Assembly (NCBI RefSeq): GCF_900403705.1
Contig: NZ_OUNR01000012.1
Span: forward strand, 1-64,000
Reading direction: 5' to 3'
DNA length: 64,000 bases
From: Nitrospira lenta
Lineage (GTDB): Bacteria; Nitrospirota; Nitrospiria; Nitrospirales; Nitrospiraceae
Shown here: piece after piece, positions 1 to 64,000 of the stretch
Layout: each line of letters begins with the position of its first letter
Numbering within the stretch: the first letter of the stretch is position 1
Program-made: the position numbers and the translations under genes
The notes under the pieces: generated by a model
Databases searched by the model: none
Seen by the model: the letters and a program-made list of their open reading frames with translations, nothing else
What the model was told of the DNA's origin: nothing

Positions 1-69
1 AGTCATGATCCGAATGTAGTGACTCATTGTTACTGACACATTTCCATTCAAGTTGTCCGACTCGCGGCC

Positions 70-3000
70 TTACACCTTGATCTTGATGTGTTCGCCCTTG
101 AGCCACTTGATCATGAACTCGTTTTCCTGACCCGGCGTGAAGCCGGTCCGAACCGGTTCCCACGGACCGCGTGCCCCGATGCCGCCGTCTTCCGCCTTGG
201 TGATGCGGATGAGACATTCCTTCGGGACCGTGTTGATCGCGTGGTGGTCGACCTGATAGCCCCACTTAAACTTCCAGGCAATCGCGTGCTTGCCCGGGAG
301 TGAGTCGGTTTGGTGCATCGGCATCAACCAGTTCCGGGTAAAGGACTGTTGGGCCCCATACCGGAAGTTGGATTGATAGCCGGTGTCCACCGCGATGGCG
401 CGTCCGTCCGGACGTGTCTCGTGGCCTTTCACCGACTTCGGCGTCGACACGTACGGGGCATGCTTTGCCATCGTGACGTGGTACGGATAGGAGGGGTTGT
501 ACTTCGCCCGGATCATCAACCGCGCCACCTTGTAGTACGGATCCGAGGGCTTCCAGCCGCGATACGGCCGGTCCACCGGGTTCCCGTCCACATAGACGTA
601 GTCGCCGTCGTTGATGCCGCGGTCTTTCGCGGCCTGTGGGTTGATGTGCAACTGGTGTTCGCCGACCCCTGGCGTCCGCTTGTCCATGCGGTACGGATCG
701 CCGAAGTTCGACTCATAGATCTGCACCCAGTCGTTCACCGACCACTGGCTGTGCACCCGATGCCGGGTCTTCGGGGTGACGCAGTAGAACTGGTACCCTT
801 TTTCCCACAACGGGTTGCTGTGCCGCTTGATCTCGTGCCAGGACAGCTTGATGTTACGGACTGTCTTGTCATCGTGATGTTGCGCCGTGATCGGAATCCC
901 GTAGTCATCCGGACGAACATAGGGGTTCGTCGTAAAGATGGCGTTGGGCAAGTACGGTGTCGCTTCCGGTCCCTCACGGTGAGAGATGAAGTTTTCGCCG
1001 TACTCGATGGCTTCCGGCTCAATACGATAGTTCTCGTACCGGCCGCTGCGGGTCCACATGGGCTTCGACTCGTTGGTCTCTTCCCAGAAGGGGTGCCGCG
1101 GATAAGTACGAACCATGACCATCCAGCCCTTTTCCGACTTCAGCATGACGTCTGCTGAGTAGCCGTAAAAGGTCGAGGAGGCATCGAGCATCCGCTGCGC
1201 ATAGACGTCCACGCGGTTGGTATAGACCATCGCGAAGTAGTCCTTCATGCGCTTGTCGCCGGTCATCTCCGACAATTTCGCCGCCACGCCTGCGAAGGTA
1301 TCGAGGTCGTTGCGCGTGTCGTACAAGGGACGAATCCCGCCCTTCCAAATCTGCACCCACGGATTGGACACCGTCACGGTCATTTCCGGATAGGTGAACT
1401 CCATCCAGGAGTTACAGGCAAAGGCGATATCGTTGTGGTTGACGTCCGAGGTCATCTCGATGTCCTGCGTGATCAGGGTCTCGATGTTCGGATCCACGTT
1501 GCGCACCATGTCGTAATGGTGTTTGGCGTTGTTGAGCACATTGACGTTGGTCACCCAACGGAACTTGCTCGGGGTCGGCATGTGGGTTTTCCCGGTGAAG
1601 ACCTTCCGTCCATACTTGGGAGTATTGACGATCAAGGCGGTGTCGCCGTGGTTCCAATAACCGACCTCTTCGCCGTAGTAGTACGACTTGGTCTTGATTT
1701 CCTTCCCGTGCGCGTTCGGATCCGTCGTGATGTTGAACGGATCTTCACCGGTGTGCACGGCCAGACCAGCGCCGGACCAGGGGGTGGCGGTCCATGTTCC
1801 GGCTTTGTAGTTACCGGCCCATGTATGCTGTCCCGTTCCGAACTTACCGACGTTCCCGGTGATGATGAGCACCATCGCGGCACCGCGGGCGTTAATGGTC
1901 TGATGGAAATAGTGACAGGTACCTTCACCGTTGTGGATCGCGGCCGGCTTGATCGTGCCTGAGTCGCGAGCCCACCGGACGATGAGGTCCTTCGGAGTGC
2001 GGCAAATCTGATGCGTGGTATCCAGGTCGTAGTCCTGGAAGTGCACCAGGTACATCTGCCACACCGGCATCGCATCGATCTCACGACCGTTGAGCAGCTT
2101 CACACGGAACGTGCCGTTGAGGGCTGCATCGATACCGCTGTTCGTATAGTGCCATCCCACCTGTTCACGATGGAGAGGCACCGCCTGCTTCTTGTTGAGA
2201 TCCCAAACCATCATACCGCCGAGCCGCTCGATCTGCTCCGGCTTCAACGATTGCATGCGGCCCGAGTAGCTCTTCGAGAAGTCGGGGAAGGCATAGTCCT
2301 TCACCACATCCCGCGGATCCAGATACTGGAGGGTGTCGGTACGCACCAGGATGGGCGCGTCGGTGAATGACTTCAAGAAGTCAATGTCGTGCATGTTTTC
2401 ATCGACAATGATCTTCATCGCACCCAGGAAGAGGGCGCCGTCTGACTCCGGACGCAGCGGCATCCAGTAGTCGGCACGATAGGCGGTCGGATTGTATTCG
2501 GGCGTGATGACGACCACACGGGCGCCGCGCTCGATACATTCCAACTTCCAGTGCGCTTCCGGCATCTTGTTTTCGACGAAGTTCTTACCCCAGCTGGTGT
2601 TCAGCTTGGAGAAGCGCATGTCGGACAGGTCGATGTCGGAACCCTGCGCCCCGGACCACCAGGGGTGGGCGGGGTTCTGGTCGCCGTGCCAGGTGTAGTT
2701 CGACCAATACCGGCCGCCCTGCGCCTGTTCCGGGCTGACCTTCCGAATCCAGGTGTCCAACAACGCGTTGATACCACCGTTCATGCGGGTGTTGCCCATC
2801 TTACCGAGAATACCGAGCACCGGCATACCAGCGCGATGCTTGAAGCACCGGGTCCCTGCGCCCTTCATCATTTCGATCATTTCCGGAGCATAGCCCTGCT
2901 CGCGGAGACGACGCGCACCGGCCTCACCGCTATACCGCGTGGCAATGATCACCATCGCCTTGGCCGCATAGGTGAAGGCCGTATCCCAGGACACGCGGAG

Positions 3001-3507
3001 CATGTCGTCTAGGAAGCGACTGTCAAACTTGTATTTCCGCTTGGTGTCTGGCGTCAGCTCGGGGGAACCGTCGTCCATCCACGCCTTCCAGCCTTTCCGC
3101 ATCAACGGACCCTTCAAACGATAGGGGCCGTACACGCGGCGATGGAAGGTGAACCCCTTCAAGCACATGCGCGGATTGTGCGCGAACGTGCCGCGGTTGC
3201 CGTAGAGGTCTTCATAGGTTTGGTGGTCGTAGTTCTGCTCGACGCGCATCACCACACCGTTCCGGACGAAGGCCCGAATACGGCAGGCATGCGTATCGTT
3301 CGGCGAACAACACCACGTAAAGGATGAATCGTACCGGTATTGGTCGTGATAGACACGCTCCCACGACCGATCCGGGTAGTCACCCAGCGGGTTCCCGACT
3401 TCGATGACCGGCTGCAGCGCGGTCAACGCCAGGACCTTGTCGGCCACCGCCACCGCGGCAACCGTTCCCGCAGAGACTTTCAAAAACTGTCTGCGTGACA
3501 AAAACAT
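70..3507 (-). CDS. nxrA: Nitrite oxidoreductase alpha subunit NxrA
   Basis: Catalytic molybdopterin subunit of nitrite oxidoreductase, which oxidises nitrite to nitrate and feeds electrons to the respiratory chain. The 1145-aa protein starts with a Tat signal (SRRQFLK at residues 4-10, then a hydrophobic stretch), so it is exported folded, as known for the periplasmic NXR of Nitrospira. Cysteines 66, 67, 75 and 115 lie where type II DMSO-reductase enzymes bind an N-terminal iron-sulfur cluster. The rest is a full molybdopterin oxidoreductase body ending in a dinucleotide-binding region. I chose the ATG at 3507 because AGGAGGTG sits six bases upstream; an in-frame GTG three codons earlier would overlap that site. 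The beta subunit gene would be expected just beyond the left edge. The family call is firm; the species is not determined. Confidence 0.96.
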   Translation of the reverse strand: MFLSRRQFLKVSAGTVAAVAVADKVLALTALQPVIEVGNPLGDYPDRSWERVYHDQYRYDSSFTWCCSPNDTHACRIRAFVRNGVVMRVEQNYDHQTYEDLYGNRGTFAHNPRMCLKGFTFHRRVYGPYRLKGPLMRKGWKAWMDDGSPELTPDTKRKYKFDSRFLDDMLRVSWDTAFTYAAKAMVIIATRYSGEAGARRLREQGYAPEMIEMMKGAGTRCFKHRAGMPVLGILGKMGNTRMNGGINALLDTWIRKVSPEQAQGGRYWSNYTWHGDQNPAHPWWSGAQGSDIDLSDMRFSKLNTSWGKNFVENKMPEAHWKLECIERGARVVVITPEYNPTAYRADYWMPLRPESDGALFLGAMKIIVDENMHDIDFLKSFTDAPILVRTDTLQYLDPRDVVKDYAFPDFSKSYSGRMQSLKPEQIERLGGMMVWDLNKKQAVPLHREQVGWHYTNSGIDAALNGTFRVKLLNGREIDAMPVWQMYLVHFQDYDLDTTHQICRTPKDLIVRWARDSGTIKPAAIHNGEGTCHYFHQTINARGAAMVLIITGNVGKFGTGQHTWAGNYKAGTWTATPWSGAGLAVHTGEDPFNITTDPNAHGKEIKTKSYYYGEEVGYWNHGDTALIVNTPKYGRKVFTGKTHMPTPSKFRWVTNVNVLNNAKHHYDMVRNVDPNIETLITQDIEMTSDVNHNDIAFACNSWMEFTYPEMTVTVSNPWVQIWKGGIRPLYDTRNDLDTFAGVAAKLSEMTGDKRMKDYFAMVYTNRVDVYAQRMLDASSTFYGYSADVMLKSEKGWMVMVRTYPRHPFWEETNESKPMWTRSGRYENYRIEPEAIEYGENFISHREGPEATPYLPNAIFTTNPYVRPDDYGIPITAQHHDDKTVRNIKLSWHEIKRHSNPLWEKGYQFYCVTPKTRHRVHSQWSVNDWVQIYESNFGDPYRMDKRTPGVGEHQLHINPQAAKDRGINDGDYVYVDGNPVDRPYRGWKPSDPYYKVARLMIRAKYNPSYPYHVTMAKHAPYVSTPKSVKGHETRPDGRAIAVDTGYQSNFRYGAQQSFTRNWLMPMHQTDSLPGKHAIAWKFKWGYQVDHHAINTVPKECLIRITKAEDGGIGARGPWEPVRTGFTPGQENEFMIKWLKGEHIKIKV

Positions 3508-3513
3508 TGTGAA

Positions 3514-3521
3514 CACCTCCT
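3514..3521 (-). promoter_or_regulatory. Shine-Dalgarno site of nxrA
   Basis: Reads AGGAGGTG on the minus strand, six bases before the ATG at 3507. It is a near-perfect anti-16S match and decides the nxrA start in favour of ATG over the upstream in-frame GTG. Confidence 0.85.
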
Positions 3522-3528
3522 AAGTTGA

Positions 3529-3543
3529 GGGCTCAAAGAGCCC
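3529..3543 (-). promoter_or_regulatory. Small hairpin in the nxrA leader
   Basis: GGGCTC-AAA-GAGCCC forms a six-pair stem with a three-base loop, ending seven bases before the nxrA ribosome-binding site. It could stabilise the 5' end of the message or affect ribosome access. The structure is seen; any function is inference. Confidence 0.4.
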
Positions 3544-4006
3544 GCGTACCCTTTACTTCCGCACAGCTGAACTCCACCACCCCCCTTCCTGATGGACCTG
3601 CCAAGAACCCACCACCGCGCTTAGCTAAATCAAGCTCGTGATTCTTGATCTCGTTAGACATCTGGTGAATGTTCTTGGTCATAACGGTACTTCAGTATCG
3701 CAATATCCAAACCATTGCATTTGCGTAGAATCGCAACGGACAAAAATATACAAACTGTTGTTATATAAGAGCTATGTTATCTATTGCTGTGACAGGATCA
3801 ACATTCAGCATCTGGCCATCAATGAGTAGTTCATGTACCAATGGCCCTAGTGTGGATAGCACATACTCGCAATACACCACATAAAAACAATGCGTTACAT
3901 ATTAATCAGGCGACCGATATCGTACGCTACCATTTAGTAACGACTTAGTCTCTTGTGGCCCAATTCATAAGCTGCCTGGTTCAACCAATTTATTGGAGTG
4001 AGCGGC
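3544..4006. other. AT-rich non-coding region between nxrA and tRNA-Gly
   Basis: About 460 bases with no credible gene. It must hold the nxrA promoter on the minus strand, but I found no strong -35/-10 pair and no -24/-12 sigma54 match there. The middle (about 3700-3830) is clearly AT-rich compared with the neighbouring genes. One isolated sequence one base off a DnaA box (TGTGGATAG, 3851-3859) is not enough to suggest an origin. Confidence 0.5.
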
Positions 4007-4035
4007 TTGACAGTACATTCCTGTCTCAGTAGAAT
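4007..4035 (+). promoter_or_regulatory. Sigma70-type promoter of tRNA-Gly
   Basis: TTGACA at 4007-4012, a 17-base spacer and TAGAAT at 4030-4035. The -35 is perfect and the -10 matches five of six. The tRNA begins 27 bases after the -10 box. Confidence 0.75.
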
Positions 4036-4062
4036 CCCCCCTCTTCTTGAGTCCTCTTGAGA

Positions 4063-4137
4063 GCGGGAATAGCTCAGTGGTAGAGCATCGCCTTGCCAAG
4101 GCGAGGGTCGAGGGTTCAAATCCCTTTTCCCGCTCCA
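4063..4137 (+). tRNA. tRNA-Gly (GCC anticodon)
   Basis: Full cloverleaf: acceptor GCGGGAA pairs with TTCCCGC, followed by the T discriminator and an encoded CCA. The D-arm contains AGCTCAGTGGTAGAGC. The anticodon stem TCGCC/GGCGA closes the loop TTGCCAA with anticodon GCC at 4095-4097. The T-loop is TTCAAAT. A strong promoter lies directly upstream. Confidence 0.97.
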
Positions 4138-4217
4138 TATAGTTCTGGAAATTCTTCCACCCTTCCTGATTGAGTTCGACTCTTGGTCTCCATGTTCGTA
4201 TTCTTCCGGTAAGACCT

Positions 4218-5156
4218 ATGGGCATTGAGGTCTTTTTCGAAGATATCTTGCGAGCAAGAGAAACGCTCCACAACGTCTCTCTCATCACACCAGTCAAGAC
4301 AAGTGTAGCGCTTGATGATGTAACGTCCGCCACTGTCTTTCTGAAATGCGAGACAGCCCAACGGACAGGGTCTTTCAAGTTTCGCGGCGCCTACAACGCA
4401 GCCTCCCAAGTAACAGCAAAGGGATCAGGTCGGACCGTTGCCACCATTTCATCCGGAAACCACGGACAAGGCCTTGCCCTAGCAGCCTCGTTACTTCACC
4501 TTTCCGCATATGTGATTGTCCCGAAGCCGTACGTACCGAGAAAGCGGCTGGCTATCGCTCAACATGGCGCTCACGTGATCGTGGTCGAAGATCGTGCGGC
4601 TGCAGAACAGGCTTTGCATGACACCCTTGCGCAGGAGCACGCCCGGCAGATCCATGCATTCAATGATCCTCAAGTGATTGCAGGCCAAGGAACTATCATG
4701 CTGGAGCTGCTTCAGCAGGTCAGCCATCTGGATGTCGTGCTGGCACCGGTTGGGGGAGGGGGACTTTTATCAGGCCTATGCGTAGCAGCTCATCATCTGA
4801 ATCCACACTTATTGCTGTATGCCTGCGAGCCGCTCGGCGCGGCAGATGCTATTGAGTCGCTTCGTCGGAATGAAGTCCTTCCCATGATCAACCCCTGCAC
4901 ATTGGCAGATGGCCTTCGAACCAGCCTTGGCAGCAGGACGCTCCCCATCTTGAAGCAGCATCTCACGGACGTGCTTCTGGTCTCAGAGGAAGAAATCCTG
5001 ACGGCGATGCAGTTCGCACAAGAGAAACTCCAGCTGGAAATAGAACCCTCTAGCGCCGTAGCCCTAGCTCCTCTGCTGCGACGAGAACCAGCGCTGGTCG
5101 GCCGGCGGGTTGGGGTGATTCTGACCGGAGGAAATGTGGATCTGGATTCATTCTAG
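4218..5156 (+). CDS. Threonine dehydratase / serine racemase-like PLP enzyme
   Basis: Fold-type II PLP enzyme of the threonine/serine dehydratase family, expected to deaminate threonine or serine to a keto acid, or to racemise serine. The 312-aa protein shows the PLP-lysine motif [10 protein letters not shown] (Lys54), the substrate-loop motif [10 protein letters not shown] and the phosphate-binding GGGGL. It lacks the C-terminal ACT regulatory domain of biosynthetic IlvA, so it resembles the short catabolic TdcB type. The ATG at 4218 fits the family N-terminus; an in-frame TTG 16 codons upstream is possible but adds unrelated residues. It stands alone between tRNA-Gly and the convergent transglutaminase gene. 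Dehydratase versus racemase cannot be decided from sequence alone. Confidence 0.85.
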
Positions 5157-5203
5157 CCATCCGTCACACGGACCTGAAATCGTTCACCCGATGTGCCAGG
5201 CTG

Positions 5204-7396
5204 CTATCTTGATGGAGGATCGAGCAGTGTCAGCTGCCTCAAGCTCTGATAGGCCAAACCGATCTCTTGCTGGGTTAGAATCACCTTCCCGAATCGTCCT
5301 CGGCAATACAACTCCGTGACCGTCGATACGGATTCAGCCGCGGCTGCCCACTGATTCCCCACAACCAGCATGAACTCTCTCGGAGTCGTAGGCTCCGCCT
5401 TGACGATACCGTAGCGGGCGACCTGTTTTAGGACATTACGATAAATCTGCGTAATGACGACATGCTCTCCATGATTCGTGCCAGAAGGCCTCCACCGGTT
5501 CCATGGTTTTCGCTGCACCAGCCATATCACCAAGCCCAGTCCGAGCGCGATACAGCTCAGAAATCCTACCGTGAGGCGCACGTTTCCTTCGACGGCACGA
5601 CTGAGAAGCTTGCCTGCAAAATCACCTGCCGGCGCCAATAGAGAAGACAACGAGCTCCAGGCTCGATCACGAACTACCGTCGTTCCTTCCTTGAGGCCCC
5701 GCACCACCGCCAACTGATCGGCTGCGTTGTACTGGACAAAGAAGCGGTTCCAGCGTAGACGGAGCGTATCGATCATCCGGCTCGCGGCAAACCACTGTGA
5801 GTCTCCGACCGTCTCGCTCACGGCCGGAGTCGGATCCATCGTAACCCAGCCGGAATGGGGTAAATGGACCTCGACCCACGCATGGGCGTCTCGCTGCCGC
5901 ACCAGATAGTAGTTGCCATACTCGTTCCATTCGGTCGCAAGAAATCCTGTGACCAACCGTGCAGGTACCCCCACGTTGCGTAACAACACCACCATGGCTG
6001 TCGCATAATGTTCACAGTATCCGGTTTTCCGCTCAAACAGAAACTCTTCAAGTGGACGCGTTTGCACAGCAGAAGAAATGTCGAGGCTGTATCGATAATT
6101 TTTGGAAAGGTACGCCTCAATCGCCTGCGCCTTCTCATAGGCGCTCGTTTTCGATCGCGTGATCTCTTGGGCCAGCTCCCTGACGCGCTCGGATGATTCT
6201 GGAAGTTGCAAAAAATGCTGCGTGAACAGCTCGGTATATACGGCAGGCTGAAATTGAAGATCGGCAGGCGCAACCGGCGTGGGCCGAGAATGCACGGTAT
6301 ACTCGAGACGCGCTGAGGCTGGGAACGGGAGATAGATCGCACCGGTCGGATCGGACTGAATCGCCAGGAATTGTCCGCTGATAGATTCAGGATTGGGAGC
6401 AGCAAAGAGTACGGCCGTATCGAGTGCTTCGAGCAGAATCGTTTGGCGAATAACCTGGCCTAGCGGACGGGGCGAACGCGAAGAAATGTGCCGCACCGTA
6501 AACGTCCCAGCCGGCGATTCAGCCAGCGACCGGCGATGTGACAAACGAGTGGTCCACGACTTGCCGTCGTATCGGTCGTACGCCATGCCCCGCAAATAGA
6601 ACCGGTCCATCTGCAGCCCGGTCCGATCCGGGAGTTCCACCCGCATCACAATACCCGGATCCCGCTTGATGGGACCGATCATGCCGAGATCGACAGTTTC
6701 GGAAAACCCTGATGTGCGAAGACCTTCTCCGGACCCTTTTTGACCGAACCCGGCACTGACACGGGGAATCGTAAAGAAGATCAGTACAGTGAGACACAAG
6801 GCACCGACAGCGAGGCCGTTTGCCAGCCAGAATAATTCCGGGGTGATCTGCTGCCGTCCTCTGGGAATTGTCGTCGACTCTTTAGGAAGACTTGGGGGAC
6901 TGCCCCCCGCATCTGATTCCTTGGTGAGCTGATACAGCAACAGTGTCCAGACTCCCATCAGAAGATAGGCAAGAAACACCGGCAGGTACCACAGATCCGT
7001 GGTCGAGGCGGCAGATCCAAGAATTGCCATGAGACTGATCGCGTAGAGATGCAGATAGTCACGCCGCTGATCCAAGTTAAACAGCTTGATGACCATCAGA
7101 ATCATGAGAAAGTGCACACCGGCAGCGAGCAGGTCTGCGGAAATCCACAACACATCGACCCAGAACCCGGCAAACGCCAGCACGGTCAGAATATTCCAGG
7201 CCGTGGTCGATAATCGGATGCGATCAAACGCGCGGCGAAATTGCCCCACACCAAGAGCTCGAAGGAGGGTGACGATCAGAGCGGTACCTGTGAGAAGCAC
7301 CAACCATTCCGGCAAACTCCGCCCAAGCGCCAGTCCGATAAACGCAGCGGCGGCAAGTAACACGGACGACAACTGTAACGCCTGATTAAACGGCAT
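5204..7396 (-). CDS. TgpA-like membrane transglutaminase (DUF3488 + transglutaminase core)
   Basis: Inner-membrane protein of 730 aa. The N-terminal ~200 residues contain several hydrophobic helices (DUF3488-type). A periplasmic transglutaminase-like domain follows with the Cys-His-Asp triad visible in KTGYCEHYATAM, DAHAWVEVH and MDPTP. A single helix near residue 640 and a cytoplasmic DUF4129-like tail end it. The start at 7396 overlaps the end of the DUF58 gene by 11 bases; a longer in-frame start at 7435 would only increase the overlap. It is the last gene of a MoxR-DUF58-transglutaminase operon, a conserved trio of unsettled role probably linked to envelope protein maturation. Confidence 0.9.
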   Translation of the reverse strand: MPFNQALQLSSVLLAAAAFIGLALGRSLPEWLVLLTGTALIVTLLRALGVGQFRRAFDRIRLSTTAWNILTVLAFAGFWVDVLWISADLLAAGVHFLMILMVIKLFNLDQRRDYLHLYAISLMAILGSAASTTDLWYLPVFLAYLLMGVWTLLLYQLTKESDAGGSPPSLPKESTTIPRGRQQITPELFWLANGLAVGALCLTVLIFFTIPRVSAGFGQKGSGEGLRTSGFSETVDLGMIGPIKRDPGIVMRVELPDRTGLQMDRFYLRGMAYDRYDGKSWTTRLSHRRSLAESPAGTFTVRHISSRSPRPLGQVIRQTILLEALDTAVLFAAPNPESISGQFLAIQSDPTGAIYLPFPASARLEYTVHSRPTPVAPADLQFQPAVYTELFTQHFLQLPESSERVRELAQEITRSKTSAYEKAQAIEAYLSKNYRYSLDISSAVQTRPLEEFLFERKTGYCEHYATAMVVLLRNVGVPARLVTGFLATEWNEYGNYYLVRQRDAHAWVEVHLPHSGWVTMDPTPAVSETVGDSQWFAASRMIDTLRLRWNRFFVQYNAADQLAVVRGLKEGTTVVRDRAWSSLSSLLAPAGDFAGKLLSRAVEGNVRLTVGFLSCIALGLGLVIWLVQRKPWNRWRPSGTNHGEHVVITQIYRNVLKQVARYGIVKAEPTTPREFMLVVGNQWAAAAESVSTVTELYCRGRFGKVILTQQEIGLAYQSLRQLTLLDPPSR

Positions 7397-8504
7397 GCAG
7401 CCTACCCTGAAGTACTGACTCCGACACAATGCCATCGGGTTTCACCCCGTGGAAGACTGTTCTCGCCTCACCCCACGGCACAAGCAGAATGGTGGCTCCC
7501 CCTTCAGGATCATACGAAACATCGCCAGAGGGTGGCTGACTTTCCAGTCCATCGGGATGCCGGCGTTCACAGAGGGCCAAGGTTTCCATGAGGCCCAAGA
7601 GATGGGCCTCACCTTGGCCAAACGGCGAGGACACCTCTCCGACAACCAGTCGAACCTGATATCCCCTAGCCCCAAGATCCTGCACCATCGATGCGGTGAG
7701 TGAAACGGCTTCTTCAAACAATTGCTCATGGCTGGGAGGCGCGAGGAGCGAGAGCATGAGCGTGACCCGCCGCTGATCTTCCGCCTCCGTTTCCCGAACC
7801 ATGAGCTTGGACGTACGGGCCGTGGAGAGCCAATGAATCGACCGTGAATCGTCACCCGCGTGGTATTGACGGAGATTATAGAGATCGCTTCCGTGTCCTT
7901 TTCTCGACAGGCTCATATCCTGACCGAACAAGGCCACGTCCCGTAGAAACGTACGCTCAAGCGGTCGAACGATCGGAGCCACCACAATTGATCCATCGAG
8001 AGGGTAGTACGCCTTTTTGTGGAAAAGGCCGAACGGAAACGATGTCCCGACACGAACTCCGTCGAAACGTAACCGCCCGCGCCTGGTCGCAATGAAGGGG
8101 TAGGACAAGATCTGGCTAGCTCCGGGCATCAATTGCCACAGGGTGAAGCCGCGATCGAAATCCTGCTTGCCCGTCACATCCCAGAGATGCAGAGAAAAGC
8201 TCGGGAGACGTGATTTGCGGTTGGCCACCACCACCGTCGCGGTCACCGGTTCGCCGGCATACACAAGATCGGGAAGGTGCCGGTGAAATTCCAATCGGCG
8301 AAGGCAATACTCGGCCATGATGCCGGACATCAGGATGATGCTCAGCATCATAGCCAGGAGCAGGTAGAACAAATTGTTACCGGTATTGATCGCGGCGACT
8401 GCAACCGCCAGGGTGAAAAAGAGAAACCGCGTGCCTTCCGTCGTGACCCGAGTCGAGCGATGGCGCAAGAAATGGCTGAACAGACGGCGCACGCTGGTGA
8501 GCAT
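7386..8504 (-). CDS. DUF58 domain protein
   Basis: 372-aa protein with two hydrophobic helices near the N-terminus (about residues 25-65), then a soluble part with the DUF58 signature around DLYNLRQYHAGDDSRSIHW. DUF58 proteins have a von Willebrand A-like fold and act with MoxR ATPases. Here the gene lies 39 bases after the MoxR gene and overlaps the transglutaminase gene by 11 bases, so the three are very likely co-translated. Exact function unknown; the family assignment is firm. Confidence 0.9.
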   Translation of the reverse strand: MLTSVRRLFSHFLRHRSTRVTTEGTRFLFFTLAVAVAAINTGNNLFYLLLAMMLSIILMSGIMAEYCLRRLEFHRHLPDLVYAGEPVTATVVVANRKSRLPSFSLHLWDVTGKQDFDRGFTLWQLMPGASQILSYPFIATRRGRLRFDGVRVGTSFPFGLFHKKAYYPLDGSIVVAPIVRPLERTFLRDVALFGQDMSLSRKGHGSDLYNLRQYHAGDDSRSIHWLSTARTSKLMVRETEAEDQRRVTLMLSLLAPPSHEQLFEEAVSLTASMVQDLGARGYQVRLVVGEVSSPFGQGEAHLLGLMETLALCERRHPDGLESQPPSGDVSYDPEGGATILLVPWGEARTVFHGVKPDGIVSESVLQGRLHAV

Positions 8505-8543
8505 ATCAGCAGTATTCCGATGGAGCGGGAATGCACGTCGTTG

Positions 8544-9485
8544 CTAGACGGGAACGGGAACGGATTCGACGAGATCCTGAATAATCTGCTCCGACTGTTC
8601 AAAGCTGCGATGGCGCAAGCCCTGCGACCGGCTCACCATGATGCGATGAGACAGCACCGCAGGAGCCAGCTCTTTAATGTCATCCGGCAAGCAATAGGCT
8701 CGCCCCCTGACAAACGCAAGCGCTTTGGCCGCTCGACAGAGCGCCAATGCCCCACGCGTACTGACTCCGAGCGACAACAAATCCGACTGTCTGGTGGCCA
8801 GCACGATCGCCAGCAGATACTCCATCAGACTCTCTTCCATCAGCACATCGTCGACCTGCTGTTGCAGCGCGAGCACATCTTGAGCGGTGGCGACCGGCTG
8901 AAGCGCCTCTGCAGGATGAAGCGATTGCGGCCGCTCCAGCACCTTGCGCTCTTCTTCAGGCGACGGATAGCCGATCTGCACACGCATCAAGAACCGGTCG
9001 AGCTGGGATTCCGGCAAGGGAAAGGTGCCGTGATACTCAGCGGGATTTTGGGTGGCAATGACCATAAAGGGTTGATGAAGGGGACAGGTCTGATTGTCGA
9101 CCGAGATCTGAGCCTCACTCATGGCCTCCAGCAAGCTACTTTGGGTCTTGGGCGTCGTGCGATTGATCTCGTCGGCCAGCACGATATTCGCGAAGATCGG
9201 TCCCGGCACAAATTCAAATCCCTGCTTTTGCCGATTGAAGATGGACACACCGACAATATCGGACGGAAGCAGATCGCTGGTAAATTGGATGCGTTTGAAT
9301 GAACAGTCCAGCGAGCGGGCTAGACTATGAGCCAACGTCGTTTTCCCGACCCCTGGCACATCTTCGAGCAACAAATGGCCGCGAGCTAGGAGCGACACGA
9401 CGGCCAGCTCAATGACCCTGGATTTGCCTTTGATGACGCGGGCAATATTTTCCTGAATAGAGGACACGAGTTGCGTGGATTTCAT
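8544..9485 (-). CDS. MoxR-family AAA+ ATPase
   Basis: 313-aa AAA+ protein. Walker A is GVGKTTLAHS, Walker B is VLADEINRTTPKTQ, and sensor regions follow in ATQNPAEYHG and LDRFLMRVQIGYP. MoxR ATPases act as chaperones for the assembly or activation of partner complexes. It is first in the operon with the DUF58 and transglutaminase genes, its usual company. Length is typical of the family. Confidence 0.93.
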   Translation of the reverse strand: MKSTQLVSSIQENIARVIKGKSRVIELAVVSLLARGHLLLEDVPGVGKTTLAHSLARSLDCSFKRIQFTSDLLPSDIVGVSIFNRQKQGFEFVPGPIFANIVLADEINRTTPKTQSSLLEAMSEAQISVDNQTCPLHQPFMVIATQNPAEYHGTFPLPESQLDRFLMRVQIGYPSPEEERKVLERPQSLHPAEALQPVATAQDVLALQQQVDDVLMEESLMEYLLAIVLATRQSDLLSLGVSTRGALALCRAAKALAFVRGRAYCLPDDIKELAPAVLSHRIMVSRSQGLRHRSFEQSEQIIQDLVESVPVPV

Positions 9486-9620
9486 AGGATTGCGTAGCCG
9501 TTCCTATTGAGATGAAAGTTCTGGCAAGACACGACGAAAGTCTAACAAAGGGTCTACAGACGGTCAATTTTTCATCGGTATCTTGCGAGGGAGTGACTAC
9601 ACACACCCACGGAGACGTGG

Positions 9621-10940
9621 CTAGGGCCGCCGATCTTCCGGGACGAGCGTCAGGAACCAGGGGGGACTTTCTTCGCGCATATGCATAAATTGACGAGCCG
9701 TACTACTGGCAGGAACCCCGGGGAACACGGCTCCTCGGCGAATCCACACATCCCGAAAACCATATGTAGGTTGGGCCGTCTGGATCAGCGCACTCGCGGG
9801 AAGACAAGAGCGCAGAACGCCGAGTTGGGCGAGTGAGACGACATCCCCCACTTTCAATTGCATCAGATGTTGATAGATAGCACCGAAGACGACGGGAAGA
9901 TTTTCCTGATTGAACGGCTGATTCTGGGGACGGTAGCGGGCATCTTCGAGCAATTGCGCGAGTATTTCCCAGAATACCTGGGAGTCTACCGCACCCAAGA
10001 CCCCAACCAGCCCGCGGCGGGCCATGAGGTTCAGCAGGGCCACTGGTCCGCGAATGTCAAATTTCCAAGAGGGAAAGATCAGGGCCCGCTCCCCATGTTG
10101 CACTTCAAGAGCTGACTCGCCCTCATAGCGCACGTGCCGAAAGGCACCTTTACTCCGCCGGAGATCTTCCTGGATGACCGCCTCAGAGAGCCGCGTCGGC
10201 TCATAGGCAAACGTCGGGGTGGCAGGGGCCCAGCAGGTGACCAGCGTATACCGCGCCGCCAGATGACCGGATTCATCCAGTTCGTGAAGGTCGAACATGT
10301 CCTGATTGCCGTAAAAGCGAAAGGCCAGGCCCGGTCTCGCTTGGAGTTGGGCAATCCGGTCTCGTCCAGGATGCAATGGCCCACCTAATTTCGAGCGCGG
10401 ATCCAGACGATCCACCGCATGCAGGACCAGCTCTCGCTGATGCGTGAGGAGCAGAGGACCGTAGTGATCGACGAGTTCGCCGGCAAATGAAAGATCGCCG
10501 GCGCCCAGATCGAGCACGGTGGCAACAGGCGTCGCGAGCAAGAGATCGAACGGATTGGGCAACGATTGAAGCGCGCGCGCCACCTCTTCACTGGGAAGAT
10601 CTGCGGTGGGCCATTTCGAAGCTCGGCCCTCAACGAGACCAAAATAGAGGCACAGCGAACGGAATGCTTTAGACGGCGGGTATCCGGTCAGAGCTTTGAG
10701 TGCAGCGCCGTCAAGATCTTGGACTCGGCGAGCCTGGTCCTGGCCCAACACACGAGCCAGCGCGGCCTTTACCTGAAGTGGCACTGAAGCCGCCTGAGAG
10801 TGCTGAACCAATTGTCCCAAAATCGACGGGAATACAGCGGGCTCAAGAAGACGCCTAGAATCCTCCCACTTTTGTTCAGATTCGCCAATAGCACGATTTA
10901 CGGCTCGACGAAACTCTGCAAAGATGTCGCTCTCAGACAT
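9621..10940 (-). CDS. Uncharacterised protein with a SAM-methyltransferase-like motif
   Basis: 439-aa soluble protein I do not recognise. Its middle contains VATVLDLGAGDLSFAGEL, which looks like motif I (glycine-rich loop) of a class I SAM-dependent methyltransferase, followed by VLHAVDRLDPRS resembling motif II with an acidic ribose contact. The N-terminal ~130 residues look helical; the C-terminal part (PVALLNLMARRGLVGVLGAV onward) has no motif I can name. The ATG at 10940 was preferred to a TTG at 10979. It is transcribed alone between the MoxR operon and the divergent ChaN-like gene. Methyltransferase activity is inference from one motif. Confidence 0.6.
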   Translation of the reverse strand: MSESDIFAEFRRAVNRAIGESEQKWEDSRRLLEPAVFPSILGQLVQHSQAASVPLQVKAALARVLGQDQARRVQDLDGAALKALTGYPPSKAFRSLCLYFGLVEGRASKWPTADLPSEEVARALQSLPNPFDLLLATPVATVLDLGAGDLSFAGELVDHYGPLLLTHQRELVLHAVDRLDPRSKLGGPLHPGRDRIAQLQARPGLAFRFYGNQDMFDLHELDESGHLAARYTLVTCWAPATPTFAYEPTRLSEAVIQEDLRRSKGAFRHVRYEGESALEVQHGERALIFPSWKFDIRGPVALLNLMARRGLVGVLGAVDSQVFWEILAQLLEDARYRPQNQPFNQENLPVVFGAIYQHLMQLKVGDVVSLAQLGVLRSCLPASALIQTAQPTYGFRDVWIRRGAVFPGVPASSTARQFMHMREESPPWFLTLVPEDRRP

Positions 10941-11072
10941 AGTCAGTACCGGGGATGCATCTCGTAACAGACTGGTCAAGCTCGCTCAGGAGAGGGGAGG
11001 ATAGTGGTCCAGCTCTTCTTCCGTCAAGACAACAGACTTGTTGCAACAGACGTGCTGTGTTAGGAGATGCCT

Positions 11073-12077
11073 ATGACTCCTCTCTTTGTGCACCGGCTGA
11101 CAATCTCTCGCATCCTTCCTCTTTTCCTCTTGGTCATCGGACAACTTCTCATCGCAGCCTGTGCCGGCAACACATCTACGATTCCTGCAAATTCCCCTGT
11201 CGCATCCTGGCAAGCAGGCCGCGTGATCGATGTAAAAACTGGGCAATCCATCGACCTCCCAACATTTCTCACGACACTCACGCATTATGACATCGTGTAT
11301 CTGGGGGAAGAGCACTACAACCAACACCATATAGAGGCTGCTCTCACTGTTCTACAAACGCTGCTGACCAACGGCCGCCATCCGGTACTCACGATGGAGA
11401 TGTTCGGATGGGACGGGCAACCCGCTCTGGATACATACCTCGCCACACCCGGACAGGACCGGCAGATGTTTCTTGATCACAGCCACTGGAAGCAGAATTG
11501 GGGTGGTGCCTTTGATAACTACGAGCCATTGGTGAATTTTTCCCGTGAGCACCAGCTGACACTCCGGGCCATGAATCCGCCCAAACCGCTGATCCGCCAG
11601 GTCGTGAGCGTGGGGCTCGATGATGCTCGGAAGGGACGGGACTGGGTTGAATGGGGAATGGACCACGAGGCCATCGTCGATGACCAGGCCTACCGCGCCA
11701 GGATTCTAGATCAGCTAAAACGCTGCCATGGAGGGGGAAGCGACGAAGACTATGCCAGGATGTACGAAGCGTCCATGGTGCGCGACGAAGGGATGGCCAA
11801 AACGGTGACGGCGGCACTTCTCACCGCTCGCCAAAAGCCGCAAGACCAGACTGCAATTCTCAGTTACACGGGTGGGGGACATATCCAGTTTAATCTGCCG
11901 ATCCCAAAACGAGTCGCTCGTCGCATGGGCGGGCGCGTCTCACAAGCAACGGTGTATCTCGCCTCCTTCGATCACACACGCGTTGAAGATATCCAAGATC
12001 TCGTACACGACGGCATCGCAGATTATGTATGGCTCACACCCATCAGCCAGCAGGGTCCCCCACAGCGCTGCAAGTAG
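11073..12077 (+). CDS. ChaN-like (DUF399) haem-binding lipoprotein
   Basis: 334-aa predicted lipoprotein: a signal peptide ending in LLIAAC gives a lipobox with Cys about residue 29. The mature part carries ChaN family features: YDIVYLGEEHYNQHH near the start, VLTMEMFGWDGQ and AILSYTGGGHIQFN near the end. ChaN proteins bind haem at the outer membrane and are linked to iron uptake. AGGAG at 11062-11066 fits the ATG at 11073 (six-base spacing) better than the ATG at 11067, which touches it. No iron-uptake gene is adjacent, so its physiological role here is open. Confidence 0.8.
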   Translation: MTPLFVHRLTISRILPLFLLVIGQLLIAACAGNTSTIPANSPVASWQAGRVIDVKTGQSIDLPTFLTTLTHYDIVYLGEEHYNQHHIEAALTVLQTLLTNGRHPVLTMEMFGWDGQPALDTYLATPGQDRQMFLDHSHWKQNWGGAFDNYEPLVNFSREHQLTLRAMNPPKPLIRQVVSVGLDDARKGRDWVEWGMDHEAIVDDQAYRARILDQLKRCHGGGSDEDYARMYEASMVRDEGMAKTVTAALLTARQKPQDQTAILSYTGGGHIQFNLPIPKRVARRMGGRVSQATVYLASFDHTRVEDIQDLVHDGIADYVWLTPISQQGPPQRCK

Positions 12078-12178
12078 ACCGTTCCCCTTCGCACTTCGCA
12101 CTCCTGAACAGAACCGCTCACTGCTTGACAGTGTTGAACCAGCGAGGCAGACTACCTCTATATTGAGGGTCACACTCC

Positions 12179-13099
12179 ATGGCAACCATGAAAAATAAAA
12201 TTCCCTGCAGCGCCGATCGACTCGGGCTTCTGGACCCCCAGATGATCAAGGCTGTGGTTGAGATCTCCGCCTTTCAAATCGGCCATCAATACTTGTCCGA
12301 AAATCGGGTGCGCATCGTGGAAGCCGATGATGCGCAAATTTCTTCTGCGGTGATCGGAAACTCCGGGCTCTATGAACAAACCATCCGGTTGAAAGACGGG
12401 CATTTAATTTCAAAATGTTCCTGCACCCTTCCCGAAGAACCGATTTGCCGCCACTGTATCGCGGTCTTACTCGAATACCATCGGTGGTCCCAACCGCGGC
12501 AATCCCGGAAATCAAAAGATACTCCGCGAGACGTCAAGGCAACCACGCAACCTGAACCTCAGAGTAATGGAAACGGGGCACCGACTATGGGCCAGAGTTC
12601 CTCCGCCGACGTCAAGCTCAGTGAAGTCATGGTGTTTGTGGAGTGGCTGCAACCCGCGATCAAAGCCATCGAGCAGGCCCAATCGATGCCGCTACCTCCC
12701 CCCATCGCTCCAGGGGAGGTTTCGAACTGGATCCAGACCATCCGAAATCTTGAGGACCGTCGCCGGGATAGCGAAGAAGTCCAGCTGAAACTGGAATCCG
12801 ACATGCGAGATCGAGAAGCCTATGTGGCCCGATTGAGCCAGCAACTCCAGGCTTCTACCGCGGAAGCGAAGACGGCTCAGGCAACCTCGCAAGCGCTCCA
12901 GCAAGAACTCGCAACCTACAAAGTCGCCTTGAGCAAAGTCGCTGAACTTTCAGGGGAAGTCAGCCGCTACGATGGTCAGCTGAAATCTATGGCGCAGGAT
13001 TTTTCCAGCAAGGGAAATCAGCTGGATCGATTGGCTGGCTCTTGCAAGCAGGTCGCCGAAGCCCTCAACGCCATCACGAAGCAAACGGCCCCACGGTAA
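12179..13099 (+). CDS. SWIM zinc-finger protein with C-terminal coiled coil
   Basis: 306-aa protein. The N-terminal ~100 residues hold a SWIM-type zinc motif, CSCTLPEEPICRHC, preceded by the usual strand-rich segment. Residues ~195-290 are a long heptad-rich coiled coil (LKLESDMRDREAYVARLSQQ and following). SWIM domains bind DNA or proteins and often sit in SNF2-helicase partners, but no helicase gene is nearby. Start ATG at 12179, with GAGGGT upstream. The domain call is good; the function is unknown. Confidence 0.75.
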   Translation: MATMKNKIPCSADRLGLLDPQMIKAVVEISAFQIGHQYLSENRVRIVEADDAQISSAVIGNSGLYEQTIRLKDGHLISKCSCTLPEEPICRHCIAVLLEYHRWSQPRQSRKSKDTPRDVKATTQPEPQSNGNGAPTMGQSSSADVKLSEVMVFVEWLQPAIKAIEQAQSMPLPPPIAPGEVSNWIQTIRNLEDRRRDSEEVQLKLESDMRDREAYVARLSQQLQASTAEAKTAQATSQALQQELATYKVALSKVAELSGEVSRYDGQLKSMAQDFSSKGNQLDRLAGSCKQVAEALNAITKQTAPR

Positions 13100-13153
13100 C
13101 GTCGTTCATACAAATAGCCGATCTTCTGCCTCCCAAACTTATGGAGGGGGATC

Positions 13154-13183
13154 TTGCACAGCCCCATTCTATTTTTGTAGAAT
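13154..13183 (+). promoter_or_regulatory. Likely sigma70 promoter of the 62-aa membrane protein
   Basis: TTGCAC (13154-13159), an 18-base spacer and TAGAAT (13178-13183). The -10 is good and the -35 moderate. It is the only convincing promoter in the gap and lies about 40 bases upstream of the small gene. Confidence 0.5.
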
Positions 13184-13224
13184 GCGGTCCTCATTTTCGA
13201 TATACCCTTGAGGGAGGAATGATG

Positions 13225-13413
13225 ATGAAGAGACTATTGGAAACAGGAAGCATGGCTCTTGCGGTCGTACTCACGGTCGCGCCGCAGGTCTTGGCGAATG
13301 AAGCGCATGGTGAGGGTCCCCCGGATTACAGCGGCATCACCGGGTTGTACTATGTCATGATCGGGGGAATTTTGGCGTACGGCGTGTACGACACATTCCT
13401 GAAGAAGTCGTAA
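13225..13413 (+). CDS. Small membrane protein, 62 aa
   Basis: Predicted 62-residue protein with a signal-peptide-like N-terminus (MKRLLETGSMALAVVLTV, then APQVLA), a short Gly/Pro/acidic linker and one transmembrane helix (YYVMIGGILAYGVYDTF), ending in KKS. Three ATG codons stand in a row (13219, 13222, 13225). The ribosome site GGAGG at 13213-13217 gives proper spacing only for the third. It has its own likely promoter and a terminator directly after it, so it is a single-gene unit. Function unknown. Confidence 0.7.
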   Translation: MKRLLETGSMALAVVLTVAPQVLANEAHGEGPPDYSGITGLYYVMIGGILAYGVYDTFLKKS

Positions 13414-13444
13414 CCTATCCCTAGTACGGACTGATTGAGATAGA

Positions 13445-13487
13445 CTCCTGCCCGGCTGAGAAATCAACGGGCGGGAGTTTATTGTTT
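13445..13487. terminator. Bidirectional intrinsic terminator
   Basis: CTCCTGCCCG (13445-13454) pairs with CGGGCGGGAG (13468-13477) with one G-T wobble, followed by TTTATTGTTT. It lies between the small membrane protein gene and the convergent tesA gene, overlapping the last bases of tesA. Confidence 0.8.
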
Positions 13488-14180
13488 CGCCCCATTGCGC
13501 ATCTTCTCCCTCCCCTTCAGAACTGGCTGCAATCTTCCAAGCATCATTTCTACAATCGCGCGATAGCCATGGGCCGTCGGGTGGATGCCATCGGCTTGAT
13601 TGAGCGTATTGGAGGCCGCCACTCCTTCCAAAAAAAACGGGATGAGCGGCAGGCGGTAGCGTGTCGCCAGGTCAGGGTATAGGCGCTCGAATGCTGACAG
13701 ATAGTCATGGCCGTAGTTAGGCGGGAGCTTCATCCCGGCCAAAATCACTTGCGTGCCGGATTGCTGCAGCTGCTGAATGATGCGCTCAAGATTGGCTTTC
13801 GTCTCTTCTACCCGCAGTCCCCTCAGGCCATCATTGGCTCCCAGTTCAAGGATCACGATTTCAGGTTTACTCCGCAAAATCCACGGCACACGGCGCAGAC
13901 CACCCGCCGTCGTCTCTCCGCTCACTCCAGCGTTGATGACCCGATATCGCAGCCCGAGCGCATCCAACCGCCGCTGTAGCTCTGCCGGATAGGTCTCATC
14001 TGCGGCAACGCCGAGCCCAGCCGTGAGACTGTCACCAAAGGCCACGATCCTCGGCCGATCATCGACCGATGAGGCTCCCGCAGCCAAAACGACCGCACGC
14101 TCGCCTGAAAGTCCTGTTAGCAGAAGCCATCCGACATACGCGGCTATTCTAAGCGTTCGCAATTTCGACCGACGCTCCAT
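13479..14180 (-). CDS. tesA: TesA-like GDSL arylesterase / lysophospholipase
   Basis: 233-aa SGNH hydrolase with an N-terminal signal peptide. Block I is AFGDSLTAGLG (catalytic Ser), block III is LGANDGLRGL (Asn), and block V is DGIHPTAHGY (Asp and His). E. coli TesA is a periplasmic thioesterase/protease I/lysophospholipase L1. The gene is divergent from ybbA-ybbP homologues, the same arrangement as tesA-ybbAP in E. coli, which strengthens the call. Confidence 0.88.
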   Translation of the reverse strand: MERRSKLRTLRIAAYVGWLLLTGLSGERAVVLAAGASSVDDRPRIVAFGDSLTAGLGVAADETYPAELQRRLDALGLRYRVINAGVSGETTAGGLRRVPWILRSKPEIVILELGANDGLRGLRVEETKANLERIIQQLQQSGTQVILAGMKLPPNYGHDYLSAFERLYPDLATRYRLPLIPFFLEGVAASNTLNQADGIHPTAHGYRAIVEMMLGRLQPVLKGREKMRNGAKQ

Positions 14181-14243
14181 AATCGATACAGTATAATACC
14201 ATCTTGCGGTCTGTCCTGAGCTGAAGGGAGGAAGAACCGACCC

Positions 14244-14921
14244 ATGATATCCGTCACGAAACTTTCAATGAGTCTGGCAGCCGGAGGGCGAGCGGTTCCC
14301 ATTCTGGACGACATCACGCTGGAGATTCCCGACAAGCAGATGATCGCGATCGTCGGAGCATCCGGAAGCGGAAAGTCGACGCTCCTCGGATTGATGGCCG
14401 GTCTCGATCGTCCAACTACAGGATCGATCACGTTAGATGGGACTGAGTTAACGACGATGTCCGAAAGCGCGCTCGCCAAGTTCCGACGCGCGAAGATCGG
14501 CTACATTTTTCAATCATTCCATCTCATTCCCACGCTCACCGCTCGGGAGAATGTCGCCGCTCCCCTCGAACTGAGCGGCGAGCAGGACGGCCAGGTGCGC
14601 GCGGCTGAACTATTAGCTTCCGTGGGACTGGCCGACCGCCTCGATCATTATCCCGTGCAGCTATCCGGTGGCGAGCAGCAGCGTGTCGCGGTCGCCCGAG
14701 CCTTTGCCTGCCGTCCACCATTTTTATTTGCCGATGAACCGACCGGCAATTTGGACAGCACGACGGGAATCCAGGTGGTCAATCTCCTCCTGAACATGCA
14801 TCGAGATTTTGGCACTACCCTGGTCCTTGTCACTCACGATCAACACCTGGCCGGTCGAATGCAACGAGTCGTCGCCCTGCGCGATGGCCGCATCGAGTCA
14901 GACCAATTGACGGGTTCCTGA
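14244..14921 (+). CDS. ybbA: ABC transporter ATP-binding protein, YbbA/LolD type
   Basis: 225-aa ATPase: Walker A GASGSGKST, Q-loop after YIFQSFHLIPTLTA, signature LSGGEQQRVAVARA, Walker B FLFADEPTGNLD, H-loop LVTHD. MacB/LolD/FtsE-type ATPases work with FtsX-like permeases; such a permease gene begins one base after this stop. GGGAGGAAG upstream is a good ribosome site. Divergent tesA supports the YbbA assignment. Confidence 0.92.
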   Translation: MISVTKLSMSLAAGGRAVPILDDITLEIPDKQMIAIVGASGSGKSTLLGLMAGLDRPTTGSITLDGTELTTMSESALAKFRRAKIGYIFQSFHLIPTLTARENVAAPLELSGEQDGQVRAAELLASVGLADRLDHYPVQLSGGEQQRVAVARAFACRPPFLFADEPTGNLDSTTGIQVVNLLLNMHRDFGTTLVLVTHDQHLAGRMQRVVALRDGRIESDQLTGS

Positions 14922-14922
14922 C

Positions 14923-17595
14923 GTGAACACCTTCGCACTAAAAATGGCGTGGCGCGAAACTCGCGCAGCTTGGCGACACTTTTTCTATTTCCTCACCAGC
15001 ATTGCGGTGGGAGTAGGCGCCCTGGTGGGAGTCTCACTATTTTCCGCCCATCTTGAGCAAGCCGTCACGAAGGAAGCCCGTGGCTTACTCGGCGGGGATC
15101 TTGAGGTTCGCCTCTCGCGGCAGGTGAGTCCCGCAGGACTCACCTTTCTCACCTCGCTGACCAGTCGCGACATCGCGATGACTCACGTGAGCGAGTTGAT
15201 CGGGATGGCCGCTCACGGTCCCGGAACACGCGCCTCCGGCCAATCGTCACAAATTGTCGAGCTTAAGGCGGTGGAATCGCTCTATCCGTTGTATGGGGCC
15301 CTGCGACTGGAACCGGATCGCCCGCTGTGGGAACTGCTGCAGCTCCAGTCGGCCGGCTGCCCGGGATCGCCCTGCTGGGGCGCAGTAGTTCAAGAATCAC
15401 TGCTCATTCGAATGGGATTGAAGCTTGGCCAGTCGCTCACCATCGGCCAGGCCAGCTTCCGGATTACCGGGATCGTGCGCACGGAACCAGACCGCATGGC
15501 AAATGCGTTCAGCCTGGGCCCTCGCGTGCTGATTGCCCAGGAGGGGCTCCGCGCCACAGAACTAGTAAAACTCGGCAGTCGCGTACGCGAACGCTATCTG
15601 TTACAAACCCCGGCCGACACCAAAATTGAACCGCTCCTGTATGAATTGCGGAGCCGTTTGGCGGCGGACTCCGCGCGCGTCTCGACGTATCGAGAGGCGC
15701 AACCGCAACTGAAACAATTTCTGGAGCAATTGACCAGGTATCTCGGGCTCATCGGACTGACCGCCTTGTTTGTCAGCGGGATCGGCGTCGCGACATCCGT
15801 ACGCGCCTTCCTTCGTGAAAAGCTGTCAACGATCGCCATCTTGAAAACCGTCGGCGCCGATTCTCCCACCATCATTCGCACCTATATGACCCAGGCCCTC
15901 CTCCTAGGACTGACCGGAAGCGTCGCGGGACTGATCCTCGGCGTCAGTCTAGAACAAGCCGTGCCTTGGATATTGTCTTCGTGGTTCGCCTCGGACATGC
16001 TGGGGCAAATTGGCTTTACATCGGGACTCTCCCTATACTCATTTCTGCCGCTCAGTAAAGGGCTGGCCCTCGGCCTGCTCACCACATTGCTCTTCACCCT
16101 GTGGCCGTTATTAGCCATTCGATCCGTTAAACCGGTCGCGCTGTTGCGACGCGACGCGCTCGCATCGGAATCGCCTGCGGACACTACGGACCGGAGCTGG
16201 CACCGGCACATCGCTCGCCTTGATCGGACAAAGCTGCTCACCGCTGGCACCATCGTCGTCGGGCTTGCCCTGCTGTCGATGTGGCAAGCCGGAACGTGGA
16301 AAATTGGACTCCTTTTTATGGGAGCCTTCTCGCTCGCACTCGCACTGTTAGGAAGCGCCGCCTGGCTAGTGATCCAAGCACTGGCTGTCGTGGCCCGGCC
16401 AAAGAATCTGGCCGTACGCCATGCGGTCGGCAACATTGTTCGTCCGGGGAGTCAGGCCGTCAGCATGACCATCGCCATTGGGATTGGGGTCATGGTGATC
16501 GTAACCGTCGCGCTGGTTGAACAGGCCTTGCTCCGACAGCTCGGCGAGAGCCGGCCGGCGGATGCCCCAACGTTTTTCTTCATTGATATTCAACCGGACC
16601 AAGTGGACGGTATCTCTCGTCTGCTCCGTGACCGGGTAGGGGTCCGCACACCAAATCTGACTCCACTGATTCGCTCACGGGTCGTAGCCGTAAACGGCCA
16701 ACCGATCAAGACTGAAGCTGTATCCGAGGAGGAGGAGCGGACCGCCCAATCGGGCGATAAGGATCAGCGCCGCAAGGCATGGTACCTCACCAGAGAATAT
16801 GTGCTGACCTTCTTGGATCAGCTGCCGAAGGACAACGTCATCGTGAAAGGCCGGTGGTGGACACCTGGCCAGACCTTTACGCTCCCCATCATCTCGGTCG
16901 AGGAAGACGCCGCCAAGGCAATGGGGCTGGATGTCGGACAGACGATCGAGCTGGACATTCAGGGCACGCCGCTGGTCGCAGAGGTCGGCAGCATTCGCAA
17001 AGTAGAGTGGGGCAACTTCTCCACAAACTTTTACATGGTCCTGTCGCCCGGCGCACTGGATGGCGCGCCCCTCACTTATGTGGCGACCGTGCAGGTCCCG
17101 CCCTCCGACGAGGTCTCGTTGCAACAAGCGATTGTCGCCGAATTTCCCAACGTGACGGCGATCAATATCGGCGATGTCCTCGATAGCTTTGCCCGCATCC
17201 TCGATCGCCTGTCTCTGGCCATTCGAGCCGTGGCGCTCTTCTGCGTCCTCACCGGAGGCCTTGTCATGGGAGCGGCGCTCGCAGCCACCCGGTATCGGCG
17301 CCTCTATGAATCCGCGGTGCTGAAGGCCTTGGGCGCCACCCGGGGGTTGCTCATCGGCTCCTTCGCGATCGAATATCTGTTGCTGGGAATCGTGGGGGGC
17401 GCGATCGGTGTCGGACTAGCCAGCGCCTTGTCCTGGGCACTTCTTCGATGGGTGTTCGAACTCGGCTGGGCCCTGCATCCCCACGTGCTGCTCATCGGAC
17501 TGGGATTGACGATGATCCTCACGCTTCTCGTGGGATTTCTCAGCACCTACCGTATACTCGGACAGCGGCCGCTGCCCGTCCTTAGATACGAGTGA
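14923..17595 (+). CDS. ybbP: FtsX-like ABC permease, YbbP type
   Basis: 890-aa inner-membrane permease with two FtsX-type repeats: an N-terminal helix, a large periplasmic domain, three helices (about residues 265-410), further central helices, a second periplasmic domain and three C-terminal helices ending in PLPVLRYE. It starts with GTG one base after the ATPase stop, so the two are translationally coupled. YbbAP homologues are thought to move or extract lipophilic molecules or act mechanically in the periplasm; the substrate is not visible from sequence. Confidence 0.9.
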   Translation: MNTFALKMAWRETRAAWRHFFYFLTSIAVGVGALVGVSLFSAHLEQAVTKEARGLLGGDLEVRLSRQVSPAGLTFLTSLTSRDIAMTHVSELIGMAAHGPGTRASGQSSQIVELKAVESLYPLYGALRLEPDRPLWELLQLQSAGCPGSPCWGAVVQESLLIRMGLKLGQSLTIGQASFRITGIVRTEPDRMANAFSLGPRVLIAQEGLRATELVKLGSRVRERYLLQTPADTKIEPLLYELRSRLAADSARVSTYREAQPQLKQFLEQLTRYLGLIGLTALFVSGIGVATSVRAFLREKLSTIAILKTVGADSPTIIRTYMTQALLLGLTGSVAGLILGVSLEQAVPWILSSWFASDMLGQIGFTSGLSLYSFLPLSKGLALGLLTTLLFTLWPLLAIRSVKPVALLRRDALASESPADTTDRSWHRHIARLDRTKLLTAGTIVVGLALLSMWQAGTWKIGLLFMGAFSLALALLGSAAWLVIQALAVVARPKNLAVRHAVGNIVRPGSQAVSMTIAIGIGVMVIVTVALVEQALLRQLGESRPADAPTFFFIDIQPDQVDGISRLLRDRVGVRTPNLTPLIRSRVVAVNGQPIKTEAVSEEEERTAQSGDKDQRRKAWYLTREYVLTFLDQLPKDNVIVKGRWWTPGQTFTLPIISVEEDAAKAMGLDVGQTIELDIQGTPLVAEVGSIRKVEWGNFSTNFYMVLSPGALDGAPLTYVATVQVPPSDEVSLQQAIVAEFPNVTAINIGDVLDSFARILDRLSLAIRAVALFCVLTGGLVMGAALAATRYRRLYESAVLKALGATRGLLIGSFAIEYLLLGIVGGAIGVGLASALSWALLRWVFELGWALHPHVLLIGLGLTMILTLLVGFLSTYRILGQRPLPVLRYE

Positions 17596-17627
17596 GTCGC
17601 CACGACTTGATGGTGCACACCGATCAC

Positions 17628-18128
17628 TTAGCGAGGAAGCGCAGGTTCCGGCAACCAAAGATCCAGAATACTCCGGATACGCCGTTGATCCTGCCGATGC
17701 AGTTGGATAAATCGCAGGCCGATTTCTCCCTGGGATGAAGACCGGACAATCGCCTCCTCCACCGTAATTGGGAACGATGCGTTGGAGTGTTGAAACTCCA
17801 ACTCAACCCGTGTCCCCGGAACCACGGGACGCTCACAACGGATCCGGCAGCCGCGAATCGACAAATCCTGGATAGTCCCTTCTTCCCCCAACGCCTGCGG
17901 TGAGGCATGCAGCGGTTTCAGCCACACGGGGAAATCGACCGCAACCCGATCGAAGTTTCGGCGGGGATTAGTGGCAACTTTTCCGAGAAAAGAACGAAAC
18001 CGCCGCGCGCACAGCTGGCAGCGGAACGGATAGACCGTCACATACCCCAAGAGTCTGTCCGTGAACGACCGGCGGACTGCGAGTCGAGTTTTTGTTGTGC
18101 CGCAGAACGGGCACGCCATCAGCCTCAT
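17628..18128 (-). CDS. Zinc-ribbon plus PilZ domain protein
   Basis: 166-aa protein. Residues ~5-45 carry two Cys pairs (CPFCG and CQLC) forming a probable zinc ribbon. Residues ~55-160 form a PilZ domain with RRNFDRVAVDFPVWL and DLSIRGCRIR, matching the c-di-GMP motifs RxxxR and DxSxxG. It may therefore be a c-di-GMP receptor. AAGGG upstream of the ATG at 18128 supports the start. It is convergent with ybbP and has no obvious operon partner. Confidence 0.82.
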   Translation of the reverse strand: MRLMACPFCGTTKTRLAVRRSFTDRLLGYVTVYPFRCQLCARRFRSFLGKVATNPRRNFDRVAVDFPVWLKPLHASPQALGEEGTIQDLSIRGCRIRCERPVVPGTRVELEFQHSNASFPITVEEAIVRSSSQGEIGLRFIQLHRQDQRRIRSILDLWLPEPALPR

Positions 18129-18197
18129 GAAACGGCCCTTCCATCCCGTGATGAGTGACGGCCATCGTACTCGCGGCCGCGCGTTTTCGGCTACCCC

Positions 18198-18346
18198 CTA
18201 AAAGTACAAGACCATGCGCAGCGGCTCCGGATATTGGTCCAATGTTTTCCGCCAAGATCGATCGTGTTCGACGTGAACAACGCCCACAGATCTTGCTCGA
18301 GCTCCGGCGCAGCCAGATCAATGATCTCGTCGCACTGGCGCCGTAA
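18198..18346 (-). pseudogene. Decayed C-terminal fragment of an M1 aminopeptidase
   Basis: Read on the minus strand from about 18346, the frame gives LRRQCDEIIDLAAPELEQDL then IDLGGK. After one missing A near 18242 it continues TLDQYPEPLR and stops at 18198. The intact aminopeptidase downstream of the VOC gene ends with the colinear segment LRRMCGGIVALATAELEQDV ... IDLGGKTLDQYLEQLR. The DNA is also clearly similar (18214-18255 versus 18848-18894). No start or upstream body remains. It is the tail of a second, diverged aminopeptidase copy, separated from the intact one by the VOC gene. Confidence 0.75.
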
Positions 18347-18394
18347 CCCATGCGGAACACCTTCGTAAACTCAGAAGGACATTTGCCGCAAGTC

Positions 18395-18763
18395 CTACCA
18401 GGGCTGCGTCACCTGATGCAGGGTAAGGGCATTGCCCTCGGAGTCCAGAATCACAGCGAGACGGCAGACAGGTGTGGAGAGTGGTTCGAGCTTCACTCGC
18501 ACTCCCTTCGCTCGCAACTGCTCGATCGTGTCATCGACGTTCTGCACTTCGAAGGCAATGCTGCCACCGGCATCGGCACTGGGCGCTCCTCCTTCTTTCA
18601 AATTGGTGAGGGCGAATGTCCCCCCGTCCAGATCATATTCGACCCATTCGAACTCATGCGACTCGCGGCGAGCCATGCGGAGACCGAGAATCTCCTCATA
18701 GAACCGTCGCGCCCGAGGCATGTCCGTGACAGGGTAGACGGTGAAGGCGATGCGCTTGATCAT
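18395..18763 (-). CDS. VOC (glyoxalase/bleomycin-resistance fold) protein
   Basis: 122-aa single vicinal-oxygen-chelate domain: starts MIKRIAFTVYPVTDMPRARR, continues with FYEEILGL and a second half FEVQNVDDTIEQLRAKGV. Members include glyoxalases, dioxygenases and resistance proteins; the substrate cannot be told. It sits two bases after the aminopeptidase stop and is probably the last gene of the pgi operon. Confidence 0.85.
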   Translation of the reverse strand: MIKRIAFTVYPVTDMPRARRFYEEILGLRMARRESHEFEWVEYDLDGGTFALTNLKEGGAPSADAGGSIAFEVQNVDDTIEQLRAKGVRVKLEPLSTPVCRLAVILDSEGNALTLHQVTQPW

Positions 18764-18765
18764 GG

Positions 18766-21504
18766 CTACGCTCCGGGTTGTTGTGATTGGAGGTAGATCG
18801 GCAATCTGTCGCGTTCTCGTTCGCGGAAGGTCACGGCGATCCGCAGCTGCTCCAGATATTGGTCCAATGTTTTTCCGCCAAGATCGATCTTGCGGGAAAG
18901 GAAGAACGCTCGCACATCCTGTTCAAGTTCAGCCGTGGCCAGCGCGACGATGCCGCCGCACATCCGCCGCAAGCCTTGCTTCGGAAACAGCCGGTCCATC
19001 AGATCCCAGTTCGTCTTCACAAATTCCCAGGCCTGTTCACGCCCATACACATTCCCCATCACGGCACTGACGACGAACGGCGCATCCTGAGTCCGCATCT
19101 CGCCGCTGACCGTTCGGGCGAGTGTGCGCGCCAACAACGCCGGGGCTTGAAAGGCGGCGAGCGCAAACAAATACCGCCGCTCCTCTTGCGGCGTCGCCGC
19201 GGTTCGGGAGCGCTCGAAGAACTCGTTGTAGCGCACCTCGTCGCCGGTGTAGGCCAGAATGGCCACGAGCGCAGGGACGACATTGGGGTCAACGCGGGAA
19301 GGGTCTGCGCGGTACAGTCGATACTGCTCTGCGGCTTGCGCTTGAATAGCCGGGTCGTTGCCGAGCTTTCCCAACACACCGATAAGCTCTCCCCGCAACT
19401 GTCTCACAAGATCGTCCTCGCCGGGCTTCGGCTGCCACGTAAGCTCGGTTACGGCAGGGAGAAGGCGCGCACGAACGAAGGCTTCCAACACCGGCCGGTC
19501 GGCGGCCGCGATAATGCGGTTCAAGAACGAAAAGGCATCGAGGAGGACGGCCCATACATTTTTGTCCCGCTCGCCGGTGAAGTGGCTGGTCAGACGCAAA
19601 TAATCGGACAGCGGCGTGAGCCCTGAAACCGTCGTCGCCCAGACATCGCTGACCAGATTGAATCGCTCGCTCGGCGCGAGGCGATCAACTCCAGCTTCCA
19701 GGATACGCTGCAGCAGCGAGGACTCGTATCGCACTCGATAAAATCCGTGTCCCGCTTCATTGACGAACAGGTGCTGGACGCCTTTCGGAAGACTCACGCG
19801 CACTTCCCGATCAGCCAAGAGGAGACGGCGATGTTCGGTGGTGCCGCCGGCGGTGATTCGGAGCGGAACAGGAATCTGCCAAGACTGCTCGGTCGATTCA
19901 GGAGATGCGAGATAGGTAAACCGCTGCTGTGACAGCACGAGCTCCGTCTCATTGTCCTGACGCACGGTGACGAGGGGATAGCCCGACTGAAAAATCCAGC
20001 CGTTCATGAGTTCAGGAACCGCTTGCTTCGACGCCTGTCCCAATGCCACCCACAGATCGTTCGTATCCGCGTTCCCGTACGCATGGGCGCGGAGATAGTG
20101 CCGCACGCCTTCGCGAAAGACCGCCGGTCCAATATGTTGTTCGAGCATGCGAAGCACCGAGGCGCCTTTTTCGTAGGTCAGCACGTCAAACATGGCATCC
20201 GCGTCTTTGGGCGCGCGAACGGGATACTCGATCGGACGCGTGCTCAGCAGACCATCCACGGAGAAGGCCGCAGCGCGCGAGACCCCAAACGCGTCCCAGC
20301 GTTTCCATTCAGGCTTCCACGCATCGACCGCGAGCATTTCCATGAAGGTGGCAAAGGCCTCGTTCAGCCAGAGCCCGTTCCACCACGACATCGTGACGAG
20401 ATCGCCGAACCACATATGCGCGTTCTCATGGGCGACGACATCGGCCACCCGCTCCCGCTCCGCATGCGTGCCGGTGTGCTCATCGACCAGCAAAGCGGTT
20501 TCCCGGAAGGTAATGGCGCCGAGGTTTTCCATCGCACCGGAGGCGAAGTCGGGAATGGCGAGGAGATCGAGCTTATCTCCCGGATAGGGAATGCCGTAAT
20601 ACTCCTCGAAAAACGTTAGCGACGCCGCGGCGATTTCATGACCGAACCGCGTGAGCGGCTGTTTCCCAGGCACGGTCCAGAGACGCAGTGGCGTGGAGCC
20701 GACGTACAGGGCCTTGGTCGCTTCGAGTTGCCCGACAATGAAGGCGACGAGATAGGTGGACATCTTCATACTGTCGGCAAACCGCATGATTCTTTTGCCG
20801 GACAAGACGGAGTCGGACAGGACGGACGCATTCGATACCGCCGTGAGACTCGGATCAATCACCAGCGTGGTGGCAAAGACCGCTTTAAAGTCCGGCTCAT
20901 CCCAGCAGGGGAAGGCTCGTCGTGCATCGGTCGCTTCAAACTGTGTGGCGGCCATGGTGTGAGACACGCCCGCCTGATCCTTATAGGTACTGCGGTAAAA
21001 ACCACGCAGGTGGTCATTCAATGTTCCTTGAAACACCAGCGTGAGCTGCGCCTCGCCCACTGCAAGAGAACGGGAAAACGTCAGCCGGCAACGCTGCATC
21101 GCCGCATCAAGCTCGACCGTCGCATCAAGCCGGCCGCCGGCTGTCCCTTCAAGCGTCGCCGATGAAATCGTGAGATCGACCGCGTTCAGGATGATGGTGC
21201 TAGTCGCATGCGTGACCGTGACGGCGATGACAGCGAGGCCCGAGAAGGTCGCGGCGCGAAGGTCCGGCTCCAGCCGTAAGTCGTAGCGATGCGGCACAAC
21301 GTGCCGGGGTAAGCGATAGGGATCCAGATTGCCCGACGCATCATCGATGTTCATATCTTTGCCTTTCGGTCGTGTCGTCGTGGTTGCTGCAATGGCCGGA
21401 TGGACGGCCGAGAGAAGGAGGGGAGCTAGCGGAAGAACCAGCAGTGCACGGGCTCGTCTGGCCACTGTCGTGAACAGATAACGCCTGCCGACGGATTCAC
21501 TCAT
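18766..21504 (-). CDS. M1-family zinc aminopeptidase (exported)
   Basis: 912-aa metallopeptidase. A signal peptide covers residues ~1-40 (hydrophobic LLVLPLAPLLLSA then AIAA). The GAMEN exopeptidase motif is at 323-327, and the zinc site HENAH is at 359-363 with the third ligand Glu382 (HEXXH-X18-E). A helical ERAP1_C-like domain fills the C-terminus. It releases N-terminal residues from peptides, probably in the periplasm. The ATG at 21504 overlaps the rpiA stop by four bases (ATGA); the open frame extends 87 codons upstream but lies wholly inside rpiA. A decayed tail of a second copy lies beyond the VOC gene. Confidence 0.92.
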   Translation of the reverse strand: MSESVGRRYLFTTVARRARALLVLPLAPLLLSAVHPAIAATTTTRPKGKDMNIDDASGNLDPYRLPRHVVPHRYDLRLEPDLRAATFSGLAVIAVTVTHATSTIILNAVDLTISSATLEGTAGGRLDATVELDAAMQRCRLTFSRSLAVGEAQLTLVFQGTLNDHLRGFYRSTYKDQAGVSHTMAATQFEATDARRAFPCWDEPDFKAVFATTLVIDPSLTAVSNASVLSDSVLSGKRIMRFADSMKMSTYLVAFIVGQLEATKALYVGSTPLRLWTVPGKQPLTRFGHEIAAASLTFFEEYYGIPYPGDKLDLLAIPDFASGAMENLGAITFRETALLVDEHTGTHAERERVADVVAHENAHMWFGDLVTMSWWNGLWLNEAFATFMEMLAVDAWKPEWKRWDAFGVSRAAAFSVDGLLSTRPIEYPVRAPKDADAMFDVLTYEKGASVLRMLEQHIGPAVFREGVRHYLRAHAYGNADTNDLWVALGQASKQAVPELMNGWIFQSGYPLVTVRQDNETELVLSQQRFTYLASPESTEQSWQIPVPLRITAGGTTEHRRLLLADREVRVSLPKGVQHLFVNEAGHGFYRVRYESSLLQRILEAGVDRLAPSERFNLVSDVWATTVSGLTPLSDYLRLTSHFTGERDKNVWAVLLDAFSFLNRIIAAADRPVLEAFVRARLLPAVTELTWQPKPGEDDLVRQLRGELIGVLGKLGNDPAIQAQAAEQYRLYRADPSRVDPNVVPALVAILAYTGDEVRYNEFFERSRTAATPQEERRYLFALAAFQAPALLARTLARTVSGEMRTQDAPFVVSAVMGNVYGREQAWEFVKTNWDLMDRLFPKQGLRRMCGGIVALATAELEQDVRAFFLSRKIDLGGKTLDQYLEQLRIAVTFRERERDRLPIYLQSQQPGA

Positions 21505-22202
21505 TGCTCCGGCGCATGGTGGATATCGACTCCGTGAGGGGAACCGACGATCAAGATACTGGTTCGACCGATGAACAGACCGGTTTCCACAACTCCAGGA
21601 ATCTGGTTCAAGGCTATTTCGAGATCCTTCGGATGGTGAATCCGCGCAATGTGTACGTCCACGATCAGATTCCCGGCTTCGGTCCTGAACGGAGCGCCGT
21701 TTTTCTCTCTCAGCACTACCCGGCTCTTGGTCAAGGATTCGATCTCTCGCGCCGTGCTGCCCCACCCGAAGGGAATGATTTCGATCGGAAGGGGAAAGGA
21801 TCCTCCCAACATAGGCACTTGCTTCGTATAATCCACCAGCACAATAAATTGCTTCGCGGAGGCCGCAACGATCTTTTCCTTCAGGAGGGCGCCGCCGCCG
21901 CCTTTGATCAGATTGAATCCGGGATCGACCTGATCGGCGCCATCGATCGCCACATCAAGCTCCCACCGACTGTCGGCATCGATGAGGGCAATGCCGGCCT
22001 CTTTGGCAAGCGCAGCCGTTTCGTGCGATGTCGGCACTCCGCGCAACCGCATCCCGGCCCGAACTTTTTCACCGAGGGCGACAATCATATGCTTGGCCGT
22101 CGAACCGGTGCCCAGTCCGACGATCATGCCGTCGCGAACGAACTCGACGGCTTCCAATGCCGCGGCTTTCTTGAGTCTATCGAGATCTAACTGCGTGGTC
22201 AT
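21501..22202 (-). CDS. rpiA: Ribose-5-phosphate isomerase A
   Basis: 233-aa RpiA interconverting ribose-5-phosphate and ribulose-5-phosphate in the pentose phosphate and Calvin-type pathways. Visible motifs: GLGTGSTAKHMI (phosphate loop), DGADQVDPGFNLIKGGGGAL, and EKIVAASAKQFIVLVDYTK with catalytic residues. It shares four bases (ATGA) with the end of glk upstream and with the start of the aminopeptidase gene downstream, indicating coupled translation. Confidence 0.95.
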   Translation of the reverse strand: MTTQLDLDRLKKAAALEAVEFVRDGMIVGLGTGSTAKHMIVALGEKVRAGMRLRGVPTSHETAALAKEAGIALIDADSRWELDVAIDGADQVDPGFNLIKGGGGALLKEKIVAASAKQFIVLVDYTKQVPMLGGSFPLPIEIIPFGWGSTAREIESLTKSRVVLREKNGAPFRTEAGNLIVDVHIARIHHPKDLEIALNQIPGVVETGLFIGRTSILIVGSPHGVDIHHAPEQ

Positions 22203-23278
22203 AGCGCCGGAGCATGAGAAAGAGCGGCAGCAACCGAGGCCGCTCCGAGCAACGCGGTCTTCTGGTTCATCACGACTTTTACCGGCACGTTAGTCAGCAG
22301 GCGCTTGTACCGCCCTTTATTGACAAAGGCTTTCATGAACGTGCCATCCTGAAGTTTCTTGATGAGTTTCGGAGCCATCCCCCCGGCCACATACACGCCG
22401 TCGAGCGACAGCGCTTTGAGCGCCAGATTGCCGGCCTCGGCGCCGTAAATAGAGGCAAACAGATCCAACGACTGCTTGGCGATGTCGGCCTGACCCTTCA
22501 GGCCGGCCTCGGCAATTTCGGCCGCCGGATCGCCAGCCTTGATTTTTTCTGCGAGCCACGTCGGTTCGTTTTTCTTCGTGTCGCGAACATACTCATAGAT
22601 CGCATTCAGTCCGGGTCCAGATAGGATTCGTTCATAGCTGACGTGGAGGAACTGGCTGCGGAGATAGCGCAACAGTTCGATTTCGTAGTCGTTATTCGGA
22701 GCAAAGTCGGCGTGCCCGCCTTCCGACGGCATTGGGCGATAGGACTTGCCGTCCCAGAAAAGAATCGCCTCGCCAAGTCCGGTCCCGGCGGCGATGAGCG
22801 CCAGCGCTTGCCGTTGGGGAGGGGGACTGCCGGGATTGAGCACCTCCAATTCGTCAGGCCGCAACAGCAAAATCCCGTAGGCGGTCGCCTCAAGATCGTT
22901 GAGCAATTGCACGCGTGGAATATCGAATCGCTTGGCTATCGCCGCTCCATCCACCACCCACGGCAGATTGGTGGTCTTGGAGCGGTTCTCGATCACCGGG
23001 CCGGCAATGCCAAAGCATGCCGCAGTGAGCGTGACGGGTTCAGGGGGCGCCGGCGCTTCGTTCGATTCGCCTTCACTCGACGCGGCGGCATCAATCTCGT
23101 CCAACAGCATCGGCGGCGTCGGCGGAGTGAGAAACTCTTCCAGAATTTCTTCGAGGGATTTGTAGTCGGCGCTAAGAAACGTCTCCAGCCTGACCGGTTC
23201 CACCCGCTCGGTGGGCCAATCATAGAGGGCGAGATTCGTTTTGGTTCCACCGATATCGCCTGCCAGAATCATCGTCAA
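22199..23278 (-). CDS. glk: Glucokinase
   Basis: 359-aa Glk-type (ROK-unrelated) glucokinase that phosphorylates glucose to glucose-6-phosphate. ATP-binding motif GDIGGTKTNLAL at the N-terminus, LNDLEATAYGI with the catalytic Asp, GTGLGEAIL, and the sugar-binding EGGHADFAP. About 40 residues longer than E. coli Glk because of an acidic/proline insertion around residues 50-80. It lies between pgl and rpiA in the sugar-phosphate operon. Confidence 0.93.
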   Translation of the reverse strand: MTMILAGDIGGTKTNLALYDWPTERVEPVRLETFLSADYKSLEEILEEFLTPPTPPMLLDEIDAAASSEGESNEAPAPPEPVTLTAACFGIAGPVIENRSKTTNLPWVVDGAAIAKRFDIPRVQLLNDLEATAYGILLLRPDELEVLNPGSPPPQRQALALIAAGTGLGEAILFWDGKSYRPMPSEGGHADFAPNNDYEIELLRYLRSQFLHVSYERILSGPGLNAIYEYVRDTKKNEPTWLAEKIKAGDPAAEIAEAGLKGQADIAKQSLDLFASIYGAEAGNLALKALSLDGVYVAGGMAPKLIKKLQDGTFMKAFVNKGRYKRLLTNVPVKVVMNQKTALLGAASVAAALSHAPAL

Positions 23279-23292
23279 TCCTTCTCGTCGTC

Positions 23293-24045
23293 TTATCGCA
23301 TGAGGGCGCCGGCCGCAGCATCGTCGAGCAACCAGACGAGGTGCCCGCTATCCGGCTTCACTTGAGCCGCCGGCAGCGTCCGTTCCGGCTGGGTTTTTGA
23401 CTGGAGCACCGCGCGTACCATCTCGGCCTTCCCAGTACCGGTTACCAGGAACAGTACCACAGTCGCCCGGTTGATCACACCTAGGGTCAGGGTCAAACGA
23501 GAAGGAATCCCTTTCGGTGAGAGACCGACCGCGACCAGGTGGCTCCGCTCCGACAATGCGGGTGTCCCAGGGAAAAGTGACGCGGTATGGCCATCCTCTC
23601 CCAAACCGAGAAGGACCAGATCCAGACGGGGAATCGCCGGTGGCGGACTGTGCGTGAGGGCCCTGAGCGCCTGCTCATAATCCGCCGCGGCCAGACTGAG
23701 GTCGGTAGATTCGCCTTTCATTCGATGGACCTGTGACAGTCCGATACCCAACGGACGGAACAGGGCCTCCAAGGCGAGTCCATAATTGCTGTCAGGATGA
23801 TCGGGTGGGACGCCGCGCTCGTCGCCGAACAAAAAGATCATCCGATCCCACTGGCATTGGGTCTTCCATTCAGGCGATGTCAAGGCTCCGTAGAGCGCTT
23901 TGGGAGTCGTGCCTCCCGACAGAGCAATGACGCACGAGCCCTGCGCCTGAATGGTCTGCGTAGTGATGTCCCGGAAAAGACCGCAGGCTCTGTCGAGCCA
24001 GTCCTGACCAGGCCGACACACAAGGATTTCAGGAGAGCTCGACAT
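23293..24045 (-). CDS. pgl: 6-phosphogluconolactonase
   Basis: 250-aa DevB/Pgl-type lactonase hydrolysing 6-phosphogluconolactone. Motifs: VIALSGGTTPKALY, FLFGDERGVPPDHPDSNYG and LVLLGLGEDGHTASLFPGT. It begins two bases after the pgi stop and precedes glk. Its presence implies an oxidative pentose phosphate branch, but zwf and gnd are not in this window. Confidence 0.93.
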   Translation of the reverse strand: MSSSPEILVCRPGQDWLDRACGLFRDITTQTIQAQGSCVIALSGGTTPKALYGALTSPEWKTQCQWDRMIFLFGDERGVPPDHPDSNYGLALEALFRPLGIGLSQVHRMKGESTDLSLAAADYEQALRALTHSPPPAIPRLDLVLLGLGEDGHTASLFPGTPALSERSHLVAVGLSPKGIPSRLTLTLGVINRATVVLFLVTGTGKAEMVRAVLQSKTQPERTLPAAQVKPDSGHLVWLLDDAAAGALMR

Positions 24046-24046
24046 G

Positions 24047-25753
24047 TTAGCGAGAGCGACGGCTCGATGACCGCTTCGCCGGCACGGTCTGCCGGCGTGG
24101 TCGCGCCGCCGGAGCGCCGAACCGGCTGACTATGGCGTTGACGGTGGCCGCCGGGGTAGGGCCAAGCATAACCCGAATCGCGGGACGGCCATGAGCCTGT
24201 AACGATTCAAGATCGCCGGTCGCTTGAGCCTTTGCCAATGTGCCGAATGAAAAAGTTTGCGCGGGAATCTGGAGATCCGGCGTCATGCGATCGACGAGCT
24301 CGAGAAAGACGCCGCTTGCCGGGCCGCCCTTGTGCAACTGCCCGGTCGAATGCAAGTAGCGGGGGCCGTACCCGAATGTTGTCGTGACATGATGCTGCTG
24401 TACCAAGGCCTTCCTCAAGCGCCGGATCGCGGTCTCAAGCGGCTTTGAAGGGGTTGTATACGCCAAGATGGCGACATACGAACCGGCGTGGAGATGGCCG
24501 GCCAGCTCGGCAGCCGCTTCAGCCGGGGTACTCACCACCGCTTCAGGCAGCCGGCCGGTGGACTGATAGCCATCGAGCACTCGCCTGGTATTGTCTTTAC
24601 TCTCCTGCACATTGGGCTGATCGAACGGTTGGATACCCAGCACATGGCCCGCCACAGCGGTGGCATATTCCCAACGGAAAAATTCAGCGCCGAGATCGTA
24701 CGGATCACGCAGCGCAAACGTGAGAACAGGATGCCCGGCACGCGCGAGGGCTTCAACGTGACGATCCAAGGTCTCATTTTTTGCGCCCTTCAGCCTGAGA
24801 TAGACAAACACTCGATCGGATCCATACATCCCTGGCGCAAGGACAGGCTCCTGCGCGACAGGGACAATCCCCTTGGTCTCTTTGCCGGTACTTTCAGCTA
24901 TTAATTGCTCAGCCCATAGACCGAAGGTATCGATGGGAGGGGATGCGAGAATGGTCACCTTGTCCCTTCCGGCTTTGGCGAGCGTCCCCATCGCCACTCC
25001 AAGGTAGACACCCGGGTTGCCTTCTACGGAACGGCCCTCGCGGCAACGGTCGGCCATCTTTCCCGCGCGCCCCAACAAGCGAGGAATATCGAGCCCCATC
25101 AAGGCCGCCGGAACTAACCCAAACAATGAGAGGACGGAATACCGCCCGCCGATATCAGGCGGATTGCTGAAAATCTTCCGAAAGCCGTGTTCCCGCGCCA
25201 TGGTCTCAAGACCGGTGCCTGGATCAGTGATCGCAATAAACTGCTGGCCGCCGCGATTCCCCTTCGTTCCCGCCACAAGTTTCCAGAAATGCGCGAAGAG
25301 GGACATGACTTCGATCGTCCCGCCCGACTTGCTAGCCACGAGAAAGAATGTGCGGGCAGGAAGAATCGACTTGGTGACCGAGCGAACCCATCCCGGCACA
25401 GTCGTGTCGAGCACCCAGAGGCGCGGGGCTCCTTTTTTTGAACCGAATGATGTACGAAAGACTTCGGGGCCGAGGCTGCTGCCGCCCATACCGAGCAGGA
25501 CGACATCCCTGATGCCTTCTTTTCTCGCCTCAGCAGCCAATGTTTTCAACGCCGATACGTGCGCAAGCATGTCCTCGGGCAATGTCAGCCAGCCCAGTCG
25601 ATTGGTAATTTCCGTGGGCTCAGGTTTCCACAGGCGGTAGTCTTTGGACCACAGCCTCTCCACAACTTGATGGCGAACGATCGACGCACTCGCATCGCGA
25701 ACGACTGCGTTGTACGGCTCGGCAAGATGTTCTCTGGAAGAAGAAATGGCCAT
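24047..25753 (-). CDS. pgi: Glucose-6-phosphate isomerase
   Basis: 568-aa phosphoglucose isomerase with two SIS-type subdomains. Motifs: VVLLGMGGSSLGPEVF, FFLVASKSGGTIEVMS, and a C-terminal part with QPFDQPNVQESKDNTRRVL. It resembles the PGI module that in some bacteria is fused to transaldolase, here free-standing. The ATG at 25753 is preferred because AAGGAG sits eight bases upstream; the frame extends eight codons further. First gene of the operon pgi-pgl-glk-rpiA-aminopeptidase-VOC. Confidence 0.92.
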   Translation of the reverse strand: MAISSSREHLAEPYNAVVRDASASIVRHQVVERLWSKDYRLWKPEPTEITNRLGWLTLPEDMLAHVSALKTLAAEARKEGIRDVVLLGMGGSSLGPEVFRTSFGSKKGAPRLWVLDTTVPGWVRSVTKSILPARTFFLVASKSGGTIEVMSLFAHFWKLVAGTKGNRGGQQFIAITDPGTGLETMAREHGFRKIFSNPPDIGGRYSVLSLFGLVPAALMGLDIPRLLGRAGKMADRCREGRSVEGNPGVYLGVAMGTLAKAGRDKVTILASPPIDTFGLWAEQLIAESTGKETKGIVPVAQEPVLAPGMYGSDRVFVYLRLKGAKNETLDRHVEALARAGHPVLTFALRDPYDLGAEFFRWEYATAVAGHVLGIQPFDQPNVQESKDNTRRVLDGYQSTGRLPEAVVSTPAEAAAELAGHLHAGSYVAILAYTTPSKPLETAIRRLRKALVQQHHVTTTFGYGPRYLHSTGQLHKGGPASGVFLELVDRMTPDLQIPAQTFSFGTLAKAQATGDLESLQAHGRPAIRVMLGPTPAATVNAIVSRFGAPAARPRRQTVPAKRSSSRRSR

Positions 25754-25857
25754 GTGGGCTCTCCTTGGTTGAGTCACCGAAGGCTTTTAATTAGCACGCG
25801 ACTATATATTAGGAATCAATCATCCAAAACGCAATGTGTCCTGACAGGGGTGATCCG

Positions 25858-26505
25858 TTAGGGCTCGGAGGGACGACGAATCATCACAGACATGCCATTT
25901 ACCGTAGACCAGGCTAAGGACTGAGCTTCCTCGCTCGAAAGAGTCAAGCTGAGGGTCGGAGTTTCATCGGGCGATTGAGTCTCCGCCAACTGCTGTTTCC
26001 AGGCACGCAGCTGTTTCCAGGCCTTCCGGCTTGTCGCGTGAATCCATCCCATCGTCCCTTGCGCCTCAGCAGACTCGATATCCAGAGTCATGGCTGGGGT
26101 AAACGACAGCCGATATTCCGTCGGCATATCAGACAGAGAAATCGGCTCCTGCTCGGCTGTCGCAGACGGATCAATTTTTCGGCGAATCACCGGGGGACGG
26201 GCCGTCAAACGAAAAGTTCCCGTCAATCGCGAAAGCTCCGTCGCCGTCCATGCGGTAATGGAAAGCCTGTGAAGATCCACGCCGCGAGCCTTAATATAGA
26301 TGCCCCCTGACATAAGATCGATGAGCAGATAGGTTTGAGGCCGCGCAGCCAGCTTGAGTTCCTCTTCGAGAACCCGCGAGCCCTCCTGTAACGCGACTGG
26401 ATCGCTTGTATCAAGATCGGGAAAGACCTCGCCTTCGGCGGTCCACCCCGGAACCGGAAAAAGAAGCAGCATGGAAAGAGCAATTGATACGAGCATCGCT
26501 AGCAT
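25858..26505 (-). CDS. Hypothetical exported protein
   Basis: 215-aa protein with an N-terminal signal peptide (LVSIALSMLLLFPVPG then WTAEG). The mature part has no motif I recognise; TYLLIDLMSGGIYIKARGVD resembles the strand preceding YkuD domains in the adjacent L,D-transpeptidases (compare HYILVDTARNHLYVKRSQE), but no catalytic Cys is present. Start uncertain: the frame opens with a GTG at 26643, but the extra residues are Cys/Pro-rich and unlike a protein N-terminus. Located directly after two L,D-transpeptidase genes, so probably cell-wall related. Confidence 0.6.
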   Translation of the reverse strand: MLAMLVSIALSMLLLFPVPGWTAEGEVFPDLDTSDPVALQEGSRVLEEELKLAARPQTYLLIDLMSGGIYIKARGVDLHRLSITAWTATELSRLTGTFRLTARPPVIRRKIDPSATAEQEPISLSDMPTEYRLSFTPAMTLDIESAEAQGTMGWIHATSRKAWKQLRAWKQQLAETQSPDETPTLSLTLSSEEAQSLAWSTVNGMSVMIRRPSEP

Positions 26506-26649
26506 CTGTGTGCAGGGCGTGAATTGGCAGGAGACGGAAACAGCTCGTTCAGCAAGGCCGCAGCGAGCAGCGAGGCAAGGCGGACACGGCGGCACATTGA
26601 GTCTCTGTGTGACGCGAGAACGCCGTTGGAGGACGGTTTCCACATTCCG

Positions 26650-27288
26650 CTAGAAAATCATGATCGGTGTCCCCACTCGGGCGAGCTGGTAGACACTCTT
26701 TAGGTCATCGTCATTGAGTCGAATACACCCATGGGTCACGTTCTTGCCGAGCAGTCTTGTATAGAGCGTGCCATGAATAAAGTAGCCTTTCCCAAATCCA
26801 AGCGCATAGTCGCCCAGCACGCCTTGCTCGACTCGGTCAGCGGGATTCTTGGGAACCACGAGCCCTTCTTCAATGAAGGCCCAATCCGGCTTCACCCAAG
26901 CCGGATGTGTCAATTTAGATTGCACCGTAAATTCTCCGCGCGGGGTATCGAAGACCCATTGGGTATTCCCTTCACCCGGCTTATCGAGCACGACCCCGCT
27001 CCCGGTGGAGGCGATGGCATCCAACACGATCTCTTGACTGCGTTTGACATAGAGGTGATTTCGCGCAGTATCCACGAGAATGTAGTGTTGATGGGGCGCA
27101 AATTGCGCAAGCTGTTTCTTGAGGCTCTTGTATTGATTTTGCAAACCTCGGAGGACGCTGGGATCCACGACGGGAGACTGAGGGGCCGAGGCGATGGAGG
27201 ACTGAAGTTGGCTGCTACTGTACGAAAGCAGGGCCGCGAACAAGCCGACGGAGAGGACCGAACCTATAAGGAGCAGGACTCGCTTCAT
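26650..27288 (-). CDS. L,D-transpeptidase (YkuD domain)
   Basis: 212-aa envelope protein with an N-terminal membrane anchor (VLLLIGSVLSVGLFAALLSY) and a YkuD catalytic domain. The active-site motif is HGTLYTRLLG followed by THGCIRL with the nucleophilic Cys. Such enzymes make 3-3 peptidoglycan crosslinks or attach proteins to peptidoglycan. GAGG upstream supports ATG 27288; an in-frame GTG at 27321 would overlap the preceding gene by 23 bases. Confidence 0.9.
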   Translation of the reverse strand: MKRVLLLIGSVLSVGLFAALLSYSSSQLQSSIASAPQSPVVDPSVLRGLQNQYKSLKKQLAQFAPHQHYILVDTARNHLYVKRSQEIVLDAIASTGSGVVLDKPGEGNTQWVFDTPRGEFTVQSKLTHPAWVKPDWAFIEEGLVVPKNPADRVEQGVLGDYALGFGKGYFIHGTLYTRLLGKNVTHGCIRLNDDDLKSVYQLARVGTPIMIF

Positions 27289-27298
27289 GGAACCAGCC

Positions 27299-28453
27299 TC
27301 AGGTTTCTTCTCCGTGTTCACCCAACTGAGCCAACGCCGTCGCGACGGCGTTGTGTCCGGTTAACGCGCCGACGATGCTGACCACACTTCCCGGTTCCAC
27401 CCGCTCGAACAGCGCACTCATCTGCACATTGTCGAGCATGACGCAGCCCAGGGTTTGCGCCATCAATTCATTTTCAACGCCGTGGATTTCGATCTGGCCT
27501 CCGATCTGCTTCGCAGCATGGATGCGCCCGACCTTCTTGCCTTGTGCGAATCGACGACGATCGTCCTGGTTCGGGTAATCAATGACCAGCGCTCGGTAAA
27601 ACTGTGTCCGGCCCGCTCCACGTTTATCCGTGATACGGTATCGTCCCTCCGGCGTGGCGCCGTCACCCTGAAATTGCTTTTCACGAATACCATTGAACCC
27701 TAAACGGACAGGGTATGATACCACCTTGCTTCCATTTTTATAGAGCGTCAGAACTCTCTCCGCTTTGCTGACAATAATGGCGGTTGATCGGTGGGTCCGG
27801 GACCACTCGATTGTCTGCTGCGCCAAGGCCTGCCAACTGCGAATATGTTGCTCATCCGCATATCGCCCGAGCTCGCGAGCAAGAAGCGCGGCCTGCACAC
27901 GCAGAGCCTTGCCGGCTAAATCGGCGGCTTCAATTGAACGCTGATAATCATGCTGATCGTAGAACGCTCGGGCCTGCTTCACCAACAAATCAGTCTGGAC
28001 TGGTTTCCCACCCAACACAATGCGGCCATCAATGGCGTCAATTTGTGAGGAGAGCGCGCGGAGCCGCTCTTCCACGCGCAGGACATTCAGTTGGGCGCGA
28101 TGCTGCTGGGCTTGACGTTCGCCATGCAGCTTCGCAAGGGTATTCCCACCTTCTTCGCGTAGCCGGCGAAGCTCTGTTTCGAGCTCATTCGTTTCCCACG
28201 GCCATCGCACCAAGTCATCATCCGACTGTACGCGGGCACGGAGCGGCACCCATTGCCGCACAAAACGAGCATATTCTTCAGGCGCGATTTCCGGTGCTTT
28301 GAGCGCAACCAGCTGCTGATCGATCCGATCGACTGCACTGACCAGTTCAGGCGGAATGGCTTGGACACAGGCAGAGAACGCCCCCGCCAGGAAGAGTCCT
28401 TGGGCGAGAGCGATCAAACCACTTCTGACTGAGGGGACTGAAACGGTGGCCAT
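27299..28453 (-). CDS. L,D-transpeptidase with helical N-terminal region
   Basis: 384-aa exported protein. N-terminal hydrophobic segment followed by FSAC, a possible but weak lipobox. Residues ~35-220 are helical, coiled-coil-like. Residues ~225-365 form a YkuD domain with IEIHGVENELM and TLGCVML carrying the catalytic Cys. The long helical region may space the enzyme from the membrane. It precedes and nearly touches the second L,D-transpeptidase gene and follows a lipoprotein gene, forming a small cell-wall operon. Confidence 0.87.
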   Translation of the reverse strand: MATVSVPSVRSGLIALAQGLFLAGAFSACVQAIPPELVSAVDRIDQQLVALKAPEIAPEEYARFVRQWVPLRARVQSDDDLVRWPWETNELETELRRLREEGGNTLAKLHGERQAQQHRAQLNVLRVEERLRALSSQIDAIDGRIVLGGKPVQTDLLVKQARAFYDQHDYQRSIEAADLAGKALRVQAALLARELGRYADEQHIRSWQALAQQTIEWSRTHRSTAIIVSKAERVLTLYKNGSKVVSYPVRLGFNGIREKQFQGDGATPEGRYRITDKRGAGRTQFYRALVIDYPNQDDRRRFAQGKKVGRIHAAKQIGGQIEIHGVENELMAQTLGCVMLDNVQMSALFERVEPGSVVSIVGALTGHNAVATALAQLGEHGEET

Positions 28454-28467
28454 GAATCAATACTACC

Positions 28468-29091
28468 TTACTTTTTCTTATGCGCAGAAGGTTTTCCCTT
28501 CCCGACTTTCGCCAAGGCATTCTGCAATTCCGCAGAGACCGCTTGCCCCTTGTCATGGATGGCTTTTGCCTGCGTCTGGGCAGCCGGATAGTCTTCTTTA
28601 TCGATCGCTAATTGGATCTGATTCAACGAGGCTTTCAAGGCTTCGACATCATTCTTGATGGCCTCAAGTGCTGCACGGTCTTTACCCACCGGCGCACCGG
28701 CCACGAGATCAACCGCCGACTTCACCGCTTCCTGAGCGACTTGCTGAGCCTGAAGCGCACCGGCTTTCGCCTCTTCCTTCTTTTTCACGGCATCGGCCTT
28801 GACCCGTTCACCATCGGCCTTGGCAGAAGCCGCCAGTTGCTCGGCTTTCCCGTAATCGCGAAAGAGGGCAAACTTTCCGTCCTGATCCGTCACTTCTTTT
28901 TTCATGGCTGCCAGAGAGGCTTCGAGCTTGGCATAGTCTTGCGCGGTATAGATCGCCGCTCCGCTCATCTGAGCTTCCTTTAGCGCCTTTTCAGCCGCAT
29001 CGAGTTGCTCGGCCGGGGGCTTAGCACAGCCCGCGAGCAAAATGGCTCCAAGCATCAGTGGCGCGAGCCGATTGATCGTGACGTTCATCAT
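28468..29091 (-). CDS. Helical lipoprotein (DUF4398-like)
   Basis: 207-aa lipoprotein with lipobox LLAGC near residue 22. The mature protein is Ala/Lys/Glu-rich and almost entirely helical (EQLDAAEKALKEAQ and further repeats), as in DUF4398 lipoproteins, and ends in a basic KKK tail. AAGGAG lies just upstream. It is 14 bases upstream of the larger L,D-transpeptidase gene and probably co-transcribed, suggesting a peptidoglycan-associated role. Confidence 0.75.
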   Translation of the reverse strand: MMNVTINRLAPLMLGAILLAGCAKPPAEQLDAAEKALKEAQMSGAAIYTAQDYAKLEASLAAMKKEVTDQDGKFALFRDYGKAEQLAASAKADGERVKADAVKKKEEAKAGALQAQQVAQEAVKSAVDLVAGAPVGKDRAALEAIKNDVEALKASLNQIQLAIDKEDYPAAQTQAKAIHDKGQAVSAELQNALAKVGKGKPSAHKKK

Positions 29092-29147
29092 ACTTCTCCT
29101 TATGGTTCGAGTGGGGGGCCTGCCGTACGCACTGCGCGCTTCCTCGA

Positions 29148-29186
29148 CTGAGAAGGCCCCTCACTGAACATGCGAGACCTTCTCAG
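29148..29186 (-). terminator. Stem-loop between two minus-strand genes
   Basis: CTGAGAAGG (29148-29156) and CCTTCTCAG (29178-29186) form a perfect nine-pair stem with a 21-base loop in the gap between the Lys-rich secreted protein gene and the lipoprotein gene. No U-run follows, so a processing or attenuation role is as likely as termination. Confidence 0.35.
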
Positions 29187-29212
29187 CCTGGTATAGAAGG
29201 GAGGGAGAAAAC

Positions 29213-29479
29213 TTAGCCGTTCTTCTTTTCCTTACCCTTTTTCTTGCCTTTGCCGCCCTTTTTGTTCTTTTTTACTTTCTTTTCTTTTTCTCCATCCACT
29301 TTCTTTTCAGTTTCAGCCGGAGCACCCATCGCTGGGGCAGCAGGAGCAACTGGGGCTGGGACTGGCGCAGTGGCGGCTGGTGCCGTAGCTGGAGCTGCTT
29401 CCTGCGCATGCAGGTAGGTACCGGTTGAGAACATGGCAGCGACCGTAAGCGCAAGCATGCTAGTTAGAATTCTACCCAT
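29213..29479 (-). CDS. Small secreted Ala/Pro- and Lys-rich protein
   Basis: 88-aa protein: signal peptide (RILTSMLALTVAAMFSTG, cleavage likely after LHA), then an Ala/Pro repeat tract (APATAPAATAPVPAPVAPAA) and a very basic Lys/Gly tail of about 35 residues. AGGAGG precedes the ATG at 29479, ruling out the longer frame from 29521. Function unknown; low complexity makes homology hard to judge. The basic tail could bind peptidoglycan, nucleic acid or an acidic polymer. Confidence 0.7.
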   Translation of the reverse strand: MGRILTSMLALTVAAMFSTGTYLHAQEAAPATAPAATAPVPAPVAPAAPAMGAPAETEKKVDGEKEKKVKKNKKGGKGKKKGKEKKNG

Positions 29480-29805
29480 GTGAGAGAACCTCCTGTAATG
29501 TAATTGATTGAATGTGGGCACTCATCGAAGCATCGGACCTGCCATCAAGCAGTCAAAGCGATAGCGCGATTCTGCATAGTACTGGCAAGCTTAATGCCAC
29601 GCTCATTTTGTCAATTTAGAGGATCGCCACTTGGAGAAACACCTGTTTATGAAGAACCGTGGCCCAAGAGAAAGTGCCCCCTGTGGCACTCTGGCCGCTG
29701 AACTTACAAAAACGCCTCAGAAATTAATATCTTACGACTTACAGACTATCTCTCGACGATAAGAAGTACACCGACTAATTAATCCGCTTTGAAGCCCTGA
29801 GTAAA
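29480..29805. other. Intergenic region before rpmH
   Basis: About 325 bases between divergent genes with no credible ORF. AT content rises in the second half, just before the rpmH promoter. I see no cluster of DnaA boxes, so an origin is not supported although this is an origin-type gene neighbourhood. Confidence 0.5.
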
Positions 29806-29834
29806 TTGACACCTGAGTGCATGGCCAATATAAT
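29806..29834 (+). promoter_or_regulatory. Perfect consensus sigma70 promoter of rpmH
   Basis: TTGACA (29806-29811), exactly 17 bases, TATAAT (29829-29834): both hexamers and the spacing are ideal. Transcription would start near 29841, about 40 bases before rpmH. It probably drives rpmH-rnpA and perhaps the genes beyond. Confidence 0.9.
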
Positions 29835-29882
29835 GCGCAACTCGATTATCTAAACGAACCGTGAAGTCCTAGGGGGATTGTT

Positions 29883-30020
29883 ATGTCTTTTACATCTCAG
29901 CAGCCTTCAAACTTGAAAAAGAAGCGCGAACATGGATTTCGCAAACGCATGAGCACAAAGAACGGACGGAAGGTCTTGGCACGCCGTCGGGCAAAGGGTC
30001 GCGCTCGGCTGGCAGTCTAG
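29883..30020 (+). CDS. rpmH: Ribosomal protein L34
   Basis: 45-aa protein, [20 protein letters not shown] at the start and [12 protein letters not shown] at the end, the typical highly basic L34 of the large ribosomal subunit. AGGGGG at 29871-29876 is the ribosome site. It heads the conserved rpmH-rnpA-yidD-yidC order. Confidence 0.97.
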
Positions 30021-30210
30021 CGTTTCAATTTCAGATGCCGAGAAGGGGCTGGATTCGAACGTTTGCCTAGCTTGCTCCGCATGAGTTCCAGTGCGTGCAG
30101 CCTGGAGAGGGAATCTGCTTCTCCTTACGCCCTACGTGATGGGCTGTCTGCTCGACTCCTGCCGGTTACCGCCGCCAACGAATACTCTCACATACTGGTG
30201 GGCGCACGAC

Positions 30211-30573
30211 ATGAGCTCACAAGCCAGAACTGACGTTATGTTCTTGCGAGTCAGTCGGGATATCGAACAAGTGAAGCGGCACGGGCGTCGCAGCTCCACG
30301 CAATGTTTCAATTTGCTCGCGAGCCGGACGGAGGGTGCAGTGAGTCAGGTGGGAATCGTCGTTGGCAGACGATTTGGCAATGCGGTCAAACGCAATCGGT
30401 CCAAGCGACGGTTCCGCGAACTCGTGAGAGCTATCTATCCAGACTTGATTCCTGGCTACCACCTGCTTGTATTCCCCAAGCGAGACGCCCTGACTCTTTC
30501 ATTCCGCGAGCTCAAGGAATTGTGGACCGCCACACTGTCCAAACATCGCCTTCTGAACACGAGGTCGATCTAG
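30211..30573 (+). CDS. rnpA: Ribonuclease P protein component
   Basis: 120-aa basic protein that helps the RNase P RNA process tRNA precursors. Signature region: VGIVVGRRFGNAVKRNRSKR followed by RFRELVRAIYP, matching the RNR motif of the family. The frame is open from 30091, but those residues do not resemble RnpA; the ATG at 30211 or the ATG at 30238 is more likely. It ends one base before yidD. Confidence 0.93.
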   Translation: MSSQARTDVMFLRVSRDIEQVKRHGRRSSTQCFNLLASRTEGAVSQVGIVVGRRFGNAVKRNRSKRRFRELVRAIYPDLIPGYHLLVFPKRDALTLSFRELKELWTATLSKHRLLNTRSI

Positions 30574-30574
30574 C

Positions 30575-30787
30575 ATGCGCCGTCTCCTGGTCGGACTGAT
30601 TCAAGGCTACCGATATGTAATCTCACCGTGGCTGAGTCCGGCATGCCGATTTGATCCGACCTGTTCCCAATACGCGATGGATGCCATACGCCAGCGAGGC
30701 TGCCTGAAAGGTCTGGGACTGACCGTGATCCGCTTACTCAAATGCCATCCCTTTCATGCCGGTGGGTTTGACCCGGTTAAAAAATAG
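30575..30787 (+). CDS. yidD: Membrane protein insertion efficiency factor YidD
   Basis: 70-aa protein with the family pattern YRYVISPWLSPACRFDPTCS, three conserved cysteines and HPFHAGGFDPV at the end. It assists YidC-dependent membrane insertion. It starts one base after rnpA and precedes yidC, the usual order. Confidence 0.96.
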   Translation: MRRLLVGLIQGYRYVISPWLSPACRFDPTCSQYAMDAIRQRGCLKGLGLTVIRLLKCHPFHAGGFDPVKK

Positions 30788-30818
30788 TTCAACATTGTTG
30801 AAGAAAGTACGTATCTAG

Positions 30819-32489
30819 ATGATGGAGAAACGGGTCATCGTTTTCTTGGTGCTATCTCTGGCGATTATTTTTGGATACGACTACGCACTGAAAGAGATGG
30901 GTTGGCTTCCACAACCCTTGCCCACACAAGAGACCTCCGCATCACCTGAGACGGAACAGACAACCCCGTCGACCGAAGCAACCCCAATATCGGCATCGGC
31001 TGGCCCAGGCACGGCACAGTCACATGGACCAAACCACACTTCCTCGCCAGGGCTTGAAGGACCAGCTGCTCCACTTCCTCCAGCGGAAGAAACTGTCAGT
31101 ATTGAGACGGATCTGTACCGTGCAAAGATCTCGACTCGCGGTGCAGTCCTGACGAGCTGGGAACTGAAACGGTATCAACAGACCGCGACCGATTCCGCGC
31201 CGGTCCAATTGGTCCGGCAGGGATCAAAGTTTGCCGGACCATTAGCCATCACCGCCACTGACGCAGAATTGACCAAGGCATTGGGTAGCGGTCTCTACAC
31301 CGTCACACGAGATTTCTCCAACCTCGACAGTGCCCACCCGATCGGCCACATGACCTTTCAGTTTCGCGATGAAGCGAAGAATCTTCTCATCGAGAAGATC
31401 TTGACCTTCCACGCTGACAGCTACCTTGTCGACATTGGAATTCGATCGACTGGTCTGGATGGTGAACTGACCATTGGCTTGGGGACGAATTTCGGAATTG
31501 TGGAATGGGGCGATGGCTTGATCGGCCAAATCGGTTCAGCGTCCCTCGTCGATGACAAGGTCGATAAGGACGCGCCGGACTCTGAAATCGAGCGCAAGGG
31601 CGCCGTGCACTGGCTCGCGCTGCAAGACAAATATTTCCTTTCCGTCTTGATCCCCAAGCAGGCCTCCTCAACAGTGGTCAAGAAGGAAGGCGACAAACTG
31701 CTTTCGGCAAGTGTGCGTTTCTCTGCCCAGTCATCTAGATCCCCTTTGAACCTCCAGCTCTACGCCGGCCCTAAAGAGTACGATACCCTCGTGGCGATGC
31801 AAATTGGGATCGAAGACACGATCGACTTCGGCTGGTTTGTTTTTGGCAGCTGGGGAGTGGTGAAGGCCGTCGCCAAACCAATTTTCTACGTACTTCGCTT
31901 CATCAACGACTACACCCATAACTACGGCGTGACCATTATTCTACTCACGATGATGCTCAAGGTTCTCTTTGTGCCGCTCCAGTACAAGAGCTACAAATCG
32001 ATGAAACAAATGCAGGTCATTCAGCCAAAAGTCTTGGCGATTCAGGAAAAATTTAAGGAGGACCGGGACCGGCTCAACAAAGAGTTAATCAAGCTCTATC
32101 GCGATCATAAGGTGAATCCCGTCGGGGGATGCCTCCCGATGGTCTTACAGATGCCCGTTTTTGTGGCTCTCTTCAACATTCTCTATATGACTATCGACCT
32201 GCGTCAGGCACCCTTCATGGCATGGATTACTGACCTGTCAGTACAGGACCCCTATTATGTCCTCCCAATTATTATGGGAGTGACGATGGTGGTTCAGCAG
32301 AAAATTACTCCGACCACGATGGATCCGACCCAAGCGAAGATCATGTTGATGCTTCCGGCATTTATGACCTTTCTATTCATTAATTTCCCGGCGGGCCTGG
32401 TGTTGTACTGGCTCACAAATAACGTGCTCACCATTTCCCAGCAGCTGATTACCGATCGCGTGATTTTTGCGAACAAGCCGGTTATTTGA
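30819..32489 (+). CDS. yidC: Membrane protein insertase YidC
   Basis: 556-aa inner-membrane insertase of the Gram-negative type. N-terminal helix, a Thr/Ser/Pro-rich linker (residues ~35-90), a periplasmic beta-domain (~90-330), then the conserved five-helix core beginning at YTHNYGVTIILLTMMLKVLF, with the cytoplasmic hairpin around NKELIKLYRDHKVNPVGGCL. It works alone or with SecYEG. The start could be either of two adjacent ATG codons (30819, 30822). Confidence 0.96.
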   Translation: MMEKRVIVFLVLSLAIIFGYDYALKEMGWLPQPLPTQETSASPETEQTTPSTEATPISASAGPGTAQSHGPNHTSSPGLEGPAAPLPPAEETVSIETDLYRAKISTRGAVLTSWELKRYQQTATDSAPVQLVRQGSKFAGPLAITATDAELTKALGSGLYTVTRDFSNLDSAHPIGHMTFQFRDEAKNLLIEKILTFHADSYLVDIGIRSTGLDGELTIGLGTNFGIVEWGDGLIGQIGSASLVDDKVDKDAPDSEIERKGAVHWLALQDKYFLSVLIPKQASSTVVKKEGDKLLSASVRFSAQSSRSPLNLQLYAGPKEYDTLVAMQIGIEDTIDFGWFVFGSWGVVKAVAKPIFYVLRFINDYTHNYGVTIILLTMMLKVLFVPLQYKSYKSMKQMQVIQPKVLAIQEKFKEDRDRLNKELIKLYRDHKVNPVGGCLPMVLQMPVFVALFNILYMTIDLRQAPFMAWITDLSVQDPYYVLPIIMGVTMVVQQKITPTTMDPTQAKIMLMLPAFMTFLFINFPAGLVLYWLTNNVLTISQQLITDRVIFANKPVI

Positions 32490-32562
32490 ACCATCGGCCT
32501 TTTTACGGATGGCCATCCGCTCTGCGACGAGCCCGGGATGGCACCGACGATAGAGTTCGACC

Positions 32563-33996
32563 ATGCGAAATGCTGGAGGGTCAGGAGATACAATCTGCGC
32601 CGTCGCCACTCCCGTAGGCGAAGGTGGGATTGGAATTATACGTATCAGCGGACCTGAAACCCTCCTGATCGCCAGCCGGTTCATCCGCATCCGTTCAGGA
32701 ATACCCCTGCGCACAATAGAGTCGCATCGTCTCTACCTTGCCGATATCTGGCAGGCGGATGCCTCGCAAACTGAAACGTCGTTGCGTTTCGAGACTCCCA
32801 TTGATGAGGCGCTGGTGGTCTACATGAAAGCACCGCGCTCGTATACGGCGGAAGATGTCCTCGAAATTCATGCGCATGGGAGCCAGGCCGGGCTGGCCAT
32901 GATTTCCGAATCTTGCCTCCAGGCAGGATGCCGCCTAGCAATGCCTGGGGAATTTACGAAGCGGGCTTTCTTGAATGGCCGTTTGGATTTGTCCCAAGCT
33001 GAAGGCGTCCTCGCGACAATCAAAGCCACGTCCGAGCAGGGCTTGGCTATTGCCCAACGCCACCTTCGGGGAGATCTAAAGCAGGAAGTCGATCAATTGA
33101 GATCACGACTTTTAGCCATGCTGGCTCACCTTGAAGCGGGGATCGATTTTGTCGAAGAAGATATTGAGTTCGTTGGCCGAGATGAATTGAAGAAGGTGCT
33201 ACGAGAGACTACGGACACAATCGACGCCGCTCTGAGTTCATCAAGGACCGGCCGTGTGCTGAGGGAGGGTGCACGGGTCGTCATCGTAGGCCGGCCCAAT
33301 GTCGGTAAGTCGAGTCTGCTGAATCGATTATTGGGAGAGAGTCGAGCGATCGTTACCGATACTCCGGGAACGACACGCGACCTGATCGAAGAGACCGTCC
33401 ACTTTGACGGAGCCACGCTGTCCCTCGTTGACACGGCCGGGTTACGGGAAACCATCGATGCCATTGAGCGAGAAGGCATTCGCCGTACGGAAGAAGCTGT
33501 GCGTGATGCCGACCTTCTTATCATTGTGATTGACGCGACTGATTTGGCCCAGGCTGCCACAATATTTAACACCCCCTTGCTTGACAGGGGAAATATGGTC
33601 GTCGCTCTGAACAAGATAGACCTGCTCACTCCCGGTCAGATAGCGGACTTGTCTAGCCACTTCTCTTTACCAGGTGGTGGAGTACCGTTGCCGATATCGA
33701 CTGTGACGGGTGAAGGCCTCAAGGCATTGCGAGAGGTCATCAAGGACAGCGTTGGACTCCGCAGTCTCGAGCCCTCTCAAAGTGTCACGATTACAAATAT
33801 TCGACATCAGGAGATTCTTCTGAGATGCCGTGACTATCTGGCAAAGGCCCTTGAATCAATCGAGTCAGGCACACATCCGGAATGCGTGGCGGTGGATCTT
33901 CGGGGTGCCGCAGATACGCTTGGTGAAATTACCGGGGTCATTACCTCGGATGAGGTCCTCCATCGAATTTTTTCTCAGTTTTGCATCGGGAAATAA
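32563..33996 (+). CDS. mnmE: tRNA modification GTPase MnmE
   Basis: 477-aa MnmE. N-terminal folate-binding domain (DTICAVATPVGEGGIGIIRI), helical domain, inserted G domain with GRPNVGKSSLLN, DTPGTTRD, DTAGLR and NKID, and the C-terminal CIGK containing the catalytic-site Cys. With MnmG it forms the cmnm5U modification at wobble U34 of several tRNAs; mnmG is the next gene, ten bases away. The jag gene often found between yidC and mnmE is absent. Confidence 0.97.
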   Translation: MRNAGGSGDTICAVATPVGEGGIGIIRISGPETLLIASRFIRIRSGIPLRTIESHRLYLADIWQADASQTETSLRFETPIDEALVVYMKAPRSYTAEDVLEIHAHGSQAGLAMISESCLQAGCRLAMPGEFTKRAFLNGRLDLSQAEGVLATIKATSEQGLAIAQRHLRGDLKQEVDQLRSRLLAMLAHLEAGIDFVEEDIEFVGRDELKKVLRETTDTIDAALSSSRTGRVLREGARVVIVGRPNVGKSSLLNRLLGESRAIVTDTPGTTRDLIEETVHFDGATLSLVDTAGLRETIDAIEREGIRRTEEAVRDADLLIIVIDATDLAQAATIFNTPLLDRGNMVVALNKIDLLTPGQIADLSSHFSLPGGGVPLPISTVTGEGLKALREVIKDSVGLRSLEPSQSVTITNIRHQEILLRCRDYLAKALESIESGTHPECVAVDLRGAADTLGEITGVITSDEVLHRIFSQFCIGK

Positions 33997-34006
33997 TGGG
34001 TGATTT

Positions 34007-35893
34007 ATGGATCTGACGTTCGATGTAATTGTAGTCGGTGGAGGACATGCGGGGTGCGAAGCCGCTCTCGCTGCAGCTCGCATGGGTGCACGAACCCTGT
34101 TGCTGACCATGGAAAAAGATCGAATCGCCCAGATGTCCTGCAATCCGGCAGTCGGGGGAATCGCCAAAGGCCACCTGGTGAAAGAAATCGATGCCCTAGG
34201 CGGGGAGATGGGTAGAAACACCGATCAAGCCGGCATTCAATTTAGGTTTATCAATACTAGCAAAGGACCGGCCGTCAGAGCGTTGCGTGCGCAATGCGAT
34301 AAGAAGCTGTACCGCATAGCCATGCAACAGACCTTAGCTGCTGAGCCCTGTCTCACGATTCAAGAAGGCACAGTTGATCGCCTCCTCACTTCAGGGCCGT
34401 GCGTAACCGGCGTGGTGACAGGAGATGGCGTGACGGTCAACGCACGCGCGGTAGTCCTTACATCAGGTACTTTCCTTAAGGGACTTATCCACATCGGCCT
34501 GAACCACTTTCCGGCCGGGCGCGCCGGAGAAGCCTCCGCAGAACACCTTTCCGATTGCATGCGTGACTTGGGGTTCGAACTGGGCCGACTGAAGACCGGT
34601 ACTCCGCCTCGACTCGATCGTGACTCAATCGATTTCTCGGTCATGGTGCCGCAACCTGGCGATACTCCCCCCACACCATTTTCCCATCGTACAAAGCGTA
34701 TTTCTACGCCTCAGCTTCCTTGCCATTTAACTTACACAAACAAACAAACCCACGAAATCATTCGCAATAATCTCGATCGCTCACCCCTTTATAGCGGCAT
34801 CATAGACGCGGTTGGTCCGCGATACTGTCCTTCCATTGAAGACAAAATCGTTCGCTTTGCCGAGCGTGAACGGCATCAAATATTCATTGAACCAGAAGGA
34901 ATTGATACAAAAGAGTTTTATCCGAACGGAATATCAACAAGCCTTCCAGTCGATGTACAGAGCGAAATACTTCGCACCATCCCAGGCCTTGAGCACGCCA
35001 AAATGCTCAAGCCTGGCTATGCGATTGAATATGACTATTTTCCTCCACGTCAACTTCACCAGACTCTTGAAACAAAGAACGTTTCCGGGCTCTATCATGC
35101 GGGACAGATCAATGGAACATCAGGATATGAAGAGGCGGCTGCTCAAGGAATCATGGCTGGAATTAACGCAGTATTGAAGATTCGTGGATTGGAACCACTC
35201 ATTCTTGATCGATCACAAGCCTACATTGGTGTGCTCATCGACGATTTGATTACGAAAGATACGCGTGAGCCCTATCGTATGTTCACATCTCGAGCCGAGT
35301 ACCGACTTCTCTTAAGACATGGGAATGCGGATCTACGCTTAATGGATATCGGTCATCAGGTCGGATTGGTTTCACAGCATAATTATGATCGGCTCCTTAA
35401 GAAACGTGATGGTATTGCCAGTGAAATTGGGCGATTGAGTACAACCAGGCCAAAAATTACAGATGAAATTTGCGCACGGTTGAATTGGTTAACCATTGAT
35501 GATCGCCACTCGTCTCAAACATTTGCACAACTACTCAAGAGGCAGGAATATTCATATAGAGATCTTCTGATGAAATTTGACGGTGTATCTATTGAAAGCG
35601 ATGAAATCATTGACGAAGTTGAATTGGAAATAAAGTACGAAGGCTATATCAGAAGACAACTACAGCAAATTGGACAATTCAAAAGGCTCGAACTAAAAGC
35701 CATACCTTTAGGCTTTGATTATGGAGCCGTTCAAGGGTTCTCTCGCGAGGTACTTGAAAAGTTTTCTCGCGTAAGACCGGCAACAATTGGACAAGCATCA
35801 CGAATCGCAGGAGTCACTCCTGCAGCGGTTTCACTTCTCATCGTCGCAATAGAGAAATTTAAACGGCAAGGCCAACAACCAGCAGAAGTTTGA
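34007..35893 (+). CDS. mnmG: tRNA uridine 5-carboxymethylaminomethyl modification enzyme MnmG (GidA)
   Basis: 628-aa FAD enzyme, partner of MnmE. FAD-binding [17 protein letters not shown] at the N-terminus, [20 protein letters not shown], and the catalytic region [12 protein letters not shown]. Length is standard. From about 34680 onward the gene becomes markedly more AT-rich than its first third, a change that continues through rsmG and into parA. The stop overlaps the first possible rsmG start. Confidence 0.97.
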
Positions 35894-36609
35894 CGCAACT
35901 ACCGAAGTCCTCCTACCTTTCCCTTGACCTCACAGTTTCAATCACGTATGTGTTCCACGTGGAACAGAGAACAGATATCCAATCACTATTGTCCAGCACA
36001 GCTTCTTCGATAGGGATAAACATGACTGCCGACCAAGTCAGCAAGTTCATGATCTATCTGAAACAGCTTAAAGAGTGGAACAAAACCACGAATTTAACAA
36101 GCATCGTCAAAGATGAAGAAATTGTGATCAAGCATTTCATCGATTCAATTGCTGCTATTAAAGCAGAATGTTTTATAGACGGGAGTCTCATCTTTGACAT
36201 TGGCTCTGGTGCAGGATTTCCAGGAATACCGATAAAAATACTCCGACCAGACATCAGATTTGTCCTCATCGAACCATCAAAAAAGAAATCATCTTTCTTG
36301 CGATATATCATTGGGTTACTGAGACTAAGAGGCGTTGATGTTTTTGAAGGGTCATTGGAGCAATTCGTAGATAGCTTCACAAATCACGAACAAGCCAACT
36401 ACGTTATTGCACGGGGGATAAAATTTGAATTCATCATTGGCTTATCAAGAACCATATTGACCAGCAATGGGAAAATACTTCTATTTCTTTCAACCCTTGT
36501 TGACAGAGCAAGACTTCCGTCAAATACCATAGTTGAGAATGAATACTCCTTTGACCTTCCTGCTGGATATGGGCCAAGAGTTCTTACAAGTCTCTCTTTT
36601 TCATCGTGA
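35890..36609 (+). CDS. rsmG: 16S rRNA (guanine-527-N7) methyltransferase RsmG (GidB)
   Basis: SAM-dependent methyltransferase for G527 of 16S rRNA. Motifs: [36 protein letters not shown] (SAM loop), [13 protein letters not shown]. The frame opens with a TTG overlapping the mnmG stop and runs through a parS palindrome at 35951; the first ~40 residues are not typical, so the true start may be an in-frame GTG or ATG further in (for example the ATG at 36022). The gene is AT-rich. Confidence 0.9.
35951..35966. promoter_or_regulatory. parS site 1
   Basis: TGTTCCACGTGGAACA is a perfect 16-base palindrome of the ParB-binding parS type (family consensus TGTTTCACGTGAAACA; the CC/GG variant is known in several bacteria). 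It lies in the 5' part of the rsmG frame, about 700 bases upstream of parA. Confidence 0.88.
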
Positions 36610-36614
36610 ATAGC

Positions 36615-36650
36615 AGAGAGAGGCTGTTCCACGTGGAACAGCCTCTCTCT
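36615..36650. promoter_or_regulatory. parS site 2 within a 36-base perfect palindrome
   Basis: The core TGTTCCACGTGGAACA at 36625-36640 is identical to site 1. The symmetry continues ten bases on each side without a mismatch, giving an 18-base arm. It lies between the rsmG stop and parA and is followed by TTTA, so the transcript could also fold as a terminator-like hairpin. The parS role is well supported by sequence and by the adjacent parAB. Confidence 0.9.
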
Positions 36651-36666
36651 TTAGGAAAGGCGATCA

Positions 36667-37443
36667 ATGACAAGGATAGTTGCGGTTGCCAATCAAAAAG
36701 GGGGAGTCGGAAAAACAACGACTTCAGTCAACCTTGCAGCGGCAATCGCGCTCCAAGATAAATCCGTCTTATTGATTGATCTGGACCCACAGGGTAATGC
36801 AACCAGTGGAGTTGGAGTCGATCCTCGATCATTACAGAAAACAATATATAACTGCTTAATAAAACAAGATATTTGCGAGAACATCATTCTAAAAACGAGC
36901 ATCAACGGACTATCCATACTGCCCTCAAATGCTGATCTCGCAGGAGCTGAAATCGAGCTAGCTAATGCTGACGGACGGGAGAACCACCTCCGTGACGCAA
37001 TCAAAAATATCCATAATGTATACGACGTCATTGTGCTTGATTGCCCCCCAGCTCTCGGCATCCTTACAATTAACGCCCTTACCGCGGCAAAATCGGTTCT
37101 CATTCCAGTGCAATGTGAGTACTATGCGATGGAAGGACTCTCCAGGCTCATAGGCAGTATCGAGCGGGTAAAGCAGTCCATCAATCTCGATCTCTTCATA
37201 GAGGGAATCGTGCTGACCATGTTCGATGCGCGCAACACGTTGGCCCGCCAGGTGTCCGAACAAGTCAGAAATCATTTTGGAAGTAAGGTCTACCAAGCCG
37301 TCATTCCGCGGAATGTGACGCTGGCTGAAGCTCCGAGTTACGGTCGGCCGGGCATTCTCTATAATGCGGCCTCATCGGGTTCACAGGCCTATCTCTCACT
37401 CGCAAAGGAGTTTCTCGATCATGGAGAAAAAAGCACTAGGTAG
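36667..37443 (+). CDS. parA: Chromosome partitioning ATPase ParA (Soj)
   Basis: 258-aa ParA/MinD-type ATPase without an N-terminal DNA-binding extension, as in chromosomal Soj. Deviant Walker A KGGVGKTT near residue 11, Walker A' and B in LIDLDPQGNAT and VIVLDCPPALG. It drives movement of ParB-parS complexes. AGGAAAGG precedes the ATG. It overlaps parB by 23 bases. Confidence 0.96.
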   Translation: MTRIVAVANQKGGVGKTTTSVNLAAAIALQDKSVLLIDLDPQGNATSGVGVDPRSLQKTIYNCLIKQDICENIILKTSINGLSILPSNADLAGAEIELANADGRENHLRDAIKNIHNVYDVIVLDCPPALGILTINALTAAKSVLIPVQCEYYAMEGLSRLIGSIERVKQSINLDLFIEGIVLTMFDARNTLARQVSEQVRNHFGSKVYQAVIPRNVTLAEAPSYGRPGILYNAASSGSQAYLSLAKEFLDHGEKSTR

Positions 37444-38268
37444 AGGACTCGATGCGTTGCTGCCGGGCGGGCAAGCAGCCACCCCAAGCAATGCGGCAGA
37501 TGTCCAGCAGATCAAAATTGATGCGATCGTGCCGAATCGCTACCAACCTCGGCAAATCTTTCACCCCGCCGAACTAGCAGAACTCGCCGCCTCAATAAAA
37601 GAGAGCGGCTTGCTTCAGCCGATTTTAGTCCGTCGAAAAGGTGACGGCATTTTTGAGCTCATATCAGGTGAGCGGCGGTGGCGCGCCACCAAAGAGGCGG
37701 CCTCGACACCATTCAAGCGGTCGTACGCAATTGTAGCGACCAAGAAGCGATCCTCTTCGCCCTCGTTGAAAATCTTCAACGTGAAGACCTCAATCCCATG
37801 GAAACCGCCAGGGCGTATTCGAGAATGATGAACGAATTCGGATTGACTCACGACAGCATCGCTCAAAAGGTCGGCTGCGATCGATCCTCTGTGGCAAATT
37901 CCGTACGTCTACTCAACCTTCACTATGACGTGCAAACTCTTGTAGAATCCGGAGTCCTTTCGGCCGGACACGCCAAAGCTCTTCTAGGCCTGGACACTCC
38001 GGAGGCTCAATGCAAAGTTGCGAAGACCGTTGCGGCGCAGGCCCTTTCCGTTCGTGAAACCGAGCGCCTCGTCACCACCTCAAGCAACACAAGAAAACGG
38101 GCAAAGCCACCAACGACCACGTCTCATTGGAGTGACATAGAATCACGGCTTCAAAAGAGGTTTGGAACGCGCGTCACCATCGAACCAGGCAGGAAAGGCG
38201 GGAAAGTCGTCATTCATTATTATTCCGAACCAGAGCTGGAGGGCATCATCGACAATCTTCTTTCCTAG
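37421..38268 (+). pseudogene. parB: Chromosome partitioning protein ParB, frameshifted as sequenced
   Basis: CTPase/DNA-binding protein that loads on parS. The first frame (37421 on) gives MEKKALGRGLDALLPGG, PNRYQPRQIF and the box II/arginine motif SGERRWRATKEA. Then the reading jumps: the family sequence continues in the next frame as GLDTIQAVVRNCSDQ, ALVENLQREDLNPMETARAY and the HTH TDSIAQKVGCDRSSV-like region (HDSIAQKVGCDRSSVANSVR), through to 38268. The change is explained by one missing G near 37699-37701 (GCGGCC where GCGGGCC would restore the frame). Restored length is 282 aa, normal for ParB. Either a sequencing error or a true frameshift; the rest of the gene looks intact. Confidence 0.88.
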
Positions 38269-38433
38269 CCAGCATGCCAGTTTCCCCGGGCTTCAGATGC
38301 ATGCTGAGAAAGGCATATTAGTTGCTTTTCTATCAACTAACGCTAAATATCTACCCTAGACACTCCGATACAGGACCTAACAGGAGTTAACCCGTTACCC
38401 TTTACGCACGGAGCCAAAGGAGGAGCAGCGATT

Positions 38434-38934
38434 ATGTGGAAATCAGACAAGCCTGAGGGAAAGCGCACCATGGCGGAGGAAGTCGAGGCTGAAGATAACT
38501 CACTCTCTTCCAACCTTGGCCGACAGGAAGCCGCAGAAGATGTCAGCGCTTTTGTCGGGAAAGGGGTCGAGTTTAAAGGCACCATCTCGTATAACGGAAC
38601 CGTCCGAATCGATGGCTCTCTCGACGGAGAAATTCACACCGACGGCGTCCTCCTCGTGGGCGAAGAGGCCGTGATCACGGCGAAAGTGACAGCCGGCACC
38701 ATTGTTTGCAAGGGAAAGATTACGGGCGACGTCGTCGCGAAAGAAAAAATTAAGCTCCGCGCCCCAGCCGTCGTCAATGGCGGAATTAAGACGCCTATGC
38801 TCTCAATCGAAGAAGGTGTGCTCTTTAACGGAACGCTCGAAATGTCGCAAGGCATTCGAGAAGTCTCTCGGGAAACGCCCCTTCACCCGGTTGGCATCTC
38901 AAACCAAGGTAGCATAAAAAGGATAAACGGGTAA
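38434..38934 (+). CDS. Bactofilin (first of two)
   Basis: 166-aa bactofilin (DUF583), a polymer-forming cytoskeletal protein with a beta-helix core: GKGVEFKGTISYNGTVRIDG, then repeating strands through TAGTIVCKGKITGDVVAKEK. The short charged N-terminal tail (about 45 residues) and C-terminal tail are typical. AAAGGAGG precedes the ATG. It lies 165 bases after parB and about 100 bases before a second bactofilin gene. In some bacteria bactofilins scaffold ParABS components. Confidence 0.9.
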   Translation: MWKSDKPEGKRTMAEEVEAEDNSLSSNLGRQEAAEDVSAFVGKGVEFKGTISYNGTVRIDGSLDGEIHTDGVLLVGEEAVITAKVTAGTIVCKGKITGDVVAKEKIKLRAPAVVNGGIKTPMLSIEEGVLFNGTLEMSQGIREVSRETPLHPVGISNQGSIKRING

Positions 38935-39031
38935 TTCCCTCGGCTACACAATTCATACGCTCATCGGGGTCCTAAACCCGTGATGCCCGGTGAGCCTGCC
39001 GTACCTGTAAGCTGGAAGGACCTTTGATCGC

Positions 39032-39475
39032 ATGTGGGCAATTGGCGATAAGAAATCATCCCCCTCGGACGATGACAATTTCACGTTCCTTGGGAGAGGG
39101 GTTGAATTCAAAGGCGTCGTGAACTTCGACGGCACCGTCCGCATCGACGGAAAATTGGAAGGTGAAATACATACCACGGGCACATTGATCGTGGGTGAGT
39201 TTGCCGTGGTCAAGGGAATCATTTCCGCCGGCACACTGCTCACCAGCGGGAAGATTAACGGGACCGTCACTGCCACAGAAAGAATCCAAATCCTCAAACA
39301 GGGCGTTCTCATCGGGGATATCCGAACTCCTGCCATTGCCATTGAGGACGGAGCGCATTTCCATGGCATGTGCGATATGGGCGCCCATCGCTGGGTCGAG
39401 GAGCATCCCCAACCGTCCAAGAATGTCCACGACCTCACCCTCCATCGAAATAAAATACGCACCCCCGACCTCTAG
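39032..39475 (+). CDS. Bactofilin (second of two)
   Basis: 147-aa bactofilin with the same core as the gene before it (RGVEFKGVVNFDGTVRIDGK, LEGEIHTTGTLIVGEFAVVK). Its N-terminal tail is shorter and its C-terminus is longer and different. Both begin MW, then a charged stretch. The pair probably arose by tandem duplication and may co-polymerise. Confidence 0.9.
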   Translation: MWAIGDKKSSPSDDDNFTFLGRGVEFKGVVNFDGTVRIDGKLEGEIHTTGTLIVGEFAVVKGIISAGTLLTSGKINGTVTATERIQILKQGVLIGDIRTPAIAIEDGAHFHGMCDMGAHRWVEEHPQPSKNVHDLTLHRNKIRTPDL

Positions 39476-39511
39476 CCCTTTCCTTAGTCAGCCAAGTACA
39501 ATAGCTCCACT

Positions 39512-40639
39512 ATGTCACGTCCAACCGTCCTCCTCGGTATGAGTGGGGGAGTCGATAGTTCCGTCGCCGCCCTCCTTCTGACTCGCCAGGGATTTCAAGT
39601 CCACGGCGTTACCCTCCAGGTCTGGGAGCACGAGAACGAAGAGGTCGCGGCCTCGAAGCGATGGGAGGAGCGCGGCTGTTGCAAAGTTGGCATCGCGAGA
39701 TACGTCGCCAAACAACTCAACATCCCGCACGAACTCGTGGACTCCAGAGTCCAGTTCCGGACAGCGGTCATTGACGATTTTATTGCCGCCTATGCGAATG
39801 GAACCACGCCCAACCCCTGCGTGCGCTGCAACGAACGGGTGAAACTCCGGCAACTCATCGAACTCGCGGACTCAAAAGGCATCTCATTCGTCGCCACCGG
39901 CCATTATGCCCATGTGGATAAACGCGGGGATCGCCCCTCCCTCATGAAAGGCGCTGATGCCCGCAAGGATCAAAGTTATTTCCTCTACCGCATCCAGACC
40001 TCTTGGCTGAACCGATTGCTCTTCCCTGTTGGGACAATGCAGAAGGCCGATGTCTGGAAAGAAGCTGCCGCCCTTGGGCTACCGGAAGAAGAGATGAGGG
40101 AAAGTCAGGAAATCTGTTTTGTGAGTCATGGCGACTACCGCACCTTCCTTCAGGAGCAACCAGACCTCCAAGCCACACCCGGCAACTTTGTCGACGAAAC
40201 CGGCGCAACCCTGGGAACCCATAAGGGGATTCCTTTCTATACACCGGGGCAACGGAGAGGATTAGGGGTTGCGACGGGACAACGGCTCTACGTCCAGCGC
40301 GTCCAACCGACTACCAATACCGTGGTCCTTGGGCCGGAAGAGCACCTCCTTAGCTCCGCCTGCACCGTGAAAGATCTGAATATTCTCGACCCAAGACTTC
40401 TGACCGCTCCCACGGTCGTCGACTGTAAAGTGCGTTATGCCACCCCTCCTGCACCAGCCACGACGATCCCTCTCTCGGCTGGAAAGATGATGGTCCAATT
40501 CAGGACACCGCAACGAGCACTCAGTCCTGGGCAATCCGCCGTATTCTATGATGGAGATCATGTTCTTGGCGGTGGAATCATCGATACCATTGAGCCGACA
40601 TCCAGCCTGCCCCCCAGACATCCCTCGTCTTCCCTCTAG
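39512..40639 (+). CDS. mnmA: tRNA-specific 2-thiouridylase MnmA
   Basis: 375-aa enzyme that puts sulfur on U34 of Lys/Glu/Gln tRNAs. P-loop-like GMSGGVDSSVAALLL, first catalytic Cys in NPCVRCNERVKL, second in ESQEICFV, and the tRNA-binding insertion GKMM-type region. It works on the same wobble base as MnmE/MnmG encoded 4 kb upstream. No clear ribosome site is visible. Confidence 0.96.
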   Translation: MSRPTVLLGMSGGVDSSVAALLLTRQGFQVHGVTLQVWEHENEEVAASKRWEERGCCKVGIARYVAKQLNIPHELVDSRVQFRTAVIDDFIAAYANGTTPNPCVRCNERVKLRQLIELADSKGISFVATGHYAHVDKRGDRPSLMKGADARKDQSYFLYRIQTSWLNRLLFPVGTMQKADVWKEAAALGLPEEEMRESQEICFVSHGDYRTFLQEQPDLQATPGNFVDETGATLGTHKGIPFYTPGQRRGLGVATGQRLYVQRVQPTTNTVVLGPEEHLLSSACTVKDLNILDPRLLTAPTVVDCKVRYATPPAPATTIPLSAGKMMVQFRTPQRALSPGQSAVFYDGDHVLGGGIIDTIEPTSSLPPRHPSSSL

Positions 40640-40829
40640 ACCATAGAATCACCAGCCAGCACCTTGTTGCCAGCAAATCGCCGGTGTTAACATACCGCCG
40701 CAGGGCCTATACCGGATAGGGAAGCACCACACGATCGCCATCTCCTAGCGGATGACGCGATCCATCACCCTCTTATTCCTGGGCATGACATCCTCATGCG
40801 CCAGAGAGCACGGACCCAAGGAGTCGCCT

Positions 40830-41429
40830 ATGTCACCCGAAGCCGCGGACGCTCAAGCCCCTTCGCTCGTCGTCGAGTCTTCCACGCCACCTTCCCATTT
40901 CTTGTCGACCGAGGACAATGGGCAGAACGGCAACCTCGAAAAAATTCGGGACATCCTCTTCGGCGCACAAGTCCGCGATCACGACCGGCGCTTCTCCACA
41001 CTTGAACAGAACCTCGTCAAGGAAGCGGCCGCGCTCAGAGCGGAACTCACGAAACGATTCGACGCACTCGAAGCGTTCATGCAGCAGGAAGTGGCAGTCC
41101 TGTCCGAACGCCTACACCATGAACAACAAATTCGCGGCGAAGCCTTGCAGCACCTCGTCAGAGACCTCACCGGCCTTGGAACCGTGGTCGAGCGCAAAGC
41201 GGCGGACCTGGCCCACCAGTCTAGTCAGACAGAACAGACGCTCCGCCAGGAGATCCTCGATCATGTCACCGCACTTAAAGAAACGATCCGCTCCACACAA
41301 GACCAATTCTCAGAGTCTCTCAATCGTTCCGTCACGGATCTGCGGCAGACCAAGACCGACCGCACCGCCCTCGCGGAGCTGTTGACGGAACTCTCACAAA
41401 AACTTCAGCAGGGCTCGCCCACATCCTAG
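40830..41429 (+). CDS. Coiled-coil protein of the GTPase/OmpA module
   Basis: 199-aa protein. After a disordered Ser/Pro/Ala-rich start comes NLEKIRDILFGAQVRDHDRR, then heptads to the end (~residues 60-195), a long coiled coil. I chose ATG 40830 because AAGGAG lies six bases upstream; an in-frame ATG at 40752 has no ribosome site, though it would add a lipoprotein-like start ending SSC. It is followed 28 bases later by the OmpA-like membrane protein and then the small GTPase. Exact role unknown; likely a cytoplasmic adaptor. Confidence 0.7.
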   Translation: MSPEAADAQAPSLVVESSTPPSHFLSTEDNGQNGNLEKIRDILFGAQVRDHDRRFSTLEQNLVKEAAALRAELTKRFDALEAFMQQEVAVLSERLHHEQQIRGEALQHLVRDLTGLGTVVERKAADLAHQSSQTEQTLRQEILDHVTALKETIRSTQDQFSESLNRSVTDLRQTKTDRTALAELLTELSQKLQQGSPTS

Positions 41430-41457
41430 GCGTCCGGGATGCAAGGAACCCCTGCTG

Positions 41458-43242
41458 ATGAATCAACCCAGGCCCAGCAACCAACCCTCATCGGCGAATC
41501 CAGCCGCCAGCCCCCAGCTAAAACACGAGTGGGCTGAGCTTCGCACACTGCTTCTCGCCCCGGAGCAAACCCAGCTTACCGAGCTCCGCAATCGCATTGA
41601 CCATACGGAGACCGACGCGCCCTCCGTCAGCAAAGTGCTTGCTGAAGCCATCACGTTGCGGGGCAAACAGGACGAACGGCTCACCGCCGCGCTCACCCCA
41701 CATGTTCAGACCGCCCTGACGAGTTCTGTGCGACGGCACCCCCATGTGATCGCCGAGGCCATCGCCCCCATCATGGGTCCGGCCATCCGCCAAGCCATCG
41801 TCCGCACCCTGCAAGGGATGATGCAGTCGTTCAATCAGACCATCGATCACAGCCTGTCCCCTAAAGGTCTTGCCTGGCGAATCGAAGCTTGGCGAACGGG
41901 GCGTCCCTTCGCCGAGGTCGTCCTTCTGCACACCTTGCGATTTCGTGTCGAGCAGCTCTTCCTCATCCATCGCGACACCGGCCTCCTGCTCCATCACGTC
42001 GCATCGGACACCGCCATTATTCATGATCAACAGCTGGTTTCCGGCATGCTGACGGCAATCCAGGCCTTCGTGCAGGATACCTTCCGTACCCCACGAGGGC
42101 AGACCCTCAATACGCTAGAAGTTGGAGAATGCCGGGTCTTGATCGAGCAAGGCGCCCAGGCCGTTCTGGCTTGCGTTGTCAGGGGCACCGCACCAGGATA
42201 CCTTCGGGCTCAGGTCCAGCAAACCCTCGAATCGATCCAACTCGACTACGCCGACGCGTTCGCGGCATTCGACGGAAACCCTTCAGGTTTCGATGCCACG
42301 CACGACCGCCTCATGGAGTGTGTCCAGACTCAGTACCAAACGCCCCGCACACAAATCTCCCCCATGGCCTGGGTGACCGTCGCCGCCCTCGTCCTCGCCA
42401 CAGCCTTCTGGGGCTGGACGTCCTATCAAGACACCCAGCGCTGGCATCAGCTGACGCAGAAAATCCGCACCCTGCCAGGCATCGTCATCACGACACTCGA
42501 ACGCGACGGCCAGACCGTGACCCTTGAGGGACTTCGCGATCCACTGGCAACAGACCCGACAGACCTGTTGACTGAGGCAGGAATCGCGCGCGACCACATC
42601 ACCTCCCACTGGACCCCATTCCACTCCCTCGACTCTCAATTCGCCGGCCCGCGCGCGATCGCGCTCCTTCATCCGCCGGAAACGGCCACGCTTCGCTATG
42701 ACGATGGCCGCCTCACCGCTAGCGGAACGGCGCCGGAACTCTGGGCTATCCAAGCCAGACAGATAGCCCCCTTGCTGCCGGGCATTCGTGAATACCACGA
42801 TACGGATCTCCACACCGTTTCGCGCGCTGATCTCATCGCACAATTAAACCGGAGCGACTTCCTCTTTGAGAGCGGCTCCTCCACGCTCTCCGAGGAAGAA
42901 TTGCGCAAAGTCACGCCGGTCAAATCGCTGCTTGAGGACTTGCGCCAGTCCGCCCTCTCTTCTTCGGATGGGACGCTTCTCGTCGAAGCCATCGGCGATG
43001 CCGATTCGGCCGGACCGGAAACCATGAACTTTCTGCTGGCCACGGCGAGAGCGCACGCGGTCATCGTCGCCCTTGGAGGCCCTGCTGCATTTCCTCCGCT
43101 CACCTTCACCGCAAGCGTGGAACCAGCCTCCTTCGCCGGACAGAAACGTGGAGGAACGAAAAACCATCAGACGGCACAGCGGAGGGTTACGCTCCTCGTC
43201 ACATCCAAGAATGTCGCCGGCCGCGCGGGCTCCGCACCATGA
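41458..43242 (+). CDS. Membrane-anchored protein with OmpA-like C-terminal domain
   Basis: 594-aa protein with unusual topology. Residues 1-300 are soluble, without a signal peptide, and helical. One transmembrane helix lies at ~303-322 (AWVTVAALVLATAFWGW). The periplasmic part has a BON-like stretch (TLERDGQTVTLEGLRDPLA) and an OmpA-like domain from ~460 (FLFESGSSTLSEEELRKV to the basic end). This could link a cytoplasmic partner to peptidoglycan. Its stop overlaps the GTPase start (ATGA at 43239), so the two are translationally coupled. Confidence 0.75.
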   Translation: MNQPRPSNQPSSANPAASPQLKHEWAELRTLLLAPEQTQLTELRNRIDHTETDAPSVSKVLAEAITLRGKQDERLTAALTPHVQTALTSSVRRHPHVIAEAIAPIMGPAIRQAIVRTLQGMMQSFNQTIDHSLSPKGLAWRIEAWRTGRPFAEVVLLHTLRFRVEQLFLIHRDTGLLLHHVASDTAIIHDQQLVSGMLTAIQAFVQDTFRTPRGQTLNTLEVGECRVLIEQGAQAVLACVVRGTAPGYLRAQVQQTLESIQLDYADAFAAFDGNPSGFDATHDRLMECVQTQYQTPRTQISPMAWVTVAALVLATAFWGWTSYQDTQRWHQLTQKIRTLPGIVITTLERDGQTVTLEGLRDPLATDPTDLLTEAGIARDHITSHWTPFHSLDSQFAGPRAIALLHPPETATLRYDDGRLTASGTAPELWAIQARQIAPLLPGIREYHDTDLHTVSRADLIAQLNRSDFLFESGSSTLSEEELRKVTPVKSLLEDLRQSALSSSDGTLLVEAIGDADSAGPETMNFLLATARAHAVIVALGGPAAFPPLTFTASVEPASFAGQKRGGTKNHQTAQRRVTLLVTSKNVAGRAGSAP

Positions 43243-43739
43243 TCCAGAAAAAAATCTGTCTTCTGGGTGGATTCGCCGTCGGAAAGACCAGCCTCGTCCG
43301 CCGTTTCATCACAGACATGTTTTCGGAGCAGTACCACACGACGATCGGTGTGACCATCGAGAAGAAAACCCTCCTCGTCGCCGACCAGGATGTGACACTC
43401 ATGATCTGGGATCTCTATGGAGAGGACGATTTTCAGAAAATGCGGGAATCCTATTTGCGCGGTTCATCCGGCTATATCCTCGTCGCCGACGGAATGAGGC
43501 GGTCGACACTGGATACGGCGGAAGCCCTCCACCGGTTGGCCCAGGCCACCCTTGGTCCGGTGCCCTTCGTGCTCATCGTGAACAAGGTCGATCAAGTCAA
43601 GGAATGGGAAATCGATGACGCAACCCTCGCGCGGCTGCGACAGCAGGGATGGCTCGTATTCACGGGGAGCGCCAAGACCGGCGACGGGGTGCCTGAACTC
43701 TTTATGCAGCTCACTCAAACGCTGCTAGCAGCCGCGTAG
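43239..43739 (+). CDS. Ras/Rab-like small GTPase
   Basis: 166-aa single-domain GTPase resembling eukaryotic Rab/Ras and bacterial Ras-like proteins. G1 is GGFAVGKTS (P-loop, Lys16), G2 lies in YHTTIGVTIEKK, G3 is WDLYGEDDF (58-65), G4 is NKVD (115-118), G5 is GSAK. The position of the catalytic Ras Gln61 is Glu62 here, so intrinsic hydrolysis may be slow and partner-dependent. There is no C-terminal lipidation Cys. Coupled to the OmpA-like protein upstream, with a sigma54 activator gene 18 bases downstream. Confidence 0.85.
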   Translation: MIQKKICLLGGFAVGKTSLVRRFITDMFSEQYHTTIGVTIEKKTLLVADQDVTLMIWDLYGEDDFQKMRESYLRGSSGYILVADGMRRSTLDTAEALHRLAQATLGPVPFVLIVNKVDQVKEWEIDDATLARLRQQGWLVFTGSAKTGDGVPELFMQLTQTLLAAA

Positions 43740-43757
43740 CAATCTATCTGGACTGCC

Positions 43758-45560
43758 ATGGCGCCATCCAGCTCACCCAACGCCCTGCCTCAGCCCATGC
43801 TGGAGGCTCTCCTTCAAAAGCTTGGCGCCGCCGTTCTCGCGCGAGTAGGGACGGGACATACCTTTCGCCTCATTGGAGATCCGCCACCCTGGTGGGCCAC
43901 CACCTTCACCTCGTCACCGAAATCTCCCATTGACGTCCGGAGCCTCGCCCCTTTTCTCCGGCATTTCCTGGATGAATGCGAATCCGCATGGAAAGACGAT
44001 CCTGGCAGAGTGGTTCGATCAGGCCCCTGGAGCCATCGTGACCTTACATCCATCCAGCACCAATTCGAAGCCACCGCACTGACCGTTTCGCGTCGCCCAC
44101 TGCTCCTTATCGAGCGTGTCGATGAACGATTCGATCAGATACAGGCGCTCTTACAGCACGCTCGCGATCAGCGCTTGCACCATCTCGACCAGGTCAAAAC
44201 CCATGAGCGAACCCACATCTCCCTGACCGGGTCACTGGCCATCGCCACCCAAGAGCGCAACGATGTCCTGGCGCTCTTGCAGCATCTCGATCTGGCCGCC
44301 ATCGTCACCAATCAAGAGGGCTGTGTCACATTCATCAGTCCACGCTGCCTCAACTGGATCGAGTGTCCGCCCGCGAAGATCATCGGTCAGCCCTGGGAAG
44401 AGAGCCTCCCCTTGGATTCCACAGACCGGAAACATCTCCGCCACACATGGAACGCACTTGCGCCACAACGCGGCCGTCGCCCCCTTCGCTTGATCGGCAC
44501 AACCCCGCGATGGATCGACTACGAAATCCATGCAGACCCGCACTCCTCCGAGCGGCGCATCATCCTGCTGCACGACCGCACAGAGATCCAGCACTTGCGG
44601 CAACAGCTCCACCATCAAACGCAATTTCACGATCTTGTCGGACGCAGTCCTTCCATGCTGCAGATCTACCAACTCGTCCGTGACGTGGCCCGCGTCGACT
44701 CCACGGTCCTCATCGAAGGCGAGACCGGAACCGGGAAGGAACTCATTGCCCGAGCCATCCATTACTCCAGTCCACGGAAAGACCGGCCCTTCATTGCCGC
44801 CAACTGCGCGGGCTTGACCGACTCACTGCTGGGCAGCCAGTTGTTTGGCCATAAGCGAGGCGCCTTCACCGGCGCGATCGACGATCACCATGGATTATTT
44901 GAATCGGCGGACGGCGGCACCCTGTTCCTGGATGAAATCGGAGACATCCCCACCTCCGTCCAAACCAGTTTGCTCCGAGTGCTGCAAGAGAAAGAAATCA
45001 CTCGCCTGGGAGAGACCCGTCCACGGAAGGTGAATGTGCGCATCCTCGCCGCCACGCATCACAATCTCAATGAAGACGTCATTCGCGGCACCTTTCGCGC
45101 TGATTTGCTCTATCGCATCCGCGTGGCGCGCATCCACTTGCCCCCGCTGCGCGATCGGCGAGATGACATTCCCTTGCTCATCCAAGCCCTGCTCGGCCAA
45201 GTCTGCGCGGCCACCGGCAAAGCCATCACGAATCTGCATCCGGACAGCCTCCATCTACTCATGATCTACGCCTGGCCCGGCAATGTTCGGGAGCTGAAAA
45301 GCGCGATCGAGTTTGCCGTCATCAGCGCCCGCACCACCTGCCTGATGCCGTCCGATTTTCCTGAAGAACTCCACCGCCCTCAGCCTCACCACCTCTCGCC
45401 CGTCCCCCAAGACTCACCGCGCCCGGAGCCGAAAGCGCAATTGCTGCACGCCCTCCAACAGGCCCAAGGGAACCGGACAGAGGCTGCAAAACTGCTTGGA
45501 ATAAGCCGCGCCACTCTCTATCGCCGACTCCTCGCCCACCATATCGAGATGGCCGAATAA
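43758..45560 (+). CDS. Sigma54-dependent activator with PAS domain
   Basis: 600-aa enhancer-binding protein. Residues 1-160 are of unknown type, and ~165-275 form a PAS-like sensor (LLQHLDLAAIVTNQEGCVTF). The AAA+ domain from ~292 has Walker A GETGTGKE (321-328) and the sigma54-contact loop GAFTGA (368-373), with Walker B LFLDEIGD. A Fis-type HTH ends the protein (NRTEAAKLLGISRATLYRRL). It lacks a receiver domain. It probably regulates the upstream GTPase module or is regulated by it; no -24/-12 promoter was found next to the module. Confidence 0.88.
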   Translation: MAPSSSPNALPQPMLEALLQKLGAAVLARVGTGHTFRLIGDPPPWWATTFTSSPKSPIDVRSLAPFLRHFLDECESAWKDDPGRVVRSGPWSHRDLTSIQHQFEATALTVSRRPLLLIERVDERFDQIQALLQHARDQRLHHLDQVKTHERTHISLTGSLAIATQERNDVLALLQHLDLAAIVTNQEGCVTFISPRCLNWIECPPAKIIGQPWEESLPLDSTDRKHLRHTWNALAPQRGRRPLRLIGTTPRWIDYEIHADPHSSERRIILLHDRTEIQHLRQQLHHQTQFHDLVGRSPSMLQIYQLVRDVARVDSTVLIEGETGTGKELIARAIHYSSPRKDRPFIAANCAGLTDSLLGSQLFGHKRGAFTGAIDDHHGLFESADGGTLFLDEIGDIPTSVQTSLLRVLQEKEITRLGETRPRKVNVRILAATHHNLNEDVIRGTFRADLLYRIRVARIHLPPLRDRRDDIPLLIQALLGQVCAATGKAITNLHPDSLHLLMIYAWPGNVRELKSAIEFAVISARTTCLMPSDFPEELHRPQPHHLSPVPQDSPRPEPKAQLLHALQQAQGNRTEAAKLLGISRATLYRRLLAHHIEMAE

Positions 45561-45786
45561 CTTCGCTCCGACCCGCCGACACCCGCTCACATGATGAGAC
45601 ACGCACCGTGAGACAATGCTGTCTCCTGCGACAACTTGACTGAGACGCGATCACCGCGGCGCTCAGGAATACCCCGTCATTTAAAACAACTCGCTCCATC
45701 AGCTATGGCACGAACCTTGATACCTCTGAGTACAGACAAACCATGTTCGACCGACCCATCTACGCGCAACAGGACTCGCATCGCTC

Positions 45787-46497
45787 ATGAAAACATCCGT
45801 CGCACTGTCGCCGATCCGAGTTGTTCCCGTCGATGATTCAGCGTTCGCGCGCGAGGGAATCAGGGCCATACTCAAATTGGATCGTGGCATTCAAGTGGTA
45901 GGAGAAGCCGGCAGCAGGGCCTGCGCTCTTGAAGAGGTCCATCGCACGCAGCCCGATGTCGTGATTTTGGATATGCGCTTGCCCGATGGCACCGGATCCG
46001 ACGCCTGCCGAGACATTCTCTCTGCGTTTCCCCGCATGCGAATCCTGTTCTTCTCCGCCTACAACGACGATCAAGACCTCTATGATGCCGTCATGGCAGG
46101 GGGACACGGGTATCTGACAAAAGATGCCGGAGCCAAAGATCTCCTCCGCGCGATCAAGACAATCGCCGCGGGACAATCCCTCCTTGAGCCCCAAAAGCCG
46201 GTCCACAACTCATCGAGGATGACGCGCGCCATCGCAAACAGTCCGACGATTCTCATGCCGCCCCTCTCGCGGACCGACCTGAAGCTCCTCGCGATGCTGG
46301 CGGAGGGAGCCACAATTAAAGCGATTGCCGCCGCCTTCAAGACAAAGCAGGCGGCCATCACCAAACTCCTGGCGACACTCTATCGAACACTCGGCGTCAC
46401 ACGGCGGAACCAAGCGATTCACTATTTCATCACGCAGATCAGCCGGCATCGCCGTCCCTCTGATGTGTCCCCCCTCTCCACACACAGGAAAGGATAG
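45787..46497 (+). CDS. Response regulator with LuxR-type HTH
   Basis: 236-aa two-component regulator. Receiver domain at 10-125: acidic pair in VVPVDDSAFAREGI, phospho-Asp in VVILDMRLPDGTG, Thr/Ser in FFSAYNDD, Lys in YLTKDAG. A helix-turn-helix of LuxR/NarL character follows (LSRTDLKLLAMLAEGATIKA, then LYRTLGVTRRNQAIHY). The matching histidine kinase is not in the window. A 226-base gap separates it from the sigma54 activator, and I see no clear promoter there. Confidence 0.82.
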   Translation: MKTSVALSPIRVVPVDDSAFAREGIRAILKLDRGIQVVGEAGSRACALEEVHRTQPDVVILDMRLPDGTGSDACRDILSAFPRMRILFFSAYNDDQDLYDAVMAGGHGYLTKDAGAKDLLRAIKTIAAGQSLLEPQKPVHNSSRMTRAIANSPTILMPPLSRTDLKLLAMLAEGATIKAIAAAFKTKQAAITKLLATLYRTLGVTRRNQAIHYFITQISRHRRPSDVSPLSTHRKG

Positions 46498-46501
46498 TCC
46501 G

Positions 46502-46816
46502 ATGCTTCCCAAGGGCCTCCTCGTTACCGATCCACATGGTCAGGAGTTTCTGCTGGTCCCCGAGGAGAGAGGCGCCGCCGCCGGCTATACGCTCTCCGTA
46601 CTTCAGCGCCATGACGATCAGTGGATCCGCCTCGAACCTCATGCGTCACGAAGACTGCGGGAAAGCATGCTGGGTGCGTTGCTTGAATTCTTCGGTAATC
46701 TCTGTCGCATTCTCAATCACAATAGTGACGGCACACACCGGATCAAGAAACACGCTCCCTCCACGCGTAGCCAACCACCGCGCACCACCACCGGCAAACT
46801 CCGTGAACCATCATGA
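46502..46816 (+). CDS. Hypothetical protein, 104 aa
   Basis: Small protein starting MLPKGLLVTDPHGQEFLLVP with a short strand-rich N-terminal part and a basic, low-complexity C-terminus. AGGAAAGG ends eight bases before the ATG, and it lies four bases after the response regulator stop, so it is probably translated. I recognise no domain. Confidence 0.5.
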   Translation: MLPKGLLVTDPHGQEFLLVPEERGAAAGYTLSVLQRHDDQWIRLEPHASRRLRESMLGALLEFFGNLCRILNHNSDGTHRIKKHAPSTRSQPPRTTTGKLREPS

Positions 46817-47070
46817 ACAGACCGGATTACACGACGAAACATTTCGCAGATACAAGCGACGCATCGACCTCGTCCAACTCGCCGAGCATGCTGCGGCGGG
46901 GTTCCCACAGCCTGCCGGCGCGAGAAGGTCCGTCTTGCACAACCATAATCAGTCGGGTATACAAACCGATGCACGCTAGACTCATCAGCCTGAGTAACAT
47001 TGAAAATGCCGCGTCACCACGAGGTCGACGCGCGCACTACTACCTATCCAGAGAGACCCGAGGAGGAAAG

Positions 47071-48162
47071 ATGAAGCACCTGTTCGCCGTTCTAACACTC
47101 TGTACCGCTATACTTTGCGGCGGGGCCGCGGCTCATGCAGCCGATGTGCCTGCGCCCGCACCCCCGCTCGATGCGGTGACCCTCAAAGACGGCAGCACCA
47201 TCTATGGGGAAGTCATCGAGATGGCAGCCGGTGTGCTGGTTATGAAAACTCCCTCCAGCCCGGACAGTGCGATTAAGGTGAAGTGGAGCGAAGTCGTCAA
47301 ACTCGCCGTCAACCATCCGATCCCGTTTCATCTCAAAGAAGGCAGCGTCCTAGTCGGGACCGCGACCGCCGGAGCCGATGGTCAGTTGAACATCCAGTCC
47401 GAACCCCTCAAAGGTTCGCTCACCGTACCACTCGATACCATCGGATCCGTCAATCCCTTGGTTCAACCGCCGGTCATCTATACCGGCAGTCTGACCGGTG
47501 GGTTCTCCCAGACAACCGGAAACAGTCATCTCAAGAACGCCAGCGTGCTGGGAGATTTTGTCGCGCGCAGCGAGCAGCTTCGGTTATCCATCAACGGCCG
47601 TTATGTGTATGGGGAAAATGCCAACACCCTCATTGCGCGCAATGCCCGCGGCACCATCAAGCTTGACTTCTTTATCACCAAACGTTTTTATTGGTTTGCC
47701 TCCGCCTACGTGGAAAACGATCGCTTTCAGGACCTCAAGATGCGAACCGCCTTGGCATCCGGCCCTGGTTATCAATTCATCGACCGAGGGGATTTCAGCG
47801 GGATCCTCAAAGACATGACGTTCTATACGGAAACCGGCGTGTCCTTCTTCAATGAAGACTTCCGCATGGCGGACGACCAGTCCTCCATTCGCGCCCGTAT
47901 CTCGATGAAATTAAATTGGCCTATACTCGATGATCGCATCACGTTCTATCACTACAACGAGTTTTATCCGTCGCTGCAAAATGCGAGCAACTACTTTTTA
48001 ACCATGGATAACGGCGTCCGCTTCAAAATCTGGGAAGGGTTCGTGAGCGGCATTCAAGTCACCACGCGATACAACAGCCGGCCAGCGCCGGGCACCGGCG
48101 ACACCGACAACTTGTATCTCTTCACGCTGGGATACAGTTTCGATACGACCAAGAAACGATAG
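47071..48162 (+). CDS. DUF481 (YdiY-like) outer-membrane protein
   Basis: 363-aa exported protein. Signal peptide ([20 protein letters not shown]), then a small N-terminal strand domain ([20 protein letters not shown]) and a DUF481 beta-barrel-like region rich in alternating aromatic strands, ending with [15 protein letters not shown], as outer-membrane barrels end in an aromatic strand. GAGGAGGAAAG precedes the ATG at 47071; the open frame to 46813 is not supported. A weak -35/-10-like pair lies at 46935-46963. Confidence 0.82.
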
Positions 48163-48206
48163 TCTACGCTCACAACACGCACCTTACCCTCCAAGGAGGC
48201 CTGACG

Positions 48207-48620
48207 ATGTTAAAAGAATTTAAAGAATTTGCCATGAGAGGCAACGTGCTCGATATGGCAATCGGGGTGATCATCGGCGGCGCATTTGGCAAGATCGTCT
48301 CCTCCCTTGTCAGCGATGTCCTCATGCCGCCCTTGGGATTGCTGATGGGGAAAGTCGATTTCTCAAGCCTGTTTATCAACTTGTCCGGCACTCCCCAGCC
48401 CTCGCTGATCGCCGCCAAAGCGGCCGGCGTCCCCACGATCAACTATGGGGTCTTCTTACAGGCGACCTTCGACTTCATCATCCTAGCCTTCGTCATCTTC
48501 CTGTTGGTCAAGCAGATGAATCGGTTCAAAAAAGAAGCCCCACCGGCTCCTCCGGCCGGCCCGACCAATGAAGAGAAGCTCCTCATGGAGATCCGCGATG
48601 TCCTCAAAGGCAAACACTAG
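48207..48620 (+). CDS. mscL: Large-conductance mechanosensitive channel MscL
   Basis: 137-aa channel that opens on osmotic downshock. Typical N-terminus [20 protein letters not shown], first helix [20 protein letters not shown], second helix [17 protein letters not shown], and the C-terminal bundle [20 protein letters not shown]-type ribosome site upstream. Confidence 0.97.
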
Positions 48621-48680
48621 GATTCGGCCGATTCTTCGATTACAGTGCAACGCACCATCACAACCACAAAAGGAGCACGT

Positions 48681-49850
48681 ATGAAATCGATTCGCATCCC
48701 CATTCTGGCCCTCAGCCTTCTCTCGATCGCCGGCAATGCCGCCGCGATCGATTGGAACGCCATCTGCTGCGACGGCGGCTATGAATACCGTCATCGCGAT
48801 CAATGGGACGCCGACAAGGCCGCCAAAGACATGGCTGCACGCCTTGCCGCGCTGGAAAAGGAACGGCAACGGCTCGCCGATGAGCTCGCCGCCGCCAAGA
48901 AGGAAAACGGAGCACTCAGCGACCGCGTGAAAGCGCTCGAAAGCCAGCTGGCCGACCGCGATCGCGAATTGGCTGCTCTCCGCTCGAACGCGGGAGACGC
49001 GTCGAAACTCGCCAGCCAACTCTCCTCCGCGCAGAGCGATCTGAGCCAATCGAAAGCCCGCACGGCCGAGCTGGAACGCCAGCTCGCCGCTACCCAGTCG
49101 GCCGCAGGCGGCGCCAAGGAGAAACTGGCCGCGGATCTCGCGGCCACCCAAGCACAGCTCGCAGCCTTGCAAGCCGGAGCCGGGGACAAAGACAAGCTGG
49201 CGACAGAACTCGCCACGGCCAAACAACGCAACGCCGATCTGACCGCTCAACTCGCCGCCATGGGCGGAACCGCAGGCGACAAAGAGCGGATCGCCTCCGA
49301 GCTCACCGCCTGCAAACAGCGCGTCGCAGAGCTCGAGAACATGCTGGCGGATCGGGACAAAGACCTCGCCGGCCTCCGTGGCGATCTCTCCGCTGAAATG
49401 GCGAAATTGAAAGAAGCGCAGCGCGGCTTGATCCGTGCGCTGAGACCGCAGATCGACAAGCAGATGATCGCCGTCGATCTGAATAACGAGCGGCTCCTCA
49501 TCAACTTGACCTCAGGCTATCTGTTCGGCTCAGGAGAAGATCAACTGAAACCGGCAGGCGCCGATGCGTTGAAGCAGGTCGGTGCCATCCTCAAAGATTT
49601 TCCTGAGTATAAAGTGGCCGTGGACGGACATACGGATAACCGTCCGATCAAGAGCTCGCTGAAAAAGACGTTCCCGACCAACCAGGAACTCTCTGAAGCG
49701 CGGGCGGCCAACGCGGCCAAAGCCTTGACTGAAGGCGGATTGGGCGCAGCCACGACACACGGCTATGCCGACACCAAGCCGGTTGCACCGAATACCACCG
49801 ATGCCGGCCGGGCCAAAAACCGCCGCGTCGAAATCCGCGTCACGAAGTAA
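48681..49850 (+). CDS. OmpA-family protein with long coiled coil
   Basis: 389-aa exported protein. Signal peptide (ILALSLLSIAGNAAA), then ICCDGGYEYRHRDQWD, a coiled coil of about 200 residues with repeated LAAT/KLA heptads, and a C-terminal OmpA peptidoglycan-binding domain (LFGSGEDQLKPAG, VAVDGHTDNRPI, GRAKNRRVEIRV). The periplasmic spacer-plus-anchor design suggests bridging of peptidoglycan to another envelope layer. AGGAGCACGT precedes the ATG at 48681. The next gene encodes a shorter lipoprotein paralogue with the same CCDGGYEYRHR motif. Confidence 0.88.
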   Translation: MKSIRIPILALSLLSIAGNAAAIDWNAICCDGGYEYRHRDQWDADKAAKDMAARLAALEKERQRLADELAAAKKENGALSDRVKALESQLADRDRELAALRSNAGDASKLASQLSSAQSDLSQSKARTAELERQLAATQSAAGGAKEKLAADLAATQAQLAALQAGAGDKDKLATELATAKQRNADLTAQLAAMGGTAGDKERIASELTACKQRVAELENMLADRDKDLAGLRGDLSAEMAKLKEAQRGLIRALRPQIDKQMIAVDLNNERLLINLTSGYLFGSGEDQLKPAGADALKQVGAILKDFPEYKVAVDGHTDNRPIKSSLKKTFPTNQELSEARAANAAKALTEGGLGAATTHGYADTKPVAPNTTDAGRAKNRRVEIRVTK

Positions 49851-49870
49851 GTCTCTCATCTCCGCTGAGC

Positions 49871-49907
49871 GGAGGTAGGGTGTCGCGTATCGCGACACCC
49901 TACCTCC
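49871..49907 (+). terminator. Very stable 17-pair hairpin after the OmpA-family gene
   Basis: GGAGGTAGGGTGTCGCG (49871-49887) pairs perfectly with 49891-49907 across a TAT loop. A small overlapping hairpin (CTCCGC-TGA-GCGGAG) just precedes it. No U-run follows, so it may stabilise or process the transcript, or act as a terminator, between the two OmpA-family genes. Confidence 0.6.
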
Positions 49908-49970
49908 CATCACCACCGCACAATTCATGACTGACGCGAACCCCATCGCGTCTTACCAAGGAGCCGGCCC

Positions 49971-50690
49971 ATGAACGGGAAACGCGTCCTCACAGGATCT
50001 CTCTGTCTTGTCGGTGTCCTCGCCGGCGGCTGTTCAGGCAATCCCGTCTGCTGCGACGGCGGGTATGAATACCGTCACCGCAACGCAGTCCCCGTGGCAG
50101 AACCGATCGTCGACGACCGTGACGAGCGCCTCGCGGCGCTCGAACGGGATCGGCAACGCCAACTCGCTGCCACGGCGCAACTTCAAGATCAAGTTGCCGA
50201 GCTTCAGCGACAATTAACCACACGCCCGCAACCGCCGTTGACTCAAACCTATACCGATCTCCTGACGCTCCTGCGCCCAGAGATCGAACGGGGAACCATC
50301 ACCGTCCAGCAATCCGGGGATCAAATCACGATCCATCTAGCAGACCGCTTACTGTTTGAATCCGGTGAAGATCGCTTGAAACCAGCGGGGACAGAGGTAC
50401 TTCGGAAAGTCGGCGGCATTCTCCGCAACGTCCCGGATCGCCATCTTCGCGTCACCGGACATACAGACAATGTCCCGATCGGCGGGAAACTGATCCAGCG
50501 GTTTCCCTCAAACACCGTGCTCTCGCGCACTCGCGCCGCCCATGCTCGGGAGGCCTTGGAGCAGGGGGGAGCCGTTTCCAATCACATCGCAGCAGAGGGC
50601 TATGGAGAAAGCCATCCCTTGGCTAGCAATGTCACGGAAGATGGCCGGCGAAAGAATCGTCGTGTCGAGATTGTAGTCTTGCCTCAATAG
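49971..50690 (+). CDS. OmpA-family lipoprotein
   Basis: 239-aa lipoprotein with lipobox LAGGC, then PVCCDGGYEYRHRN, a short coiled coil (RDERLAALERDRQRQLAATA) and a C-terminal OmpA domain (LLFESGEDRLKPAG, LRVTGHTDNVPIGG, GRRKNRRVEIVV). It resembles Pal/MotB-type peptidoglycan-associated lipoproteins. It is a short paralogue of the gene upstream, sharing the CCDGGYEYRHR motif right after the export signal. Confidence 0.88.
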   Translation: MNGKRVLTGSLCLVGVLAGGCSGNPVCCDGGYEYRHRNAVPVAEPIVDDRDERLAALERDRQRQLAATAQLQDQVAELQRQLTTRPQPPLTQTYTDLLTLLRPEIERGTITVQQSGDQITIHLADRLLFESGEDRLKPAGTEVLRKVGGILRNVPDRHLRVTGHTDNVPIGGKLIQRFPSNTVLSRTRAAHAREALEQGGAVSNHIAAEGYGESHPLASNVTEDGRRKNRRVEIVVLPQ

Positions 50691-50694
50691 CCGC

Positions 50695-50729
50695 CTGTCA
50701 GGAGGGCCGCGTCGAGGCCCTCCTGACAG
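50695..50729. terminator. Bidirectional terminator hairpin
   Basis: CTGTCAGGAGGGCC (50695-50708) pairs perfectly with GGCCCTCCTGACAG (50716-50729) over a seven-base loop. It fills the gap between convergent genes (OmpA lipoprotein and the substrate-binding protein). There is no U-run on either side. Confidence 0.65.
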
Positions 50730-50734
50730 CTGAG

Positions 50735-51979
50735 CTATGCCAGCTGACAGTGATGCCGGTCTGCCGCCCCCAGATTCGCGAGGCCCGGCACCGTTGCAAG
50801 AATCTTGTAATGGCCCAGTCCCAATTCTTTTCCAAAGGCTTCCCCTACCAGCACATCCTGCACGTGCTGATGATCCGACGCCCGAAAACTCGACCGTCCT
50901 TCCTTCAGCCCATCGAACTCGTGCCCTTCCAATGCCTTGATCAATGCAGCCGTCTCGGTTGACCCGGCGCGCTGAATCGCGTCGAGGATCTGCGTCATCG
51001 CGGCATACCCCAAATAGCACCGGGAGGTGGGCGTATGGTTGTACTTGTCGATCACGCCTTGGATGAATCGCTTTGAACTCTCAGTGTTGATCTTGGGGTC
51101 CCAGATGAGGCCCCAAATCCCCGCATTGTTGGCATAGCCCAACGGGCGCCCAATCTGTTCACCGCTGATCATCCCGCCGACACCGATTTTCTCTTTGGCC
51201 AATTCCAGCTTGCCGTACCCCTTCAAAGCATGCACGAGATCCCATCCATAGAGGTTGAGAATAATCGCCGTCGGTTCCTTGGCCTTCGCCGCGCTGAGGG
51301 CCGATAGAAAGTCCGTGGACCCGAACGGCATCAAGGCTTCGCCGACCAACTCCACCTTGTGCGCCTCTGCCGCCTCCAGCATCGCCTGCGCGGCGGCTTT
51401 GCCGTCGAGCGTACTCGTCGTAATCATATACCAGCGAGTCCCATAGGCCTTCACCAGATGCGGCACCACCGCGTGCGCCAACATGTTGGCGTGGGGCATG
51501 AAGACAAAGGTGTGAGAATTACAGGAGGCGCCGCTTAACTCTGGGAGATGAGACCCGGTCACCACAAACAGTTTGTTTTCTCTCTTTGCCAATTCAGAGA
51601 CGACCAATGCACAGTCCGCGTTGAAGGTGCCCATGAGCACGTCAACATGATCCTCCTTGATAAACTTAGTGGCGACTTTCAGCGCCTGCTCAGGATTCGA
51701 GGCGTCATCGGCTTCGAGAATCGCCACCGGCCGTCCCAGCACACCACCTCGTTTATTAAAAAGATCCACCGCCACATTCGCCCCGTGGACGTCATGGATG
51801 GAGGAGGTCTTATAGGGGCTCGACAAGGGATCGAGTATGCCGATCTTAATCGGCTCTCCCCCTGCGGCGTAAGCTCGGCCGCTCAAGTCCAGCACCCGGT
51901 CGATCAGATCGCCAAACATCAAGGCGCCGCCGGTTGCTACGGACAATTGCAAAAACCGCCTGCGTGACAACTCGTTCAT
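50735..51979 (-). CDS. Orphan Tat-exported substrate-binding protein (branched-chain amino acid/amide type)
   Basis: 414-aa periplasmic binding protein of the LivJ/UrtA/AmiC class. Tat signal SRRRFLQLSVATGG at the start, then KIGILDPLSSPYKTSSIHDV and NVAVDLFNKRGGVLGRPVAI typical of the Peripla_BP fold. No permease or ATPase gene is nearby, so it may be a sensor or work with components encoded elsewhere. GGAGGG immediately upstream supports ATG 51979 over ATG 51991. Last gene of the set behind the sigma54 promoter at 54266. Confidence 0.85.
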   Translation of the reverse strand: MNELSRRRFLQLSVATGGALMFGDLIDRVLDLSGRAYAAGGEPIKIGILDPLSSPYKTSSIHDVHGANVAVDLFNKRGGVLGRPVAILEADDASNPEQALKVATKFIKEDHVDVLMGTFNADCALVVSELAKRENKLFVVTGSHLPELSGASCNSHTFVFMPHANMLAHAVVPHLVKAYGTRWYMITTSTLDGKAAAQAMLEAAEAHKVELVGEALMPFGSTDFLSALSAAKAKEPTAIILNLYGWDLVHALKGYGKLELAKEKIGVGGMISGEQIGRPLGYANNAGIWGLIWDPKINTESSKRFIQGVIDKYNHTPTSRCYLGYAAMTQILDAIQRAGSTETAALIKALEGHEFDGLKEGRSSFRASDHQHVQDVLVGEAFGKELGLGHYKILATVPGLANLGAADRHHCQLA

Positions 51980-52038
51980 CGGTCCCTCCATTTATCGGGC
52001 AACCTGCTCGTACTGTTTGCGGCCTCGGCTAAAGACCA

Positions 52039-52638
52039 TCACGATTTTCCAGTATGAAGTTCGGCCTCCAATTCGGCAATACGCCTCCTCAACGGACCGG
52101 TACGCTCCTCCACCTCATCCGCCGAGTAGCGCGGCGTAATGTACTTTGAGCAGTTCCAGTCGAATGAAACCACATCGATGAAGACCAGACGTTCCACGCT
52201 CGACCGCATCTTGACGGCCACCATCTGCTCGGTCAGCTCCGGATGCGCACGGGCATCCTCGATACGGGCATGGGCGAGAATTTTCAGCCGCTCGCGGTTC
52301 TTGTAGTCCATGAGAAAAAGCGCTACCCGATCGTTCACCGACATATTGCCCGTACTGATCAACTGCCGATTGCCCTTATAATCAGCAAAGACTAATGTCG
52401 AACTGTCCAGCACCCGCAAGAATCCGGAAGGCCCGCCGCGATGCTGGATATAGGGCCACCCGCCTTCACTGATCGATCCCACGTAAAAGCTGTCCCGTGT
52501 GGCAATAAATTCCGCTTCTGCCTGGCCCAGCGGGTCTCGGTCGGGAGCACCCACAATCCTGCCAGCCTGTCCGTAATACTGGGTCTGCGCACGCCTCACG
52601 GCATCCGTGAACATCAGATCGAGGTACTTCGTTGCCAT
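52039..52638 (-). CDS. Pyridoxamine 5'-phosphate oxidase-family flavoprotein
   Basis: 199-aa split-barrel flavin-binding protein: FIATRDSFYVGSISEGGWPY, GGPSGFLRVLDSSTLVFADY and NRQLISTGNMSVNDRVALFL match the PPOX-class general fold. Such proteins use FMN, F420 or haem; the substrate is unknown. It is not PdxH. GGGGAGG precedes the ATG. It lies between the broken DsrE gene and the substrate-binding protein gene. Confidence 0.82.
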   Translation of the reverse strand: MATKYLDLMFTDAVRRAQTQYYGQAGRIVGAPDRDPLGQAEAEFIATRDSFYVGSISEGGWPYIQHRGGPSGFLRVLDSSTLVFADYKGNRQLISTGNMSVNDRVALFLMDYKNRERLKILAHARIEDARAHPELTEQMVAVKMRSSVERLVFIDVVSFDWNCSKYITPRYSADEVEERTGPLRRRIAELEAELHTGKS

Positions 52639-52711
52639 CGCGCCTCCCCAATTCGTCTTCCGTTCCAGCCTGTCCAGGAGGCGGCCTTACGGTCGTCTCC
52701 TGGGACTCGAC

Positions 52712-53086
52712 TCAAAACACGATTGTCTGCCAGCCTTCCGCCATGTAGCGCCGCAAACTTAAGAGCCCCGCTGTCCCCGCCAATGCATGGTCTTTCACAA
52801 TCGGGACTCCGCAAGCCTTAACACTTTCCGTCGCCCCAAAGACCTCCGCGCAACCGCATGAGGCGCCTTGCACGACATCGCGAACAGCGTTGTAGAGACC
52901 ATTGGCTGGGTGCGAGAGCTTGGTCAATTCAGCCGGCCAGCGCGTACCGGCGCCATTGAACACGACGGCTACTTCGTCGCCTTTCTATTTACATTCGGAT
53001 GCCAGGGCAAGGGCATTAAAGACTCGTCCCAGCGACTCTTCGGAACCAGTCTTCGGGTCGGACAGAATGATGATGGCCGTTTTCAT
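52712..53086 (-). pseudogene. DsrE-like gene interrupted by an in-frame amber codon
   Basis: From ATG 53086 (AAGGAGA upstream) the frame reads MKTAIIILSDPKTGSEESLG then ALALASECK, a TAG at 52985-52987 (codon 34), and continues without frame change as KGDEVAVVFNGAGTRWPAEL to a normal TGA at 52712. The whole is a 124-codon DsrE/DsrF-type fold, including Cys-bearing GASCGCAEVF and the end segment AGLLSLRRYM. The tail alone would be an unnatural 83-aa gene. Nonsense mutation, readthrough or sequencing error are all possible. Confidence 0.82.
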
Positions 53087-53121
53087 GATTTCTCCTTATT
53101 CAGATGAGGGAGCCGTTTGTG

Positions 53122-54138
53122 CTAGTGCTTCTTTCCATTCGCCACTTTTTCTGCGTAGAAACGGTGCATCTGGTTCGAGATGTAGTCCAGATGGTCTTCT
53201 ACAGCGAAATGCCCGGCGTCAAGACGATGCATTTCGGCACTCGGAAGGTCCTTCAAGTAGGCTTCCCCTCCTTGTGGCGTAAAGAAAATATCAGTCTGAC
53301 CCCAGAAAATGATCGTCTTGGGTTGATGCTGACGTAGGAACTCCTGCCACACTGGATACAGCTCCACATTCTTGCGATAGTCGTAAAAGAGGTTCAGATT
53401 GACGCGGACCGCGTTCGGTCTTTGCATAAACGCGAAATCTGACTCCCAGTTATCAGGACTGATTAGCTCAGTATTTTTTGCTCCGAACAGATAGATGCCC
53501 TTGATCGCATCATAAGTAAGAAATCCCTCCAAAGGTTTTTCGGACTCGGCCGACCTGTTTTTCCAGAGTGCGCCACGGAAGCCGTCCCACGAAGCAGTGA
53601 AGCCGACTTCGTAGGCGTTCGTATTCTGGACGATCAGCCAATCAAGCACTTTGGGATTGCGCCCAGCAATCCTGAAACCGATCGGTCCACCGTAATCTTG
53701 AGCATAGAGGCCGTAGTGGTCAAAGCCTTTGAGCTTCAGAAAATGCTCGACGATCTCGGCAATGCCGTCGAAGGTGTAATCGTACGTGGCTGGATCCGGC
53801 ATATCGCTGAGCCCAAAGCCGGGATAGTCTGGGGCAATGACATGAAAGGTATCTGAAAGGGATCGTATGAGGTCTCGATATTGATGCGACGCGGCCGGGA
53901 AACCATGCAGCAACACAATTTTGGGATTGCTGGGATCCCCTGCCTCACGATACGCGATGTTCAATCCATCCACCTTGATACTGCTGTACTTCACGGCCGT
54001 GGCCTCGCGAGTGACAACCTTTCGATTATTCTTGGCGGTTTGGCCATAGGCATCGAGGCTTGATCCTAAGAGGGCAATCGCCAACACTCCCAGCCCTACA
54101 CTCGACCACCATGCTCTTCCTATCGTCTTATGTTCCAT
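53122..54138 (-). CDS. Exported alpha/beta hydrolase, haloalkane dehalogenase/epoxide hydrolase-like
   Basis: 338-aa hydrolase with a signal peptide (VGLGVLAIALLGSSLDAYG). Oxyanion region VLLHGFPAASHQYRDLI, nucleophile elbow LYAQDYGGPIGF with Asp instead of Ser, and the catalytic His in LDAGHFAVEDH. An Asp nucleophile is typical of dehalogenases and epoxide hydrolases and not of esterases. The substrate cannot be told. First gene behind the sigma54 promoter at 54266. Confidence 0.83.
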   Translation of the reverse strand: MEHKTIGRAWWSSVGLGVLAIALLGSSLDAYGQTAKNNRKVVTREATAVKYSSIKVDGLNIAYREAGDPSNPKIVLLHGFPAASHQYRDLIRSLSDTFHVIAPDYPGFGLSDMPDPATYDYTFDGIAEIVEHFLKLKGFDHYGLYAQDYGGPIGFRIAGRNPKVLDWLIVQNTNAYEVGFTASWDGFRGALWKNRSAESEKPLEGFLTYDAIKGIYLFGAKNTELISPDNWESDFAFMQRPNAVRVNLNLFYDYRKNVELYPVWQEFLRQHQPKTIIFWGQTDIFFTPQGGEAYLKDLPSAEMHRLDAGHFAVEDHLDYISNQMHRFYAEKVANGKKH

Positions 54139-54265
54139 CGTCGTCTCCTGTGTTTACTCACGTCCATACTGTGGATCGTCTCAGTTGCTTGTCGGCGTTG
54201 TCCTGATCGGATGCGGAGTCACTTTCGAACGTTCTCTGCGATGGCCATCGCACCTCGCCACTACC

Positions 54266-54280
54266 GCAAGGCCGGTGCCA
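54266..54280 (-). promoter_or_regulatory. Sigma54 (-24/-12) promoter of the hydrolase operon
   Basis: On the minus strand this reads TGGCACCGGCCTTGC, an exact match to the sigma54 consensus TGGCAC-N5-TTGC. Transcription would start near 54254, about 115 bases before the hydrolase ATG. A sigma54 activator gene ends about 155 bases upstream. Confidence 0.85.
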
Positions 54281-54379
54281 CCTGTCTCGACGATGAGTGA
54301 AACAAGATAAAGCACTGCTGAGACAAGGGTTTGCCTGGTTACTCGCAGTTGCATGAAGCAGGAGGAAGCCGAGGAGCCT

Positions 54380-54395
54380 CCACGAGATGTCGTGG
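54380..54395. promoter_or_regulatory. Putative activator-binding palindrome 1
   Basis: CCACGA-GATG-TCGTGG is an inverted repeat with six-base arms and a four-base centre. It lies about 130 bases upstream of the predicted start of transcription, in the usual range for sigma54 enhancer sites. Its twin is centred 18 bases away. Confidence 0.65.
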
Positions 54396-54397
54396 AA

Positions 54398-54413
54398 CTA
54401 CGATATCTCGTAG
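54398..54413. promoter_or_regulatory. Putative activator-binding palindrome 2
   Basis: CTACGA-TATC-TCGTAG has the same architecture as palindrome 1 (C-Y-ACGA-N4-TCGT-R-G), centred 18 bases from it, just downstream of the activator gene's stop. The pair suggests two dimers bound side by side on nearly the same face of the helix. Confidence 0.65.
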
Positions 54414-54435
54414 AGAGAGAACGCTATGTTCGTTG

Positions 54436-56013
54436 CTATGCGGTGGAGAGAGGTTTCTTGATGCCGAGCTTCTGCATACGGGATCGGAGAGTGTTGGGAT
54501 GGAGACCAAGCCGAGTCGCGGCGCCCTGTTTTCCTTCAATGACCCAGTTCACATCCTGAAGGATGCGGAGGATGTGGGCTCGTTCCACCTCTTCCAGGGA
54601 ATCGGCAACCGGCAACAGCGGGGCGGAGTTTCCCGGGAGCATCACCTCGTCGATCTGAAGCATCGGCCCGTTTGCGAGAATCGTGGCCCGTTCGATTACA
54701 TTTTCCAGCTCTCGAATGTTGCCGGGCCATGAATACGCCATCAGACGATCCATCGTCGCGTGTGACACACCATCAAATCGTTTGCCAAGCTTGGTTGAAC
54801 ACTTTGTGATGAAGCGGTTGACCAAGGACGGAATATCGGCAGCACGGGCAGATAGAGGAGGCACCTCGATCGGAAACACATTCAGCCGGTAGAAGAGATC
54901 GGCCCGGAAAGAACCGGCCTTCACCGCCGCATGGAGGTCACGATTCGTAGCCACGATTACTCGCACATCGACCTTCGTCGAATGACCGCTGCCGACCCGT
55001 TCGAATTCTCGCTCCTGCAACACCCGCAGAAGTTTCACCTGCGCATCCAGCGGAAGTTCTCCCACTTCATCCAGAAAGATCGTCCCTCCGTCCGCCAACT
55101 CAAACCTGCCAATGCGACGCTGTAAGGCTCCCGTAAATGATCCCTTCTCATGACCGAAGAGTTCGCTTTCGATAAGATTGGCGGGGATCGCGCCGCAGTT
55201 CACCTTCACCAAAGTGCGAACCCGGCGAGGGCTCATGTGGTGGATTGCCCGGGCGATCAGTTCCTTGCCCGTCCCGGTATCTCCGTGGATGAGGACCGTT
55301 GAGTCGGTCGGTGCGACCTGTTCGATCGACCGCAGCACGGCCTTGACGCTCTGGCTCTCGCCAATGATCTCGTCAAAGTTATGCTCGAGTTTGATCTCTT
55401 CACGAAGGTAGAGATTCTCGGCTTGCAGCCGATCCTTCAGCTGTTGAACTTCCGTAAACAGCTGCGCATTCTTGATCGCAATCGCGGCCTCATTGGCAAA
55501 GACAGCCAATCGCTCGAACTCCTCTCCGCTGAGCGGCCGGCGTCCGAACATCGCGATGACGCCAAGCAATTCCCAGCGGAACTTCAATGGATACCCGGCA
55601 AAGGAGCGGAGACCATTGTCGAGCATCCATTGTTTATTCGGAAGTCGATCGTCGCCGAGTACGTCGTTCGTAAAAATGGCGCTGGATCCTTGCGCGATCT
55701 TTCCGATCTTCAATGCGCCAAGCGGGATACGGCGATATTCCCCTTTGAGATTGGTATAGAGCCCGGCGCTCGCTTCAAGATGCAGGCAGCGGCTCCGGTT
55801 CGCACAGTCGGCCGCTTTATAACAGTCGGCACAAAGATCGCCGAGACCCAGGAGCCAGATACGAGCGAAGGCCGCATCCAACTCCTCCACCAAACCCTGG
55901 GTGATGGTATCCAACACGACCTGAAGATCGAGACTCGAGGCCATTTGAAGGGTTATACGTTCGAGTATTGCGCGGGGACTCGTAGATCGGTCAGGGGCAG
56001 GACCGGTTGGCAT
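54436..56013 (-). CDS. Sigma54-dependent activator with GAF domain (FhlA/NorR-like layout)
   Basis: 525-aa enhancer-binding protein. GAF domain ~25-185 containing four cysteines (61, 64, 70, 76; pattern CxxCx5Cx5C). The AAA+ domain from ~213 has Walker A GDTGTGKE (244-251), sigma54-contact loop GSFTGA (291-296) and Walker [10 protein letters not shown] Fis-type HTH ends it ([20 protein letters not shown]). The Cys cluster could bind a metal or iron-sulfur cofactor, so it may sense redox state or a gas; this is inference. A consensus -24/-12 promoter and two palindromes directly downstream mark the hydrolase operon as its likely target. Confidence 0.9.
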
Positions 56014-56084
56014 ATCGTGCTCCGTGCTGGTTCACTCAACACGGAGCACGATAGGTGGCCTCTCACAGCAATGTCAACGCTCGC

Positions 56085-57167
56085 TCAGCTATACTGATCC
56101 CAGGTATCACACTGCTTGATGGCCCAAAAGACGGCTTCCTTGAGTTTCTTTAATGTCTGATTCTCCGGATCCCGCAACCGCTGCAGCTTCTTGTCCAAAT
56201 CATAGAGTGGTTGGATCGAACGCTTGTCGGGAATCTTACCCAACGCCCAGGCTACTTCGGTCAGCACCGTCCAATCGGTTTTCGGATCTTGCAGCTTGGC
56301 CAGCAAGGGGAGCACAACGGACGCATCGCCATGCAGGCCACCCAACTGCCCCAAACCCTTTGCAGCAGAAGCTTGCATGTCTACCATGGGGGACGTATTC
56401 ATCACGTCTACGAGCAGCGGGATCCCCTCCTTCCCGAGGTTGCCCATCGCCACCAACGCCTGCTTGGCCAGATCGCGATCCTGCAGCACCTGTTTAAGCT
56501 TCGGCAGGGCTTCATCCGCCTGCATTTCCCCCAACAGCGAAATGATTTTGACCTTCCTGGGCAGACTCGTCTCTGAAGAATCCATCAGCTTCAGCAAGCG
56601 GTCGGCATGGCCCCATTCGGCGGCGAGAATCAATGGGAACTCATACTTCTCGAGTTGATTCGTCAGCCGCGCAATAGCAAAGCTTCCCGGATCTCCGGCC
56701 TGAGCCGTCTGAGCGGCGGTCGCGGCGTCTTCGAAATCCGTGCGGACTTCCTTCTGCCATTTAATCTTCATTCCGCCTAAGGCATACGTCAGCTGGCAGG
56801 CCGGCCCTTTCCATAGCCGAGAGGGAGCATCAGGCAGATCATTGTCTCCTCCCGACGAGGCCGTGCCCTCCCAGGTCTTGCGTTGTTCGCATTTCACTCG
56901 AAATACCGCATCATGCGTCTTGGAAGCATCCTGCACTACCGTGTAGCCGACCTCACCGAGGCGGCGCGAGACCGCAGAGGTCAACGGACCAGCATCAATC
57001 GCGCCCTTGTCGGTCAGTGCCAGGGCTTCTACCAGCACCACTTGAATCTTATCGAGCTGTGCTTTTTGTTCAGCGGTGAAATATTCACGATAGGCCCCAG
57101 CCGGGTCAGCCCACAGCACCATAGCCCAACTGACAATGATGGAGATGAAAAAAGAAAAGCGATACAT
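56085..57167 (-). CDS. Exported HEAT-repeat protein
   Basis: 360-aa protein: signal peptide (YRFSFFISIIVSWAMVLW, cleavage about ADPAGA), an N-terminal alpha/beta domain (~30-190) resembling DUF4410-like GNA families, and HEAT-like helical repeats (~195-340: VKIISLLGEMQADEALPKLK, ALVAMGNLGKEGIPLLVDVM). HEAT repeats bind partner proteins; no catalytic residues are visible. AAGGAGGTGGTGCA precedes the ATG. It is upstream of the GAF-type activator gene on the same strand, 72 bases away. Confidence 0.75.
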   Translation of the reverse strand: MYRFSFFISIIVSWAMVLWADPAGAYREYFTAEQKAQLDKIQVVLVEALALTDKGAIDAGPLTSAVSRRLGEVGYTVVQDASKTHDAVFRVKCEQRKTWEGTASSGGDNDLPDAPSRLWKGPACQLTYALGGMKIKWQKEVRTDFEDAATAAQTAQAGDPGSFAIARLTNQLEKYEFPLILAAEWGHADRLLKLMDSSETSLPRKVKIISLLGEMQADEALPKLKQVLQDRDLAKQALVAMGNLGKEGIPLLVDVMNTSPMVDMQASAAKGLGQLGGLHGDASVVLPLLAKLQDPKTDWTVLTEVAWALGKIPDKRSIQPLYDLDKKLQRLRDPENQTLKKLKEAVFWAIKQCDTWDQYS

Positions 57168-57435
57168 TGCACCACCTCCTTACCCATATGGGAGCTTGAG
57201 GTAGACCACGTCTTTACCAGTATGTAGCCTGCCGCCCTCACTGCGGAGACCCCATAAACCAGTATACTCTCACCCTCCGGTACGAACCAGGACCCACCTA
57301 TGCCCACCCCAATCTCCCTCCTGCTCCCCCTTGCAGAAAGACAAATCCATACGGCCTCCTGCCCAGGGTCGTCGCTGCTCTCCATTGCTCACTGTCTGAA
57401 CACTCAAAACTGCATAAACCCCGCATGAGTATGGG
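57168..57435. other. Non-coding region between the HEAT-repeat gene and tRNA-Leu
   Basis: About 270 bases without a credible ORF, holding the leader of the minus-strand HEAT gene and the upstream part of the tRNA-Leu unit. I see no repeats or further RNA gene. Confidence 0.45.
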
Positions 57436-57465
57436 TTGACAGTAGGTCGCCTCCGACGGTACAAA
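57436..57465 (+). promoter_or_regulatory. Possible sigma70 promoter of tRNA-Leu
   Basis: TTGACA (57436-57441), an 18-base spacer, TACAAA (57460-57465). The -35 is perfect and the -10 weak (four of six). It lies 70 bases before the tRNA. Confidence 0.45.
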
Positions 57466-57534
57466 AGGCTTACACAATCGCGTGTTTTGCTGTCTCAGCA
57501 TCCGCGTCGACAGCCCCGCGATGCTCCCCACCGT

Positions 57535-57617
57535 GCGAGCGTGGCGAAACTGGCAGACGCGCGAGACTTAGGATCTCGTGGGTAACCGTGGGGGTTCAAG
57601 TCCCTCCGCTCGCACCA
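57535..57617 (+). tRNA. tRNA-Leu (UAG anticodon)
   Basis: Acceptor GCGAGCG pairs with CGCTCGC, followed by A and an encoded CCA. The anticodon stem CGAGA/TCTCG closes loop CTTAGGA with TAG at 57569-57571. A long class II variable arm follows (TGGGTAACCGTG), as in leucine tRNAs. T-loop TTCAAGT. The trigger factor gene starts 60 bases downstream. Confidence 0.95.
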
Positions 57618-57676
57618 AATTTGACGGCAACTCCGTTTGGGCCCGCCCATCACGGTACGTGGAAGGACATTGAGGC

Positions 57677-58999
57677 ATGACGATGAAGATGGAAATGACC
57701 GAGCTCGGCCCCATGAAGCGGGCATTGAAAATCGAAGTCCCTGCGCAGGAAGTCACGCAGCGTTTCTCGCGAGCCTATACGGAGCTGAACCGCCAAGTAC
57801 GCATTCCAGGATTCCGCCCAGGGAAAGCCCCGTTGGGCCTCCTCGAAAAGCGCTACGCGAAAGAAGTCGAAGAAGATGTCATTCGCAGCATCGTGCCGGA
57901 TTTCTACGACCGCGCGGTCCGCGAGGCCGGCATCAGCCCGGTGCTCGTCGAAATCCCACCGCTGGAACGGGTGAAAATTAAGAAAGACGAACCCTTCACC
58001 TTCACGGCCACAGTCGAAATCAAGCCGACCATCGAACTGCGTGACTACAAAGCCCCCAATCCGATTTCGCTGAAGCCGGACAAGCGGACCGTCACCGATG
58101 AGCAGCTGGATCGGGCCCTTGAGGTGCTGCGTGAACAGCAGGCGAGGCTTGAAGCCGCCCCAGCCGGCACCGCATTAGGCGAGGGAGATTTTGCCGTCGT
58201 TGATCTCGAAGGCTTCCTCGATGGCACCTCGCTCGAGGGAACCAAGAAAGAAGGCCAGCTGCACAAAGTCGGCTCCAAAGCCGCGCTCCTCGGCATTGAA
58301 ATCGACAGCTATGTAGCCGGCAAGAAAGAGGGAGACATCATCGAGATTCCTCAGAACTATCCCAGCAGTCATCCCGATACGCGAGTCGCCGGCAAAACCG
58401 TACAGTTCAGCCTAGCCATCAAAGGCGTAAAGCAGAAAACACTCCCGGTACTCGACGACGAGTTTGCCAAGGACTGCGGGCCCTTTTCGTCGCTTCAAGA
58501 AATTAAAGACAAGCTGCGCAGTGAGATGGAGAAAGCCCTCAAGCGCGACATTGATGAATCCTACAAAGATACGATTCTCAAACGGCTGGCTGAAACACAC
58601 CACTTCGATCTGCCGGAAACCCTTGTCACGCGTGAGTTGGACGCCATCGTTCGACAGAGACTCCAAGAGCGGCAACGTGGCAAGGCCACCGATCCATCAC
58701 CCGCCGCCACGGCCGAAGAACTCAAGACTATCCGCGAAGAGAACCGCGACGAAGCCAACCGGCGCGTCAAAGTCGGTCTGATCCTCGAAGCCATTGCTAC
58801 GAAAGAATCAATCTCCGTCAGCCAGGAAGATATGAACAACGAGGTCACCAGGCTGGCCACCGAACTCCGCGTTCCGATGGCCGAGCTCGTGAAAATGATT
58901 CAGGCCGGCGGCCAGGATTCCATCGAGGAGCTGCGCTCGCGCATTCTGGCGGATAAAGCGTTGGACTTTGTATACCGCAACTCTGTGATCCAAGGTTAG
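57677..58999 (+). CDS. tig: Trigger factor
   Basis: 440-aa ribosome-bound chaperone. N-terminal ribosome-binding domain with the signature GFRPGKAPLGLLEKRY, a central FKBP-type prolyl isomerase domain (~155-245, FAVVDLEGFLDG), and a C-terminal helical chaperone domain. It forms the usual tig-clpP-clpX cluster. Confidence 0.97.
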   Translation: MTMKMEMTELGPMKRALKIEVPAQEVTQRFSRAYTELNRQVRIPGFRPGKAPLGLLEKRYAKEVEEDVIRSIVPDFYDRAVREAGISPVLVEIPPLERVKIKKDEPFTFTATVEIKPTIELRDYKAPNPISLKPDKRTVTDEQLDRALEVLREQQARLEAAPAGTALGEGDFAVVDLEGFLDGTSLEGTKKEGQLHKVGSKAALLGIEIDSYVAGKKEGDIIEIPQNYPSSHPDTRVAGKTVQFSLAIKGVKQKTLPVLDDEFAKDCGPFSSLQEIKDKLRSEMEKALKRDIDESYKDTILKRLAETHHFDLPETLVTRELDAIVRQRLQERQRGKATDPSPAATAEELKTIREENRDEANRRVKVGLILEAIATKESISVSQEDMNNEVTRLATELRVPMAELVKMIQAGGQDSIEELRSRILADKALDFVYRNSVIQG

Positions 59000-59065
59000 A
59001 CACGGTGCCTGCAAACGCCTCGATCGAGGGGCGCGCTCCAAACATTGCGGAAAGGAATTGAATCT

Positions 59066-59704
59066 ATGTTGGTCCCGATCGTAGTCGAACAAACCAATCG
59101 AGGCGAACGCTCCTACGATATCTACTCCCGGCTCCTGAAAGACCGGATCATATTTTTGGGGGCGCCGATCGATGACATGTTCGCGAATCTCATCATTGCC
59201 CAGCTCTTGTTCCTTGAGGCCGAAGACCCCGAAAAGGACATCAATCTCTACGTGAATTCCCCCGGCGGCAGCGTCACGGCGGGACTCGGTATCTATGACA
59301 CGATGCAATACGTGAAGCCGCCGATCAATACCATCTGCCTCGGCCAGGCGGCAAGTATGGGAGCCTTGCTCCTCACCGCCGGAGCAAAGGGCAAACGCTA
59401 CGCACTGCCCAATGCCCGCGTCATGATTCATCAACCGCTCGGTGGATTCCAGGGGCAGGCGACTGAAATCGATATCCATGCACGAGAGATCCTCAAAATC
59501 CGTGAACGGCTGAACGAAATCATGGCCAAGCACACCGGCCAACCCATCGAGAAAATCTCGCACGATACCGAGCGCGACTACTTCATGTCAGCAGAAGAAG
59601 CCAAGAAGTATGGCCTGATCGACGAAGTCATCTCTCGGCAGACGAAAGGGCTCAAGTCTGTGGAGTCAGGCGACGCAGCTAAAGACGGGGCCAAGGGTAA
59701 GTAA
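59066..59704 (+). CDS. clpP: ATP-dependent Clp protease proteolytic subunit ClpP
   Basis: 212-aa serine protease that forms a 14-mer chamber. Catalytic Ser in [11 protein letters not shown], His in [13 protein letters not shown], and Asp in DRDYF-type region ([12 protein letters not shown]). I chose ATG 59066 because AAAGGA lies nine bases upstream; a longer frame from 59045 adds seven residues. It partners with ClpX encoded directly downstream. Confidence 0.97.
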
Positions 59705-59717
59705 CACAGGAGGGCGC

Positions 59718-60974
59718 ATGGCCAAGCAGGACAAGGTGGATCGACACTTACGGTGTTCTTTTTGCGGGAAGAGCCGCGATGAAGTACGCAAGCTGATCGC
59801 GGGCCCGACCGTCTATATCTGCGACGAATGCGTCAATCTTTGTAATGACATCATTGCAGAGGACTGGGAAGAAGCCAAAGAAGAAATCTCGTCCAAGCTC
59901 AAAAAGCCTGCCGATATCAAGCACCATCTCGATCAATATGTCGTGGGGCAAGATCGTGCGAAGCGGATTCTTTCCGTCGCCGTCCACAATCACTACAAGC
60001 GTATTTCCTCGAAAGAAAAAGACGTCGATGACGTCGAACTTCAAAAGGGGAATATCTTGGTGGTCGGCCCGACCGGAACGGGAAAGACCCTGCTGGCCCA
60101 GACCCTGGCCAAATACCTCGATGTCCCTTTTACCATGGCTGATGCCACCACCCTGACGGAAGCCGGATACGTGGGGGAAGATGTCGAAAACATCATCCTG
60201 AAGCTTCTCCAAGCGGCCGATTACGATGTGGAACGGGCGGAGCGCGGCATCGTCTATATTGATGAAATCGATAAGATCAGCCGCAAGAGCGACAGCCCGT
60301 CGATCACCCGCGATGTCTCCGGAGAGGGCGTGCAGCAGGCGCTGCTCAAGCTGATCGAAGGCACCGTGGCCAATGTCCCTCCGCAAGGCGGACGGAAACA
60401 TCCGCATCAAGAATTTATTCAGGTCAATACCAGTAACATTCTGTTTATCTGCGGAGGCGCATTCGTCGGGCTGGAATCGCTCGTTGAGCAGCGCTTGAAT
60501 CGCAAATCGATGGGCTTTGGAGCAGAAATTCGCGGACGCAGCGAGGCTCGGCTGGGAGAAATGCTCGCCCATGTCCAGCCGGAAGATTTCCTCAAATACG
60601 GACTCATCCCTGAATTTGTCGGCCGCGTACCGGTCGTCGCCACACTTGAGGAACTGGATGAGCGGGCACTGGTTCGCATCTTGACCGAACCGCGCAACGC
60701 CCTGACGAAGCAGTATGAAAAATTGCTTTCCTTTGAAAAAGTGAAACTCAAGTTTACCGAGGGAGCTCTCGGCGCCGTCGCTCGTAAAGCCTACCTGCAA
60801 AAAACAGGGGCACGAGGACTCCGCGCCATCCTTGAAGAAGTGATGCTGGACGTGATGTACGATGCTCCGTCACAAAAGCAAATCAAGGAAGTCCTTATCA
60901 CAGAAGATGCGATCTCCGGGAAGAATCCCCCGATTCGTATTTTCGAGCAGGATAAAGACGCGAAGAGCGCATAA
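59718..60974 (+). CDS. clpX: Clp protease ATP-binding subunit ClpX
   Basis: 418-aa AAA+ unfoldase. N-terminal zinc-binding domain [11 protein letters not shown] and CDECVNLC, Walker [13 protein letters not shown], Walker [13 protein letters not shown], pore loop GYVGEDVE, and the ClpP-contacting region CGGAFVGLE. Starts 13 bases after clpP. Confidence 0.97.
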
Positions 60975-60987
60975 CCCGCGATCCTGA

Positions 60988-61013
60988 GGCCGAGTCACTC
61001 CCGTGGCTCGGCC
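60988..61013 (+). terminator. Hairpin after clpX
   Basis: GGCCGAG-T-CAC, loop TCCC, GTG-G-CTCGGCC: an 11-pair stem with one T-G wobble, starting 14 bases after the clpX stop. No U-run follows; probably the end of the tig-clpPX transcript. Confidence 0.5.
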
Positions 61014-61113
61014 CATCTCCCCCCTCAATATCACCCGTCATTTTCTCTTTTGTTCGGCTAGGTCGCCGATGGTCCGTCGTGCGACAACGGCTTGATGGTT
61101 TCTTGCAGATTAC

Positions 61114-61141
61114 TCGACAACAGAAAATAACGCGCTATATT
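61114..61141 (+). promoter_or_regulatory. Likely sigma70 promoter of the PilZ pair
   Basis: TCGACA (61114-61119), a 16-base spacer and TATATT (61136-61141), each matching five of six. The first PilZ gene starts 33 bases after the -10. Confidence 0.5.
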
Positions 61142-61173
61142 GAGGGAGTATCAGAACCGCCCTAGGAGGCCCC

Positions 61174-61692
61174 GTGAAACTTCCCGTATCCCTCAGCCTT
61201 CGCCACAAAGGGAAAACGCTCGAGCTGGACGCCTCACGCGAAATCGTGAACCTGCTCGGGAACAATGGGGAAGCGATCGGAAGCCTCTCCTGGGATTTTG
61301 TCATCGATCAGATCCTCGCCTATCGCAAACCCGTATTACCCAAAGAAACGCGCTCTGAACCTCGGGTCAATCTCGCGTTTCGAGTACGATACAAGACTCC
61401 AGAAGGAGACCGCTACGACAGTCGGGCGGGAGGTATCGGAGGAGGCGGACTCTTTATTGAAAGTACGACGCCGCTCCCGGTCGGCACCAAACTCGCCATG
61501 GAATTCTCTCTGCCGGAGCAGCCATCCGAGTGGATCCAGGCGAAAGGAATCGTGGCCTGGGTCTGCCCCAAGGCGGATCAATACACCTTTAGCCCTGGCA
61601 TGGGCGTTCGATTTACCGACATTCAGCCAGAAGCGCGGGATCGCATCTTGGCTATCGTCAAAACCCTTGAGGGCACCGAACGCGCCGCTTGA
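61174..61692 (+). CDS. PilZ-domain protein (first of two)
   Basis: 172-aa protein with GTG start and AGGAGG upstream. Residues 1-55 form a short N-terminal domain (LRHKGKTLELDASREIVNLL), and ~60-165 a PilZ-like barrel. The usual c-di-GMP motifs are altered: EPRVNLAFRVRY in place of RxxxR, and GGIGGGGLFIES where D/NxSxxG is expected. It may not bind c-di-GMP. It is followed by a paralogue 52 bases downstream. Confidence 0.78.
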   Translation: MKLPVSLSLRHKGKTLELDASREIVNLLGNNGEAIGSLSWDFVIDQILAYRKPVLPKETRSEPRVNLAFRVRYKTPEGDRYDSRAGGIGGGGLFIESTTPLPVGTKLAMEFSLPEQPSEWIQAKGIVAWVCPKADQYTFSPGMGVRFTDIQPEARDRILAIVKTLEGTERAA

Positions 61693-61744
61693 CGCATCCC
61701 ATGACGGCCCTCCTCTGCGCCAGATCCATTGAGGCTCCTCACGC

Positions 61745-62272
61745 ATGAAATACCCCGTCGCCAGCACCACGAATCACCAGGGGAAATACCTCGTGGTCGA
61801 CCCCCATCAAGAAATGATTCTGATCCACGATGCCGCTGACACCCTCCTCGGAGGCATCCCCTGGGGAGCCGTCATTGATCAACTCCTGGCGAGTGATGAC
61901 GATACGCGCTTTGCCCATTGCCGCACACACCCGCGAGCCCCGCTTGCACTGAAAGTCCGCTATTCCACTCCCGAAGGGAAACAATTCGATAGCTTGACCG
62001 GCGGCATCGGCGGAGGCGGACTCTTCATTGAAAGCGGCACCCCGCTCGCTCCCGGAACGGAAGTATCTGTGGAATTTGCCTTGCCGGATCGGCCCTGGGA
62101 GAAGGTCAAAGCCAAAGGCAAGGTCGCCTGGACAAGGAATCGACCAGAGCGCCATCTTCTCTTTCCAGGAATGGGCGTGCAGTTTACGGATATCGATGAG
62201 AAGGCGCAGGCACAGCTGGTGGAATTGGTTGAGGCCTTGAACCGGAATCGCGTGCTCCCCGAAACCCCTTAA
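61745..62272 (+). CDS. PilZ-domain protein (second of two)
   Basis: 175-aa paralogue of the gene upstream with the same layout: N-terminal segment (HQGKYLVVDPHQEMILIHDA), then HPRAPLALKVRYSTPEGKQF and GGIGGGGLFIESGTPLAPGT, so it shares the changed PilZ motif. Its last 89 bases overlap the convergent HEAT-repeat lipoprotein gene. Confidence 0.78.
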   Translation: MKYPVASTTNHQGKYLVVDPHQEMILIHDAADTLLGGIPWGAVIDQLLASDDDTRFAHCRTHPRAPLALKVRYSTPEGKQFDSLTGGIGGGGLFIESGTPLAPGTEVSVEFALPDRPWEKVKAKGKVAWTRNRPERHLLFPGMGVQFTDIDEKAQAQLVELVEALNRNRVLPETP

Positions 62273-63047
62273 GCGTGTGATCGGCCCAGCGCCGCACTTG
62301 TACGCTTTCGTCGTGGCTCGCGACGAATCGCAGCCCCTCTCCAAACTCATCCACTGAAAAGAATTGCAATCGATAGGCTATCTCACCCCGGACGGTTGCC
62401 GAGGACTCTGTCTTCAGTCGCTCCTGGAACAATTCCACCACTCTGGAATTCCCCGACTCACCAAGCACCGCCACCGCAGTTTGGCGAACTTGTGAATCGG
62501 GATCGTGAAGACTGTTCACGAGCGCCTGCATAACCTCTGGAGAGTCACTGCCCTCAAAAGCCTGAATCACGGTACGACGCACCTCTGGATCGGCATGCGC
62601 CAACTGTGACAGTGCCAGCGGCCAGATCTCCTTCGAGGGATCCAGAGACCCCAGAGTCTGTGCGGCAGCCGCGCGCACTGATTGGACCGAGTCGACAAGT
62701 AACCCGGCTATGTGCGCCCTGGTCCCCGAATCAAGAGGGCCCACGCCTCCTAAACTCCGTACCGCCGCCTCACGCACAATGGGTGACTGGTCACCTAACG
62801 CCACCACGAGCCTGGGAACCGCCTGCGGATTGCCGATCTTGCCCAAAGCTTCGGCAGCGGTTCGCCGTGTCACGGCATCACGATCATCCAACAGTCTTAA
62901 TAGTGCTTCTACAGTACGTTGCGGAGCAACCGTCGCTGGCGGTTGATAACATCCGAGGAGTGAGGCCAAACAGAAGCTGAGTAGGACAAACAGGCTACAC
63001 GAGGGCATCGTACCAATACTGGATGGATAACAGCCGTAGCGCTTCAC
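62184..63047 (-). CDS. HEAT-repeat lipoprotein
   Basis: 287-aa predicted lipoprotein: hydrophobic [14 protein letters not shown] gives a lipobox. Then about six HEAT/PBS-lyase-type repeats ([60 protein letters not shown]). The GTG start at 63047 overlaps the tatA stop by four bases; an ATG at 63008 is an alternative with no positive n-region. The C-terminus overlaps the second PilZ gene by 89 bases. Confidence 0.75.
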
Positions 63048-63847
63048 GCCTGTTTGGGAGGTTCCTCATCCACCGCCGGCAGTTCTCTGGCGGCCTCCAG
63101 AGATTGCTGAAACTCTTTCTGCGCAGAATCCATCTCAAATTGAATGGTCCTCACTTGGGGGTCCACGGTATTCCGAACATCGGCAACCGTCTGCCGGAAT
63201 GTTCGTAACGCATCACCCAGCCCTTCGCCAAGACCCTGCATATCATTTGGAGATAACCCCGCCGGCGCTTGGGCTGCTTTCGCCTTCAATGCGGCTTGTT
63301 GCGCCTGTACGCGAGCCACCGCATCTTTGTTCACAATTGCAGAAGGACGCTTCGCCGCCGGCTTTGCCTGAGCTCCCGGCGGAAGAGGCGGATACTGCGC
63401 GCGGGACATGGGGGCCGGAGCGGCAGCCCGCTCCTCCATCGACAGAGCCTGCTGCCCGCCACTCGCCTGAGTCGGTGGAGCACCGGCTGGACGAGCAGCT
63501 TGCGGAGATTGTGGGCCCATGTTGTACATCATCGAGGCTGTCGTTCCTGGCGTCAGCTCAGGACCAGGCACATAGGGAACATTCGTCGCCTTCGGTGTGC
63601 CTTGAACCGGTGCAACCGGCTGAAGATCAGACGCTCTCTCAACGTGAGCAGCCTCTACCGTAGCCGTCATGTCAGGTTGAGCCTGAGCGACCTCTTGCGG
63701 AGGCGGGATCTCATTAACTTCCTTTTTGAACCCTTTCAGAGCCTTGCCAACGCCTTCTCCGATTTGCGGCAAGCGGCCCGCTCCAAAAATAATCAATACG
63801 ATCACCAGGATGATGATCAGCTCTGAAATCCCCATTGTCCCGAACAT
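63044..63847 (-). CDS. tatA: Twin-arginine translocase subunit TatA/TatB-like with long C-terminal extension
   Basis: 267-aa Tat component. Residues 1-50 are a classic TatA/B start: membrane helix [20 protein letters not shown], then the amphipathic helix [16 protein letters not shown]. Usual TatA proteins are 60-100 aa, TatB up to ~170. Here ~165 Pro/Ala/Gln-rich residues follow, then a helical stretch near the end ([20 protein letters not shown]) that recalls TatB. The window encodes several Tat substrates (NxrA, the substrate-binding protein). tatC is not in view. Confidence 0.85.
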
Positions 63848-63954
63848 GGTCGCACCCTTCCTGCTCGCAGGTGGTCAAAACCGCACTCGCTCAACTCTCA
63901 TACAATGAAAGAATTTAGCCGCCACAACAAGACACTGTCAAGAAACGGGCGGGG

Positions 63955-64000
63955 CTAGCTGATCGCGATGATTTCCGTCTGTAAGGGCTGTCCGTAGGCG
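63955..64000 (-). CDS. Possible C-terminal end of a further gene (partial)
   Basis: The minus strand reads AYGQPLQTEIIAIS then TAG at 63957-63955, open to the window edge. The residues look protein-like but 14 codons are too few to identify anything. It would be upstream of tatA on the same strand. Confidence 0.3.
   Translation of the reverse strand, partial: AYGQPLQTEIIAIS

Follow-up and report, generated by a model that had tools for sequence, protein, structure and literature searches.

The DsrE/DsrF-like family (PF02635) includes DsrEFH (PDB code 2hy5), SSO1126 (2qs7) and BT1422 (2fb6), and a small gene of Nitrospira lenta resembles these proteins in matching the family profile along its full length and in its predicted alpha/beta fold. 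The Nitrospira gene differs from them in scoring just under the Pfam cut-off and in adjoining a gene for a PNPOx-type flavoprotein, rather than being part of a dsrEFH or tusBCD set. An amber codon interrupts the N. lenta copy. With conserved coding sequence flanking an in-frame UAG, it resembles cases of amber readthrough and of pyrrolysine or suppressor-tRNA recoding; in contrast to those systems, no tRNA with a CUA anticodon is present among 44 tRNA genes of N. lenta, the stop is not conserved, and RF1 is present. The early nonsense-type pseudogenes of bacteria combine a single nonsense substitution, an unchanged remainder of the gene, intact sister orthologues and independent losses. Nothing distinguishes the N. 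lenta gene from these pseudogenes, and only the pattern of loss within the DsrE-PNPOx pair is specific to it. Among the titles and abstracts listed for DsrE in Nitrospira, nothing concerns this operon.

In strain BS10, whose genome stands for N. lenta, the gene most probably (about 80%) acquired its stop only recently, by a nonsense mutation that turned CAG into TAG at Gln34, and would be a null DsrE allele within a sigma54-regulated operon. The case looks like ordinary early gene loss rather than special decoding. Its value is chiefly corrective and cautionary: the amber codon most likely represents a fresh loss-of-function mutation, and BS10 should be counted neither among the DsrE-positive species nor among the cases of recoding. 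The published BS10 draft genome comprises 3,756,190 bases in 22 contigs and was reported to contain zero pseudogenes; the interrupted DsrE gene was therefore not recognised as a pseudogene in that report (PMC6251164).

Structure and identity of the interrupted gene

The window analysed is a stretch of 64,000 nucleotides from the N. lenta contig NZ_OUNR01000012.1, and its relevant features are collected in Table 1. Read on the minus strand from 53086 to 52712, the DsrE-like gene consists of a ribosome site, an ATG, 33 codons, TAG, 90 codons and TGA; all of the elements on which the initial annotation had based a single gene divided by one amber codon were thus retrieved. The 5' end of the gene with its ribosome site, AAGGAGAAATC-ATG, is located at 53084–53097, and the translation is MKTAIIILSDPKTGSEESLGRVFNALALASECK*KGDEVAVVFNG...WQTIVF*, where asterisks mark stops. 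The read-through frame contains 124 residues; along its whole length it shares 92–97% identity with orthologues of the closest Nitrospira genomes, which lack the interruption. This identity to whole orthologues, together with the low dN after the stop (see below), indicates that the split gene is not a chance arrangement.

The DsrE character proposed from the sequence holds, although weakly by Pfam, as the read-through product scores 22.0 bits against a cut-off of 22.7 for the DsrE profile (residues 1–124, profile positions 1–116). All 22 aligned homologues match the same profile with E ≤ 0.01. A search by sequence profile for relatives of the product with solved structures gave none that were meaningful. 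The AlphaFold2 model of the read-through product (pLDDT 84, pTM 0.82) displays a predicted DsrE-type alpha/beta fold, and its best Foldseek matches (2fb6, 2qs7, 2hy5, 3pnx and 3mc3) are DsrE-like or have that fold, with probabilities of 0.9–1.0. Membership in the DsrE/DsrF-like family is acceptable by predicted fold and weak by profile score. Cys79 and Cys92 are invariant in the homologue alignment, and the cysteines of the Nitrospira family are Cys77, Cys79 and Cys92. No second DsrE copy able to compensate was found, the N. lenta genome giving a single match.

In the model, the stop coincides with the end of helix 1 (residues 16–34). Only 33 residues would be translated, up to the end of this first helix, and the resulting strand-helix fragment should not fold; no folded DsrE would be produced, except possibly in trace amounts by readthrough.

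Table 1. Coordinates of the features of the DsrE-PNPOx operon and its surroundings (positions in the window, except for the regulator loci of relatives in the last row).
Feature	Position	Strand	Evidence
s54R, regulator with GAF, AAA+ sigma54 activator and Fis-type HTH domains	54436..56013	-	Pfam Sigma54_activat 3.7e-73, GAF 9.4e-12, HTH_8 9.4e-7
Tandem dyads CTACGA-GATA-TCGTAG / CCACGA-CATC-TCGTGG	54380..54413	-	Alignment of 9 intergenic regions
Predicted sigma54 -24/-12 promoter GTGGCAC-CGGCC-TTGC, GTGGCACCGGCCTTGC	54266..54281	-	Aligned with the promoters of relatives
Alpha/beta hydrolase gene	53122..54138	-	Pfam Abhydrolase_1 5.8e-28
DsrE ribosome-binding site AAGGAGA	53091..53097	-	Sequence
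DsrE-like gene with amber codon	52712..53086	-	Translation, Pfam, orthologue comparison, predicted fold
In-frame TAG at codon 34 (CAG/CAA, Gln, in relatives)	52985..52987	-	Orthologue comparison
PNPOx-type flavoprotein gene, constant partner of DsrE	52039..52638	-	Pfam PNPOx_N 4e-9; pairing in relatives
Periplasmic substrate-binding protein gene, TAT-like signal	50735..51991	-	Pfam Peripla_BP_6 8.9e-69, TAT_signal 0.0069
ABATE/CGNR regulator loci of relatives	L083 7301–7972; L085 6259–6864; also L090, L093, L108, L113, L115–L118, L028		Pfam ABATE

Predicted regulation and gene content of the operon

The activator gene s54R is located directly upstream of the operon, a position that it also occupies in most close relatives. 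The two conserved dyads (TACGA-N4-TCGTA type) are probably the binding sites of the activator, and the predicted promoter matches TGGCAC-N5-TTGC exactly, as does no other site in the window. The promoter, the dyads and the activator gene support a sigma54-controlled operon at the sequence level, in agreement with the initial annotation, which had placed the DsrE gene inside one. A sigma70 scan around the DsrE gene found no promoter. A perfect palindrome, GCGATGGCCATCGC, is situated just downstream of the sigma54 promoter at 54238–54251 and is kept in genomes G050 and G070; it could possibly be an operator at the transcript start.

Among the neighbourhoods examined, that of N. lenta is the only one in which the alpha/beta hydrolase gene separates the sigma54 promoter from DsrE. 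Its closest homologues in the genus, 66% identical, are those of G064 and G065, where they are far from the DsrE genes. In G016 and G033, more distant relatives of the hydrolase (40–42%) are found on the downstream side of PNPOx, and G008 and G076 have such relatives close to the operon; this suggests a recurrent association of such hydrolases with the DsrE-PNPOx operon.

The genes downstream of DsrE, encoding the PNPOx-type flavoprotein and the substrate-binding protein, are intact and probably still expressed, perhaps at a level lowered by polarity. We infer the loss of DsrE function, the transcription of the operon and any polarity from the sequence. The PNPOx gene has its own ribosome site (GGGGAGG, 52636–52649) and should therefore be translatable independently. 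The gap between DsrE and PNPOx (52639–52711) can form a hairpin, which is weakened in the versions of N. lenta and G022 (z of -0.9 and 0.4); in most relatives the gap contains a strong stem-loop of differing sequence, with z down to -7. The operon of N. lenta and its nearest relatives ends with the substrate-binding protein gene. In the window, this gene is adjoined by a convergent OmpA-like gene (49971–50690) and, consequently, no transporter genes are found directly beside it.

Origin, age and possible decoding of the amber codon

Orthologues were searched in 79 genomes of the genus Nitrospira, of which 46 hold a DsrE match, and 29 orthologues were fetched. Codon 34 encodes glutamine in all 29, almost always as CAG with a few instances of CAA, and is a stop in none. 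By this comparison, the ancestral residue is glutamine, and tyrosine, which had been considered a plausible ancestor, was rejected. The amber codon is private to N. lenta, and CAG and TAG are separated by one C-to-T transition on the coding strand, a single event that would have created the stop. Beyond N. lenta, no stop was present in the DsrE matches listed for 245 genomes of the phylum. A two-part gene structure common to relatives, which had been put forward as one observation that would speak against a disrupted gene, was likewise rejected, since no other orthologue contains a stop at this position.

The age of the stop was estimated from private codon states and three-point distances, with the synonymous rate providing the expectation. 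Compared with 14 close relatives, the private non-synonymous states of N. lenta are S13T, A18S and the stop itself, with none after the stop. Between the part after the stop and its counterparts in the nearest three genomes (G022, G067 and G050), dN is 0.015–0.025 and dS is 0.38–0.52, corresponding to a dN/dS of about 0.04–0.05. These values and the high full-length identity bear out the earlier impression that both halves of the gene are under coding constraint. On the N. lenta branch, the three-point estimate gives about one non-synonymous change after the stop, compared to about 47 expected if the sequence were neutral; thus, the share of the branch that was free of constraint is about 10% at most. 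Either the stop arose within the last 10% or so of the branch, or constraint persists. The substitution count dates the loss of constraint and not necessarily the stop itself, since readthrough of the stop would produce an identical trace.

The tRNA genes were detected with the Rfam tRNA model and typed with ARAGORN, which covered 44 genes, two fewer than the 46 given in the BS10 paper (PMC6251164). None of the 44 carries a CUA anticodon, so that no suppressor tRNA was found among them, and both genes for tRNA-Gln are of the ordinary kind (CTG and TTG). A match above the curated cut-off shows that RF1 is present. TAG terminates 14 of the 38 long open reading frames in the window, and both trigger factor and the sigma54 regulator end with TAG at the position where their relatives also end. 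With no CUA tRNA in this set, RF1 encoded in the genome and UAG in frequent use as an ordinary stop, programmed readthrough is unsupported, and the sequence gives no sign of a dedicated UAG-decoding mechanism.

The unchanged remainder after the stop is equally expected of a functional read-through gene, in which a near-cognate tRNA-Gln would probably decode UAG at codon 34 and yield sufficient full-length protein that selection maintains the rest of the frame. Such decoding would be favoured by the base after the UAG, which is A and not U, and in suppressor-free E. coli glutamine is reportedly inserted at UAG through basal misreading by tRNA-Gln. However, the tRNA complement, RF1 and the frequent use of UAG as an ordinary stop argue against it, and the stop occurs in no relative, so that there is no programmed signal under selection; functional readthrough is accordingly considered improbable. 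It is more doubtful still that near-cognate tRNA-Gln restores the ancestral glutamine to give a low level of working DsrE, with the amber codon acting as a natural down-tuner in the sigma54 operon. A consensus error, in which the genome would in fact have a sense codon and TAG would stem from faulty sequencing or assembly, would be consistent with a single-base event in an otherwise pristine gene and with a draft genome obtained by Roche 454 GS FLX sequencing at 40-fold coverage (PMC6251164). However, errors of the 454 platform are mostly indels in homopolymers, and its substitution errors are cited at about one in 1e5–1e6 bases and attributed to PCR (PMC3623719); a 40-fold consensus suppresses substitutions, and the change keeps the frame exactly. 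A mistake of this kind has, in our estimation, a low probability.

The remaining part of the gene might instead be translated as an independent C-terminal protein of 83 residues from a separate GTG start at 52963 (codon 42), from which an open frame does exist. No ribosome site is present at a usable distance, with the nearest purine run about 16 bases upstream of the GTG; strand 1, helix 1 and the greater part of strand 2 of the predicted fold would be missing from the product; and the split is found in no relative. Together these points make a two-part gene scarcely credible. Among the possibilities that the initial annotation had listed for the stop, namely that it is recent, an error or read through, a recent origin is the best supported; an error is unlikely given the 454 platform, and readthrough would have to proceed without dedicated machinery, possibly at a basal level. 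As a special case of the null allele, the mutation could have arisen during the isolation of BS10 and be absent from natural N. lenta. The youth of the stop by substitution count and the intact partner genes are compatible with an origin in culture, but other natural genomes also lose DsrE, and we consider it a minority possibility within the recent nonsense mutation favoured here.

Losses and regulator exchange across the genus

The gene order in relatives is sigma54 activator, DsrE and PNPOx, to which the nearest species add the substrate-binding protein. PNPOx is found in 45 of the 79 genus genomes, which coincide with the bearers of DsrE or its remnants except for G030 and G057. G030 contains PNPOx without DsrE, no DsrE being present between the upstream regulator and PNPOx, while in G057 DsrE is located at a contig end and no PNPOx match was obtained. 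Apart from this contig end, no intact DsrE without PNPOx was seen among the genus genomes.

At least four other Nitrospira genomes (G038, G052, G030 and G039) have an intact PNPOx with DsrE deleted or degenerate. The DsrE gene of G038 shows a deletion of codons 22–42, an in-frame stop and decay; that of G052 has lost its first half (codons 1 to about 68); and that of G039 is a degenerate remnant with a stop. In all three, PNPOx is whole. A deletion in G026 damages both DsrE and PNPOx. Several of these broken relatives are draft genomes, in which the truncations could be assembly artefacts. N. lenta fits a series of independent DsrE losses at its earliest stage, and its DsrE gene would represent the first step of a loss reached elsewhere in Nitrospira by deletion and decay. 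The repeated loss of DsrE with retention of the flavoprotein suggests that the flavoprotein of this conserved pair can act without DsrE.

Two further irregularities were observed in the operons of relatives. The PNPOx reading frame of G071 (L016), a draft genome, is interrupted by a TAG close to the C-terminus (RPLK*RIAALEAE), which would be a second nonsense codon of independent origin in this operon. In G024 (L107 3767–4308), the 3' end of DsrE (codons 89–124) occurs twice in different frames, as a result of either tandem duplication or an assembly fault.

The regulators associated with the pair also vary. In G022, G067 and others, a divergent ABATE/CGNR-type regulator (Pfam ABATE 9.8e-10) replaces the sigma54 activator, and in G022 and G067 a sigma70-like TTGACA-N17-TATAAC is present upstream of DsrE. 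Judged by these neighbourhoods, the same DsrE-PNPOx pair is placed under a swapped regulator in different species. This variable regulation of a small DsrE-PNPOx operon is more informative than the stop codon itself. In a third arrangement, a divergent sigma54 activator (45–48% identical) precedes DsrE, PNPOx and the substrate-binding protein gene (L091 3886–5463, L092 8730–10295 and L094 3693–5275). G068 and G064, which have this arrangement, contain a second DsrE paralogue (42–43%) beyond the divergent activator. The divergent sigma54 activator of G002 appears in two pieces in different frames, and the sigma54 activator of G050 (L081 5540–6837) matches only residues 1–343 and 468–521 and lacks the part between them, with DsrE, PNPOx and the substrate-binding protein gene intact.
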